DNA from: a virus | Virus record (IMG/VR): IMGVR_UViG_3300044846_000733 | Coordinates: 1 to 37,357 of that record | Direction: 5' to 3' (one strand) | DNA: 37,357 nucleotides | Shown here: positions 1 through 37,357 of the stretch, piece after piece | Numbering within the stretch: position 1 is the stretch's first letter | Layout: each line of letters starts with the position of its first letter | The notes under the pieces: model-generated | Told to the model about the DNA's origin: nothing | What the model saw: the letters and a program-made list of their open reading frames with translations, nothing else | The model's database searches: none | Program-made: the position numbers and the translations under genes

Positions 1-1
1 A

Positions 2-574
2 TTCGATAATGATGAAGCATTGTCGTTAGCGGTGAACTGGTGGCTTAGTGCAGGTTCTGATTTTACGTCTGGAACACTTCAATCAGGATGGCAAACCACG
101 ACAGCAAACCGTGCGGTCGGTCAAACCAATCTTGGTGCCGCTACTAACAACTACTGGCAAATTACTGGTGTCCAGTTGAATGTTGGTGGGGTTGCTGCAC
201 CGTTCGAGTTTGAGAGCATTGGCACGACCATCGAGAAATGCCAACGATATTTTTCTAAGTCATACAACCTGACGGTTGCTCCTGCGACTGTTACTACGGT
301 TGGCGCAAGAGGATTTGAGTTGGGTGCTGATGCCAATCAAGAACGCTCTGTTACTTTGGAGTTTCCAACTGCGATGAGGGCAACGCCGACCGTTACGGCT
401 TACTCTCCTGTGTCGGGTACGTCTGGGCAGTGGCGTGTGTACAATGTGGCAAGGACTCTCAACAACGATTCCGCAGTAACTATTGTTTATCAGAGTGAGA
501 AGTCTGCAGTGTTTGTATGTACCTTTAACGGTTCCAACATGCAAGGTCATTATCGTGCAGATGCGGAGTTGTAA
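2..574 (+). CDS. Tail fibre protein, C-terminal part (5' end lies at the other end of the window)
   Basis: The reading frame is already open at base 2, so this is the last 190 residues of a longer protein. The opening stretch (NWWLSAGSDF, then AVGQTNLGAATNNYWQITGVQL, a few residues, then FEF and ECQRYF-like KCQRYF) is the carbohydrate-binding-type module and receptor-binding tip that recurs in short-tailed phage fibres. The open-ended gene at 36353 stops just where such a module would begin (SFWVKSNVTGTYIAELRDA), so the two are very probably one gene cut by the window edge. In the virion it would form the distal, host-binding tip. Base composition is clearly more AT-rich than the neighbouring structural genes. 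The stop codon overlaps the next start (TAATG). The assignment as fibre is good; the receptor is unknown. Confidence 0.85.
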   Translation, partial: FDNDEALSLAVNWWLSAGSDFTSGTLQSGWQTTTANRAVGQTNLGAATNNYWQITGVQLNVGGVAAPFEFESIGTTIEKCQRYFSKSYNLTVAPATVTTVGARGFELGADANQERSVTLEFPTAMRATPTVTAYSPVSGTSGQWRVYNVARTLNNDSAVTIVYQSEKSAVFVCTFNGSNMQGHYRADAEL

Positions 575-744
575 TGACTAGATACAAGATTTACACTCAC
601 TCATTCGGCGGTCAAAGCATCTGCGACACTCAACGAAACTGTTGGATACCGCTAGACGAAGCCAACACCGATTACCAGCAGTACCTAGCGTGGCTCGCTG
701 AAGGCAACACACCCGAACCGTGGCAACCTGAGGAGAACAAGTAA
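574..744 (+). CDS. Small tail-fibre-associated protein, 56 aa
   Basis: A 56-residue frame starts on the ATG that overlaps the stop of the tail fibre (TAATG) and itself ends in a TAATG overlap with the next gene, so translation is probably coupled. The C-terminal half has the pattern DYQQYLAWLAEGNTPEPW, which is common in small proteins encoded just after tail fibres and in fibre assembly proteins. A role in fibre folding or attachment is therefore likely by position and motif, but no catalytic feature is visible. It is short and lacks a signal peptide or membrane segment. Confidence 0.7.
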   Translation: MTRYKIYTHSFGGQSICDTQRNCWIPLDEANTDYQQYLAWLAEGNTPEPWQPEENK

Positions 745-989
745 TGGTCAAGATCCAATCCGTCATCGGTCGCGTGTTTGCCGTGTTCGGCTCGTCGGCT
801 CTCGCCGCCCTTGCCGGTGGTGCAATCATCAACGTCGAGTTGTGGAAGGCCGCTTGTCTTGCAGGCTTCATGGCCGCCGCCAAGGTGACCGAACAGCTCT
901 TGAAGTTTTGGGCTGAGGACGGTGTCCTGTCGAAGGAAGAAGTTGCCATCGCCTTCGGGAAGAAGCCTGAAGTTCCGTCGGCTGAGTAA
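744..989 (+). CDS. Putative holin (r1t-like), 81 aa
   Basis: This 81-residue protein has two hydrophobic segments, roughly residues 8-27 (VIGRVFAVFGSSALAALAGG) and 33-48 (LWKAACLAGFMAAAK), joined by a short turn and followed by a charged tail (FWAEDGVLSKEE). Size and topology match class II holins such as the r1t family of Gram-positive phages, which open the cytoplasmic membrane at lysis. It lies four genes upstream of the endolysin, in the right part of the genome. It overlaps the start of the next gene by up to 68 bases. Several other tiny membrane proteins lie nearby, so which one is the true holin cannot be settled from sequence alone. Confidence 0.55.
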   Translation: MVKIQSVIGRVFAVFGSSALAALAGGAIINVELWKAACLAGFMAAAKVTEQLLKFWAEDGVLSKEEVAIAFGKKPEVPSAE

Positions 990-2232
990 AGCCGTCTCGG
1001 CGGCAGCCGGTTTACTTCTTCTTCTCGTCGCAACGACGGCCAGCGCGGAGAACGTCCGCGTCACCCAGGCAACCGACTACTGGTATCAGTTTGATACCAC
1101 CTCGACTTTTTCGGTGCGGACGTATGCCGTTGCCGGCTATGGGTCGGATCCGATGCTGTGGTTCTACAACGCGGATGGTCAACTTCTTGCCCAAAATGAT
1201 GACTGGTACGGGTTGCAGTCTCGGCTTGAGGTGCAGGTGGAACCTGGCTGGTATCGCCTCCGAGCGGGGGTCTGCTGCGGCAACCCTGACGCATGGTGGT
1301 CTGGGGTGCAGTACGACCTAGAGACGAACGTGGAGGCTGTGGTGCCGACCACATCGCAAACCACGACAACCGTCGAAGAGACGACGACTACTACGGAAAT
1401 GTCTACAACGACAACCGAGGTGGCCACAACGACGACCGAAGAGTCCACAACGACCACCACGTCAACGACTACAACCACCGAGCCGGAGCCGAGTAGTACG
1501 CTGGCGACATGGCAGACGACGACGAGCAGCGAGCCGCTTACGAGCGAGCCATCGACTACCACCGTTTTGCCGACATCGTCCAGCACTACGACGACACAGC
1601 CCGACCCGACCACGACGACATCGACTACGAGCCTGCCAGCCTCGACCACCTCGACGGAGCTGACTACGACCTCTACGGAGACGACGTTCCCTGCATCGGA
1701 ATCATCCTCCACATCAACAACTACATCATCTCTGTCGCCGAGGCCATCGAGCAGTTCGGTTCTTTCAAGGCCATCCCCGACGACTACGACCTCACCTCCA
1801 ACGACGTTGACCTCTCCGTCATCTTTGATTGCGAATGTGGCCACAGTCCCACCAAACACCGGCTTGACGGCTGTTACGGTCATACCGACCCCGACGACGA
1901 CGACGATCCAGACGATCCCCCAATCGCCGCTTGAGGCGGTAGAGGTACTGTCGGTTGACGCAACCCCCGAGCAGGTTGCTGCCGCCATCGACGTGATTGC
2001 CGAGAGCCTCGACACCCTGACCGAATCCCAGTTGGATGCCATCGTTGAAGTGATTTCGGTAGCCCCGACCGAAGTCAAACGGGAGTTTGAGAACGAGGTC
2101 AACATCTTCTCGGCTGGCTTGGACAACTATGTGCCGGCGGATTCCAAGATCACGGTGGCAGAACGGCGGGTTTTGGTGGCGGTAGGGGCCGTGATGGTGG
2201 CTGCCCCAGCGGTGGTGGGTAGGCGCAAATGA
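922..2232 (+). CDS. Secreted, membrane-anchored Thr/Ser-rich surface protein with PPC-like domain
   Basis: The product is about 436 residues. A basic N-terminus (KFRRLSK) leads into a hydrophobic core (AAGLLLLLVATTASA) with an A-S-A cleavage site, so it is exported. Residues about 45-130 form a beta-rich domain (YWYQF...MLWFYNADGQLLAQNDDW...GWYRLRAG) resembling bacterial pre-peptidase C-terminal domains. Next comes a long linker dominated by TTTTT/E and S/T runs (about residues 140-330), then a helical domain rich in A, V, E (TPEQVAAAIDVIAESLDTL, about 345-400). A final hydrophobic stretch ends in GRRK, a likely membrane anchor. Thr-rich linkers of this kind are typical of surface proteins of Acidimicrobiia. 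GTG at 922 is the longest start; TTG at 943, preceded by AAGGAAG, is an alternative. It may alter the infected cell's surface, for example in superinfection exclusion, but this is inference. Confidence 0.75.
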   Translation: MSCRRKKLPSPSGRSLKFRRLSKAVSAAAGLLLLLVATTASAENVRVTQATDYWYQFDTTSTFSVRTYAVAGYGSDPMLWFYNADGQLLAQNDDWYGLQSRLEVQVEPGWYRLRAGVCCGNPDAWWSGVQYDLETNVEAVVPTTSQTTTTVEETTTTTEMSTTTTEVATTTTEESTTTTTSTTTTTEPEPSSTLATWQTTTSSEPLTSEPSTTTVLPTSSSTTTTQPDPTTTTSTTSLPASTTSTELTTTSTETTFPASESSSTSTTTSSLSPRPSSSSVLSRPSPTTTTSPPTTLTSPSSLIANVATVPPNTGLTAVTVIPTPTTTTIQTIPQSPLEAVEVLSVDATPEQVAAAIDVIAESLDTLTESQLDAIVEVISVAPTEVKREFENEVNIFSAGLDNYVPADSKITVAERRVLVAVGAVMVAAPAVVGRRK

Positions 2233-2245
2233 TAGATTCGTCCCG

Positions 2246-2416
2246 ATGCGTAAGTACCTGACTCAGACTGCGGCGATCATTGCGGCCATGTGTGGGTCGT
2301 CCTACGTCATCATTACTCTTTCGGGGGCCACCCGTCGCCAAGCCCTGTGGATCACGGGGGTTCTGCTTCTGGCGATGGTGGTCACCGCGTACTACGAGAT
2401 AAAGGATGACGAGTGA
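2246..2416 (+). CDS. Small two-pass membrane protein, 56 aa (possible holin/antiholin)
   Basis: ATG at 2246 opens a 56-residue protein with two hydrophobic segments (about residues 9-26 AAIIAAMCGSSYVIITLS and 33-50 ALWITGVLLLAMVVTAYY) separated by GATRRQ, ending in acidic KDDE. It overlaps the endolysin start by four bases (GTGA), so the two are translationally coupled. Placement immediately before an endolysin is the classic holin position, so it competes with the 744-989 product for that role, or one is the antiholin. No similarity to a named family is recognised. Confidence 0.65.
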   Translation: MRKYLTQTAAIIAAMCGSSYVIITLSGATRRQALWITGVLLLAMVVTAYYEIKDDE

Positions 2417-3033
2417 AGTACCCTGTCCGCAAGTTTGTGGTGCCGTCGGAACTGGAAAAGTGTCCCAACGGCGACATTCCCCCGCACCTGCTGTCGAACA
2501 TCAAGCCCTACGGGCAGCTTTACTGGAAGGCTGCGGCAGCGTGGGAGGCTCTGTGCGAGGCAGCCAAGGCTGACGGCCTCGAGTTCAGCCACGTCGGGGC
2601 GTTCCGCTCGTTGAAGGAACAGATCGCGCTGTTTGATTCGCGGTACTCCAAGAAGGCTACGAAGCGCATCCCGCAGGTTACCCGCACCTACAAGGGGAAA
2701 GTTTTTTTCCTCAAGGAAGGCATGGCACCGGCGGGGACACCTGGTACGAGTAAGCATGGGTGGGGGACGGCCCAGGACTTTGCGGCGATTGTCAACAAGA
2801 AACTGGTCAGCCTCGGATCTTCGCAGAAACACGTCGATTGGCTGGTCGCCAACGCTGACCGTTTTGGCTGGTCGTGGGAAGTGGAAGATACGTCCAACCC
2901 GAACTTCGAGATTTGGCACCTGATCTGCTACGACTGTGACAACCTGCCGGCTGAGATACTTTCGCGTTCGGTGTCTCAGGCGACGAAGATCGCCAAGCCG
3001 ACCCGCAAAGAGAAGAAGGGACGCAAGGCTTGA
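2413..3033 (+). CDS. Endolysin: D-Ala-D-Ala carboxypeptidase-type peptidase (M15/VanY family)
   Basis: This 206-residue protein carries the M15 zinc peptidase signature. FRSLKEQ lies at residues 64-70, S113-x-H115-xx-G118-x-A120-x-D122 (SKHGWGTAQD) gives two metal ligands, and E166-x-W168-H169 (EIWH) gives the catalytic Glu and third ligand. M15 enzymes cleave peptide bonds in the peptidoglycan stem. There is no signal peptide, so release needs a holin, which fits the adjacent small membrane proteins. The C-terminus is a lysine/arginine-rich tail (TRKEKKGRKA) after about residue 190, possibly a wall-binding tail. GTG at 2413 overlaps the upstream stop. The fold call is strong; the exact bond cut is inferred from the family. 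Confidence 0.88.
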   Translation: MKYPVRKFVVPSELEKCPNGDIPPHLLSNIKPYGQLYWKAAAAWEALCEAAKADGLEFSHVGAFRSLKEQIALFDSRYSKKATKRIPQVTRTYKGKVFFLKEGMAPAGTPGTSKHGWGTAQDFAAIVNKKLVSLGSSQKHVDWLVANADRFGWSWEVEDTSNPNFEIWHLICYDCDNLPAEILSRSVSQATKIAKPTRKEKKGRKA

Positions 3034-3034
3034 A

Positions 3035-3151
3035 ATGGGCCGTCGTCTTGTTCTTGTTGCTGGCGGTCTGCTGCTCGGTACTGTTGCTGCTTTTACATTT
3101 CTTGTTCGTGACGCTCGGGAACGCTACGGATCTGGGATTCGATGGGAATGA
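3035..3151 (+). CDS. Small single-pass membrane protein, 38 aa
   Basis: An ATG one base after the endolysin stop opens a 38-residue frame: MGRRLVLVAGGLLLGTVAAF, then TFLV and a charged tail (RDARERYGSGIRWE). One membrane segment with a basic N-terminus and charged C-terminus is evident. Its stop overlaps the next gene's ATG (ATGA at 3148), so it sits in the lysis operon. An overlapping frame from TTG 3030 is also open, but is less hydrophobic in a regular way and lacks the coupling. No family is recognised; a lysis-accessory role is suggested by position only. Confidence 0.55.
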   Translation: MGRRLVLVAGGLLLGTVAAFTFLVRDARERYGSGIRWE

Positions 3152-3324
3152 GCGAGGGGATAATCGTCGCAGCGATAGCGGCTGTCGGCACGGTCTTAGC
3201 GGCCCTTGTGCAAGTCATGCGGAAAGAAAATAAGAACGATCACAACGTCGTTGCGGACTCTCTGAACCGGATCGAAACCAAGCTCGACAACCATATTGAT
3301 GACCATCTGAAGGGCGAGATTTAG
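3148..3324 (+). CDS. Small membrane protein with C-terminal charged helix, 58 aa (lysis accessory or holin-like)
   Basis: Starting at ATG 3148 (ATGA overlap with the previous stop; an ATG two codons earlier is possible), the protein begins with a hydrophobic segment IIVAAIAAVGTVLAALVQVM (residues 4-23). A charged amphipathic helix follows (RKENKNDHNVVADSLNRIETKLDNHIDDHLKG). This one-pass membrane plus coiled-coil layout is common among small proteins beside phage endolysins, such as holin-like XhlA-type proteins, whose helix faces the cytoplasm. It ends the lysis group. The XhlA comparison is by architecture, not clear sequence identity. Confidence 0.6.
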   Translation: MSEGIIVAAIAAVGTVLAALVQVMRKENKNDHNVVADSLNRIETKLDNHIDDHLKGEI

Positions 3325-3355
3325 TACGTTTCGGGGTGCTAGGTTGCCGATCCCT

Positions 3356-3499
3356 ATGACGGCACAAACACTTTCTGTAATACACAAATACCTGTCTCGC
3401 GTCGTGGCACATGGCCCCGAGCAGGACGAACTGATCAAGGCAGTTGAGGCGGTCGAAAGGGAACTTTTGGCCCAGATCCGCCATAAACAGATCGCGTGA
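3356..3499 (+). CDS. Small helical phage protein, 47 aa, function unknown
   Basis: ATG 3356 gives MTAQTLSVIHKYLSRV, then VAHGPEQDELIKAVEAVERELLAQIRHKQIA. It is probably almost entirely alpha-helical, with heptad-like leucine and valine spacing. No ribosome binding site is strong and no family is recognised. It lies between the lysis group and a conserved 93-residue protein in a stretch with small gaps on both sides. It could be a small regulator or a helical adaptor; nothing in the sequence decides. Confidence 0.45.
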   Translation: MTAQTLSVIHKYLSRVVAHGPEQDELIKAVEAVERELLAQIRHKQIA

Positions 3500-3522
3500 C
3501 ACCCGCCTGTTAGGGTGGCGGT

Positions 3523-3804
3523 ATGACAGAGTCAGAGGGGTATCCGACGGTCGTGGTGGTGTGGGCTGATGCCCATTCCGGCGCAGAGCATTGGGCTGAA
3601 CTGGACACGGACGACAAGTCCGAGTACCTGGTCAAGTCGTGCGGTTTCATCATCGAAACGGAACGCGGTGGCAAGCCTGAACACATCACGCTCGCTCAGA
3701 GTTACACCCCTGATCTAGATTTCGATCACGTCTTGCACATTCCGAAAGGGATGGTGAGGCACATCCAATTCATGGAGGCATTCACGAAGAGGTTGTCTGT
3801 CTGA
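3523..3804 (+). CDS. Conserved phage protein of unknown function, 93 aa
   Basis: This 93-residue acidic protein contains the pattern WADAHSG...W, then SCGFIIE, GGKPEHITLAQS, and DHVLHIPKGMVRHI. I recognise this order as a recurrent small protein of actinobacterial and aquatic phages, found without a known function. Conserved W, H, C and G residues suggest a compact beta-rich fold. There is no signal or membrane segment. It is the last gene before a candidate promoter/operator region, so it likely ends the upstream transcription unit. No function is proposed. Confidence 0.75.
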   Translation: MTESEGYPTVVVVWADAHSGAEHWAELDTDDKSEYLVKSCGFIIETERGGKPEHITLAQSYTPDLDFDHVLHIPKGMVRHIQFMEAFTKRLSV

Positions 3805-3812
3805 CACCCATC

Positions 3813-3848
3813 GTGTATGTTGACCGCATAACGTCATACACCTAACAA
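3813..3848 (+). promoter_or_regulatory. Candidate promoter with flanking inverted repeat (operator) before the recombination module
   Basis: TTGACC at 3820-3825 and TAACAA at 3843-3848 are separated by 17 bases, as in a sigma-70 type promoter; the -10 match is weak. The -35 box is bracketed by a perfect 7-base inverted repeat: GTGTATG at 3813-3819 and CATACAC at 3835-3841. A repressor bound there would block RNA polymerase. The gene at 3862 follows after AGAGAAGGGGAA, a good ribosome binding site. The 57-base gap is one of the few real intergenic gaps in this compact region. Confidence 0.45.
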
Positions 3849-3861
3849 GAGAGAAGGGGAA

Positions 3862-4821
3862 ATGGGAAGCAAGAGATACCGCATCGCCAAGCAGCCACAC
3901 GGCTCGCAGGGGTGGCTCGAGGATCGTTACTGGGACGCAGAACACAACCTGCGTATCAGCGCATCGCCATGTGCAGCGATCTACGACAAGCACCCGTTCG
4001 TGCCGAAGGATGCCTACGCAGCTGAGATGCTCGCGGGTGTACCACCGCTGCCACAGAAGGCGACGTGGGCCATGCAGCGCGGCACCGATCTGGAGCCGGT
4101 CATCGCACGTTGGGTGATCGAACGCACCGGCGTGGAATACGACGAGCCGAAAGAAATGTTCTGCTTCGACACCGACAACGGTGCGAGGCTCATCGCCACG
4201 CTTGACCTGTTCTACGAGGACGGGGATATCCGCAAGGTGGTCGAGATCAAGTCACGCAACAAGCCGTGGGAAGGCGAACTGCCCGACTACTGGAAGTTTC
4301 AGGGGATTCACCAGGCGATCTGCGCCGACGTGGACGAGATCCTGTGGGCCGTGTTCGACTCTTCGATGCAGTTGTTCCTGCACAAGCAGGAAGTGACCGA
4401 GGCCGAGAAAGCGGAACACATCGCGGCCTGCGAATCGTGGCTGAACAGCATCGAGTTGGGCATGACCCCGACTGGCGTGACGTGGTCATACGAGACTGTC
4501 GCGCAGCGGTTCCCCGAGCCTGCACCTTCAGAGACGAAAGAGTTGCCTGCCGAGGCTGCCGAAAAGTTTGAGCAGTTGCGTCACGTCAATTCGGAACTGA
4601 AGTCATACGAAGAACTGAAGGATCGGTTGAAGGCCGAACTGTGCGAGATGATCGGCACGGCAGAGGTGGCAACAATCAACGGGTCACCGGTCGCAACGTG
4701 GAAGGGCAAGACAACCAAGCGGTTCGATCAGAAGCGTTTCGTTGACGAGAACCCTGACATTGCCAAGCAATACATGAAAGAAACAACGACAAGAACATTC
4801 CTTCTGAAAGGGGAAAAGTGA
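3862..4821 (+). CDS. YqaJ-type viral recombinase / lambda-exonuclease-like PD-(D/E)XK nuclease
   Basis: The 319-residue product carries the YqaJ/lambda exonuclease core. RGTDLEP at about 73-79 provides the early Glu, ATLD (D115) the metal-binding Asp, and VEIK (E128, K130) the ExK motif. WKFQGIHQ at 144-151 gives the conserved Gln-containing helix. Such enzymes resect double-stranded DNA 5' to 3' to leave single strands for an annealing partner. The next gene, overlapping by one base at TGATG, is exactly such a partner, so the pair would act like the lambda Red or RecET system. The C-terminal third (about 225-319) is helical and charged and may bind the partner. ATG 3862 follows a purine-rich ribosome binding site. 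Confidence 0.85.
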   Translation: MGSKRYRIAKQPHGSQGWLEDRYWDAEHNLRISASPCAAIYDKHPFVPKDAYAAEMLAGVPPLPQKATWAMQRGTDLEPVIARWVIERTGVEYDEPKEMFCFDTDNGARLIATLDLFYEDGDIRKVVEIKSRNKPWEGELPDYWKFQGIHQAICADVDEILWAVFDSSMQLFLHKQEVTEAEKAEHIAACESWLNSIELGMTPTGVTWSYETVAQRFPEPAPSETKELPAEAAEKFEQLRHVNSELKSYEELKDRLKAELCEMIGTAEVATINGSPVATWKGKTTKRFDQKRFVDENPDIAKQYMKETTTRTFLLKGEK

Positions 4822-5516
4822 TGAGTGAGAAGAAGGTTGGGCTGGGCGATGTCCTGGCGAAGTACGGTGTGCCGGATCCGAAGATCGTCGGCAAGCTGCC
4901 CAAGGGTGGAACGACCCTCGACTTTGTCGGCCACGCCGATGTCACGAAGATGCTCATTGAGATCGATGAGAACTGGACGTGGGAGCCGGTCGCGTTTGAC
5001 GACCAGGGTCTGCCCGCGTACCGCGTCGAGAACGGCATGGCTCACATGGCTGGCTGGATGACGATCCACGGCGTTCGCCGTCTCGGCATCGGCTCGGTTC
5101 AGCACAACAAGGGCGACCTGCTGAAAGAACTGGTCAGCGACTTCATTCGCAACGCGGCCATGCGTTTCGGTGTCTGCCTCGCGCTGTGGACGAAGCAGGA
5201 ATGGGACGATGTCGATCACGCACCGACAGCCCCGAAGCCTGCTGCCCCTGCGCAGAAGAAGGTTGGCACGGCTGTCAAGAACCCGACGGCTGCCCCGAAC
5301 AATGTCCCCGAGCAGAAGCCTGCCGAGAATCAGGAAGGGCTGGTTGAGATCACGGCCCAGCAGCGTCAGCAGTTGCTCGAGGCGTGTGGCAAGAATGCCA
5401 TCGACGTTCGTGAAATGGCAAAGCTGGCGGGTCGTGACTGGGACGAACCGATCTACGAGTTTGACCTCGCGGCATTGCGTGAAGCGTTCAAGACTCTCAA
5501 AGCACAGCGGGGTTAG
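4821..5516 (+). CDS. Rad52-superfamily (Erf/Sak-like) single-strand DNA annealing protein
   Basis: The start chosen is ATG 4821, overlapping the exonuclease stop. It gives 231 residues. The core (about 35-130) reads LDFVGHADVTKMLIEIDENW, then GMAHMAGWMTIHGVRRLGIGS, then KGDLLKELVSDFIRNAAMRFGV and LWTKQEW. This pattern is familiar from the Rad52/Erf-type annealing proteins of actinophages. A Pro/Ala/Lys-rich linker (about 135-175) leads to a small C-terminal helical domain (ITAQQRQQLLEA...AALREAFKTL), a usual site for SSB or exonuclease contact. It would bind single strands made by the upstream nuclease and anneal them, supporting recombination-driven replication and genome circularisation. 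Confidence 0.8.
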   Translation: MSEKKVGLGDVLAKYGVPDPKIVGKLPKGGTTLDFVGHADVTKMLIEIDENWTWEPVAFDDQGLPAYRVENGMAHMAGWMTIHGVRRLGIGSVQHNKGDLLKELVSDFIRNAAMRFGVCLALWTKQEWDDVDHAPTAPKPAAPAQKKVGTAVKNPTAAPNNVPEQKPAENQEGLVEITAQQRQQLLEACGKNAIDVREMAKLAGRDWDEPIYEFDLAALREAFKTLKAQRG

Positions 5517-5518
5517 TC

Positions 5519-5707
5519 ATGCCGAATCGCAGAACGGTTGACCCGACTGGTCAGCAGCCGTCGTCCAAGATGGTGTCATTCCGCATCGATCCCAGCCAAG
5601 AGGTCGAGATGGATCTTCTCTGCAAAGCCTACGACTGTTCGCGGTCGTCGCTGTTCCGTCGCCTGTTGAAGCAGGCGGTGCAGCAGGTGCAGGAGGGTAC
5701 GGTCTGA
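5519..5707 (+). CDS. Ribbon-helix-helix DNA-binding protein, 62 aa
   Basis: After a disordered Pro/Gln-rich start, SKMVSFRIDPSQEVEMDLL supplies a short beta strand and first helix, and CSRSSLFRRLLKQAVQQV the second helix. This is the size and layout of Arc/MetJ/CopG ribbon-helix-helix repressors, which bind operators as dimers through the strand. It is encoded two bases after the annealing protein and overlaps the next gene at ATGA, so it is in the same operon. It is the best candidate in the early module for binding the inverted repeat at 3813-3841, though this is inference. Confidence 0.7.
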   Translation: MPNRRTVDPTGQQPSSKMVSFRIDPSQEVEMDLLCKAYDCSRSSLFRRLLKQAVQQVQEGTV

Positions 5708-5817
5708 TGACTCTTGAGGAGGCGATGGGCTGGATGATGACCGGCTACATCGTGACAGCTGGTGTGTTGATTATCGGGTGGTGGATCCACAAGTACAACA
5801 ACAAGAAGGGGAAGTAA
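5707..5817 (+). CDS. Single-pass membrane microprotein, 36 aa
   Basis: ATG 5707 overlaps the upstream stop and its own stop overlaps the next ATG (TAATG), a linked arrangement that supports translation. The sequence starts MTLEEAMGWMMTGYIVTAGV, followed by LIIGWWIHKYNNKKGK. It has one membrane segment with aromatic residues at its end and a basic tail that should stay in the cytoplasm. No family is recognised. Membrane microproteins amid early genes can affect host membrane processes or superinfection, but nothing specific is visible. Confidence 0.6.
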   Translation: MTLEEAMGWMMTGYIVTAGVLIIGWWIHKYNNKKGK

Positions 5818-6026
5818 TGGCTGACGAGATTTGGGAGTATTACGCACGGGACGCGCAGCGGGCTATCGAATCGCTGACCGAACAGTTGCGTGAAGAGACT
5901 GCCGAGCGTAAGCGTTGGCAGGCTGTAGCCGAAAGGTTCTTCAACCTGCACCCTGCCGACATTCCTGGTTGGCAATACGCCATCGTTGCGTACGAAGATG
6001 CGGAGAAGAAACGTGATGCAGATTGA
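5817..6026 (+). CDS. Small helical protein, 69 aa, function unknown
   Basis: The start is ATG 5817, overlapping the preceding TAA. The protein is charged and helical: ARDAQRAIESLTEQLREET and AERKRWQAVAERFF form a likely coiled coil (about residues 9-44). It ends with a short module containing NLHPADIPGWQYAIVAYEDA. Similar 60-70 residue coiled-coil proteins occur in early actinophage operons with no assigned role. It may be related in style to the proteins at 6502 and 6692, which also pair an RDRW/ERD-type helix with a small tail. Confidence 0.65.
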   Translation: MADEIWEYYARDAQRAIESLTEQLREETAERKRWQAVAERFFNLHPADIPGWQYAIVAYEDAEKKRDAD

Positions 6027-6186
6027 TCAGGTCGTTTCGTTTCGGTTGACCACCGACAAGGGTCCGATCCCGATCACCCTCTGCGCTTGCGGTGTGTTGG
6101 TGCTGTCGTCCATGACTGGACATTTCAACGGTTGCGAGTATCTCGCCATGAGGAAGGAGGAAATGGGTGAGCAAGCAGAGGGCTAA
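6016..6186 (+). CDS. Putative zinc-binding microprotein, 56 aa
   Basis: ATG 6016 lies inside the end of the preceding gene (11-base overlap). The protein has VVSFRL, then ITLCACGVLVLSSMTGHFNGC, giving Cys-x-Cys and His-x3-Cys pairs about a dozen residues apart, a plausible single zinc site. Its end overlaps the next gene by 20 bases; the AGGAAGGAGG inside its 3' end serves as that gene's ribosome binding site. The role is unknown; it is one of several cysteine-rich microproteins in this genome. Confidence 0.55.
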   Translation: MQIDQVVSFRLTTDKGPIPITLCACGVLVLSSMTGHFNGCEYLAMRKEEMGEQAEG

Positions 6187-6502
6187 GGGGACGCGGGCCG
6201 AATCTGGTGTCGTGGAGTTCCTGCGCCAGAACGGTTTCCCGTATGCCGAGCGTCGTGCATTGCACGGGGCATTGGACAAGGGTGACATCACGGGGATACC
6301 TGGCGTGGTCATCGAGGTGAAGGATCACGCGAAGATTACGTTGGCCGAGTTCATCTCGGAGTTGAGGGAGGAAGTGAACAATGCCAACGCTGAGACTGGT
6401 GTGGCTGTCATCAAGCGCAGGGGTACTCTGCAAGTGGGTGACTGGTACGCCGTGATGCCGGTGTCGTGGTGGGTCGATCTGCTGAAGGAGGCTGGTTACT
6501 GA
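6167..6502 (+). CDS. Hjc-like Holliday-junction resolvase / PD-(D/E)XK nuclease, 111 aa
   Basis: The pattern KGTRAESGVVEFLRQNGF (E12), then HGALDKGDITGIPGVVIEVKDH (D39 of GDI and ExK at about 50-52) is the catalytic core of small archaeal-Hjc-like and VRR-type nucleases of actinophages. These cut branched DNA such as recombination intermediates. GTG 6167 has a strong AGGAAGGAGG ahead of it. Placement after an exonuclease/annealase pair fits a role resolving junctions before packaging. Length matches this family. The resolvase activity is inferred; a general structure-specific nuclease is possible. Confidence 0.8.
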   Translation: MSKQRAKGTRAESGVVEFLRQNGFPYAERRALHGALDKGDITGIPGVVIEVKDHAKITLAEFISELREEVNNANAETGVAVIKRRGTLQVGDWYAVMPVSWWVDLLKEAGY

Positions 6503-6699
6503 TGAAGTGGCGACCTTTTCAGAGCGGTGTCCCCTACACCTGTCAGGAATGTCCTGCGTATGTCGAGTTGATCGCAGACCGTGACCGCTGGAGGATGCTT
6601 GCCGAGTTTTTGTGTGACCAGCCTCCAAGCGTTGTCGTGCCGGACGAGATTGCACGTTTGTTCCCGCAGCCGATGGTAAGGGAGGAAGGTGGTGGTTGA
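6502..6699 (+). CDS. Small protein with Cys-x2-Cys motif, 65 aa, unknown
   Basis: ATG 6502 overlaps the nuclease stop (ATGA). The product begins MKWRPFQSGVPYTCQECPAY, with a single CxxC, followed by a helix VELIADRDRWRMLAEFLCDQ and a Pro/Val-rich tail. One CxxC pair alone could bind zinc only as a dimer or with other ligands. The RDRWRMLAEFL helix resembles the ERKRWQAVAERFF helix of the protein at 5817, suggesting a shared small-protein family. No function is proposed. Confidence 0.6.
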   Translation: MKWRPFQSGVPYTCQECPAYVELIADRDRWRMLAEFLCDQPPSVVVPDEIARLFPQPMVREEGGG

Positions 6700-6868
6700 C
6701 AAACTGAATCATGCCGGTGACCGCATCATTTGGGAAAGCCCAACCGAGATGCTCGATGACATTTGGAAAGCCCGCGCCGAGCGGGATGCCGCACGTCGTC
6801 GGATCAGCGACCTTGAGATGATCATCAAGTTCATGCAGAACGGCGACGAAATCTACGAGGTGCAGTAA
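6692..6868 (+). CDS. Small charged helical protein, 58 aa, unknown
   Basis: GTG 6692 follows GGAGGAAG and overlaps the preceding gene by 8 bases; the stop overlaps the next ATG (TAATG). The sequence MVDKLNHAGDRIIWESPTEM, then LDDIWKARAERDAARRRISD and LEMIIKFMQNGDEIYEVQ predicts a central coiled-coil helix. The flanking overlaps and good ribosome binding site argue that it is expressed. No recognised family. Confidence 0.6.
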   Translation: MVDKLNHAGDRIIWESPTEMLDDIWKARAERDAARRRISDLEMIIKFMQNGDEIYEVQ

Positions 6869-7068
6869 TGGCTATCGGGAGCGGAGCCGAGATCGGCATC
6901 GTGTTCGGCAGGTGGGGCGACATGACCGATGCTGAAAAGGATCATTGGTGTGCCACGTTCCGTGACCGGTTCGGTGCTGACCTACTGAAGGGGTATGCGA
7001 CCCTGCACTATGCAAGGAGGGATCATGGAGCAGAAGTCATCGACCTCTCGCAACATCGTAGAGCTTGA
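6868..7068 (+). CDS. Small protein of unknown function, 66 aa
   Basis: ATG 6868 overlaps the previous TAA. The 66 residues include GRWGDMTDAEKDHWCATFRD and FGADLLKGYATLHYARRDHG, mixed helix with several aromatic residues. Its last 44 bases overlap the next gene, whose ribosome binding site (AAGGAGGG) lies within it. No motif points to a function. It belongs to the run of tightly packed early genes. Confidence 0.6.
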   Translation: MAIGSGAEIGIVFGRWGDMTDAEKDHWCATFRDRFGADLLKGYATLHYARRDHGAEVIDLSQHRRA

Positions 7069-7522
7069 CGAATACGAACTGTTTCACGCAGCCACGGCTG
7101 GTGTGCAGCGTCGTATCTCGAGCCTGAAGAAGAACCGTCCCCAGTTGTACGGTGCCGACGAGCGGCGCAACTACTGGGAGATCGACATTATTGGGATGAT
7201 GGGCGAGTACGCGGTATCGAAGTACCTGAACATTCATTGGCAGCCGGCGACGAACAAGCGTCTGTCCGAGTTGCCTGGTGACGTGGGTCGGTACGAGGTT
7301 CGGTCATCGACGTGGCCTGATGCCCATCTGCTGGTGCGTGAAGCCGACAAAGACAAGTCGCCGTACATTCTGGCTATTGTCCACGAATCGTCGGTGGATC
7401 TGCGCGGGTTCAAGTTTGGTGTCGATGCCAAGCAACCCCAGTACCATCGTGAGCGTCAGACGTATTGGGTTCCGCAAGCGGATCTCGAGCCAATGGCAAT
7501 GCTGCCCTTCCTGCTAGGGTAG
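7025..7522 (+). CDS. Putative PD-(D/E)XK-like nuclease, 165 aa
   Basis: ATG 7025 was chosen because AAGGAGGG lies just upstream; an in-frame ATG at 6995 lacks this. The product has GMMGEYAVSKYL (about 57-68, with an early Glu), then GDVGRYEVRSST (Glu-x-Arg in place of ExK) and HLLVREADKDKSPYILAIV. It ends with AKQPQYHRERQTYWVPQADLEPM. This order occurs in uncharacterised phage proteins that look like small restriction-endonuclease-fold nucleases; the E-V-R variation means activity is uncertain. It may process host or replicating DNA alongside the other nucleases of this module. Confidence 0.6.
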   Translation: MEQKSSTSRNIVELDEYELFHAATAGVQRRISSLKKNRPQLYGADERRNYWEIDIIGMMGEYAVSKYLNIHWQPATNKRLSELPGDVGRYEVRSSTWPDAHLLVREADKDKSPYILAIVHESSVDLRGFKFGVDAKQPQYHRERQTYWVPQADLEPMAMLPFLLG

Positions 7523-7592
7523 TTCTTTGTGTCATACAGATCGGAGGTTTATGGGAACTAACTGACCTTGTCCGTTGTCGAAAGGAGCCATC

Positions 7593-8060
7593 ATGCGGAA
7601 ACGCATCCTGACCCCAGTAATCCTGTCCCTGTCCCTACTAGCCACAAGCCCCGCAGAGGCCGCTGGAAGCCCCGCTGAGGGCCGCAACAGCGATATCTGC
7701 ACCAAGTACGTCAACCTCGCCAGGAAGGTGGGTTGGCCGAAATCCGACCGATGGATGCTCAGGCTGGTGCTTCACCGCGAAAGCCGGTGCCAGCCAACCA
7801 GCATCGGACGGAACCGTAATACGAAGGGCGAGGTAACTTCCCAAGACTGGGGATTACTTCAGATCAATGATGTGTCATGGGTTCGGTATCTTCGTGACCT
7901 GGGCATCATCAAAGATCGTGAGGATCTTCTGAATCCACGAATCAATCTCACCGCGGGACTAGCGTTGAGAACCTACAGCGTCGAGAGGGGACTATCACCG
8001 TGGCATCAATGGCGAACAAGCAGTCCGAATGGGTCTGCCGGTTCTGCGGTGTCTCCGTGA
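7593..8060 (+). CDS. Secreted lytic transglycosylase-like (lysozyme fold) protein, 155 aa
   Basis: The start ATG 7593 follows AAAGGAG; an in-frame start six codons earlier exists. Residues 1-24 are a clear signal peptide (MRKRILTPVILSLSLLATSP then AEAA). The mature part has LVLHRESRC (catalytic Glu at about 63), SQDWGLLQIN (about 83-92) and, toward the end, NLTAGLALRTYSV and PWHQW. These are the three conserved blocks of soluble lytic transglycosylases, which cut peptidoglycan glycan strands. Two cysteines (36, 66) could form a disulfide outside the cell. Being exported and encoded in the replication module, not with the lysis genes, is unusual. Confidence 0.8.
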   Translation: MRKRILTPVILSLSLLATSPAEAAGSPAEGRNSDICTKYVNLARKVGWPKSDRWMLRLVLHRESRCQPTSIGRNRNTKGEVTSQDWGLLQINDVSWVRYLRDLGIIKDREDLLNPRINLTAGLALRTYSVERGLSPWHQWRTSSPNGSAGSAVSP

Positions 8061-8152
8061 AAGTTTTCGTTCGACTGTCAGTACCACCAACACATAGCTG
8101 CCGCAAGAAACGGTGGCAGCAGATCAACCTCACCTTGAAAGGGGAGCAATGA
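8009..8152 (+). CDS. Zinc-ribbon-like microprotein, 47 aa
   Basis: This frame starts inside the 3' end of the transglycosylase gene (52-base overlap; GTG 8000 is an alternative) and its stop overlaps the SSB start (ATGA). It reads MANKQSEWVCRFCGVSVKVF, then VRLSVPPTHSCRKKRWQQIN. A Cys-x2-Cys plus His-x-Cys set is a compact zinc-binding site, followed by a basic stretch. Size and position next to SSB suggest nucleic acid binding or a protein adaptor, but this is inference. Confidence 0.6.
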   Translation: MANKQSEWVCRFCGVSVKVFVRLSVPPTHSCRKKRWQQINLTLKGEQ

Positions 8153-8550
8153 ATACCATCATCATCACGGGAAACGTGACGAAGGATCCCGAGATCCGTT
8201 ACACCAACAACCGGACCGCGATCTGCGTGTTCTCCGTTGCCACGTCATACGGCAAGGACGACAAGAAGCAGACCACGTTCCATGACGTGAAGGTTTTCGG
8301 TGACATGGCCGAGAACGTCGCAGCGTCGATCACCAAGGGTGTGCGTGTCACGGTCCACGGTCGTCTCGAGAAGTCAACGTACGAACGCAAGGACGGCGGC
8401 AAGGGTATGTCGGTTGACATTGTTGCCGAGTCGGTTGCCCTCGACGTGCGGTTCCGTCCTGCGTACGCAGACCAGACCGACAACACGATGAAGCAGGTGA
8501 AGCAGCAGTTCCCGAACGCGCAACTGCTCGATGAAGAACCTCCGTTCTGA
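8149..8550 (+). CDS. ssb: Single-stranded DNA-binding protein (OB fold)
   Basis: MNTIIITGNVTKDPEIRYTN starts a canonical bacterial-type SSB, continuing with TAICVFSVATSYG, TTFHDVKVFGDMAENV and KGVRVTVHGRLEKSTYERKDG. The OB-fold spans residues 1 to about 105. The acidic tail ends DEEPPF, close to the DDxPF-like tip through which SSBs recruit partner proteins. At 133 residues it is a little shorter than host SSBs. ATG 8149 follows AAAGGGGAG and overlaps the preceding stop. It would coat single strands made by the YqaJ nuclease and during replication. Confidence 0.92.
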   Translation: MNTIIITGNVTKDPEIRYTNNRTAICVFSVATSYGKDDKKQTTFHDVKVFGDMAENVAASITKGVRVTVHGRLEKSTYERKDGGKGMSVDIVAESVALDVRFRPAYADQTDNTMKQVKQQFPNAQLLDEEPPF

Positions 8551-8566
8551 TGTGAGAGCCGGCGTG

Positions 8567-8761
8567 ATGGCCGAAATACCGGCAACCGAAAAACAACTCA
8601 AGATGCTTTGGTCTTTACAGAAACGGTTGGGTATAGAACCGAAATGGTTTGATGACATGAGCAAGAGACAAGCTCAAGAGTTGATCAGCGACATGGTCGA
8701 TAAATGCACCGTGATTGAAAACATGAAAATAAACCAGTCAACTAATGATTGGTCGTTGTAA
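8567..8761 (+). CDS. Small helical protein with ATEKQ...SK.QAQELI motif, 64 aa
   Basis: The conserved part is PATEKQLKMLWSLQKRLGIE, then FDDMSKRQAQELISDMVDKC. This two-helix pattern is found as a short stand-alone domain and at the end of phage single-strand-binding and annealing proteins. ATG 8567 is placed just before it; earlier in-frame starts (ATG 8531, overlapping SSB, or GTG 8552) are possible and none has a strong ribosome binding site. Directly after SSB, it may modulate SSB or DNA contacts. The TAA stop is followed at once, in the same frame, by the next small frame. Confidence 0.6.
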   Translation: MAEIPATEKQLKMLWSLQKRLGIEPKWFDDMSKRQAQELISDMVDKCTVIENMKINQSTNDWSL

Positions 8762-8923
8762 TTGTGTGAGCATTGTGGGACAGTCTCGCGGGCGTTGACC
8801 GTCTGGTCTGTTGAGGACACGGCGTTCTGCGCCTGCGACTGCCATAACGCGCGGCGTTATGACCAAATGAACACGAAACAACGGAAGAAAGCAAGGGGAA
8901 AAGATGAAGTTCGCATACGCTGA
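8762..8923 (+). CDS. Cysteine-rich zinc-finger-like microprotein, 53 aa (TTG start)
   Basis: The frame begins immediately after the preceding TAA and in the same frame; TTG 8762 is the only sensible start. It reads MCEHCGTVSRALTVWSVEDT, then AFCACDCHNARRYDQMNTK and a Lys/Arg-rich tail. Cys-x2-Cys and Cys-x-Cys-x-Cys-His clusters strongly suggest bound zinc, so the frame is likely protein coding. There is no ribosome binding site, so expression would depend on reinitiation after, or readthrough of, the TAA. It overlaps the methyltransferase start by 20 bases. Confidence 0.5.
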   Translation: MCEHCGTVSRALTVWSVEDTAFCACDCHNARRYDQMNTKQRKKARGKDEVRIR

Positions 8924-9209
8924 CCCGCCCTATCTCGGCAACGGGAAGCGCAGGTATGCACCTTTCCACGAGAACGCAGGTGAGTATGACGACGTTCAGG
9001 CTCATCTTGATCTTGTAGCGCGGCTTGTCGATGAATACCCAGATGGCTGGGCGTTGTCATGCAACCCAAAAGATTTGCGGTGGGTGTTGCCGGCATTGCC
9101 TGACACGGTGCGAGTTTGTGCATGGACCAAGACGTTTCACCAGATCCGCGTCAATGTTTCTGTGCAGTACGCATGGGAACCCGTGGTTCTGGGGGGGGTC
9201 GGGACATGA
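8904..9209 (+). CDS. DNA adenine/cytosine-N4 methyltransferase, N-terminal half (frame broken at a G8 tract)
   Basis: MKFAYADPPYLG gives the catalytic DPPY motif IV within the first ten residues, followed by HLDLVARLVDEYPDGWALSC, VCAWTKTFHQ and VQYAWEPVVLGG. This is the small phage DNA methyltransferase type in which DPPY comes first and the SAM-binding motif last (beta-like order). The frame ends at TGA 9207-9209, shortly after eight G's at 9191-9198. The missing C-terminal part is encoded one frame away in the next entry. One more G, two fewer, or a -1 slip would join them into about 168 residues. DPPY enzymes methylate an amino group (adenine N6 or cytosine N4), here possibly to evade restriction. 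Confidence 0.8.
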   Translation: MKFAYADPPYLGNGKRRYAPFHENAGEYDDVQAHLDLVARLVDEYPDGWALSCNPKDLRWVLPALPDTVRVCAWTKTFHQIRVNVSVQYAWEPVVLGGVGT

Positions 9210-9409
9210 GGCATCGCAGGCCAATGACTCGAGACTGGATGGCCTGCCCTATCGCCATGCGAAAGGGTCTGCCTGGTGCGAAGCCGGCCGCGTTCTACAA
9301 CTGGGTGTTGGACATGATCGGCTGGGAGGAAGGCGATGTGATTGATGATCTGTTTCCTGGCACGAATGGTTTAGCGGAAGTGATTAGTCAAAGGGGATCC
9401 AAAGAATGA
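9206..9409 (+). CDS. DNA methyltransferase, C-terminal half (SAM-binding motif), out of frame with 8904-9209
   Basis: Reading in the -1 frame relative to the upstream half, RDMRHRRPMTRDWMACPIAM, GLPGAKPAAFYNWVLDMIG and DVIDDLFPGTNGLAEVIS supply the rest of the enzyme. DLFPGTNG is the SAM-binding motif I. A separate ATG at 9206 overlaps the upstream TGA (ATGA), so this could also be translated by coupling as a 67-residue second chain. The likelier explanation is one gene with a changed G-tract length, by sequencing error, mutation or phase variation. The 3' end overlaps the WhiB start (ATGA). Confidence 0.7.
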   Translation: MRHRRPMTRDWMACPIAMRKGLPGAKPAAFYNWVLDMIGWEEGDVIDDLFPGTNGLAEVISQRGSKE

Positions 9410-9786
9410 TCGAAAGACCTAGATGGATGCGTCGGGGAAATTGTGTCGGGGTTGCCGGCACGGTGTTCTTTCCAGACCTGGTGGGGATCAGCGACAAGGT
9501 GGCGTTTCGGGAGGCCCGAGCCTTGTGCGAAACCTGCGAAGTGCAAAAGGAATGCCTCGAGCAGGCGATGCGGAACGAACTCGAGCAGCCGCGCAGGTTC
9601 GGGATGTGGGGTGGCCTGACACCGAAGGAACGGCGCGGTCTACAATCTGAGCGTGACGCGCAAGCGGCGAGGGAATTGCAGCGAATCCGAGTGCAACCTG
9701 CCCGCCAAGGGCAAGGGACTCTGCAATCGTCACTACTTGAGGCTTTACCGGACCCAGAACTTGGAGCGTTCGAGGGAAGCTGCTAG
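9406..9786 (+). CDS. WhiB-family iron-sulfur transcription factor
   Basis: The four cluster-binding cysteines are at residues 13, 41, 44 and 50 (C-x27-C-x2-C-x5-C; GNCVG, ALCETCEVQKEC), with FFP at 21-23 and the GMWGG beta-turn at 66-70 followed by LTPKERR. This is the full Wbl signature. Wbl proteins hold a [4Fe-4S] cluster and bind the host primary sigma factor; phage versions such as the WhiB of mycobacteriophage TM4 can repress host genes and block superinfection. The family normally ends shortly after the basic ERR stretch. Here about 40 further residues overlap the HNH gene and look like a shadow of it. ATG 9406 overlaps the upstream stop. Confidence 0.9.
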   Translation: MIERPRWMRRGNCVGVAGTVFFPDLVGISDKVAFREARALCETCEVQKECLEQAMRNELEQPRRFGMWGGLTPKERRGLQSERDAQAARELQRIRVQPARQGQGTLQSSLLEALPDPELGAFEGSC

Positions 9787-10171
9787 ACGCTACGCCGAGA
9801 CGCACCGTGAACAGCGTCAGGAATACAAGCGTTTGTATAGGGCCGAGAATCGGGACAAGATCCGTGCCGACATGGCTGCGTACCGTAAGCGACACCATGA
9901 TCGTGTTCATGCTGGGCGTATGCGCCGCGACCGAAGGCTGAAAGAGAACGGGGTATTCTTGGTTACTGAGGCTGACATTCGCAGGCTACGCCGGCAGCCC
10001 TGCTACATCTGTGGTCTGCCTGCCGACACCATCGATCACCGTGTCCCGATAGCCAAGGGTGGTCGGCATTCGGTCGGGAACCTCGAGGCTTGCTGCCGAT
10101 CCTGCAACTTTTCCAAGCGTGATGTCCTGCTAGTGCAGTTTCTCAGGAGAAAAAGAAACCCCGCAGCCTGA
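9653..10171 (+). CDS. HNH endonuclease, 172 aa, with N-terminal zinc-finger-like segment
   Basis: The C-terminal HNH domain has C117-x2-C120 (CYIC), DH at 128-129 with RVPIAKGG, N143, and C148-x2-C151 followed by N-x-x-K. These are the HNH catalytic His/Asn and zinc knuckles. The N-terminus (CSESEC, then GLCNRHYLRLYR) is a Cys/His segment seen in other phage HNH proteins. A long basic helix (about 35-100) joins the two. It may act beside terminase in packaging or as a homing-type nicking enzyme; no intron is visible. GTG 9653 lies inside whiB (134-base overlap). An inverted repeat overlaps its 3' end. Confidence 0.85.
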   Translation: MTRKRRGNCSESECNLPAKGKGLCNRHYLRLYRTQNLERSREAARRYAETHREQRQEYKRLYRAENRDKIRADMAAYRKRHHDRVHAGRMRRDRRLKENGVFLVTEADIRRLRRQPCYICGLPADTIDHRVPIAKGGRHSVGNLEACCRSCNFSKRDVLLVQFLRRKRNPAA

Positions 10172-10204
10172 GCAGGGAAGGGGATACCTGTCGGCGCGGG
10201 GTTT
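10156..10204 (+). terminator. Inverted repeat at the end of the replication module, possible (bidirectional) terminator
   Basis: AAACCCCGC at 10156-10164 pairs perfectly with GCGGGGTTT at 10196-10204. The 31-base interval contains a smaller CAGG/CCTG stem. The T-run is only three bases and the left arm lies in the last codons of the HNH gene, so termination is plausible but not certain. It separates the early operon from the next cassette. Confidence 0.45.
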
Positions 10205-10248
10205 CGGAGCGTGAGACTATCAGACTTTGTGTGTCTCAGTTTGATGAG

Positions 10249-10294
10249 TCGCCCTTAGTGGTGACCGCAATCGGGCGGCTCGCCCTTAGTGGTG
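10249..10294 (+). repeat. Direct repeat of 15 bases, two copies 31 bases apart
   Basis: TCGCCCTTAGTGGTG occurs at 10249-10263 and again at 10280-10294. Nothing else in the flanks is shared. The second copy contains the stop codon of a possible minus-strand gene. The pair may be operator sites or a small duplication left by recombination. The stretch 10205-10280 otherwise holds only a TGAGAC/GTCTCA inverted repeat (10212-10217, 10233-10238). Confidence 0.6.
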
Positions 10295-10483
10295 GCTCTC
10301 GCCCGCCCGCTCGAGGGTGGCCGCGCCGGTCGTCCCCAGCTCGGGGGTGGGGGTCTGGGTTGTTTGTGTCGCGCAACTAATCGACCGACCATTTACGGCA
10401 TGGCGCGGGGGTGTCATCGGGCCGGCGAGGATCTCGGCGAGACGTGCGGACACGTTGCACGGGTTGATCGTCGTCGCGGTCAT
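10286..10483 (-). CDS. Possible small divergent gene, 65 aa
   Basis: On the minus strand an ATG at 10483 opens 65 residues, MTATTINPCNVSARLAEILA then GPMTPPRHAVNG and a Thr/Pro-rich tail ending SHH. Third codon positions are mostly G or C and the composition is protein-like, unlike the overlapping plus-strand frames, which are Gly/Arg-rich. CATAAT (a near-perfect -10 box on that strand) lies six bases before the ATG, which would make the transcript leaderless, a common mode in actinobacteria. No -35 match and no family are seen. If real, it is transcribed away from the Gp88 cassette and might regulate it. Confidence 0.35.
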   Translation of the reverse strand: MTATTINPCNVSARLAEILAGPMTPPRHAVNGRSISCATQTTQTPTPELGTTGAATLERAGESHH

Positions 10484-10570
10484 GCGGGCATTATGGGGAA
10501 GGGTTTGCGCATCGGCGACGGTGGCAACATACTGACGCGGCGGGGCTAGTTATGTTCCTAGCGTCATTAC

Positions 10571-10599
10571 TTGCAAACGTCTGACGGTTGGGGCATAAT
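10571..10599 (+). promoter_or_regulatory. Sigma-70-type promoter for the Gp88 cassette
   Basis: TTGCAA (10571-10576) and CATAAT (10594-10599) are separated by exactly 17 bases. The -10 box matches consensus at five of six positions and the -35 at four. Transcription would begin near 10606, about 40 bases before the ATG at 10645, which has a purine-rich AAGAAGGGG ahead of it. This is the best promoter match I see in the window. Confidence 0.65.
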
Positions 10600-10644
10600 T
10601 CCTAGGTGGTCGGCATCGGGTCGGCCAGGAAGAAGGGGTAAAGA

Positions 10645-11622
10645 ATGTCAACTATTACCAGGCGGTCAGCCCACGTCGGCACGGTCGCGCTATCGGACCG
10701 GCCCATTAGGGTGCGGATTGAGACACCGGCGGGGCCGTTGCAGCTTCATGCGGACTCTAAAACGGGGCCATCGGGTTACTGGGCGGAGGGTCGTCGGCCT
10801 GTCTCGATTGTCCCGAATGCTTTTGGCTTGCCATCGGGGCCGATGGAGATCGGCGGAACGTGTCCGCAATACTCGGTGAACGCTTGCCAGTCTTGTTACG
10901 CGGCACGCATGGAAGGCGGGCCGTTTGCGGCATTTTCCGACATGGTTTCGCGGAACCTGGCAACGCTCGAACGGCTGAAGGAATACGGGCAAGGGGCCGT
11001 GGTCGATGCGCTGACGGCGTTGGTGGATCGTTCCTACGCGCTGCAAGTGGCGGCGGGTGTCGCGTCTCCGTCGTTTCGGTGGTTGTCGTCGGGTGATTTG
11101 TTCGCGCCTTGGTTTGCGGCGGCGGTGCGGGAGGTGCAGCGGTCGCGGCCTTCGGTGACGTTTTGGGGCTACACGCGGTCGATCCGCTACCTAACTAACC
11201 TTTTCGGGCGGTCATCGTTGCCGAGCAACGCGCGGTGGTTTGTGTCGGTAGACGCTGACAACGTCGGCACGCATTCGGTTGCGGCGGCGCGGTACGGGTT
11301 GCCCGTGGCATACCTTGCGAAGGATCGGGGCGAGCTTGCGTTACTTCGGGCCGTCGTGGATTCGGTGCGGGGTGAGAAGGTCGCGGGGTTGGTTTGTCCC
11401 GCGTCGGGCGTATGGGCTGACGATGATTTAGGGCCGGCGTATGTTGTCGGCGCGGACGGTCGGCGGGCCTCGCTCGATCATGGGCCTACCGTGGGGGCGT
11501 GTGCAGCGTGTGCGGCGTGTCTCCCTGGCTCGCGGGTGCGGGACATTGCGTTTCTACGGCATGGCGGGGCGGGTACGGCGGCGACGTGGCAACGGCTCCA
11601 AGTGCGTCGGGGGGTGAAGTGA
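10645..11622 (+). CDS. Gp88-family (mycobacteriophage L5 gp88-like) cysteine-rich protein
   Basis: The 325 residues show the Gp88 pattern. An N-terminal KTGPSGYW and PNAFGLPSG precede TCPQYSVNACQSCYAARM (about 72-89), then RWLSSGDLF, VTFWGYTRSIRYL, and a C-terminal cysteine cluster GACAACAACLPGS with FLRHGG. A further VCPA lies before it. The spacing and the CYA motif recall iron-sulfur or radical-SAM-related phage proteins of the Gp37/Gp68 and Gp88 groups; activity is unknown for all of them. It is the first gene of a short GC-rich operon and its stop overlaps the next ATG. The GC-rich codon choice (GCG, CGG, GGG) is unlike the flanking modules. Confidence 0.72.
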   Translation: MSTITRRSAHVGTVALSDRPIRVRIETPAGPLQLHADSKTGPSGYWAEGRRPVSIVPNAFGLPSGPMEIGGTCPQYSVNACQSCYAARMEGGPFAAFSDMVSRNLATLERLKEYGQGAVVDALTALVDRSYALQVAAGVASPSFRWLSSGDLFAPWFAAAVREVQRSRPSVTFWGYTRSIRYLTNLFGRSSLPSNARWFVSVDADNVGTHSVAAARYGLPVAYLAKDRGELALLRAVVDSVRGEKVAGLVCPASGVWADDDLGPAYVVGADGRRASLDHGPTVGACAACAACLPGSRVRDIAFLRHGGAGTAATWQRLQVRRGVK

Positions 11623-11888
11623 TGCGGTGCCAGGTTTGCGGGGGTCGGGTGCATACGGGGGCGAGATGTCGCCATTTCGCGCCACGGCGGGCGGCTCGAC
11701 GTGTTCCGGCGGCGGTTGTCGTCGGGTTTCGTTGGGTTGTTGGGTTGGTTGGCGTGTTCGGCGCGGGTCGTGCATTCGACGCGGCCAACGACGGTGCGGG
11801 CAGTTGGTTCGGGGTTTTTGTTGGGTTGGGTTTCACGTTTGCGGCGGTCGTCTGGCCGTCGTCATCATCACAAGAAAGGAAGGGTTAG
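11622..11888 (+). CDS. Zinc-ribbon plus two-pass membrane protein, 88 aa
   Basis: ATG 11622 overlaps the Gp88 stop. The N-terminus MRCQVCGGRVHTGARCRHFA gives Cys-x2-Cys and Cys-x-His, a half zinc ribbon, followed by a basic stretch RRAARR. Two hydrophobic segments follow (AAVVVGFRWVVGLVGVFGAG and WFGVFVGLGFTFAAVVW) separated by FDAANDG. A cytoplasmic zinc ribbon tethered to the membrane by a hairpin is therefore predicted. No family is recognised. It is co-transcribed with the Gp88 gene. Confidence 0.6.
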   Translation: MRCQVCGGRVHTGARCRHFAPRRAARRVPAAVVVGFRWVVGLVGVFGAGRAFDAANDGAGSWFGVFVGLGFTFAAVVWPSSSSQERKG

Positions 11889-11890
11889 TT

Positions 11891-12316
11891 ATGTTGGCGG
11901 AATGTTTTAGGTGTGGGAAGGTGGCCGACGGTGTCGGTACTTGCCCACTTTGTGGGTCGTTTGCGTTTCATGCGCCGAATACGGGCGGCACGGCGGCTTA
12001 CGATTTGGGCGGGGCTGACAAGCTCGACGCGATCACGGCGGCGGACATCGTTTCGGCGGGTTTGTCGGTCACGGTGTCGCCAGAACTCAGCGCGATTTCG
12101 TATGAGTGGCACGGTAATGGGCCGGTGTTCGTGTTGGCATACGGGAAGGCGCGAGAGACGATCAAGGCCGTGAAGATTGAGACGGTCGGGGACGTGGTGC
12201 GGCTTGCGTTGGCGGACTGGCATACCTGCACGGGGTCGCCAATGTTGCCCCGCAAGGTTGGCAAGTATTCGGTCACGTTCTCGGGGTACTTCGACGCGGG
12301 GACGGTGACGGCGTGA
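11891..12316 (+). CDS. Zinc-ribbon protein, 141 aa, unknown function
   Basis: ATG 11891 begins two bases after the previous stop, with AAAGGAAGG upstream. The N-terminus MLAECFRCGKVADGVGTCPL then CGSF is a classic four-cysteine zinc ribbon (CxxC-x10-CxxC). The rest (about 40-141) is mixed alpha/beta, with AAYDLGGADKLDAITAADIV, ISYEWHGNGPVFVLAYGKA, TVGDVVRLALADW and KVGKYSVTFSGYF. It may bind nucleic acid or serve as an adaptor for Gp88. Codon use is GC-rich like the whole cassette. No named family is recognised. Confidence 0.65.
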   Translation: MLAECFRCGKVADGVGTCPLCGSFAFHAPNTGGTAAYDLGGADKLDAITAADIVSAGLSVTVSPELSAISYEWHGNGPVFVLAYGKARETIKAVKIETVGDVVRLALADWHTCTGSPMLPRKVGKYSVTFSGYFDAGTVTA

Positions 12317-12480
12317 AACGTGAGTGCGGGCATTGCGGCGCGTCTCCGGCGTGGTTCGGGTCGCGTGATACTTTCGACGGCTCGCGGGTGCCGTGTTGCC
12401 GTCTGTGTCGGGTGACGTGGGGTCAGCGGGTGCGGGGCGTGTGGCGGCGTTTCCAATACCGTCGGGCGGTGCGGCCGTGA
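12313..12480 (+). CDS. Zinc-finger-like basic microprotein, 55 aa
   Basis: GTG 12313 overlaps the preceding stop (GTGA) and the stop overlaps the next GTG. The sequence MKRECGHCGASPAWFGSRDT, then FDGSRVPCCRLCRVTW, gives CxxC and CCxxC pairs, a small zinc ribbon. The tail (GQRVRGVWRRFQYRRAVRP) is strongly basic. Charge and size suggest nucleic acid binding. The GTGA couplings on both sides support translation. Confidence 0.6.
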   Translation: MKRECGHCGASPAWFGSRDTFDGSRVPCCRLCRVTWGQRVRGVWRRFQYRRAVRP

Positions 12481-12671
12481 CGGCGGCGGAAGTGGTTGAG
12501 CTGCTCGGGCGGGTTGGGTCGCTTGATCTGACTTCTGATCGGGTGCCTATCTCGGTGCGGGTTACCGTGCATGACGTTCGGCAAGTATTCGGGAGGCGTG
12601 ACTACCTTGTCGAGCCGGTCGCGGGTCGGGGTCGGGCGTGGGTGTCGTCGGATCGGGTGCGGCTCGACTAA
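12477..12671 (+). CDS. Small protein, 64 aa, last gene of the Gp88 cassette
   Basis: GTG 12477 overlaps the previous stop. MTAAEVVELLGRVGSLDLTS then VPISVRVTVHDVRQVFGRRD and YLVEPVAGRGRAWVSSDRV predicts one helix followed by a beta-rich part. No cysteines are present, unlike its operon partners. No family is recognised. A strong terminator begins 30 bases downstream, so it closes the transcription unit. Confidence 0.6.
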   Translation: MTAAEVVELLGRVGSLDLTSDRVPISVRVTVHDVRQVFGRRDYLVEPVAGRGRAWVSSDRVRLD

Positions 12672-12700
12672 CTGAAACGTCATACCGCTAGCGGCATAGG

Positions 12701-12731
12701 GGCCGTCTCGCCTTCGGGTGGGGCGGCCTTT
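12701..12731 (+). terminator. Rho-independent terminator with UUCG tetraloop
   Basis: GGCCGTCTCGCC at 12701-12712 pairs over all 12 positions (three G-U) with GGTGGGGCGGCC at 12717-12728, closing a TTCG loop with a C-G pair, the exceptionally stable cUUCGg form. TTT follows. A small perfect palindrome CCGCTAGCGG precedes it at 12684-12693. It terminates the Gp88 cassette. Confidence 0.75.
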
Positions 12732-13560
12732 GTGCTGCACGGGGGCGAGCGGTGGCCGGCGACGTATGTCTACGGCGGGCGGGTGGCAATGCGGGTGAGA
12801 ACGTGACACGGAACGTAGGCGGGAATCCTGCGCGGGCGGGGCGGTTGCCGCCGGTGGGGGGGTCTGTCGCGCCGTATGGGGTGCGGGGGGAGGGTATTTC
12901 GGGCGGATACCTGCACCGCATGACAGGTTTTTACATATCGGATGTTATGGGCGGGCAGAAACGCGGCAGCCGGCACCTTCTCGACTGGGGGTCTGCCGAG
13001 GCGCGCCTGCGGGGGAGGGGGGTATTACTCCTTCCCGATATGTGTTGCTATTCCGCATCGTGGAATGGTTGAGAATGGTTCTCATTTGCAATTCGACCGT
13101 GCAACAATTTGGCACTCGCAGCGTCTGGCCTGTGGGTCGATCCAACCCGTTTTCTCTGCCGACAAGCCGCGTAGCGGCGCGTCAGCCCAAGCGAAGCGCG
13201 GGAGCCACTAGGTTGGTTGCAGGCACAGCTGTTTAGTCCCCCCCACGCTTTGTCACAGTTAGTGACCGGTGGCCGTGACCAAGAGTTTCAGCCGACACCG
13301 TTTTGTTACTTCATCCCCCTCGACGTATCTGCAAGTTTCCGTTCTTTGTCTCGGTACTAGGTTCGCTTGCAGGCGTTTGTGCATGGGAGGGCGGTCCCCG
13401 TTACCGGCCACTTGTACCCATCCCACTTCCCATGCTTTGTGAGTGGGGTGAGGGTCGTGCGTGCCTCGCCTGCTTCCCAGCGGTGAGGACTTGATCGTTT
13501 GCGTCGGCAAGATACCAGAGTCGTATTGTATGATTCCACCATCTTGAAGGGTTTTTTCTG
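12732..13560 (+). other. About 830 bases with no convincing gene, before the terminase
   Basis: Frames here are Gly/Arg/Pro-rich and unlike the neighbouring proteins. The first half has unusual G-tracts on the plus strand (12855-12861, 12882-12892, 13012-13022). Inverted repeats are GCCGC/GCGGC at 13166-13178 and GTCAC/GTGAC at 13252-13266, with a further GTGAC at 13275-13279. A Fur-like palindrome lies at 13070-13084. TGTATGAT at 13527-13534 could be a -10 region for the terminase. Position directly before TerL, with no TerS gene, makes a packaging site or replication origin plausible, but nothing proves either. Confidence 0.6.
13070..13084 (+). promoter_or_regulatory. Fur/Zur-like 15-base palindrome
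   Basis: TGAGAATGGTTCTCA has six-base arms TGAGAA/TTCTCA and matches the 7-1-7 Fur-family consensus (TGATAAT-n-ATTATCA) at 11 of 14 positions. Actinobacterial Zur sites have a similar form. It lies in non-coding DNA and no gene start lies close downstream, so a role in metal response is speculative. Confidence 0.3.
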
Positions 13561-15534
13561 ATGGGCAAGAGACAAGTTCCTGTTGAGGATGTTGCGAGGT
13601 TTTGGCAGGCTCGGGCTTCTGGTTTGACGATCAAGGAGTCCTCGAAGGTTGCGGGGATCAACTACAACACGGGTCAGCGTTGGGATGCCCAGAAACGTAA
13701 AGCTGTTGCTGAGGCGAAGATCGCTGAGTTTGATGAGGTGCAGGCAAAAGCGAAGGACTACAACCGTACTGCGCTGAAGATTGTGCAGGAGGTGGAGGAT
13801 GGTCTGCCGCCTGTTATTCCGGCTTCTCGGTTGTCTACTAGGGCAAAGAAGGGGTTGGAGGATTTCGACTATTTCCGACGGGTGTACCTCGGGCGTGTCC
13901 CATCGCCGTGGCAGGTTGAGGCCGCGTACAAGATTGTTCAGTATTTGGAGTCGCAGGAGAAGGAACATCTTGTTCTGAATTGTCCGCCTGGTGCTGGCAA
14001 GTCCACGTTGTTCCATGATGTGGCTGTGTGGGCGATTGTCCGCAACCGTGGGATCCGTGTGCTGATCGGGTCGAATACAGAAAAACTGGCGAAGCAGTAT
14101 TCGCGGCGTATCCGTGAAACTCTCGAGCGTTCGTACCCTCTGAAGCCTGACCCTGAGTTGGTGAAGAAGGGTATGGCTCTGAATGCCGAGGGGTGTTTGG
14201 CTACGGACTACGGTCGGTTCAAGCCTGCCGCCGCCGGCTCCATGTGGCGAGCAGAAGAGTTCATTGTTGAGCAGTTGGACATCGGCGGGTTGGACAACAA
14301 GGAACCGACTGTTGCCGCGTACGGTATCGATTCGGAGTTCATCGGTCACCGTGCCGACCTATGTTTGTATGACGACGTTGCGACGACGGAAAACGCAAAG
14401 GATTCTGCGTCCCGTGACAAGCTGATCGAGCGGTGGGATTCGATGGCGGAGGCCCGCGTCGATCCAGGTGGTCTGTTGGTGGTGATCGGTCAGCGTCTCT
14501 CGAGCAATGATCTTTATGCGCATTGTCTGGCGAAGTACACCTACGACGACCTAGACGAGGACGGGTATGACGGTTCGGATGTTACGGATGTGTCGAAGCG
14601 GGCGGAGCGGGAACCGACGAAGCACCAGAAGTATCACCACATCGTCTACAAAGCGTATTACGAGGAACTGGATACTGGGCCTGAGTCGCGGCGTAAGGAC
14701 GCACTGGCGTGGCCCGAGGGTCCGTTGTTGGATCCGTTCCGTTTGTCGTGGAAGGATCTGTCATACATTCGGCACTCGAATCCGAACAAGTTTCGGGTGG
14801 TGTACCAGCAAGAGGACATTGACATCGAAGAAGCCTTGATCGACCGTGTCCATGCGGTGGGCGGGGTCGGCAAGGACGGTGTCGAGTACCCAGGCTGCAT
14901 TGATCGTGGCCGCCGACCTGGTCACATTCCCCAGTATCTGCATCCGCCGATCATTTCGGTGGCTTCGGTTGACCCTTCAGCGCAGAACTTCTGGGGTGTG
15001 GAGTGGTGGCTGTTCCAGCCCGAGACGAACCTGCGGTATCTGATTGACCTCGAGCGTCCGAAGATGACCGCCGAAGAGCTGTTGGGCTACGACGTGGCCT
15101 CGGGAAAGTATTCGGGGATCATGGAAGAGTGGCAGAACCGGTCTGTTGACTTGGGCTACCCGATCACCCATTGGATCATCGAGATCAACGCGGCCCAGCG
15201 GTATCTTTTGGCCCACGATTTTGTGCGTCGTTGGCAGGCTTTGCATCAAGTGAACGTGGTTCCGCATACCACATCGCGGAACAAGCTGGACGAATCGTTG
15301 GGTGTCGAGGCTTTGCTGCCTCCGCTGTGGCGTTCGGGGTCGATCCGGCTGCCGACGATGGTGGAGAACTGGAAAACGATGGCTCTTGTGGACGAGATGT
15401 GTACCTGGACCCGCGACAAGAAGCGGGGTACTGACCTTGTCATGGCGCATTGGTTTGCCGAGTTGCACCTGCCGCAGTTGCGTCCGCTGAAAGCACCGCC
15501 GCGTCAATGGCGACCGACGTGGCTGGCTGTCTAG
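13561..15534 (+). CDS. terL: Terminase large subunit with N-terminal helix-turn-helix
   Basis: The 657 residues combine a packaging ATPase and nuclease. Walker A is CPPGAGKST at 141-149 and Walker B is LCLYDD at 267-272, with the coupling motif about VIGQRLS at 308-314. The RNase-H-like nuclease has D471 (VASVDPS), E541 (IIEIN) and D625 (TDLVMAHW). It cuts concatemers and drives DNA through the portal. Residues about 5-45 (VEDVARFWQARASGLTIKES...GINYNTGQRW) form a helix-turn-helix of the kind found in small terminase subunits, and no separate TerS gene is visible. ATG 13561 follows GAAGG. The likely promoter motif TGTATGAT is upstream. Confidence 0.92.
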   Translation: MGKRQVPVEDVARFWQARASGLTIKESSKVAGINYNTGQRWDAQKRKAVAEAKIAEFDEVQAKAKDYNRTALKIVQEVEDGLPPVIPASRLSTRAKKGLEDFDYFRRVYLGRVPSPWQVEAAYKIVQYLESQEKEHLVLNCPPGAGKSTLFHDVAVWAIVRNRGIRVLIGSNTEKLAKQYSRRIRETLERSYPLKPDPELVKKGMALNAEGCLATDYGRFKPAAAGSMWRAEEFIVEQLDIGGLDNKEPTVAAYGIDSEFIGHRADLCLYDDVATTENAKDSASRDKLIERWDSMAEARVDPGGLLVVIGQRLSSNDLYAHCLAKYTYDDLDEDGYDGSDVTDVSKRAEREPTKHQKYHHIVYKAYYEELDTGPESRRKDALAWPEGPLLDPFRLSWKDLSYIRHSNPNKFRVVYQQEDIDIEEALIDRVHAVGGVGKDGVEYPGCIDRGRRPGHIPQYLHPPIISVASVDPSAQNFWGVEWWLFQPETNLRYLIDLERPKMTAEELLGYDVASGKYSGIMEEWQNRSVDLGYPITHWIIEINAAQRYLLAHDFVRRWQALHQVNVVPHTTSRNKLDESLGVEALLPPLWRSGSIRLPTMVENWKTMALVDEMCTWTRDKKRGTDLVMAHWFAELHLPQLRPLKAPPRQWRPTWLAV

Positions 15535-15572
15535 TGTATGATTTTTTCGGCCATGTCTGAAAGCGTCGGTAA

Positions 15573-17351
15573 ATGATCACAGCAGAAGAGATTGTCGCGC
15601 TGTACAGGGAGCGTCTTGAGGCCCAAGGGCCAGTGCTTCAACAGATGCGTGATGTGCGTGAGTTGGCAAACGGCGATGTTGTCATACCGTTGAATGAGTT
15701 GGATCGTAACGCGAAAGCATCGGTCGCAAACCTGCTTGTTACTGGTCTTGACCAGATGTCGATGCGTGTTTCTTCGACCATGCCGTCGCCGTATTTCCCG
15801 CCGCTGCGCGAAGGATCCGAGCGGGCGAAAGAGATGGCTCGTACGCGCAAGAAGGCGATGCTGTCGATCTGGGATCAGAACCGGATGAAGATGAAGATGA
15901 AGCGTCGTGCGAGGCACCTGCTTGCGTACTCTTCTGCGCCGGTCGTGATCAAGCCTGATTTCAAGCGGTTGGTGCCGACGTGGCACGTCCGCAACCCGCT
16001 GGATACCTTCCCTTGCCCCGATGAGGATCCAGACAACCCTGTTCCCTATGACTGCATTTTCACCTACACCAAAACAGCCAAATGGTTGTTCGACAATTAC
16101 GGCGGAATCGTGGCCGGCAAACTGCGGATGGGTAAAGTCCGCCCTGACACCAAGTTTGTCCTCCTTGAGTACGTCTCCTACGACGAGATCGTTCTTTGCG
16201 TCTTGGGTGAGGAAAAGAGTTTCGGAATAAACATCACGGGCGTTCTCGAGGTGATGGAACTTGAGCGTGTGATCAACCGTACGGGTATGCCGTTGGCGGT
16301 TGTTCCGCAGCGCATCACACTTGATCGTCCACGCGGCCAGTTCGACGGCGTGTTGGGTATGTACTACACCCGTGCGAGGTTGCAGGCACTTACCGAAATC
16401 GCCATTGAGCGTGGCATTTTCCCCGACGAGTACCTTGTTGCGCGTCCTGCCGAGAACCCTGAGATCATTCAGGTTGCTGACGGCAAGATCGGCCAGCTCG
16501 GTATCGTCAAGGGTGGCGACATTCAACAGTTGCAGACCAACCCTGGCTACAAAACCGACGTTGCTCTTGACCGCATCGAACGTCAGGAACGTCTTGAGGG
16601 TGCGATCCCCGCAGAGTTTGGCGGCGAATCAGGAACGAACATCCGTACCGGTCGTCGCGGCGAGTCTGTGTTGTCGGCAACGGTGGACTTCCGTGTGCAG
16701 GAAGCACAAGCGACGTTTGAGTCATCGATGCTTGAAGAGGATCGCATCGCTATCGCTATCGAAAAAGCGTACTGGGGCAGCCAACCGAAGTCGTTCTTTA
16801 TCGCCGGTCACAAGAACGCAGGCAAGACCGACTACACGGCAGACAAATTGTGGGAGTCCGACTTCCACTACGTCACCTACCCCGCGTCGGGAACCGATGT
16901 CAATAGTTTGGTGATCGGCCTCGGTCAGCGTTTGGGTACTGGTCTCATGTCGAAAGAGTCGGCGCGTGAAGCAGATCCGCTGATCGCAGACCCCGAACTT
17001 GAGGCAGATCGCATCACGGCAGAAGGTATCGAGGCTGCGTTGCTGGCAAGCATCCAACAGCAGGCCGCCAACCCGCAGGGGCCGTACCAGCCCGACGATC
17101 TTGCGTACTTGACGCAGTTGGTTGTCGAGCAGAACGTCAGCTTGTATGAGGCTGTGCGTAAAACAAACGAACGCGCGCAGGAACGTCAAGCGGCGCAGGC
17201 TCCGCAGGGTTCACCTGAGACGATGCCTGGTTTGGCGATGCCTGGTATGGGTGCGGAAATGCAGGCTGCCGTGCCGCCCGAAGAGGCCGCCGCTGCTGCT
17301 GCACCGCAGGGGATCGAAGCATTGTTGGCTCAACTTGGGGGTGCTGCCTAA
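15573..17351 (+). CDS. Portal protein
   Basis: This 592-residue protein directly follows TerL, the usual place for the portal. It shows the expected mix: an N-terminal helical region (EEIVALYRERLEAQGPVLQQ), HLLAYSSAPVVIKPDF, a stretch with HVRNPLDTFPCPDEDPDNP, and the clip/stem region with GMYYTRARLQALTEIAIERG and AIPAEFGGESGTNIRTGRRGE. Its C-terminus is Ala/Gln/Pro-rich. Twelve copies would form the ring through which DNA is packaged and ejected. It begins 38 bases after TerL, with another TGTATGAT at 15535-15542 in the gap and no strong ribosome binding site. Portal identity rests on order, size and these motifs. Confidence 0.82.
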   Translation: MITAEEIVALYRERLEAQGPVLQQMRDVRELANGDVVIPLNELDRNAKASVANLLVTGLDQMSMRVSSTMPSPYFPPLREGSERAKEMARTRKKAMLSIWDQNRMKMKMKRRARHLLAYSSAPVVIKPDFKRLVPTWHVRNPLDTFPCPDEDPDNPVPYDCIFTYTKTAKWLFDNYGGIVAGKLRMGKVRPDTKFVLLEYVSYDEIVLCVLGEEKSFGINITGVLEVMELERVINRTGMPLAVVPQRITLDRPRGQFDGVLGMYYTRARLQALTEIAIERGIFPDEYLVARPAENPEIIQVADGKIGQLGIVKGGDIQQLQTNPGYKTDVALDRIERQERLEGAIPAEFGGESGTNIRTGRRGESVLSATVDFRVQEAQATFESSMLEEDRIAIAIEKAYWGSQPKSFFIAGHKNAGKTDYTADKLWESDFHYVTYPASGTDVNSLVIGLGQRLGTGLMSKESAREADPLIADPELEADRITAEGIEAALLASIQQQAANPQGPYQPDDLAYLTQLVVEQNVSLYEAVRKTNERAQERQAAQAPQGSPETMPGLAMPGMGAEMQAAVPPEEAAAAAAPQGIEALLAQLGGAA

Positions 17352-17783
17352 ATGTCGAACGTCGAGTCGTATCCGAATCGTTCGGATCTGCGTAATCCTG
17401 CCGCGAAGATCGCACGTCAGGTTGTGCCTGGGCAGACCTACGGTGAGGGGACACGCCAGATGGAAGCGCAACGTGCGGTTCCGATGGGTGCTGCGCCGGC
17501 TCAGGTGCAGGCTGGAGCTGCTGCTGCTCAACTTGCCGAACGCGCCAACCGTGTTCGTGTAGCACCAGGACAACTTGGTGATCTGTACGGTCCGAGCGAC
17601 ATGACGCGACCGATCACAGATGGTGCCGATTTCGGCCCAGGTCGCACCGCAGCGCAAGCCGGCATTCCGAAATACATTGAGCCGGTCAACCCCGTTATGG
17701 ACGAGTTGCTGGCAATTTATCGCCAATTCCCGAATGAGGATCTGGCAGATTTGATCAGCGCGTTCCGTGACGGGGGTGTCTAA
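17352..17783 (+). CDS. Small virion-module protein, 143 aa, unknown
   Basis: It starts at the base after the portal stop and ends overlapping the next ATG (TAATG). The middle (about 30-90) is Ala/Gln/Arg-rich and likely disordered or helical. The C-terminus NPVMDELLAIYRQFPNEDLA then DLISAFRDGGV looks like a short binding helix, perhaps for the portal or the giant protein that follows. Small proteins in this position recur in related aquatic actinophages without assigned function. No cysteine, signal or membrane segment. Confidence 0.65.
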   Translation: MSNVESYPNRSDLRNPAAKIARQVVPGQTYGEGTRQMEAQRAVPMGAAPAQVQAGAAAAQLAERANRVRVAPGQLGDLYGPSDMTRPITDGADFGPGRTAAQAGIPKYIEPVNPVMDELLAIYRQFPNEDLADLISAFRDGGV

Positions 17784-20700
17784 TGGGTTTTGGTCTTACT
17801 GTTCAAGACGAAGATGCGGTCTACGCATACGAAGAAAAGCGTAAAGAACGCGACAAAGGCTACACGCAGAGTGCATCGACAACCCTAGCGAGTCGCGCAG
17901 CAGCCATTCACCGCACATATCCGCACCTCACGCCTGGTGTTGCGCTTGCCTTGGCAAAAGGAAATGCAAACGAGGCGACCATTGAGCAGGCCGCGAAACG
18001 TGCCGCTGAACAGGCAGTTATTGAACAGCAACGCAAGGCCGCCGAACCGAAAGGTTTGGGGGACAAGATCTACGAAAAGTTTAAGACCGGTACGCGCTAT
18101 GCGGCAGCAGCTCTGGCGTTCCCGTATGAAGTGGGTGTCAACCTCGCCAGTCAAGCGTTTTCGGGCGGTGATCCTGGTGTCCGCGAAGGTCTGGTGATTT
18201 CAACATCACTCGGTTCTTTGATTCGCAACGATGAACTCGCTGGTTCTGGTTTTTTCATGGGTGGCGAGGCTCTTCAGAAGCAGGGTGAACGGGCGAGGCG
18301 TTATCGAGGCACGATCAATGGTCAGGCGTGGACGATTGGTCGAGGTGCTGCATCGTTGGTTTCGGAACCTGGTAGCGATGCGTACCGCTATTTGTCTGGT
18401 TTGGTAGACGCGGCAGCAATCATTGGTCTTGATCCTGTCAACTTTTTGGTTCCGGTCGGCGGAGAACTCGGCGCAGCAAAGAAGGGTGTTACCAGATTCG
18501 GTCGCACCGGACGTATTCTGCCTGTGGCCGCAGATGATCTTGCCCGTCTGGCTGGATCCGAAATAACGACAAATGCCGTTGAGGCGGCTGGTGGTTTGTT
18601 CAAGACCTCGAAACAAGTCGTTGCGGAGACTGGCAAGTCGTGGCTTGATTCAGCGACTGGCCAACGTGTCGTTGAGCAGGCTGCTGGGATCAACAATTTG
18701 TGGGAGATGCGCCAAGCGTTTCCGCGTGTCGGCACCCGTATGCAAGTCCAGTTGTTGGATGCCAAAACACCAGAAGAGGTGCGGGCCGTGTTGGCCCCCG
18801 CTCTCGGCCTTGAGGCTGGTGTCAGCAAGGTATCTGACTTCAAGTATCGCCACGTCTACAGCAAACTGCCCAAAGTTGAGCAGCGTTCCCGCGTTCCAGC
18901 CCTGCTCCGCAACCTTTTTGAGGGTATGCCAAACCGGCAGATCTCGCTTCGCCCAGGCGACCGCAACATTGACGAAGCAATGTACGAGATGGATGCGTGG
19001 CTCGCGTCCAATCGCTACACCCCAGAGGAACGCGCGCCGGTCCTCGAGAAGTTTGCTCGCAACCTCATCAACGAGATGGATCCAGAAGAGGCCGCAATCC
19101 GTTCTCAGACGATGCGCGAAGCGGCGGAAGCGACCATCGACTTGGAACGCAGGCCGAAAGCGCAGCAACTTGAGCAGTTGCAGCAGGAGGCCGACTCAAT
19201 TTCACGTCAGGCAATCGCTGATGGTTACGCCGAGACGTATGTCCGTAACGTCGAAAAACCATCGTTCCGTTCTGGTGCAGACCTGCGCAACTGGCTTCGT
19301 GAACCGAATCAGTTGGGTCAGTTGCGGAATGCGTTTGATACTGCGGTTGGCTGGATGGAACGCGCCGGCATCGGTTTGGACCGTCAAACCCTGCGTCCCA
19401 CATCGAGTTTGAGAGTCGGCGTTCGTAACGCTAAAGGTAGGTTCGACCGGTTTGGTAACAGACTTGGTGGCGAACTAGACGATCTTGTGAACGCACTCGG
19501 CGGTCGTGTTCAGGAATACAGCCGCCGTGGCTGGGTGAAGTACGGCGAGTCGGCCCGTGACAGGGGTATGGGGTTCTACCGTGGCGGCACAAAACAGTTC
19601 TTGCAGGGTGTTGACCAAGCCCTGAACAATATGACGTTCGGTTCCGGTGCTGAAATGAGCATCGCAGAGTTTGCCGAAGAGTTTGTTCGCAATGCCGACA
19701 TCATTGACACGCTTCGTCCGTTGTTTGCTAAGGGCAGTACGCAGGCCAAGGGAACACGACTTGCCGGACTGCGGACATACGGTGATGCTGGAGATTTGCT
19801 TGATCCAACGAACTTGTTCGGGCGTGAATATTCTGGCTTGAAGTACGAGGACATTGTTGAGGCCACCCGCAACCGCGAAGCCTTGGCAAAAGTCAACACA
19901 GCCATCACCAACAACACGATTGATGAGATTGTTGAGAAGGCACTAGCTGGCCAGATTGATGAACTTGCTGGTTTTTCGGAACAAGAAATATTTGACATTA
20001 TCGGACGCGCTATCGCAAGAACCCCAAGTCAGGCACTTGCGGATGCCCGCCGACTGGAAACAGTCATAACGACAACCCAGAAAGAACTTGACGAAATTGA
20101 TATGCGTCTTGAGCGTGTCGGTTTGGCTCCGGTCGGCAGCGGTCGAGCGGGTGTTTATCAGATTGCTGAACAATTCCGTGAACTGATGATTGAGGGATTG
20201 GTCCGTAACGGGATTGACCGAGAGTTTGTCAACACGCTGTTTGATGCCTACTACGCAAATATCAAGGGTCAGTCGCTTTACGCCATTGATGAAATGGGCA
20301 ACCCGACAGACTTCGGTTTGTTGCAAGCATTGATCCCGAACGATGCCGGCGATCTTCGACCAGTCGATGCTGTCCTTGGGTCGCCTGGTCTGCGGTCCGA
20401 GATGTTGCAGCGGACGATCTTTATGCCGGATCCCCGTCAGATTCGTCGTTTGCAGAGTGAGTTGGGCTGGATAACTGGCACAAAACGCGGTGATATGCGG
20501 ATGCCTCTCTCGGCACTCGAAGGTTTCCAGCAGGACATTTGGCGACCGATGGTGTTGATGACCGGTGGTTACGTCATTCGTAACGTCGCTGAAGCGCAGG
20601 CACGTCTGACGTTGATGGCTCCGACCTCAATGTTCAAGCACCCACTACTCCACATCATGTGGGCATCGGGATTCAAGGGTGCGGGCGATGCGATGGGTAA

Positions 20701-23512
20701 GGCGTTTGAGATTATCGCCCCATTCCAGAAGCTCGTCCGCAAGCCCAACCGTGAGCAAGTTGAACAAATTGATGATGCCGTCAAGACGTTGATGCGTGGC
20801 TCGCAAGAAGAATACGTCAAGGCAATCGGTGCGTCGTACCACCGTTATGGCGGCGACCCGATTACTGCGCGGCAGTCGGCAATACGAAGTGGGTTGCGTC
20901 CTAGCGTCACGAAAACGGACCGACCCAATTACATCCGTGGCATTGCCGACGAACTGCGATTCTTGACCAACGATCCGGTTGCGTTGATGGCAGCGCAGGG
21001 TAACGATGAAACGCAGATTATTCGTTGGCTTACCCAAACAGATGAAGGCCGCCAGCGGTGGTCGGAGTTGTACACCGAGTTTGAGAACGGGATTGTTTCC
21101 ATTGAGGGCGGCAAGCAAGTCATGCGGTCCATCTCACTTGCAGAGGTTGACAGCCTGCGGGAGTATGTCCGCACCTACGTTTTGGGCCGCCTCGATCACA
21201 ACGCTGGGGCTACCGGCGCATTGAAGAACGATGTGTTGCGTGACGTTGTCGCGTTCCGTGCGGTCCAAACAGGTGACGAAATCCCTGTTACTGCCGAAGA
21301 ACTGAAGCAATTCAAGCGTGTGTTCAAGAGCCAGACCGAGGGGCCGAACGGCAACGTCTATCTTCTGCGCCAAGAAGTTCGCAAGGTCAAGGGTAAGAAG
21401 CAGACCGTCAGCATTTTCGGTCGTTATGTTGACGACGGGACGCAACTTCAGGGTGGGCGACTCCTTGTGATGGAGGACGCTTACGATGATCTTGGCGAAG
21501 CAACTCCTGCCCTGACTGATGCTCTGAAGCGCATTCTTGACGATCCGGAAGCGAATGCTGTCCTTCCGAACATCACCAAGTATGAACCTTTGATCAGCCC
21601 AGAGAGGTTGTTGAAGGGTCGCGGGAGCGGAGAGCTGGCAAAGACAGTCGAACGGATGAAGCGTGTCACGGACTACTTCTTCGGGAAACTGTATGGATAC
21701 ACGACGGCGTACCTTGACCGATCCCCGCTGTACCGTCAGGTGTATTACAAGCGCGTCGGTGAACTGTTCGATCTCATGGATGACGCATCGGTCGTGACAT
21801 TCCGAGACAACATTCTCAAGGGTGCTGCCGATCTGAAACTTGACCCCGATGATTATGTTGGTTCGACCAAGCTGTGGAAGCGCATCGAGGAAAGGGCAGC
21901 CAAACCGACTGGTGGTGGCCGCATCAACCTGACCCAAATGGATTCCTACGCCAAGGGTTTCGCTCTGGACGAATTGAACATCACGCTCTATTCGGCTGTG
22001 TCGCGCAACAACTTCACGGACATCGCCCGTATTATCGCCCCATTCGGTCAGGCGTGGGGTGAGGTTCTCAACACTTGGGTGCGTTTGATTGCGACGGATC
22101 CGAAGGTGCTGCGCCGTGCAAGCTTGATCGTTGAAACCGGCAAAGAAGCCGATCCCGACGGGGATGGTCGAGGTTTCTTCTACAAGGATCCAGTCACCGG
22201 TGAGTATGTGTTCAACTATCCGCTGTCCGACAAGGGCATCGGCCTACTGACTGGTCCGATTGCCAAGGCACTGGACAAGGTGCCGATCTTGAACAGGTTC
22301 GGCTCGGACGCTGGTCCAGTCAATGCTTCGTTGACTGCACCAATCAAGTCGCTCAACATGGCGTTGACTCTGACCCCTGGTATCGGACCGATGCTTCAGG
22401 TTCCGGCAGCGATCATTCTGCGCAACGTCCCAGGCATGGATCAGGTCAAGGAAGTGCTGATGCCGTACGGCGATCCCAGCCTGCGTGGGACGACGTTCAT
22501 TCCTGCGTGGTTGCAGAAGTTTGCATCGGGTGTGTGGGACGGTCCAGACACCAGCCGACTCATGGGCCAAACCTACGCCGAGGTCGTCCAAAGCCTCCAC
22601 GCCTCGGGCAACTACAACACGGCTGATCAGAACGACCGTGAGCGGATGTTCGAGGATGCCATCGGTATTTCTCGCCAGCTGACCGTTCTTCGGTCTTTCG
22701 GCCAGTTCATCGGACCAACCCGACCAGTTGTCGAGTTTTCCGACGGCGACATCATGACCGCGTTCTACGCCCAGATTCTGGAGCAATTCCGTCTTGAGGA
22801 TTACGACACCGCCACCTCACGGTTTATGGAACTTTTCCCCAATGCCATTTCCTATCTTGGCGCAAAGACCAAAGCCCAGTACGGCGGTCTTGACGCAGGC
22901 AATGTCTACGGCAAATGGGAAGAAGAGAACGGTGCCGTAATCAAGCGTTACCGCGATGTCGGAGGCTACTTCGGCCCAACCGGTGGCGACTTTGACATCG
23001 TCACCTACAGCCGCCAGTTGGCGCAGGGCAAGCGCAGCCGCATGACCGCCCGTCAGATCATCGAGCAGGCTGAGTTCCAGGCTGGTAACGCCATGTACAA
23101 GGAAGTTGCCAAGCAATTCCAAGGCCCGCGTACGGACGAAGTGCGTGAACAGTTGCGCCAGTATCGAGAATTGCTCGGGCAGAAGTACCCAGGCTTTGCC
23201 ACCCTCCAGTCCTTTGACACTCAGAAGTTCGACCGCGAAGTCGCGCAGTTGCGTCGTGCAACAACCGATAACGAACTAGAGGGTAACCCCGTCCGCGATG
23301 CTGTTGAGATTTACTTGACGGCGCGTGATGAGGCTCTTGGCGTGGCGCAATCCCGTGGCCGTTCAAGCCTTGGTGGCCGCGACGACGACGACCTTCGCCA
23401 GTTGCTCCGCCAGCTTGGCGAGACACTTGGTGAGAGATACCCAGATTTTGTCAGGTTGTATGATCGGGTGTTGTCCCGAGAAGTAGAGAGCGACACGGAC
23501 CCCAATGGCTGA
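17783..23512 (+). CDS. Giant structural protein, 1909 aa, putative internal/ejection protein
   Basis: At 1909 residues this takes 15% of the genome. It lies between portal and scaffold, where podoviruses encode internal core or ejection proteins. It has hydrophobic patches (about 105-130, 210-235 with IIGLDPVNFLVPVGG, and about 920-970 with MVLMTGGYVIRNVAEAQARL) amid long charged helices. The C-terminus contains two copies of LRQ-x3-LLG-x2-YP-x-F about 80 residues apart. I see no lysozyme, protease or ADP-ribosyltransferase motif. The likely role is to leave the capsid and help DNA cross the cell envelope. A polyvalent MuF-like protein is the alternative. Function is inferred from size and position. 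Confidence 0.7.
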   Translation: MGFGLTVQDEDAVYAYEEKRKERDKGYTQSASTTLASRAAAIHRTYPHLTPGVALALAKGNANEATIEQAAKRAAEQAVIEQQRKAAEPKGLGDKIYEKFKTGTRYAAAALAFPYEVGVNLASQAFSGGDPGVREGLVISTSLGSLIRNDELAGSGFFMGGEALQKQGERARRYRGTINGQAWTIGRGAASLVSEPGSDAYRYLSGLVDAAAIIGLDPVNFLVPVGGELGAAKKGVTRFGRTGRILPVAADDLARLAGSEITTNAVEAAGGLFKTSKQVVAETGKSWLDSATGQRVVEQAAGINNLWEMRQAFPRVGTRMQVQLLDAKTPEEVRAVLAPALGLEAGVSKVSDFKYRHVYSKLPKVEQRSRVPALLRNLFEGMPNRQISLRPGDRNIDEAMYEMDAWLASNRYTPEERAPVLEKFARNLINEMDPEEAAIRSQTMREAAEATIDLERRPKAQQLEQLQQEADSISRQAIADGYAETYVRNVEKPSFRSGADLRNWLREPNQLGQLRNAFDTAVGWMERAGIGLDRQTLRPTSSLRVGVRNAKGRFDRFGNRLGGELDDLVNALGGRVQEYSRRGWVKYGESARDRGMGFYRGGTKQFLQGVDQALNNMTFGSGAEMSIAEFAEEFVRNADIIDTLRPLFAKGSTQAKGTRLAGLRTYGDAGDLLDPTNLFGREYSGLKYEDIVEATRNREALAKVNTAITNNTIDEIVEKALAGQIDELAGFSEQEIFDIIGRAIARTPSQALADARRLETVITTTQKELDEIDMRLERVGLAPVGSGRAGVYQIAEQFRELMIEGLVRNGIDREFVNTLFDAYYANIKGQSLYAIDEMGNPTDFGLLQALIPNDAGDLRPVDAVLGSPGLRSEMLQRTIFMPDPRQIRRLQSELGWITGTKRGDMRMPLSALEGFQQDIWRPMVLMTGGYVIRNVAEAQARLTLMAPTSMFKHPLLHIMWASGFKGAGDAMGKAFEIIAPFQKLVRKPNREQVEQIDDAVKTLMRGSQEEYVKAIGASYHRYGGDPITARQSAIRSGLRPSVTKTDRPNYIRGIADELRFLTNDPVALMAAQGNDETQIIRWLTQTDEGRQRWSELYTEFENGIVSIEGGKQVMRSISLAEVDSLREYVRTYVLGRLDHNAGATGALKNDVLRDVVAFRAVQTGDEIPVTAEELKQFKRVFKSQTEGPNGNVYLLRQEVRKVKGKKQTVSIFGRYVDDGTQLQGGRLLVMEDAYDDLGEATPALTDALKRILDDPEANAVLPNITKYEPLISPERLLKGRGSGELAKTVERMKRVTDYFFGKLYGYTTAYLDRSPLYRQVYYKRVGELFDLMDDASVVTFRDNILKGAADLKLDPDDYVGSTKLWKRIEERAAKPTGGGRINLTQMDSYAKGFALDELNITLYSAVSRNNFTDIARIIAPFGQAWGEVLNTWVRLIATDPKVLRRASLIVETGKEADPDGDGRGFFYKDPVTGEYVFNYPLSDKGIGLLTGPIAKALDKVPILNRFGSDAGPVNASLTAPIKSLNMALTLTPGIGPMLQVPAAIILRNVPGMDQVKEVLMPYGDPSLRGTTFIPAWLQKFASGVWDGPDTSRLMGQTYAEVVQSLHASGNYNTADQNDRERMFEDAIGISRQLTVLRSFGQFIGPTRPVVEFSDGDIMTAFYAQILEQFRLEDYDTATSRFMELFPNAISYLGAKTKAQYGGLDAGNVYGKWEEENGAVIKRYRDVGGYFGPTGGDFDIVTYSRQLAQGKRSRMTARQIIEQAEFQAGNAMYKEVAKQFQGPRTDEVREQLRQYRELLGQKYPGFATLQSFDTQKFDREVAQLRRATTDNELEGNPVRDAVEIYLTARDEALGVAQSRGRSSLGGRDDDDLRQLLRQLGETLGERYPDFVRLYDRVLSREVESDTDPNG

Positions 23513-24272
23513 AACAACGACACCGCCGCCAACAACGGCGACGATTGACCAGAAACTGGCCGATCTTCAGGCCGGCTTCAAGCAGCTTGCTGCTCAGGGT
23601 GGCGGGGAGTCTCGCCTCGGTTACACAACGCCTCGTTACGGTGTGCCGGCTGGCTATACCCGTGCGGGCCGTGAGCCTGGTATCTACAGCGTTGTGAGTG
23701 GCCAGAAAGTTCGAGACAGTTACTATGATCTAGAGAGCGATCCGTTCATTATTCTGTACGGAATTTCGGATGATGTGAAGCGTGAAGAACTTCGCAAGAC
23801 GCTGTTCGCTAAGGGCTATTACCGCACAAGCAAGATCCCGACTGGCGCAGTTGATCGTGAAGATGAATACGCGATGTCTGAACTCTTGCGTGAGGCGAAC
23901 ATCAACCAGACCCAATGGGATCAGTACGTTGACGCTGTCAAGGCCCGGCCAGACAAGACGACTGGTGGGGCGGCACGTCCCCGTCTGACAGTTACTTCGG
24001 CTGATGACATTGTCGTCATTGCCAACCGTTTGGCTATCGAAACATTGGGTCGCAGGCTGAAAGACAACGAGGCTCAGACAATCGCTCGACTGTACCAAGC
24101 GCAAGAACAACAGGCTGGTATGCAGGCTGCCGTGTCGCGTACATCTGTTGCGGCACCCGATGTGACAACGACCGTGATGAACACCCTCGAGACAAAGTAT
24201 GGCGGCGAGCAGGAAGCGTACGGTTATTTGCAGGCCGCTAATCGTTTGGCGCGTTTGGTGGGGGCCGTCTGA
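23505..24272 (+). CDS. Structural/internal virion protein, 255 aa
   Basis: ATG 23505 overlaps the giant gene by 8 bases. A Thr/Pro-rich start (TTTPPPTTATIDQKLADLQA) leads to GYTTPRYGVPAGYTRAGREP and a helical part. The helical part includes ELRKTLFAKGYYRTSKIPTG and DDIVVIANRLAIETLGRRLK then DNEAQTIARLYQAQEQ. The last segment resembles the small LGR-x4-DxE helical module often present in phage structural proteins. No catalytic residues are evident. By position it is a further internal or ejection-complex protein. Confidence 0.6.
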   Translation: MAETTTPPPTTATIDQKLADLQAGFKQLAAQGGGESRLGYTTPRYGVPAGYTRAGREPGIYSVVSGQKVRDSYYDLESDPFIILYGISDDVKREELRKTLFAKGYYRTSKIPTGAVDREDEYAMSELLREANINQTQWDQYVDAVKARPDKTTGGAARPRLTVTSADDIVVIANRLAIETLGRRLKDNEAQTIARLYQAQEQQAGMQAAVSRTSVAAPDVTTTVMNTLETKYGGEQEAYGYLQAANRLARLVGAV

Positions 24273-25957
24273 TGGCAACGCTTCAGGAACTTGAAAAACT
24301 TCTTACCGATATCCAGACACAACTGGATGCGATTGATTCTGCTTCTCCGTCTGCAAGCACACCGCAGGGATCTGTTGAATATCGAAACCCTGAAACGGGC
24401 CAAGTTGAAACTGTAAAACTTGCCGACCTTGACGTTTTGCGCAAGGGGTTGTCGGAGAACAAGAAGAAACTTCAGGCTGCACTCAAACCATTGCGTGACG
24501 CGCAAAACACTTACCAGAACGAACTGGTTGGTTTGCGTAGGGCTAAGGAAATTGCGGCGAATCCAATTACAGAATCTGCTCAGGGTTTGTCGCAAAAGGA
24601 AGCTGATTCCAATGTCGTGGCTGCGGAGGCAAAAGTCAACTCTGCTGCACGGCAGGTAACTATTGCTACGCAACGTCTGGCCTCAACCGAAGTGCCGGTC
24701 GTTCTTGGTACAACCAAGCCGAAAGCTGCTGGTGGCCCACGCACAACCCCGCCCCGAATGAGGATGCCCGAAGAGGCCGCCGACCGAGGTGTTGTTACTG
24801 GAAAGCCGCCGACCCCGCGTGATTTGGCTGGCGGCGGTGGTGGTGGCGGTGGAGCGACCCCGCCACCGAAGCCTGGTAAGCCTGGTGAAGCGTCTCCTGG
24901 TTTGCAGCAAGAGTTTTTGACGGTTGTCAATCAGCAGTTTGGGACATCGTTCAAGACTGTCAATGAATATTTGTCGGCCAAGGGTGTCAAGGGGATGGCA
25001 CCTCGAGCGAAGCGTGTTGAGCGATACAACAAGTTCATTGCCGGCAAGGAAGAAACCACGCCAGAGGGCGGTCTGACGGAACGTGGCAAGCAGATTCTCC
25101 AGCAGGAATACGGTTGGGTTTCGGCATACATCGGTATCGATCCTGACGTGGATGCGGCGATGGGTCAGTTGGCGCGAAAGGAAATATCCGAGGACGCATT
25201 TGACGCAAAGATCCGCTCGAGCAAGTGGTGGCAGGAACGCAACGATTTCACGCGGGCATGGGATGTCAAAGAACGTACACCTGGTTCTACCGCCCAGAAG
25301 GAGATTGACGACCGCGTTCAGTCGATGAAGGATTATGCTTTGTCCACGTTTGGTGTTGTGTTGTCACCGGAGCAGCTGCGTCCGTGGGCGAGGCAGACCC
25401 TCCGAGAGGGTGCGTCTGCCCCGACCCAAGAGAACGGTGTTGCTGCCATTATCGTCAAGGGTGGCAGCCAAGGTGCGATTGACCAGTTGCGTCAGGGTGG
25501 CGTGGCACAAAGAGTCAATGACGTGAACGCCCGTTACGGCTACAACCCTGGATCGGATTTTGTCAACCAGTCCATCTCGAACATTGCGTTGGGGACAATG
25601 ACCGAAGATATGTATGAGTCAAAAGTCAAGAGTTTCGTCAAGACCATGTACGGTGCAGACGTTGGCGATTTACTGGACCGAGGCTATTCGGTTGCAGATA
25701 TTTCAGAGCCGTACGTCCAGACCGCCGCACGGATGCTTGAGACAAATCCGAACATGATTGACATGAAGGACACGAAGTTCCAAAAGGCTTTGGGCATGGT
25801 GGATGCTGACGGCAAGAAGCGTCAGATGACTTTGGGCGAGTGGGAGAAAACGCTGCGTACGGACCCGATTTACGGGTGGGATAAAACGAACCAAGCAGCA
25901 GGTTTGGCTGTTCAGGTTGGCGAGCAGATTTTGCGCCAGTTCGGAAAGGTGCAGTAA
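24272..25957 (+). CDS. Structural protein with coiled-coil N-terminus and Gly/Pro linker, 561 aa
   Basis: The N-terminal 150 residues are coiled coil (LQELEKLLTDIQTQLDAI, then ENKKKLQAALKPLRDAQNTY). A Pro/Gly-rich linker with eight glycines in a row (about residue 188) joins this to a globular helical C-terminus, which includes QQEYGWVSAYIGIDPDVDAA, SSKWWQERNDFTRAWDV and GEWEKTLRTDPIYGWD. It overlaps the preceding gene by one base (TGATG). It is probably a component of the internal ejection complex or tail hub; no enzyme motif is visible. Confidence 0.6.
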   Translation: MATLQELEKLLTDIQTQLDAIDSASPSASTPQGSVEYRNPETGQVETVKLADLDVLRKGLSENKKKLQAALKPLRDAQNTYQNELVGLRRAKEIAANPITESAQGLSQKEADSNVVAAEAKVNSAARQVTIATQRLASTEVPVVLGTTKPKAAGGPRTTPPRMRMPEEAADRGVVTGKPPTPRDLAGGGGGGGGATPPPKPGKPGEASPGLQQEFLTVVNQQFGTSFKTVNEYLSAKGVKGMAPRAKRVERYNKFIAGKEETTPEGGLTERGKQILQQEYGWVSAYIGIDPDVDAAMGQLARKEISEDAFDAKIRSSKWWQERNDFTRAWDVKERTPGSTAQKEIDDRVQSMKDYALSTFGVVLSPEQLRPWARQTLREGASAPTQENGVAAIIVKGGSQGAIDQLRQGGVAQRVNDVNARYGYNPGSDFVNQSISNIALGTMTEDMYESKVKSFVKTMYGADVGDLLDRGYSVADISEPYVQTAARMLETNPNMIDMKDTKFQKALGMVDADGKKRQMTLGEWEKTLRTDPIYGWDKTNQAAGLAVQVGEQILRQFGKVQ

Positions 25958-27175
25958 ATGTCCAATATTGACAGGACTGATTACACGTTCAGCAACATTG
26001 ACTGGGCCGCGCTAAATACTGAGGCTTTCAATCCTCCAGTCTCACAGTCTGCAATGACCCCAGCCGAGGCAGAGGCGGCAGCAGCTTTGGCGGGTGGTGG
26101 CATTCCGCTGAACCGTCCTTTTGTTGCAGAGACACCGCCAGTTGAACAACCTACGGGCGGCGGCACTCAAACCGTGGAGGAAGAAGAACCTCAGTTTGTC
26201 AGACTGCCGCGAGAGATTGCCCCGATTGTCCAGCCACCGGCAAGTCAAACTCCGATTGAGCCACCCGCTCCGCCCGCGCCAGACCCAGAGGCAGCGAAAA
26301 GGGCTGCTCGAGCCTCGGCCCGACCAATGGCTGAGATTCTGACGGACTATCTCAAGCCGTATTTTTCGCAAGAAGATCTTGATGTTTTGTTGGGTGTGGC
26401 CATCGACAAGATCGTGGAGTTCGGGCAAGATCTTGCGCCGGCAATGGTTCCGATTGAACTAAAGAAAACGACCCAGTACAAGACTCGTTTTGCCGCCAAT
26501 GCCAAGCGAATCGAAAAAGGTTTGCCGGAACTGTCGCCGGCTGAGTATGTCAGTTTGGAGCAGACGTACCGCGACCTGTTCAAGGCATACGGAATGCCCG
26601 ACTGGTCGTATGACGAAACAAACGACTTTGAGAAGATTCTTGAAAATAACATTCAGCCTGCTGAAATGAACCGTCGCATCGTCCAAGGTTTCAACGCTGT
26701 CAAAACTGCTCCGCCAGAAGTGATCAAGCAGTTCAAGGATCTCTACGACATTGATGAATCCAACCTTGCTGCGTATTTTCTTGACCCAACCCGAGGTGCG
26801 GAAAAGTTGGTACGTCAGGCCGAGGCCGCCCAGGTTGCTGGAATTGCCAAGCAGGCTGGCGGTATTACGCTTGGTGCTACGGCTGCCGAGGCTGCATCGT
26901 TTGCGGAACGCATCGCTGCCGAGGGTATTGCCCCGTCGGATCTTCAGGCCGGTTTCGCCCGCATTGCCGAACAGCAGGGTCTGTTCAGGCCGCTCATGCG
27001 TGGCGAAGAACAGATCTCCCAGCAGGAACAGGTTGAAGGGACTCTTGGCATCAATGCCGCTGCCCGTCAACGTATTGAGGCGCGTCGTCGTCGCCGGCAA
27101 GCAGAGTTCCAAGAGGGCGGTGGCTTTGCTGAGACTGCTCAGGGTGTCATCGGTCTGCGGACGGTTGGCGAATGA
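25958..27175 (+). CDS. Structural protein, 405 aa, Pro-rich N-terminus and helical C-terminus
   Basis: It starts one base after the previous stop. The first 120 residues are rich in Pro, Ala and Glu (PPASQTPIEPPAPPAPDPEA) and likely flexible. The remainder is helical with YLKPYFSQEDLDVLLGVAID, YVSLEQTYRDLFKAYGMPDW, and an Ala/Glu-rich region. It ends in a basic RQRIEARRRRRQAEFQEGG. The acidic start and basic end fit a protein that bridges DNA and protein in the capsid. It closes the long portal-to-leader group. Function unknown. Confidence 0.6.
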   Translation: MSNIDRTDYTFSNIDWAALNTEAFNPPVSQSAMTPAEAEAAAALAGGGIPLNRPFVAETPPVEQPTGGGTQTVEEEEPQFVRLPREIAPIVQPPASQTPIEPPAPPAPDPEAAKRAARASARPMAEILTDYLKPYFSQEDLDVLLGVAIDKIVEFGQDLAPAMVPIELKKTTQYKTRFAANAKRIEKGLPELSPAEYVSLEQTYRDLFKAYGMPDWSYDETNDFEKILENNIQPAEMNRRIVQGFNAVKTAPPEVIKQFKDLYDIDESNLAAYFLDPTRGAEKLVRQAEAAQVAGIAKQAGGITLGATAAEAASFAERIAAEGIAPSDLQAGFARIAEQQGLFRPLMRGEEQISQQEQVEGTLGINAAARQRIEARRRRRQAEFQEGGGFAETAQGVIGLRTVGE

Positions 27176-27300
27176 TCGAATGCGACGGCTGCGGAGTCAA
27201 GTACGACCCCGTCGGTTGTCGTTGGCGTTGCCCCAAGTGCGGACTCAAGTCGTCGTGCTGCGAGGGTGAAGCGCAAGATAGTTGCACACACAACGATTGA
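27172..27300 (+). CDS. Zinc-finger microprotein, 42 aa
   Basis: ATG 27172 overlaps the preceding stop (ATGA). MIECDGCGVKYDPVGCRWRC, then PKCGLKSSCCEGEAQDSC contains nine cysteines: CDGCG and CPKCG form a zinc ribbon and additional CC and C residues are extra ligands. At 42 residues it is below usual gene-calling cut-offs but the cysteine spacing makes it convincing. It is the last gene before the structured leader of the capsid genes; possible roles include regulation of that leader, but this is speculation. Confidence 0.6.
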   Translation: MIECDGCGVKYDPVGCRWRCPKCGLKSSCCEGEAQDSCTHND

Positions 27301-27308
27301 TGTGTAAA

Positions 27309-27430
27309 GTTCTCCACGATCCCGAGTGGAGGAACCGACCAGTAATCCCCCTAGCTGGTTGTGTATAAGGGGCGACCAACAACTATGCAGCCATCACGGT
27401 CCTCCGCCGTGGTGAGGGCAAAAAGGAGAG
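27309..27430 (+). ncRNA. Structured 5' leader of the scaffold/capsid transcript (candidate cis-regulatory RNA)
   Basis: Three stem-loops fill the gap before the scaffold-like gene. P1 is GTTCTCCAC (27309-27317) with GTGGAGGAAC (27326-27335), nine pairs with one bulge. P2 is GACCAG (27337-27342) with CTGGTT (27355-27360). The P2 loop CCCCT (27348-27352) can pair with AGGGG (27368-27372), making a pseudoknot. P3 is CATCACGG (27392-27399) with CCGTGGTG (27407-27414). The P3 loop CCTCC (27401-27405) is complementary both to GGAGG in P1 (27328-27332) and, through CTCC, to GGAG of the ribosome binding site (27425-27428). Alternative pairing could switch translation. No known RNA family is recognised. 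Confidence 0.55.
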
Positions 27431-27436
27431 TGCCAT

Positions 27437-27883
27437 ATGTCCCAGATCGAAGATTTCGACTACGAGGATGACGACTTTGCAGACCGCAACCCTTTGCGGA
27501 ATGTGAACAAGAAACTGGAGAAGGAACTTGCTGCTCTGAGAAAAGAGCGTGAGGAACTGCTCGCAGCCAAACGAGAGAACGCTTTCATCAAAGCGGGCAT
27601 CGACCCGAATGATGCGAAGTTCAAGTATTTCGTCAAGGGCTACGACGGTGATCTGACTCCAGATGCCATCCGAGAAGCAGGGATTGAGGCGCAGTTGATC
27701 GCCCCACCGTCGCCGGTGTCCGCAAGTGCGGACGAGCAGGCTGCGTGGAACCGCACCGCCAAGGTGGCTGCGGGTGCCAACGCAGCACAAGCACCAGTCG
27801 ATTGGGCAGCGCGAATCAACGCCGCCGAATCCCCCGCAGAGGTCGAAGCGATCATGGCAGAGGCACGAGCTGCCCTCGGGTAG
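27437..27883 (+). CDS. Capsid scaffolding protein-like, 148 aa
   Basis: The protein is acidic at the start (IEDFDYEDDDFADRN), then forms a coiled coil (KKLEKELAALRKEREELLAA, about 24-46), and ends in an Ala-rich region with WAARINAAESPAEVEAIMAE. A small acidic coiled-coil protein right before the major capsid gene is the standard scaffold arrangement. It would guide capsid assembly and leave before DNA enters. AAGGAG precedes ATG 27437, within reach of the structured leader. No protease is seen nearby. Confidence 0.72.
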   Translation: MSQIEDFDYEDDDFADRNPLRNVNKKLEKELAALRKEREELLAAKRENAFIKAGIDPNDAKFKYFVKGYDGDLTPDAIREAGIEAQLIAPPSPVSASADEQAAWNRTAKVAAGANAAQAPVDWAARINAAESPAEVEAIMAEARAALG

Positions 27884-27924
27884 CGAATACCCCCAAATCA
27901 CTTCAACCCTGAAAGGAAACCCAA

Positions 27925-28902
27925 GTGGCCGGAGAAACAACCACCTCCTCACTTTCGGTTGACCAGACAGCATTTGATCGCCTTGCGTACTTCGCTCTGC
28001 GTTCGGAACTTCTGTTCGACCAGGCTGCCGATGTGCAGCCGACCCAGCAGTCCATGCCTGGTTCTGCCGTCACGTTCACGATTTTCGCGGACATCGCAGC
28101 TGCCACCAGCACCCTCAACGAGGTCACCGACGTTACCCCGACCGCTCTGAGCGACTCGCAGGTCACCGTCACCCTCGCTGAATACGGCAACGCTGTCGTC
28201 ACCACGGCCAAGCTCCGTGGCACGTCGTTCCTCGACGTTGACGCTGCTGCTGCGAACATCATCGGTTACAACGCTGGCGACTCAATCGACCAGGTTGTCC
28301 GTGAAGTTCTCGCCGGCGGCCAGAACGTCGTGTACGCAACGGGTGGCGCAAGCGACCCGACGAGCCGTGCAACGGTCGGCAGCGACGACACGATCACCGC
28401 GAACGACGTTCGCAAGGTCGTGGCCCAGCTCCGTGCAGCCAATGTCGCAACCTTCAACGGTTCGTACATCGGCTATATCCACCCTGACGTGTCGTTCGAC
28501 TTCCGTTCGGCAACCGATGCGGCTGGCTTCCGTAGCTCGGTCCAGTACACCAACGCGATGCCCTTCTACCAGGGCGAGATCGGCACGTTTGAGTCGGTCC
28601 GCTTCATCGAAACCCCCCGCGCCAAGGTGTTCACGAACGCCTCGGACGGCTCGGGTTCTTCGACCGGTTCCAGCGCGACGGTGGACGTGTACTGCACCCA
28701 CATCATGGGCCGTCAGGCTCTCGCCAAGGCACACAGCATCACCGATGGCAACGGCTCCATGCCGAAGATCGTTCGCGGCAACGTGACCGACCTTCTCATG
28801 CGCCTCCAGCCGATCGGCTGGTACTGGCTCGGTGGCTACGGACGCTTCCGTGAGGCAAGCCTCCGCCGCATCGAGTCGGCCTCGAGCATCGGCTCCAACT
28901 GA
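27925..28902 (+). CDS. Major capsid protein (N4-gp56 family, HK97-like fold)
   Basis: The 325-residue protein has the sequence order expected of the N4-gp56 capsid family. This includes an N-terminal arm (FDRLAYFALRSELLFDQ), SMPGSAVTFTIFADIAAATS, NEVTDVTPTALSDSQVTVTL, a central TYIHPDV-like YIGYIHPDVSFDFR, and the C-terminal QPIGWYWLGGYGRFREASLR. Codons are strongly C-ending, as usual for highly expressed phage genes. GTG 27925 follows AAAGGAAA. It would form the shell with portal at one vertex. A strong terminator follows at 28926, so high-level transcripts probably stop there. Confidence 0.87.
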   Translation: MAGETTTSSLSVDQTAFDRLAYFALRSELLFDQAADVQPTQQSMPGSAVTFTIFADIAAATSTLNEVTDVTPTALSDSQVTVTLAEYGNAVVTTAKLRGTSFLDVDAAAANIIGYNAGDSIDQVVREVLAGGQNVVYATGGASDPTSRATVGSDDTITANDVRKVVAQLRAANVATFNGSYIGYIHPDVSFDFRSATDAAGFRSSVQYTNAMPFYQGEIGTFESVRFIETPRAKVFTNASDGSGSSTGSSATVDVYCTHIMGRQALAKAHSITDGNGSMPKIVRGNVTDLLMRLQPIGWYWLGGYGRFREASLRRIESASSIGSN

Positions 28903-28925
28903 CACGATCAACCCGTGTAGCATCG

Positions 28926-28951
28926 GCCCCCTGCGCAAGCGGGGGGCTTTT
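28926..28951 (+). terminator. Rho-independent terminator after the capsid gene (GCAA tetraloop)
   Basis: GCCCCCTGC (28926-28934) pairs with GCGGGGGGC (28939-28947), nine pairs with one G-U, around a GCAA loop of GNRA type, followed by TTTT. It lies 24 bases past the capsid stop and ends the leader-scaffold-capsid transcript. Confidence 0.85.
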
Positions 28952-28976
28952 GCTATTATCACGAACGAGGTAACCC

Positions 28977-29339
28977 ATGTCGATTTCCAACTACGCCGAG
29001 AACGCTCTGCTTGACACGCTTCGCAATCAGTCGTTTGCGGTCACCACAACCTACGTCAAGTTGCACACCGGTGACCCTGGTGAGGCCGGCACGTCGAACG
29101 CTGCGACGGAGACGACCCGCAAGTCGGTGTCGTGGTCTGCTGCATCAAGCGGTTCGATGGCTTCGTCGGCAACGCTGGAATGGACGAACGTCGCCGCGAC
29201 CGAGACGTACAGCCATTGGTCGTTGTGGGACAACGCTTCTGCTGGCAACTGCTTGTGGTCGGGTGCGTTGTCATCTTCGGCTGCTGTTACGGCGGGCGAC
29301 ACTTTTCAGATCACATCGCTGACGCTGTCGCTGGACTAG
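28977..29339 (+). CDS. Small fibre/decoration-type virion protein, 120 aa
   Basis: The start MSISNYAENALLDTLRNQSF and the following YVKLHTGDPGEAGT, SSATLEWTNVAA and HWSLWDNASAGNCLW, then ALSSSAAVTAGDTFQI form a pattern common to small phage proteins annotated as tail fibre or head decoration. The protein is beta-rich and Ser/Thr/Ala-rich. Such proteins coat the capsid or form short fibres. GAGG precedes ATG 28977. TATTAT right before, at 28954-28959, could be a new -10 box after the terminator. Confidence 0.7.
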   Translation: MSISNYAENALLDTLRNQSFAVTTTYVKLHTGDPGEAGTSNAATETTRKSVSWSAASSGSMASSATLEWTNVAATETYSHWSLWDNASAGNCLWSGALSSSAAVTAGDTFQITSLTLSLD

Positions 29340-29350
29340 CGGGGTAGGCG

Positions 29351-30412
29351 GTGGCTTCGCCGCTTGACAGGCTCACAGACTTCACCTTCGGGTTTGTCAA
29401 TGGTGGGCAGTTTTACCTTGGCCCGATCAAGGATCGTACGGCCACGGGGTCTGGTACTGGCACCGCGACGACGGTCAATGTCGTCATCAAGTTCCGCACC
29501 GCGACAGGTTCTGGTGCAGGGACGCAGTCTGCTACTGGGGTGCATATCGCTCCGCGTACCGCGACGGGGTCGGGTACAGGATCTGCAACCGTTGCAGGTC
29601 TACACATCGCGCCGAGGACGGCCACGGGATCTGGCACAGGATCGGCTTCGGTAACAGGTGTCCACATTGCGCCTCGAACGGCAACAGGATCTGGGCAGGG
29701 TACGCAGTCGGCTGATGGGGATTACATTCGTGTCCGCACGGCAACGGGGTCAGGTACGGGTGCAGGCGCAGCTGTTGGGGCTATCGTCTACGCCCGTACC
29801 GCTACCGGCTCGGGGGCTGGCACGTCGTCGTCGGTTGAAGTCATCGTTGTTATTCGTACGGCGACGGGTTCTGGGACTGGCACGGGGACGGCGGACGGTT
29901 CTTCGACTCGAGCCAGGATGGCCACGGGGTCTGGAACTGGGACATCGGCTGCTGACGGACTGCACATTGCCCCCAGAACGGCTTCTAACGCCTCTGTAGG
30001 CTCGTCTGCTGCGTCTGGGCTACATATTGCGCCAAGAACCGCCACGGGATCTGGGGCAGGCACACAGGTCGTTGTAGGGGCGAGGGTCGTTCGGGTGTCG
30101 GGGACGAACACGGGCAACGGGTCTGGCACGGCGGTGTGGGTCAAGTCTCGGATTTTCCGCGTCCCCGCCAAGCAGAAGGTTGGCTATGCCCAGAGGCTTG
30201 GGGAAACCGACGCGGACCGGCTGTTCTCGTTCACGCCGAAAGGTCTGCGGGCTGACAATCTGTACAAGTTGACTAACGGGACGTACACGACCACGGATCC
30301 TCGTCGCCCCGAACTTGTTGTCAAGGTCTACTACGGTGGTCACGACATTTTCTTGGATGACACCGAAGTGGGAGAATTGACCGCAGCGGGTTACGGAGCG
30401 TACATCACCTAA
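29351..30412 (+). CDS. Repeat-containing virion surface protein: eleven 20-residue repeats plus a C-terminal YYGGHD domain
   Basis: Residues 29-248 are eleven consecutive 20-residue units of consensus RTATGSGTGTxxxxGxHIAP, with no insertions, plus a degenerate twelfth. The regular Gly/Ser/Thr pattern predicts a beta-solenoid or stacked beta rod. Residues about 299-353 (NLYKLTNGTYT, then VVKVYYGGHDIFLDD and TAAGYGAYIT) form a domain that is repeated in the next gene at about 60% identity. The likely role is a capsid or tail fibre, or decoration. GTG 29351 is the start; no strong ribosome binding site. The stop overlaps the next start (TAATG). Confidence 0.75.
   Translation: MASPLDRLTDFTFGFVNGGQFYLGPIKDRTATGSGTGTATTVNVVIKFRTATGSGAGTQSATGVHIAPRTATGSGTGSATVAGLHIAPRTATGSGTGSASVTGVHIAPRTATGSGQGTQSADGDYIRVRTATGSGTGAGAAVGAIVYARTATGSGAGTSSSVEVIVVIRTATGSGTGTGTADGSSTRARMATGSGTGTSAADGLHIAPRTASNASVGSSAASGLHIAPRTATGSGAGTQVVVGARVVRVSGTNTGNGSGTAVWVKSRIFRVPAKQKVGYAQRLGETDADRLFSFTPKGLRADNLYKLTNGTYTTTDPRRPELVVKVYYGGHDIFLDDTEVGELTAAGYGAYIT
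29435..30094 (+). repeat. Eleven tandem 60-base coding repeats
   Basis: The eleven units each encode 20 residues beginning RTATGSG (or the variants RMATGSG and RTASNAS). Each is exactly 60 bases, so the array stays in frame over 660 bases. DNA copies differ mainly at third positions (for example GCCACGGGG, GCGACGGGT), so the array is old rather than newly duplicated. It lies inside the gene at 29351. Confidence 0.85.
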
Positions 30413-30708
30413 TGGCTACATTCAGACCACCAACCGACAACTTTGTGGCATTCGTACTGCCAGAAGATCCGAGTGGGGCTTTCCCACTTTCCCTCGATGA
30501 ACGCTTCGCCAACCAGTTGGGCTATCACATTCGCAATTCGTCACGCGGTCGCAACATCTACAAGCTTGTTGACGGCACCTACACCGACGGACAACCGTCC
30601 GACTATGACCTGATCGTCAAGGTCTATTATGGGGGCCACGACATCGAAGTGGACGAGCAGGAGGTCGCTGACCTGACTGCTGCTGGATACGGGGCATACA
30701 TAACGTGA
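30412..30708 (+). CDS. Small protein sharing the YYGGHD domain with the repeat protein, 98 aa
   Basis: The C-terminal 55 residues (NIYKLVDGTYT, LIVKVYYGGHDIEVDE, LTAAGYGAYIT) match the C-terminus of the preceding gene at about 35 of 55 positions by eye. The N-terminal 40 residues (PPTDNFVAFVLPEDPSGAFP) differ. It is a free-standing copy of that domain, probably from tandem duplication, and may cap or anchor the repeat protein. ATG 30412 overlaps the previous TAA, and its stop overlaps the next GTG. Confidence 0.75.
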   Translation: MATFRPPTDNFVAFVLPEDPSGAFPLSLDERFANQLGYHIRNSSRGRNIYKLVDGTYTDGQPSDYDLIVKVYYGGHDIEVDEQEVADLTAAGYGAYIT

Positions 30709-30980
30709 AGCATCAAGAAGTGCATCCCAACCTGGACGTGGAGGGCTGTTTTGGTTGCAAGGTTGCTGGCATCCGCATGGGTACGAATACGACAACAAGT
30801 CGAGGCGCGGTGGTCGATGAGATCAACAAGCGTGAGCGTGGCTGGCAGCAAGATATGCCGGCCTACAAGAGACTACGGCAAAACGGGTTGCAGCCGAAAA
30901 AGATCGACGGAGCCGCCGAAGTGGAACGCCGCGCGAAAGAGGCGTGGCAGGTAGAAACCGGCATTCTGCCGAATCGTTAG
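30705..30980 (+). CDS. Conserved phage protein with HP...EGCFGCK motif, 91 aa
   Basis: GTG 30705 overlaps the preceding stop (GTGA). MKHQEVHPNLDVEGCFGCKV begins with His and a Cys-x2-Cys likely to bind zinc, followed by INKRERGWQQDMPAYKRLRQ and NGLQPKKIDGAAEVERRAKE. This order (metal knuckle, RW-x-D-x-AYKRLR, QP..IDG) is recurrent in small proteins of actinophage virion modules, with no known function. Its stop overlaps the stop of the minus-strand glycosyltransferase (TTAG at 30977-30980). Confidence 0.72.
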   Translation: MKHQEVHPNLDVEGCFGCKVAGIRMGTNTTTSRGAVVDEINKRERGWQQDMPAYKRLRQNGLQPKKIDGAAEVERRAKEAWQVETGILPNR

Positions 30981-31735
30981 GCTTCGGGGAATCCACCCCT
31001 GAACACAGCTCGGGGAATCTGCACACCCGTGTGTTCGGTAATGAAGTCAAGAAAGTCGTACACGATGCGTGGGTACAGACTCATGTGCGTTGCGATGGCT
31101 TCGCTGTCTGCCTGAAAAATTGACGGGTGGTGGCCGACGATGACGGTCGGTTTGGCAACGACATGGACGGGTTTGTCGAACAGGTTTTGCAGCATCCCGT
31201 AGTGGAACCCGTATCGCGTATCAAAATGGGCGAGGCACGAATCGGCAGACCAAGCGTCTCGAAGAAACGTGTTTGTTGAGATCAGACTGTGGGCAGGGAT
31301 GATCCAGCCTTTTCTTGTTGCCAGTAGGTGTTCGCAAAAGGCTTTGTAGTTCGGGTAGGTCACGCCCATCGGTATCCGCCAATTATCGGATTTGGGTACT
31401 TGGAAGATCAGCCCAGGTTCTGTGCGTATTGCGGCCAGCGTTGTGGAGATCGCGTCCTCGGTAAGAACCTCGTCGTCGCCGATCACCCACAAATAACGTC
31501 CGGTTGTTGAGACTTGGCACATGGCGATGTTTGCGTCCCCGCCGACGTTGTAGAGGTTTTCGCGGTATTTCACCCAGTCGGGCAGAACATACGGTTGCGA
31601 CGATTTGTTGACCGATACGAATACTTCAACTTCGTCAGTCATCTGTGGTTCAATGCTGGCAAGTAGATTGTTCAGCAATTCTTGGCGTTCCCATGTGGGG
31701 ATGTAAATCGAAAGGGTTTTCTGCGGGTCAGTCAT
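30977..31735 (-). CDS. Glycosyltransferase family 2 (GT-A fold), minus strand
   Basis: From ATG 31735 (TTG 31744 also possible) the 252 residues open with LSIYIPTWERQELLNNLLAS (nucleotide-sugar-binding strand and helix), then NVGGDANIAMC and YLWVIGDDEVLTED. The DDE at about 92-94 is in the position of the metal-binding DxD. A later GHHPSIF and acidic residues fit the acceptor side. It would transfer a sugar from a nucleotide donor to a protein, glycan or DNA. It is the only confidently called minus-strand gene. It shares its start region (CATG) with the next gene and its stop with the previous one. Confidence 0.85.
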   Translation of the reverse strand: MTDPQKTLSIYIPTWERQELLNNLLASIEPQMTDEVEVFVSVNKSSQPYVLPDWVKYRENLYNVGGDANIAMCQVSTTGRYLWVIGDDEVLTEDAISTTLAAIRTEPGLIFQVPKSDNWRIPMGVTYPNYKAFCEHLLATRKGWIIPAHSLISTNTFLRDAWSADSCLAHFDTRYGFHYGMLQNLFDKPVHVVAKPTVIVGHHPSIFQADSEAIATHMSLYPRIVYDFLDFITEHTGVQIPRAVFRGGFPEA

Positions 31736-32831
31736 GGCTACCAACTATCAGCATTGGGGCGGGTTTTCGGACGCACGGTTTGGTTACGGCGAACATTGGC
31801 GTGGTTTCACGTCGCATTTGCCGGCGGGTGTTGTGTTGCATGATAAAGCATCGGTGAGCGTTCACATGGGTGTCCCCCAGTCATGCCACGGCTGGTGGGC
31901 TGGCCAATACCGCGTCCTGAATACCATGTGGGAAAGCGACAGGATCCCGTCAAGTTTTCTTCGCTACCTGCCGCTGTACGACATGATCGTCGTTCCGAAC
32001 GAGATTGACCAAGAACGGTTCGCTGAGCATCATCCGATTGTCAAGGTTGTGCCGTTGGGCGTAGACCGCAAGGAATACCCTGCGATTGAGGTGCCGCGTC
32101 TGGATCGTTTCCAGTTCCGCGCTGGGGGCAGTCTGTGGTGGCGCAAGGGTCTGGACATCGTGGTGAAGGCATTCCACAAGCTGGGTCTGCCCGATGCCGA
32201 TTTGCGGATCAAGGCTGCACCTCATGCCTCGGATGTCCCCAAGACTGACCTCGGCCCGAACGTGTATCTGGATCGGAAGTGGATGAGCCACGACGACAAG
32301 TGCCGTTGGTTTGCCGAATCAGACTGCTTCATCGCCGCGTCTCGAGGTGAGGGTTTCGGGCTGATGCCGTTGCAGACCATTGCGATGGGTGTCCCGACGA
32401 TTGTCAGCCTCACGACTGGCCAGATCCAGTTTTCGCATTTGGCGACGGGTCGGGTGAAGTGCGGCAAGTCGCCGGCGGTGATCGGCGGGATGTGGGATGA
32501 ACCTGATCTGGACGAACTCTGCGAGTTGATGAAGGATCACTACGAAAACTTCAGCAAATACAAGACTCAAGCACGGGCCAATGCCCCCAAGGTGGATGAG
32601 TTTTCGTGGGATAACGCTGTGCAGAAGATGTTGACAACCCTGCCCGAGGGGACGCTGTTATCCACAAACGAGTGGGTGGAATCCGTTTCGTGGATACAAG
32701 TCAAGGTGCTGGACAATGTCGATGCGGACATCGGCAAGAACAAAGTCCGGCTGCGTAAGGGCGAAACGGCAACGATCACCGACGGCCAATACCAAGTGTT
32801 GTACGATGCAGGCAAGGTGGTGATGGCGTGA
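31734..32831 (+). CDS. Glycosyltransferase family 4-like (GT-B fold) with extra C-terminal domain
   Basis: ATG 31734 overlaps the divergent gene's ATG. The 365 residues show GT-B features: YDMIVVPNEIDQERF, VPLGVDRKEYP, GSLWWRKGLDIVVKAFHKLG, ADLRIKAAP and, near 204-213, ASRGEGFGLMPLQTIAMGVP, the donor-binding E-x7-E motif. It would use a nucleotide sugar. Residues about 318-365 (WIQVKVLDNVDADIGKNK then VRLRKGETATITDGQYQVLY) are an added small domain resembling phage structural proteins. The two neighbouring transferases may act in series to decorate the virion or host surface. The ribosome binding site is weak. Confidence 0.85.
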   Translation: MATNYQHWGGFSDARFGYGEHWRGFTSHLPAGVVLHDKASVSVHMGVPQSCHGWWAGQYRVLNTMWESDRIPSSFLRYLPLYDMIVVPNEIDQERFAEHHPIVKVVPLGVDRKEYPAIEVPRLDRFQFRAGGSLWWRKGLDIVVKAFHKLGLPDADLRIKAAPHASDVPKTDLGPNVYLDRKWMSHDDKCRWFAESDCFIAASRGEGFGLMPLQTIAMGVPTIVSLTTGQIQFSHLATGRVKCGKSPAVIGGMWDEPDLDELCELMKDHYENFSKYKTQARANAPKVDEFSWDNAVQKMLTTLPEGTLLSTNEWVESVSWIQVKVLDNVDADIGKNKVRLRKGETATITDGQYQVLYDAGKVVMA

Positions 32832-32989
32832 AGCAGAAGAAAGCCTTTTGGGAAACGAAGAATCCGAACAAGAAATCGACTCCGTTGACTCCGAAGCAGA
32901 AGGCGTTTGCCAAGTCTCGGGCGAAGAAGGCTGGGCGGCCCTACCCGAACCTTGTGGACAATGCTGCCGCTCGACGGATGGGCAAGTGA
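32828..32989 (+). CDS. Basic conserved phage protein, 53 aa
   Basis: GTG 32828 overlaps the previous stop (GTGA). MKQKKAFWETKNPNKKSTPL, then TPKQKAFAKSRAKKAGRPYP and NLVDNAAARRMGK is a strongly basic sequence. The FW-x-KNP...LTP-Q-K...GRPYPNLVDN pattern recurs in small proteins of many phage structural modules, without known function. The charge suggests DNA binding or contact with packaged DNA. Its stop overlaps the next ATG (TGATG). Confidence 0.72.
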   Translation: MKQKKAFWETKNPNKKSTPLTPKQKAFAKSRAKKAGRPYPNLVDNAAARRMGK

Positions 32990-33246
32990 TGGCTGAGTAC
33001 AAGGGCAAGAAAGTCAGCCTCAACAAGCCACGCCCGATCCGGAAGGGCGAGCCGAGTTATGGACGCAAGAAATCCGTGGTCTATGTCTCGGACGGTGGCA
33101 AGGTCAAGCGGGTCACTTTCGGGGATCCGAACATGACGATCAAGAAGAACCAGCCTGGTCGCCGGTCCAATTTCCGTGCGAGGCACAACTGTGCAGATCC
33201 TGGCCCCAAGACCAAGGCTCGCTACTGGTCCTGCAAAGCTTGGTAG
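32989..33246 (+). CDS. Conserved basic phage protein ending FRARHNC...KARYWSC, 85 aa
   Basis: ATG 32989 was chosen because it overlaps the upstream stop; the frame is open further upstream but there is no better start. The core YKGKKVSLNKPRPIRKG, VVYVSDGGKVKRVTFGDPNM and RSNFRARHNCADPGPKTKAR, then YWSCKAW, matches a well conserved family found in diverse tailed phages, including T4-like ones. A His and two Cys may bind a metal. The function of that family is not established; association with the head-completion genes is usual. Confidence 0.8.
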   Translation: MAEYKGKKVSLNKPRPIRKGEPSYGRKKSVVYVSDGGKVKRVTFGDPNMTIKKNQPGRRSNFRARHNCADPGPKTKARYWSCKAW

Positions 33247-33292
33247 GCATACGGTAATATCGTCGTCGGTCCCGTCAACAGGAGGTGTGCCG

Positions 33293-33421
33293 ATGCCGAT
33301 GGTCGGTAAGAAGAAGTTTGCGTACACGAAGGCCGGCAAGATGGCCGCAGCCAAGGAAGCAGCCAAGACTGGCAAGCCGATGAAGAAGGCCGCCAAGAAA
33401 ATGGGCAGCAAGAAGAAGTAA
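33293..33421 (+). CDS. Lys/Ala-rich microprotein, 42 aa
   Basis: ATG 33293 follows AGGAGGTG, one of the strongest ribosome binding sites in the window. MPMVGKKKFAYTKAGKMAAA then KEAAKTGKPMKKAAKKMGSK is histone-tail-like and fully basic. Its stop overlaps the next ATG (TAATG). It probably binds nucleic acid and may be packaged with DNA. Similar VGKKKF-YTKAGK proteins are seen in other phage virion modules. Confidence 0.7.
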   Translation: MPMVGKKKFAYTKAGKMAAAKEAAKTGKPMKKAAKKMGSKKK

Positions 33422-33579
33422 TGGCTAAGTCGATGCGTGGCAAGAAAGCCAAGATCCAAAAGGTCATGGGCGAGTACAAGCGCGGCACCCTGCATTCAGG
33501 CAAGGGTGGACCGGTTGTCACGTCCAAGAAGCAGGCTGTTGCCATTGCCTTGACGCAGGCCCGCAAGAAGAAGAAGTGA
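33421..33579 (+). CDS. DUF6496-like small basic protein, 52 aa
   Basis: MAKSMRGKKAKIQKVMGEYK then RGTLHSGKGGPVVTSKKQAV and AIALTQARKKKK match the DUF6496 pattern M-x-E-[YF]-KRG-x-LHSG...GPVV-x-[SN]-x-KQA-AIALS. That family is small, basic and common in phages and bacteria, with no established role. Start and stop overlap the neighbours. With the Lys/Ala-rich protein upstream it may bind DNA in the capsid. Confidence 0.82.
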   Translation: MAKSMRGKKAKIQKVMGEYKRGTLHSGKGGPVVTSKKQAVAIALTQARKKKK

Positions 33580-34463
33580 CCACAGCCAGCACGATCATTA
33601 CCCGCGCCAACAGGCAACTCCTGTCGGGGACGGTTGAACAGCGCAACAAGCTTGCGGCTTCTATCAACGCATCCACGGACACGGTCACGTTCTCGTACGA
33701 CCTTGAGGGAATCCGACAGGGTCAGGTTTTTGAGATTGATTCGGAATTGTTCTACGTTTGGGCGGTTTCGGTTGGTGCCAAGTCTGCAACTGTTGAGCGT
33801 GGATTCAACGGCACGACTGCTGCTGCCCACGACGCGAACGCTTTGGTGACGGTCAACCCGCGTTTCCCGCGCAACCAAATGCTCGAAGCACTCAACGATG
33901 AACTGGCCGATTTGTCGTCTCCGACGAACGGGCTGTTCAAGGTCACGTCGCTGAACCTTGACTACAACGGTTCCGACACGATGATTGACTTGACTGGCAC
34001 GTCAAACATTCAGGACATTTTGTCGGTGTCGGTGCGGTATCTGACTGACGACTACATTCCGGTGCGGAAATTCCGTCTCATGCGTGACGTTCCGACCGAC
34101 GATTTCCCGACTGGTGTCGCCCTTCGCATGGATCAAGCTGTGCTGGCTGGCCGTCTGCGGATCGTCTACAAGTCGCCGTTCACCGCGCTGACTGCCGAAT
34201 CGCAGGACGTGACCACGGTGGGCGGTGTGCCGGCATCGTGCGACGACATTCTGGCTTTGGGTGTGCAGATCCGCCTCATGTCGCCTCGAGAGATCAAGCG
34301 TAATTTTACCGAGTCTCAGGGGGATACCCGCCGAGCGGACGAGGTTCCGCAGGGGGCGGTGGGTAATTCGATGCAGGCTCTGTTGCGGTTGCGTCGTGAC
34401 CGCATCACCGCTGAAGCGATGAGGTTGGCGCGTCAATACCCGACGCTGATGACAAAGGCGTAA
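33576..34463 (+). CDS. Head-tail adaptor/connector-like protein, 295 aa
   Basis: GTG 33576 overlaps the previous stop. The N-terminal part, with ITRANRQLLSGTVEQRNKLA and GQVFEIDSELFYVWAVSVGA, then TVERGFNGTTAAAHDANAL, is a beta-rich module often found in phage tail proteins (ER-GxxGT-xAAHxxG). The middle NQMLEALNDELADL and C-terminal DDILALGVQIRLMSPREIKR are helical. Position before the tail nozzle and after head completion genes fits the adaptor ring between portal and tail in podoviruses. The gp-level identity is not certain. Confidence 0.65.
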   Translation: MTTASTIITRANRQLLSGTVEQRNKLAASINASTDTVTFSYDLEGIRQGQVFEIDSELFYVWAVSVGAKSATVERGFNGTTAAAHDANALVTVNPRFPRNQMLEALNDELADLSSPTNGLFKVTSLNLDYNGSDTMIDLTGTSNIQDILSVSVRYLTDDYIPVRKFRLMRDVPTDDFPTGVALRMDQAVLAGRLRIVYKSPFTALTAESQDVTTVGGVPASCDDILALGVQIRLMSPREIKRNFTESQGDTRRADEVPQGAVGNSMQALLRLRRDRITAEAMRLARQYPTLMTKA

Positions 34464-34464
34464 C

Positions 34465-36342
34465 GTGGCTACGCCGTTCACGAATCACCTCACGGTCAGG
34501 TTTTCGCCTGCTGAGGCATTCTTTACCGGCAAGCCTTCAGCGACCCTTGTCCCTGACGTTTTCCCTGTGGCGATCAATGGTCGTGCGTACATGGTCGATG
34601 TCAAGTCGGGCCAGTATGCGCGTGGTTTTGAGCAGCGTGTTCGTGACTCGCAGGACATCTCGACCGCTCCTGGCGAATCGTCCATTTCGACCGGTGGTTT
34701 GTGGCGGCGTGGCGAGGCTTCGTGGCATCTGGGTGCTGGGCAGGGTCGGGCCGATGTGGCCGACTCGGTCGCGTACCGTTTTGATGAATCCAAGGGCATC
34801 AATGTCTGGACGAAGGGCCAGCTGTCGCTGTTGAATGCGACCAAGTCTGCGCTGACTTCTGCTGCCACCAACCTGCCGATGATCGAGGTCAATGGCTACT
34901 TGTACGTCGGGGACAACCAGACCCTCAAGTACACGCAGGATCCGTTTGCTTCCACGCCGTCGTGGACGACGGTAACGGGCGGGCCGGCTGCTGCGATTAA
35001 CGACATCACGACTGACGGTTCTCAGATTTATGTTGCGTACGCAAGTTCTGGTATCTACATGGGTGCGGTTGGTGGCGCATCGGTGGCAGCCCACTACGCT
35101 ACGACCAGCAACACGAACTACACCAAGCTCGGTTTCGGGAAAGGTTTCGTTCTCGGCTTCCACAACGATACGTCGGACAGCCATATCCACATCGTCCCGT
35201 ACGCCACTGCAACATCGCACGGCACTCCGGTGGCAGAGTTCGCCAACCAGGCTTTTGTTTGCGCTGGTATTACGGGCGGCCAGAACGCTGTCTACGTCGC
35301 GGGTCGTAACACCGACCGTGGCGTGGTGTACCGTCTGTCCTTGAAGAGCGACGGCACTACGCTCGAGAATCCGATTGTCGCGCTGGAACTGCCAACTGGA
35401 GAATACCCGACCAGTATCCTCGGGTATCTGGGCTACATCCTGCTTGGCACCAACAAGGGCATTCGCTACTGCTCAACTGACTCCAATGCCAACCTGGTCG
35501 CGGGTGCTTTGATCCCGACGAGTTACCCCGTCTACGACATCGCTGCCGACGACCGGTTCGTGTGGTACACCCTGACCAACTACGACGGGTATTCTGGTGG
35601 TTTGGGTCGGCTGGATCTCGCCAACTTCACGGGTGCCAACACGCCGGCATACGCGACTGATCTGATGTATGGCACCGACGCGGTCCCAATTACGGCGACC
35701 GTATTGTCTGTCGTGATCTTCAATGACAAGGCCGTGTTCAGCGTTTCGGGTGTCGGGGTCATTGCCGAGGACTCGGCCAACCTGGCGTCGTCGGGTGTCT
35801 TGACGACTGGCACCTACCAATGGGGCATTCCCGACCGCAAGTTCATCGCCAAGATCGACACCCGTTCCCGCCAGCTTTACGGCACGATCATCCCGTCGAT
35901 CTCGTTTGACGGCGGGGCGTACACCGTGCTTTCGGGCCAGACTGTCCCGCTCAGTTACGAATCGACCAGTAACCCGCCCCAGACCAAGTTCATTGAGGCC
36001 CGCCTGAAGTTCACCCTGAACCGTGACTCGGGGGCCGTCGGCCCGACAATGACCCGTTGGATGGCTCGAGCCTACGCAGCCCCCGCCCGCTCGGAGGTTT
36101 TCCGTGTGCCGGTGATGGTCCACAGCGTCATCAACCGTTGGGGGACGGACTACTACTTTGACGTGGAAGAGGAACTGTCCGAACTGCGTGGCCTGATCTC
36201 CGACCCCCGCGTCGTCAACTACCAAGAGGGAACCGACCAGTATTCCGTGATCGTGGAAGAGGTCGATTTCCAGCAGTACGACGTGGTGGAGCGGCGCAAC
36301 GTGTTTGAGGGTACTGCTATTGTTACCATGAGATCGGTCTAA
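34465..36342 (+). CDS. Tail nozzle / tubular protein B-like, beta-propeller-like, 625 aa
   Basis: The 625-residue protein is almost entirely beta-strand. Spaced repeats such as NGYLYVGDNQTLKYTQD, DGSQIYVAYASSGIYMG, GQNAVYVAGRNTDRGVVYRL, LGYILLGTNKGIRYCS and DDRFVWYTLTNYDGYSGGL suggest a propeller. The last part (about 530-625) is a separate domain with TRWMARAYAAPARSEVFRVP. It follows the adaptor and precedes the fibre, the place of the tail hub or nozzle in short-tailed phages. Six copies would form the distal tube. GTG 34465 starts one base after the adaptor stop. Structural role is inferred by order and fold. Confidence 0.72.
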   Translation: MATPFTNHLTVRFSPAEAFFTGKPSATLVPDVFPVAINGRAYMVDVKSGQYARGFEQRVRDSQDISTAPGESSISTGGLWRRGEASWHLGAGQGRADVADSVAYRFDESKGINVWTKGQLSLLNATKSALTSAATNLPMIEVNGYLYVGDNQTLKYTQDPFASTPSWTTVTGGPAAAINDITTDGSQIYVAYASSGIYMGAVGGASVAAHYATTSNTNYTKLGFGKGFVLGFHNDTSDSHIHIVPYATATSHGTPVAEFANQAFVCAGITGGQNAVYVAGRNTDRGVVYRLSLKSDGTTLENPIVALELPTGEYPTSILGYLGYILLGTNKGIRYCSTDSNANLVAGALIPTSYPVYDIAADDRFVWYTLTNYDGYSGGLGRLDLANFTGANTPAYATDLMYGTDAVPITATVLSVVIFNDKAVFSVSGVGVIAEDSANLASSGVLTTGTYQWGIPDRKFIAKIDTRSRQLYGTIIPSISFDGGAYTVLSGQTVPLSYESTSNPPQTKFIEARLKFTLNRDSGAVGPTMTRWMARAYAAPARSEVFRVPVMVHSVINRWGTDYYFDVEEELSELRGLISDPRVVNYQEGTDQYSVIVEEVDFQQYDVVERRNVFEGTAIVTMRSV

Positions 36343-36352
36343 CGGGAGAGAA

Positions 36353-37357
36353 ATGGCACTACCTACACGGCGTTCGTATGCGGGAGGGGCAGCAGCTTGC
36401 ACCTTGTCGTCCACGATCAATAGCTCTGCCACGTCATTCTCGATCAGCGGTACGACCACGGGCTGGCCTGCGACGGCTGGCGGTGGCTTCTACATGGTCA
36501 TTGATCCAGGTCTGTCCACCGAAGAGAAGGTGTTTGTTGGGTCACGGTCGAGCGGTTCGCTGTCGTCGGTGACCCGTGGTGTGGACGGCACGTTGTCCGC
36601 CAGCCACGATTCTGGTGCTACCTGCTACCCCGTTTTCACCTCGATTGACGCTGACCAGGCGAACAAACTTGCGTCCACCATGACAACCAAGGGTGACTTG
36701 GTTTCGACCGATGGATCCGATCCGGCGCGTCTTGGTGTCGGCACGAACAACCACAGGCTTGTCGCCGCGTCGGGCGAAACGACTGGCCTCAAGTGGGTTG
36801 CCGATACACAGAATACGGTCATTGATGCCAAGGGCGATCTGTTGGTCGGTTCGGCGGCCGATACGGTTGCTCGCCTTGCGGTGGACACGACTGATGGTGC
36901 GGTTCTGATTGCGGATTCGACGGCTACGAACGGCGTGTCGTGGCAGGCGCAGAACACAGGTGTCCGGAACATTCTCTATAACGGTGCGATGCAGGTGGCG
37001 CAACGGGGAACTAGCACAGCGAGTATTACCACCAACGGCTATTACACGGCAGATAGGTGGCGAACTGCAATAATCACGTTGGGGACATGGACACAATCTG
37101 TTGAAGCCGACGCACCTACTGGTTCAGGATTTCGTAAATCCGTAAAGATGCTTTGCACTACTGCCGATGCTTCGCCAGCCGCAGGTGATTCGTTGGTTTT
37201 CCAACAACATTTGGAAGGCCAAGATTTGCAGGCAGTAAAGAAGGGAACTTCGTCTGCTCAACAATTGACTTTATCATTTTGGGTCAAATCAAACGTGACT
37301 GGAACATACATCGCAGAACTGCGTGATGCCGATAATGCACGATTTTGTGGCAAGGCT
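36353..37357 (+). CDS. Tail fibre protein, N-terminal part (continues at base 2 of the window)
   Basis: ATG 36353, preceded by GGGAGAGAA, is open to the last base (335 codons). The N-terminus ALPTRRSYAGGAAACTLSST, then TTGWPATAGGGFYMVIDPGL and SLSSVTRGVDGTLSASHDSG, is a beta domain of the sort that attaches fibres to the tail. The middle repeats KGDLVS/LLVGSAAD units. From about residue 205 (NILYNGAMQVAQRGTS) the sequence is the collar and start of a carbohydrate-binding-type module, ending at NVTGTYIAELRDADNARFCG. The C-terminal rest lies at 2-574. This last part is AT-rich compared with the first 600 bases, suggesting exchange. Confidence 0.85.
   Translation, partial: MALPTRRSYAGGAAACTLSSTINSSATSFSISGTTTGWPATAGGGFYMVIDPGLSTEEKVFVGSRSSGSLSSVTRGVDGTLSASHDSGATCYPVFTSIDADQANKLASTMTTKGDLVSTDGSDPARLGVGTNNHRLVAASGETTGLKWVADTQNTVIDAKGDLLVGSAADTVARLAVDTTDGAVLIADSTATNGVSWQAQNTGVRNILYNGAMQVAQRGTSTASITTNGYYTADRWRTAIITLGTWTQSVEADAPTGSGFRKSVKMLCTTADASPAAGDSLVFQQHLEGQDLQAVKKGTSSAQQLTLSFWVKSNVTGTYIAELRDADNARFCGKA

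Follow-up and report, generated by a model that had tools for sequence, protein, structure and literature searches.

The 37,357-base uncultured virus record analyzed here (the window) carries five tightly packed plus-strand genes within positions 10571–12738. We read this unit as probably being an accessory (moron-like) operon that carries a non-canonical, radical-SAM-like iron–sulfur enzyme, Gp88, together with small genes that are exchanged between related phages. The coordinates of the operon and of the putative metal-binding motifs are given in Table 1.

Table 1. Features of the Gp88 operon (positions are those of the window).
Feature	Position	Strand	Description
Promoter TTGCAA-17-CATAAT	10571–10599	+	Same place, with −10 box CATAAT, in five relatives
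Gp88-family protein (PF17338), 325 aa	10645–11622	+	Predicted non-canonical radical-SAM-like Fe-S protein
N-terminal three-Cys motif, Cys73-X7-Cys81-X2-Cys84	10861–10896	+	Loop after early barrel strand
C-terminal four-Cys set, Cys251-Pro ... Cys286-X2-Cys289-X2-Cys292	11395–11520	+	Candidate auxiliary cluster
sm1, 88 aa	11622–11888	+	Small membrane protein, half zinc ribbon; CxxC + C16, two hydrophobic segments
sm2, 141 aa	11891–12316	+	N-terminal CX2C-X9-CX2C zinc ribbon + conserved uncharacterised domain
sm3, 55 aa	12313–12480	+	Cys-rich, variable slot; homologue only in L005/L023 (one contig)
sm4, 64 aa	12477–12671	+	Conserved, cysteine-free
Terminator hairpin	12691–12738	+	22-bp stem, UUCG loop, short U run at 3' side of stem

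The operon was flanked on its 5' side by early genes (YqaJ-type recombinase, SSB, WhiB and HNH nuclease) and on its 3' side by late genes (large terminase TerL, portal and major head protein), which agrees with its earlier placement between the early and late modules. The large terminase was only ~27% identical to the best isolated phages, indicating that the isolated-phage collection compared holds no close cultured member of this lineage. A nucleotide search against isolated phages and a search of Rfam both returned no match. The host is probably actinobacterial, as suggested by the presence of WhiB and by base composition.

Both ends of the unit were conserved. A promoter of the form TTGNNA-17/18-CATAAT headed it in relatives L002, L003, L004, L005 and L007, with CATAAT invariant. 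The 17-spaced promoter of the preliminary description is present in the window, and the promoter was conserved in 6/6 phages compared. In the window, the Gp88 start lies 46 bases past the −10 box. In relatives, at least one small gene, often Cys-rich, intervenes between promoter and Gp88 (L002, 3367–3744; L003, to 8004; L004, to 712), which places their promoter further upstream; this gene is absent from the window and comes and goes among relatives. Aligning the 180 bases upstream of Gp88 at the DNA level had suggested that the promoter is not conserved, a result that was rejected given this more distant position. The terminator hairpin was the most stable 44-nt fold in the window (−35.3 kcal/mol; z = −7.0 for the 61-nt piece), and it was also found in L003, L004, L006, L007 and L008, where the sequences differ and the pairing is largely kept. 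The stem previously described as a stable UUCG terminator showed paired changes, and 90.7% of cells were paired compared to 50–62% in slid controls, across only four distinct sequences. Positions 10571–12738 are a genuine, well-delimited transcription unit, self-contained as it had been described.

An open reading frame at 12752–13072 was discounted as a possible sixth gene; the corresponding stretch in relatives is conserved DNA with insertions and deletions that are not multiples of three. Non-triplet indels in the wider stretch 12798–13545 indicate conserved non-coding DNA. Within it, ~330 bases between the terminator and the large terminase gene (13190–13520) were nearly identical in five related phages. 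RNA folding of this segment was unremarkable on either strand (z ~0), and Rfam gave no match to it; as a guess, it might be a packaging or replication site. Separately, the 9-mer ACGTCATAC occurred 19 times with ≤1 mismatch, compared to 6.9 expected. Exact copies were located at 3831–3839, 8242–8250 and 12677–12685, among them copies ahead of the YqaJ gene and immediately preceding the operon terminator. CGTCAT words similar to this 9-mer were seen in the promoter region of relatives, and it could be a regulator site.

The operon also differed in composition from much of the genome. Its genes measured 62–69% G+C, compared to 54–62% for most other genes measured, which makes the ~74% of the preliminary description an overstatement. 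Its coding strand (10645–12671) was strongly G+T-rich (G3 ~0.5, C3 ~0.2), a bias that most of the phage's other genes do not share and that may reflect foreign origin or transcription-linked mutation. Four of the genes are under purifying selection, with dN/dS values of 0.10–0.22 for Gp88, 0.17–0.41 for sm1, 0.10–0.25 for sm2 and 0.02–0.25 for sm4; sm3, with its homologue in a single contig, was left out of these estimates. The four gene junctions were, in order, a TGATG with a 1-nt overlap, a 2-nt gap and two GTGA overlaps, and the ATGA/GTGA overlaps described earlier therefore apply to the last two junctions only.

The small genes were examined for the features previously attributed to them, namely three zinc-ribbon-like proteins, one of them attached to the membrane. 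The hydrophobic segments of sm1 fit the membrane attachment. Its ribbon is incomplete in the window; the sm1 proteins of L003, L004 and L007 continue for 18–19 further residues with a second CPSC, and this second half is absent here. The full ribbon of sm2 was invariant in five phages, and sm3 is Cys-rich, with CX2C and CCX2C. Pfam zinc-ribbon matches to sm2 and a weak match to sm3 all fell below cut-offs. A search of isolated phages for sm2 found none, and the gene was found only in this cassette. The third slot was empty in L004, L007 and L008 and held unrelated Cys-rich genes in L003 and L006, of which that of L003 matched Phage_zn_bind_8 above the cut-off. In L003 (9944–10285), the sm4 frame extends into a Cys-rich tail (CAACG...CRSCG...CECRECG) at the operon end, likely a gene fusion.

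The preliminary description had proposed that Gp88 and the four small proteins form one functional system, and had held that absence of the partners beside other Gp88 genes would count against it. Such a multi-protein system would have Gp88 modify a substrate presented by sm1, sm2 or sm4, in counter-defence or superinfection exclusion, with sm1 acting at the membrane. In line with this, sm1, sm2 and sm4 accompanied Gp88 in all lineage contigs of sufficient length, the genes are tightly packed behind one promoter, and sm1 carries its two hydrophobic segments. Outside the lineage, however, the partners were absent. Using tblastn, no partner was found beside Gp88 in L009 and L027, even with a Gp88 65–68% identical to that of the window, nor in L010–L013, in ~80 uncultured-phage and mycobacteriophage contigs or in the isolated phage loci examined. 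Altogether, the four partners lay next to none of ~90 other Gp88 genes examined and were confined to the lineage contigs. Gp88 had other neighbors elsewhere, with ParB-like and Lsr2 genes in Streptomyces phages and DUF932 near Gp88 in 51/85 loci compared, many of them uncultured-phage contigs. The replaced or empty third slot in five relatives and the variable gene before Gp88 also argue against a fixed assembly, and the PADLOC library, which covers defence proteins and not anti-defence proteins, gave no match for the operon. We consider the multi-protein system unlikely, and our results lend no support to a new five-part system. Rather than encoding subunits of a Gp88 complex, the four small genes more likely share the promoter as independent cargo; Gp88 is the only product of the operon that is broadly conserved. 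A role in anti-defence or exclusion is no more than a possibility, compatible with the operon's variable, self-contained form.

Gp88 matched PF17338 with an E-value of 8e-24 (85.2 bits vs. a gathering cut-off of 24.4), and a profile comparison against a set of mycobacteriophage and Streptomyces-phage Gp88 proteins gave a probability of 99.9% (E 3e-32). By these sequence comparisons, Gp88 is a true PF17338 member, a new representative of a known and widespread family. The earlier suggestion of an undescribed function is fair for the Gp88 family, although the family as such was already known and is not peculiar to this phage. Literature searches on GP88, DUF5131 and the three-Cys-motif partner found no functional study in the library searched. 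Relatives of Gp88 were present in at least 548 viral stretches, and plasmids gave no Gp88 match at E 1e-5. A viral structure library names Gp88-family members in archaeal viruses (Nitrosopumilus spindle-shaped virus and Halogranum tailed virus 1). In a bacterial genome (L037), a Gp88-like motif set occurred within a minus-strand open frame of >700 residues, which may represent a fusion or an extended bacterial form.

The two iron–sulfur-like cysteine clusters noted earlier were borne out by the alignment. The three N-terminal cysteines, followed by Tyr/Phe-Ala, and the four C-terminal cysteines were retained in 45/45 aligned Gp88 proteins, down to ~23% identity. The N-terminal motif followed CX6-12CX2-3C in all 45, observed as CX6CX3C, CX7CX2C, CX6CX2C and CX12CX2C. 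The canonical CX3CX2C of radical SAM enzymes was absent from Gp88, the window protein having CX7CX2C. Some accepted radical SAM members have other Cys spacings, and the missing canonical motif lowers the claim of a radical SAM protein without excluding it.

A structural model of Gp88 was built from the 45-row alignment (pLDDT 82.5, pTM 0.85), superseding an earlier nine-sequence model (pLDDT 65). The order of elements in the model, a strand, the Cys loop and then alternating helices and strands, resembles a partial beta/alpha barrel. A short strand at 59–61, assigned in the nine-sequence model and marked as extended in the 45-row model, precedes the Cys loop at 73–84. It is followed by a strand at 143–146 with SSGD (148–151), and by strands at 172–177, at 196–202 with D203 and N206 behind it, at 221–225 and at 248–250, the last leading into Cys251. 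Radical SAM enzymes have their cluster loop after strand 1, the motif contacting the SAM amino group after strand 2, and the ribose contacts after strand 4. With VIA-align, spore photoproduct lyase was the top match to the model at Z 8.5, a value little higher than the best that unmatched models usually reach. It was followed by lipoyl synthase (6.9), a viperin-like protein (6.7), NifB (6.4), Cfr (5.7), BlsE (5.7), AprD4 (5.6) and TsrM (5.2), with unrelated barrels interspersed at lower Z. Foldseek against the PDB returned nothing at E < 0.001 with either Gp88 model; against viral models it returned Gp88 proteins first and then a Gp37/Gp68-like protein (E 5e-6).

Profile searches gave a link by way of DUF5131. 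Many mycobacterial genomes encode proteins that the PF17338 profile scored (E 6e-6 to 8e-4), and by coordinates five of these hits fall within DUF5131 genes. A DUF5131 protein in turn reached E 1e-15 against TIGR04471 ('radical SAM mobile pair protein A'), a score under the curated cut-off. In the reciprocal direction, PF07505 (DUF5131) matched none of ten Gp88-bearing records, including the window, the TIGR04471 model did not find Gp88, and the 45-row Gp88 profile did not find DUF5131. An hhalign comparison of Gp88 with DUF5131 was partly motif-colinear and non-significant, and Gp88 itself had no match to the radical SAM families in Pfam or NCBIfam. Because the reciprocal searches were negative, the DUF5131/radical SAM link is a strong lead and not proof. 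We do not claim membership of Gp88 in the radical SAM superfamily.

The cysteines could also be read as structural. Gp88 would then be a zinc-stabilized TIM-barrel-like or nucleic-acid-binding protein with no redox function, both Cys sets would hold structural zinc, and the operon would be a set of small zinc proteins with nucleic acids or proteins of the host as their binding targets. The Cys-rich, zinc-ribbon types among the partners, the Phage_zn_bind_8 protein in the third slot of L003 and the non-canonical spacing in Gp88 are all consistent with such a reading. The arrangement of motifs in Gp88, on the other hand, is of the radical SAM type, with three Cys and an invariant Tyr-Ala after an early strand, (S/D)GD after the next and then SxDxxN. 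Radical SAM enzymes are also abundant among the structural neighbors, and a three-Cys zinc site would be unusual. We regard the zinc explanation as improbable. It is very unlikely that Gp88 keeps a radical-SAM fold only as a degenerate scaffold, with catalysis lost and a binding function in its place, as the variable, non-canonical Cys spacing might suggest, since seven cysteines and the SAM-site-like motifs kept to ~23% identity imply a selected metal site.

The preferred reading, an accessory operon with a radical-SAM-like Gp88, can be put into steps. Sited between the early and late modules, the operon would be transcribed under a promoter of its own, with its small-gene content swapped between related phages. 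Cys73, Cys81 and Cys84 of Gp88 would hold a [4Fe-4S] cluster that cleaves S-adenosylmethionine. Two motifs, (S/D)GD behind the next barrel strand and SxDxxN near the end of strand 196–202, would lie at the places where SAM is bound in radical SAM enzymes, and Cys251, Cys286, Cys289 and Cys292 would hold an auxiliary cluster. Gp88 could then start SAM-based radical chemistry on a substrate. A nucleic acid or nucleotide is our first guess for it, given that no solved fold comes closer than spore photoproduct lyase and that the Cys-rich partners look like adaptors for nucleic acids. These small proteins are probably cargo in their own right, and the operon may benefit the phage. A broader version, in which Gp88 is a virus-wide non-canonical radical SAM family with a three-Cys site and an auxiliary cluster, acts chemically on a nucleic acid, nucleotide or peptide of the infected cell or virus during infection, and serves here with zinc-ribbon adaptors in counter-defence, seems quite improbable to us. 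Should Gp88 prove to be a radical enzyme, it would rank among the commoner unexplained viral redox enzymes, and its seven conserved cysteines make its likely enzyme class directly testable. The operon also illustrates how a phage holds a fixed promoter–terminator frame while swapping small cargo genes.

Compared to known systems, Gp88 was closest to the PF17338 members of mycobacteriophages, Streptomyces phages and uncultured phages, with which it shares NAFGLPSG, C..C..CYA, (S/D)GD.F, W.YTR, SxDxxN and CP...C..C..C. It differs from the compact phage form in being ~85 residues longer (an N-terminal extension and insertions) and in its CX7CX2C motif, where the compact form has CX6CX3C; identity between them is ~23–28%. 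PF07505 DUF5131 (phage Gp37/Gp68) and TIGR04471 resemble Gp88 in motif order (CX6CX2CY, SDLF, LTKR, SVE); the invariant columns of the DUF5131 alignment do not include the C-terminal four-Cys set. Spore photoproduct lyase, a radical SAM DNA repair enzyme (PDB 4fhg), was the best solved fold match (rmsd 3.7 over 192 residues) at 9% identity, and it carries the canonical CX3CX2C that Gp88 lacks. The cassette as a whole resembles phage morons and accessory operons, a likeness read from sequence: it has its own promoter and terminator, a distinct base composition and a position between modules, and its exchangeable small genes (the third slot and the gene before Gp88) vary among close relatives.
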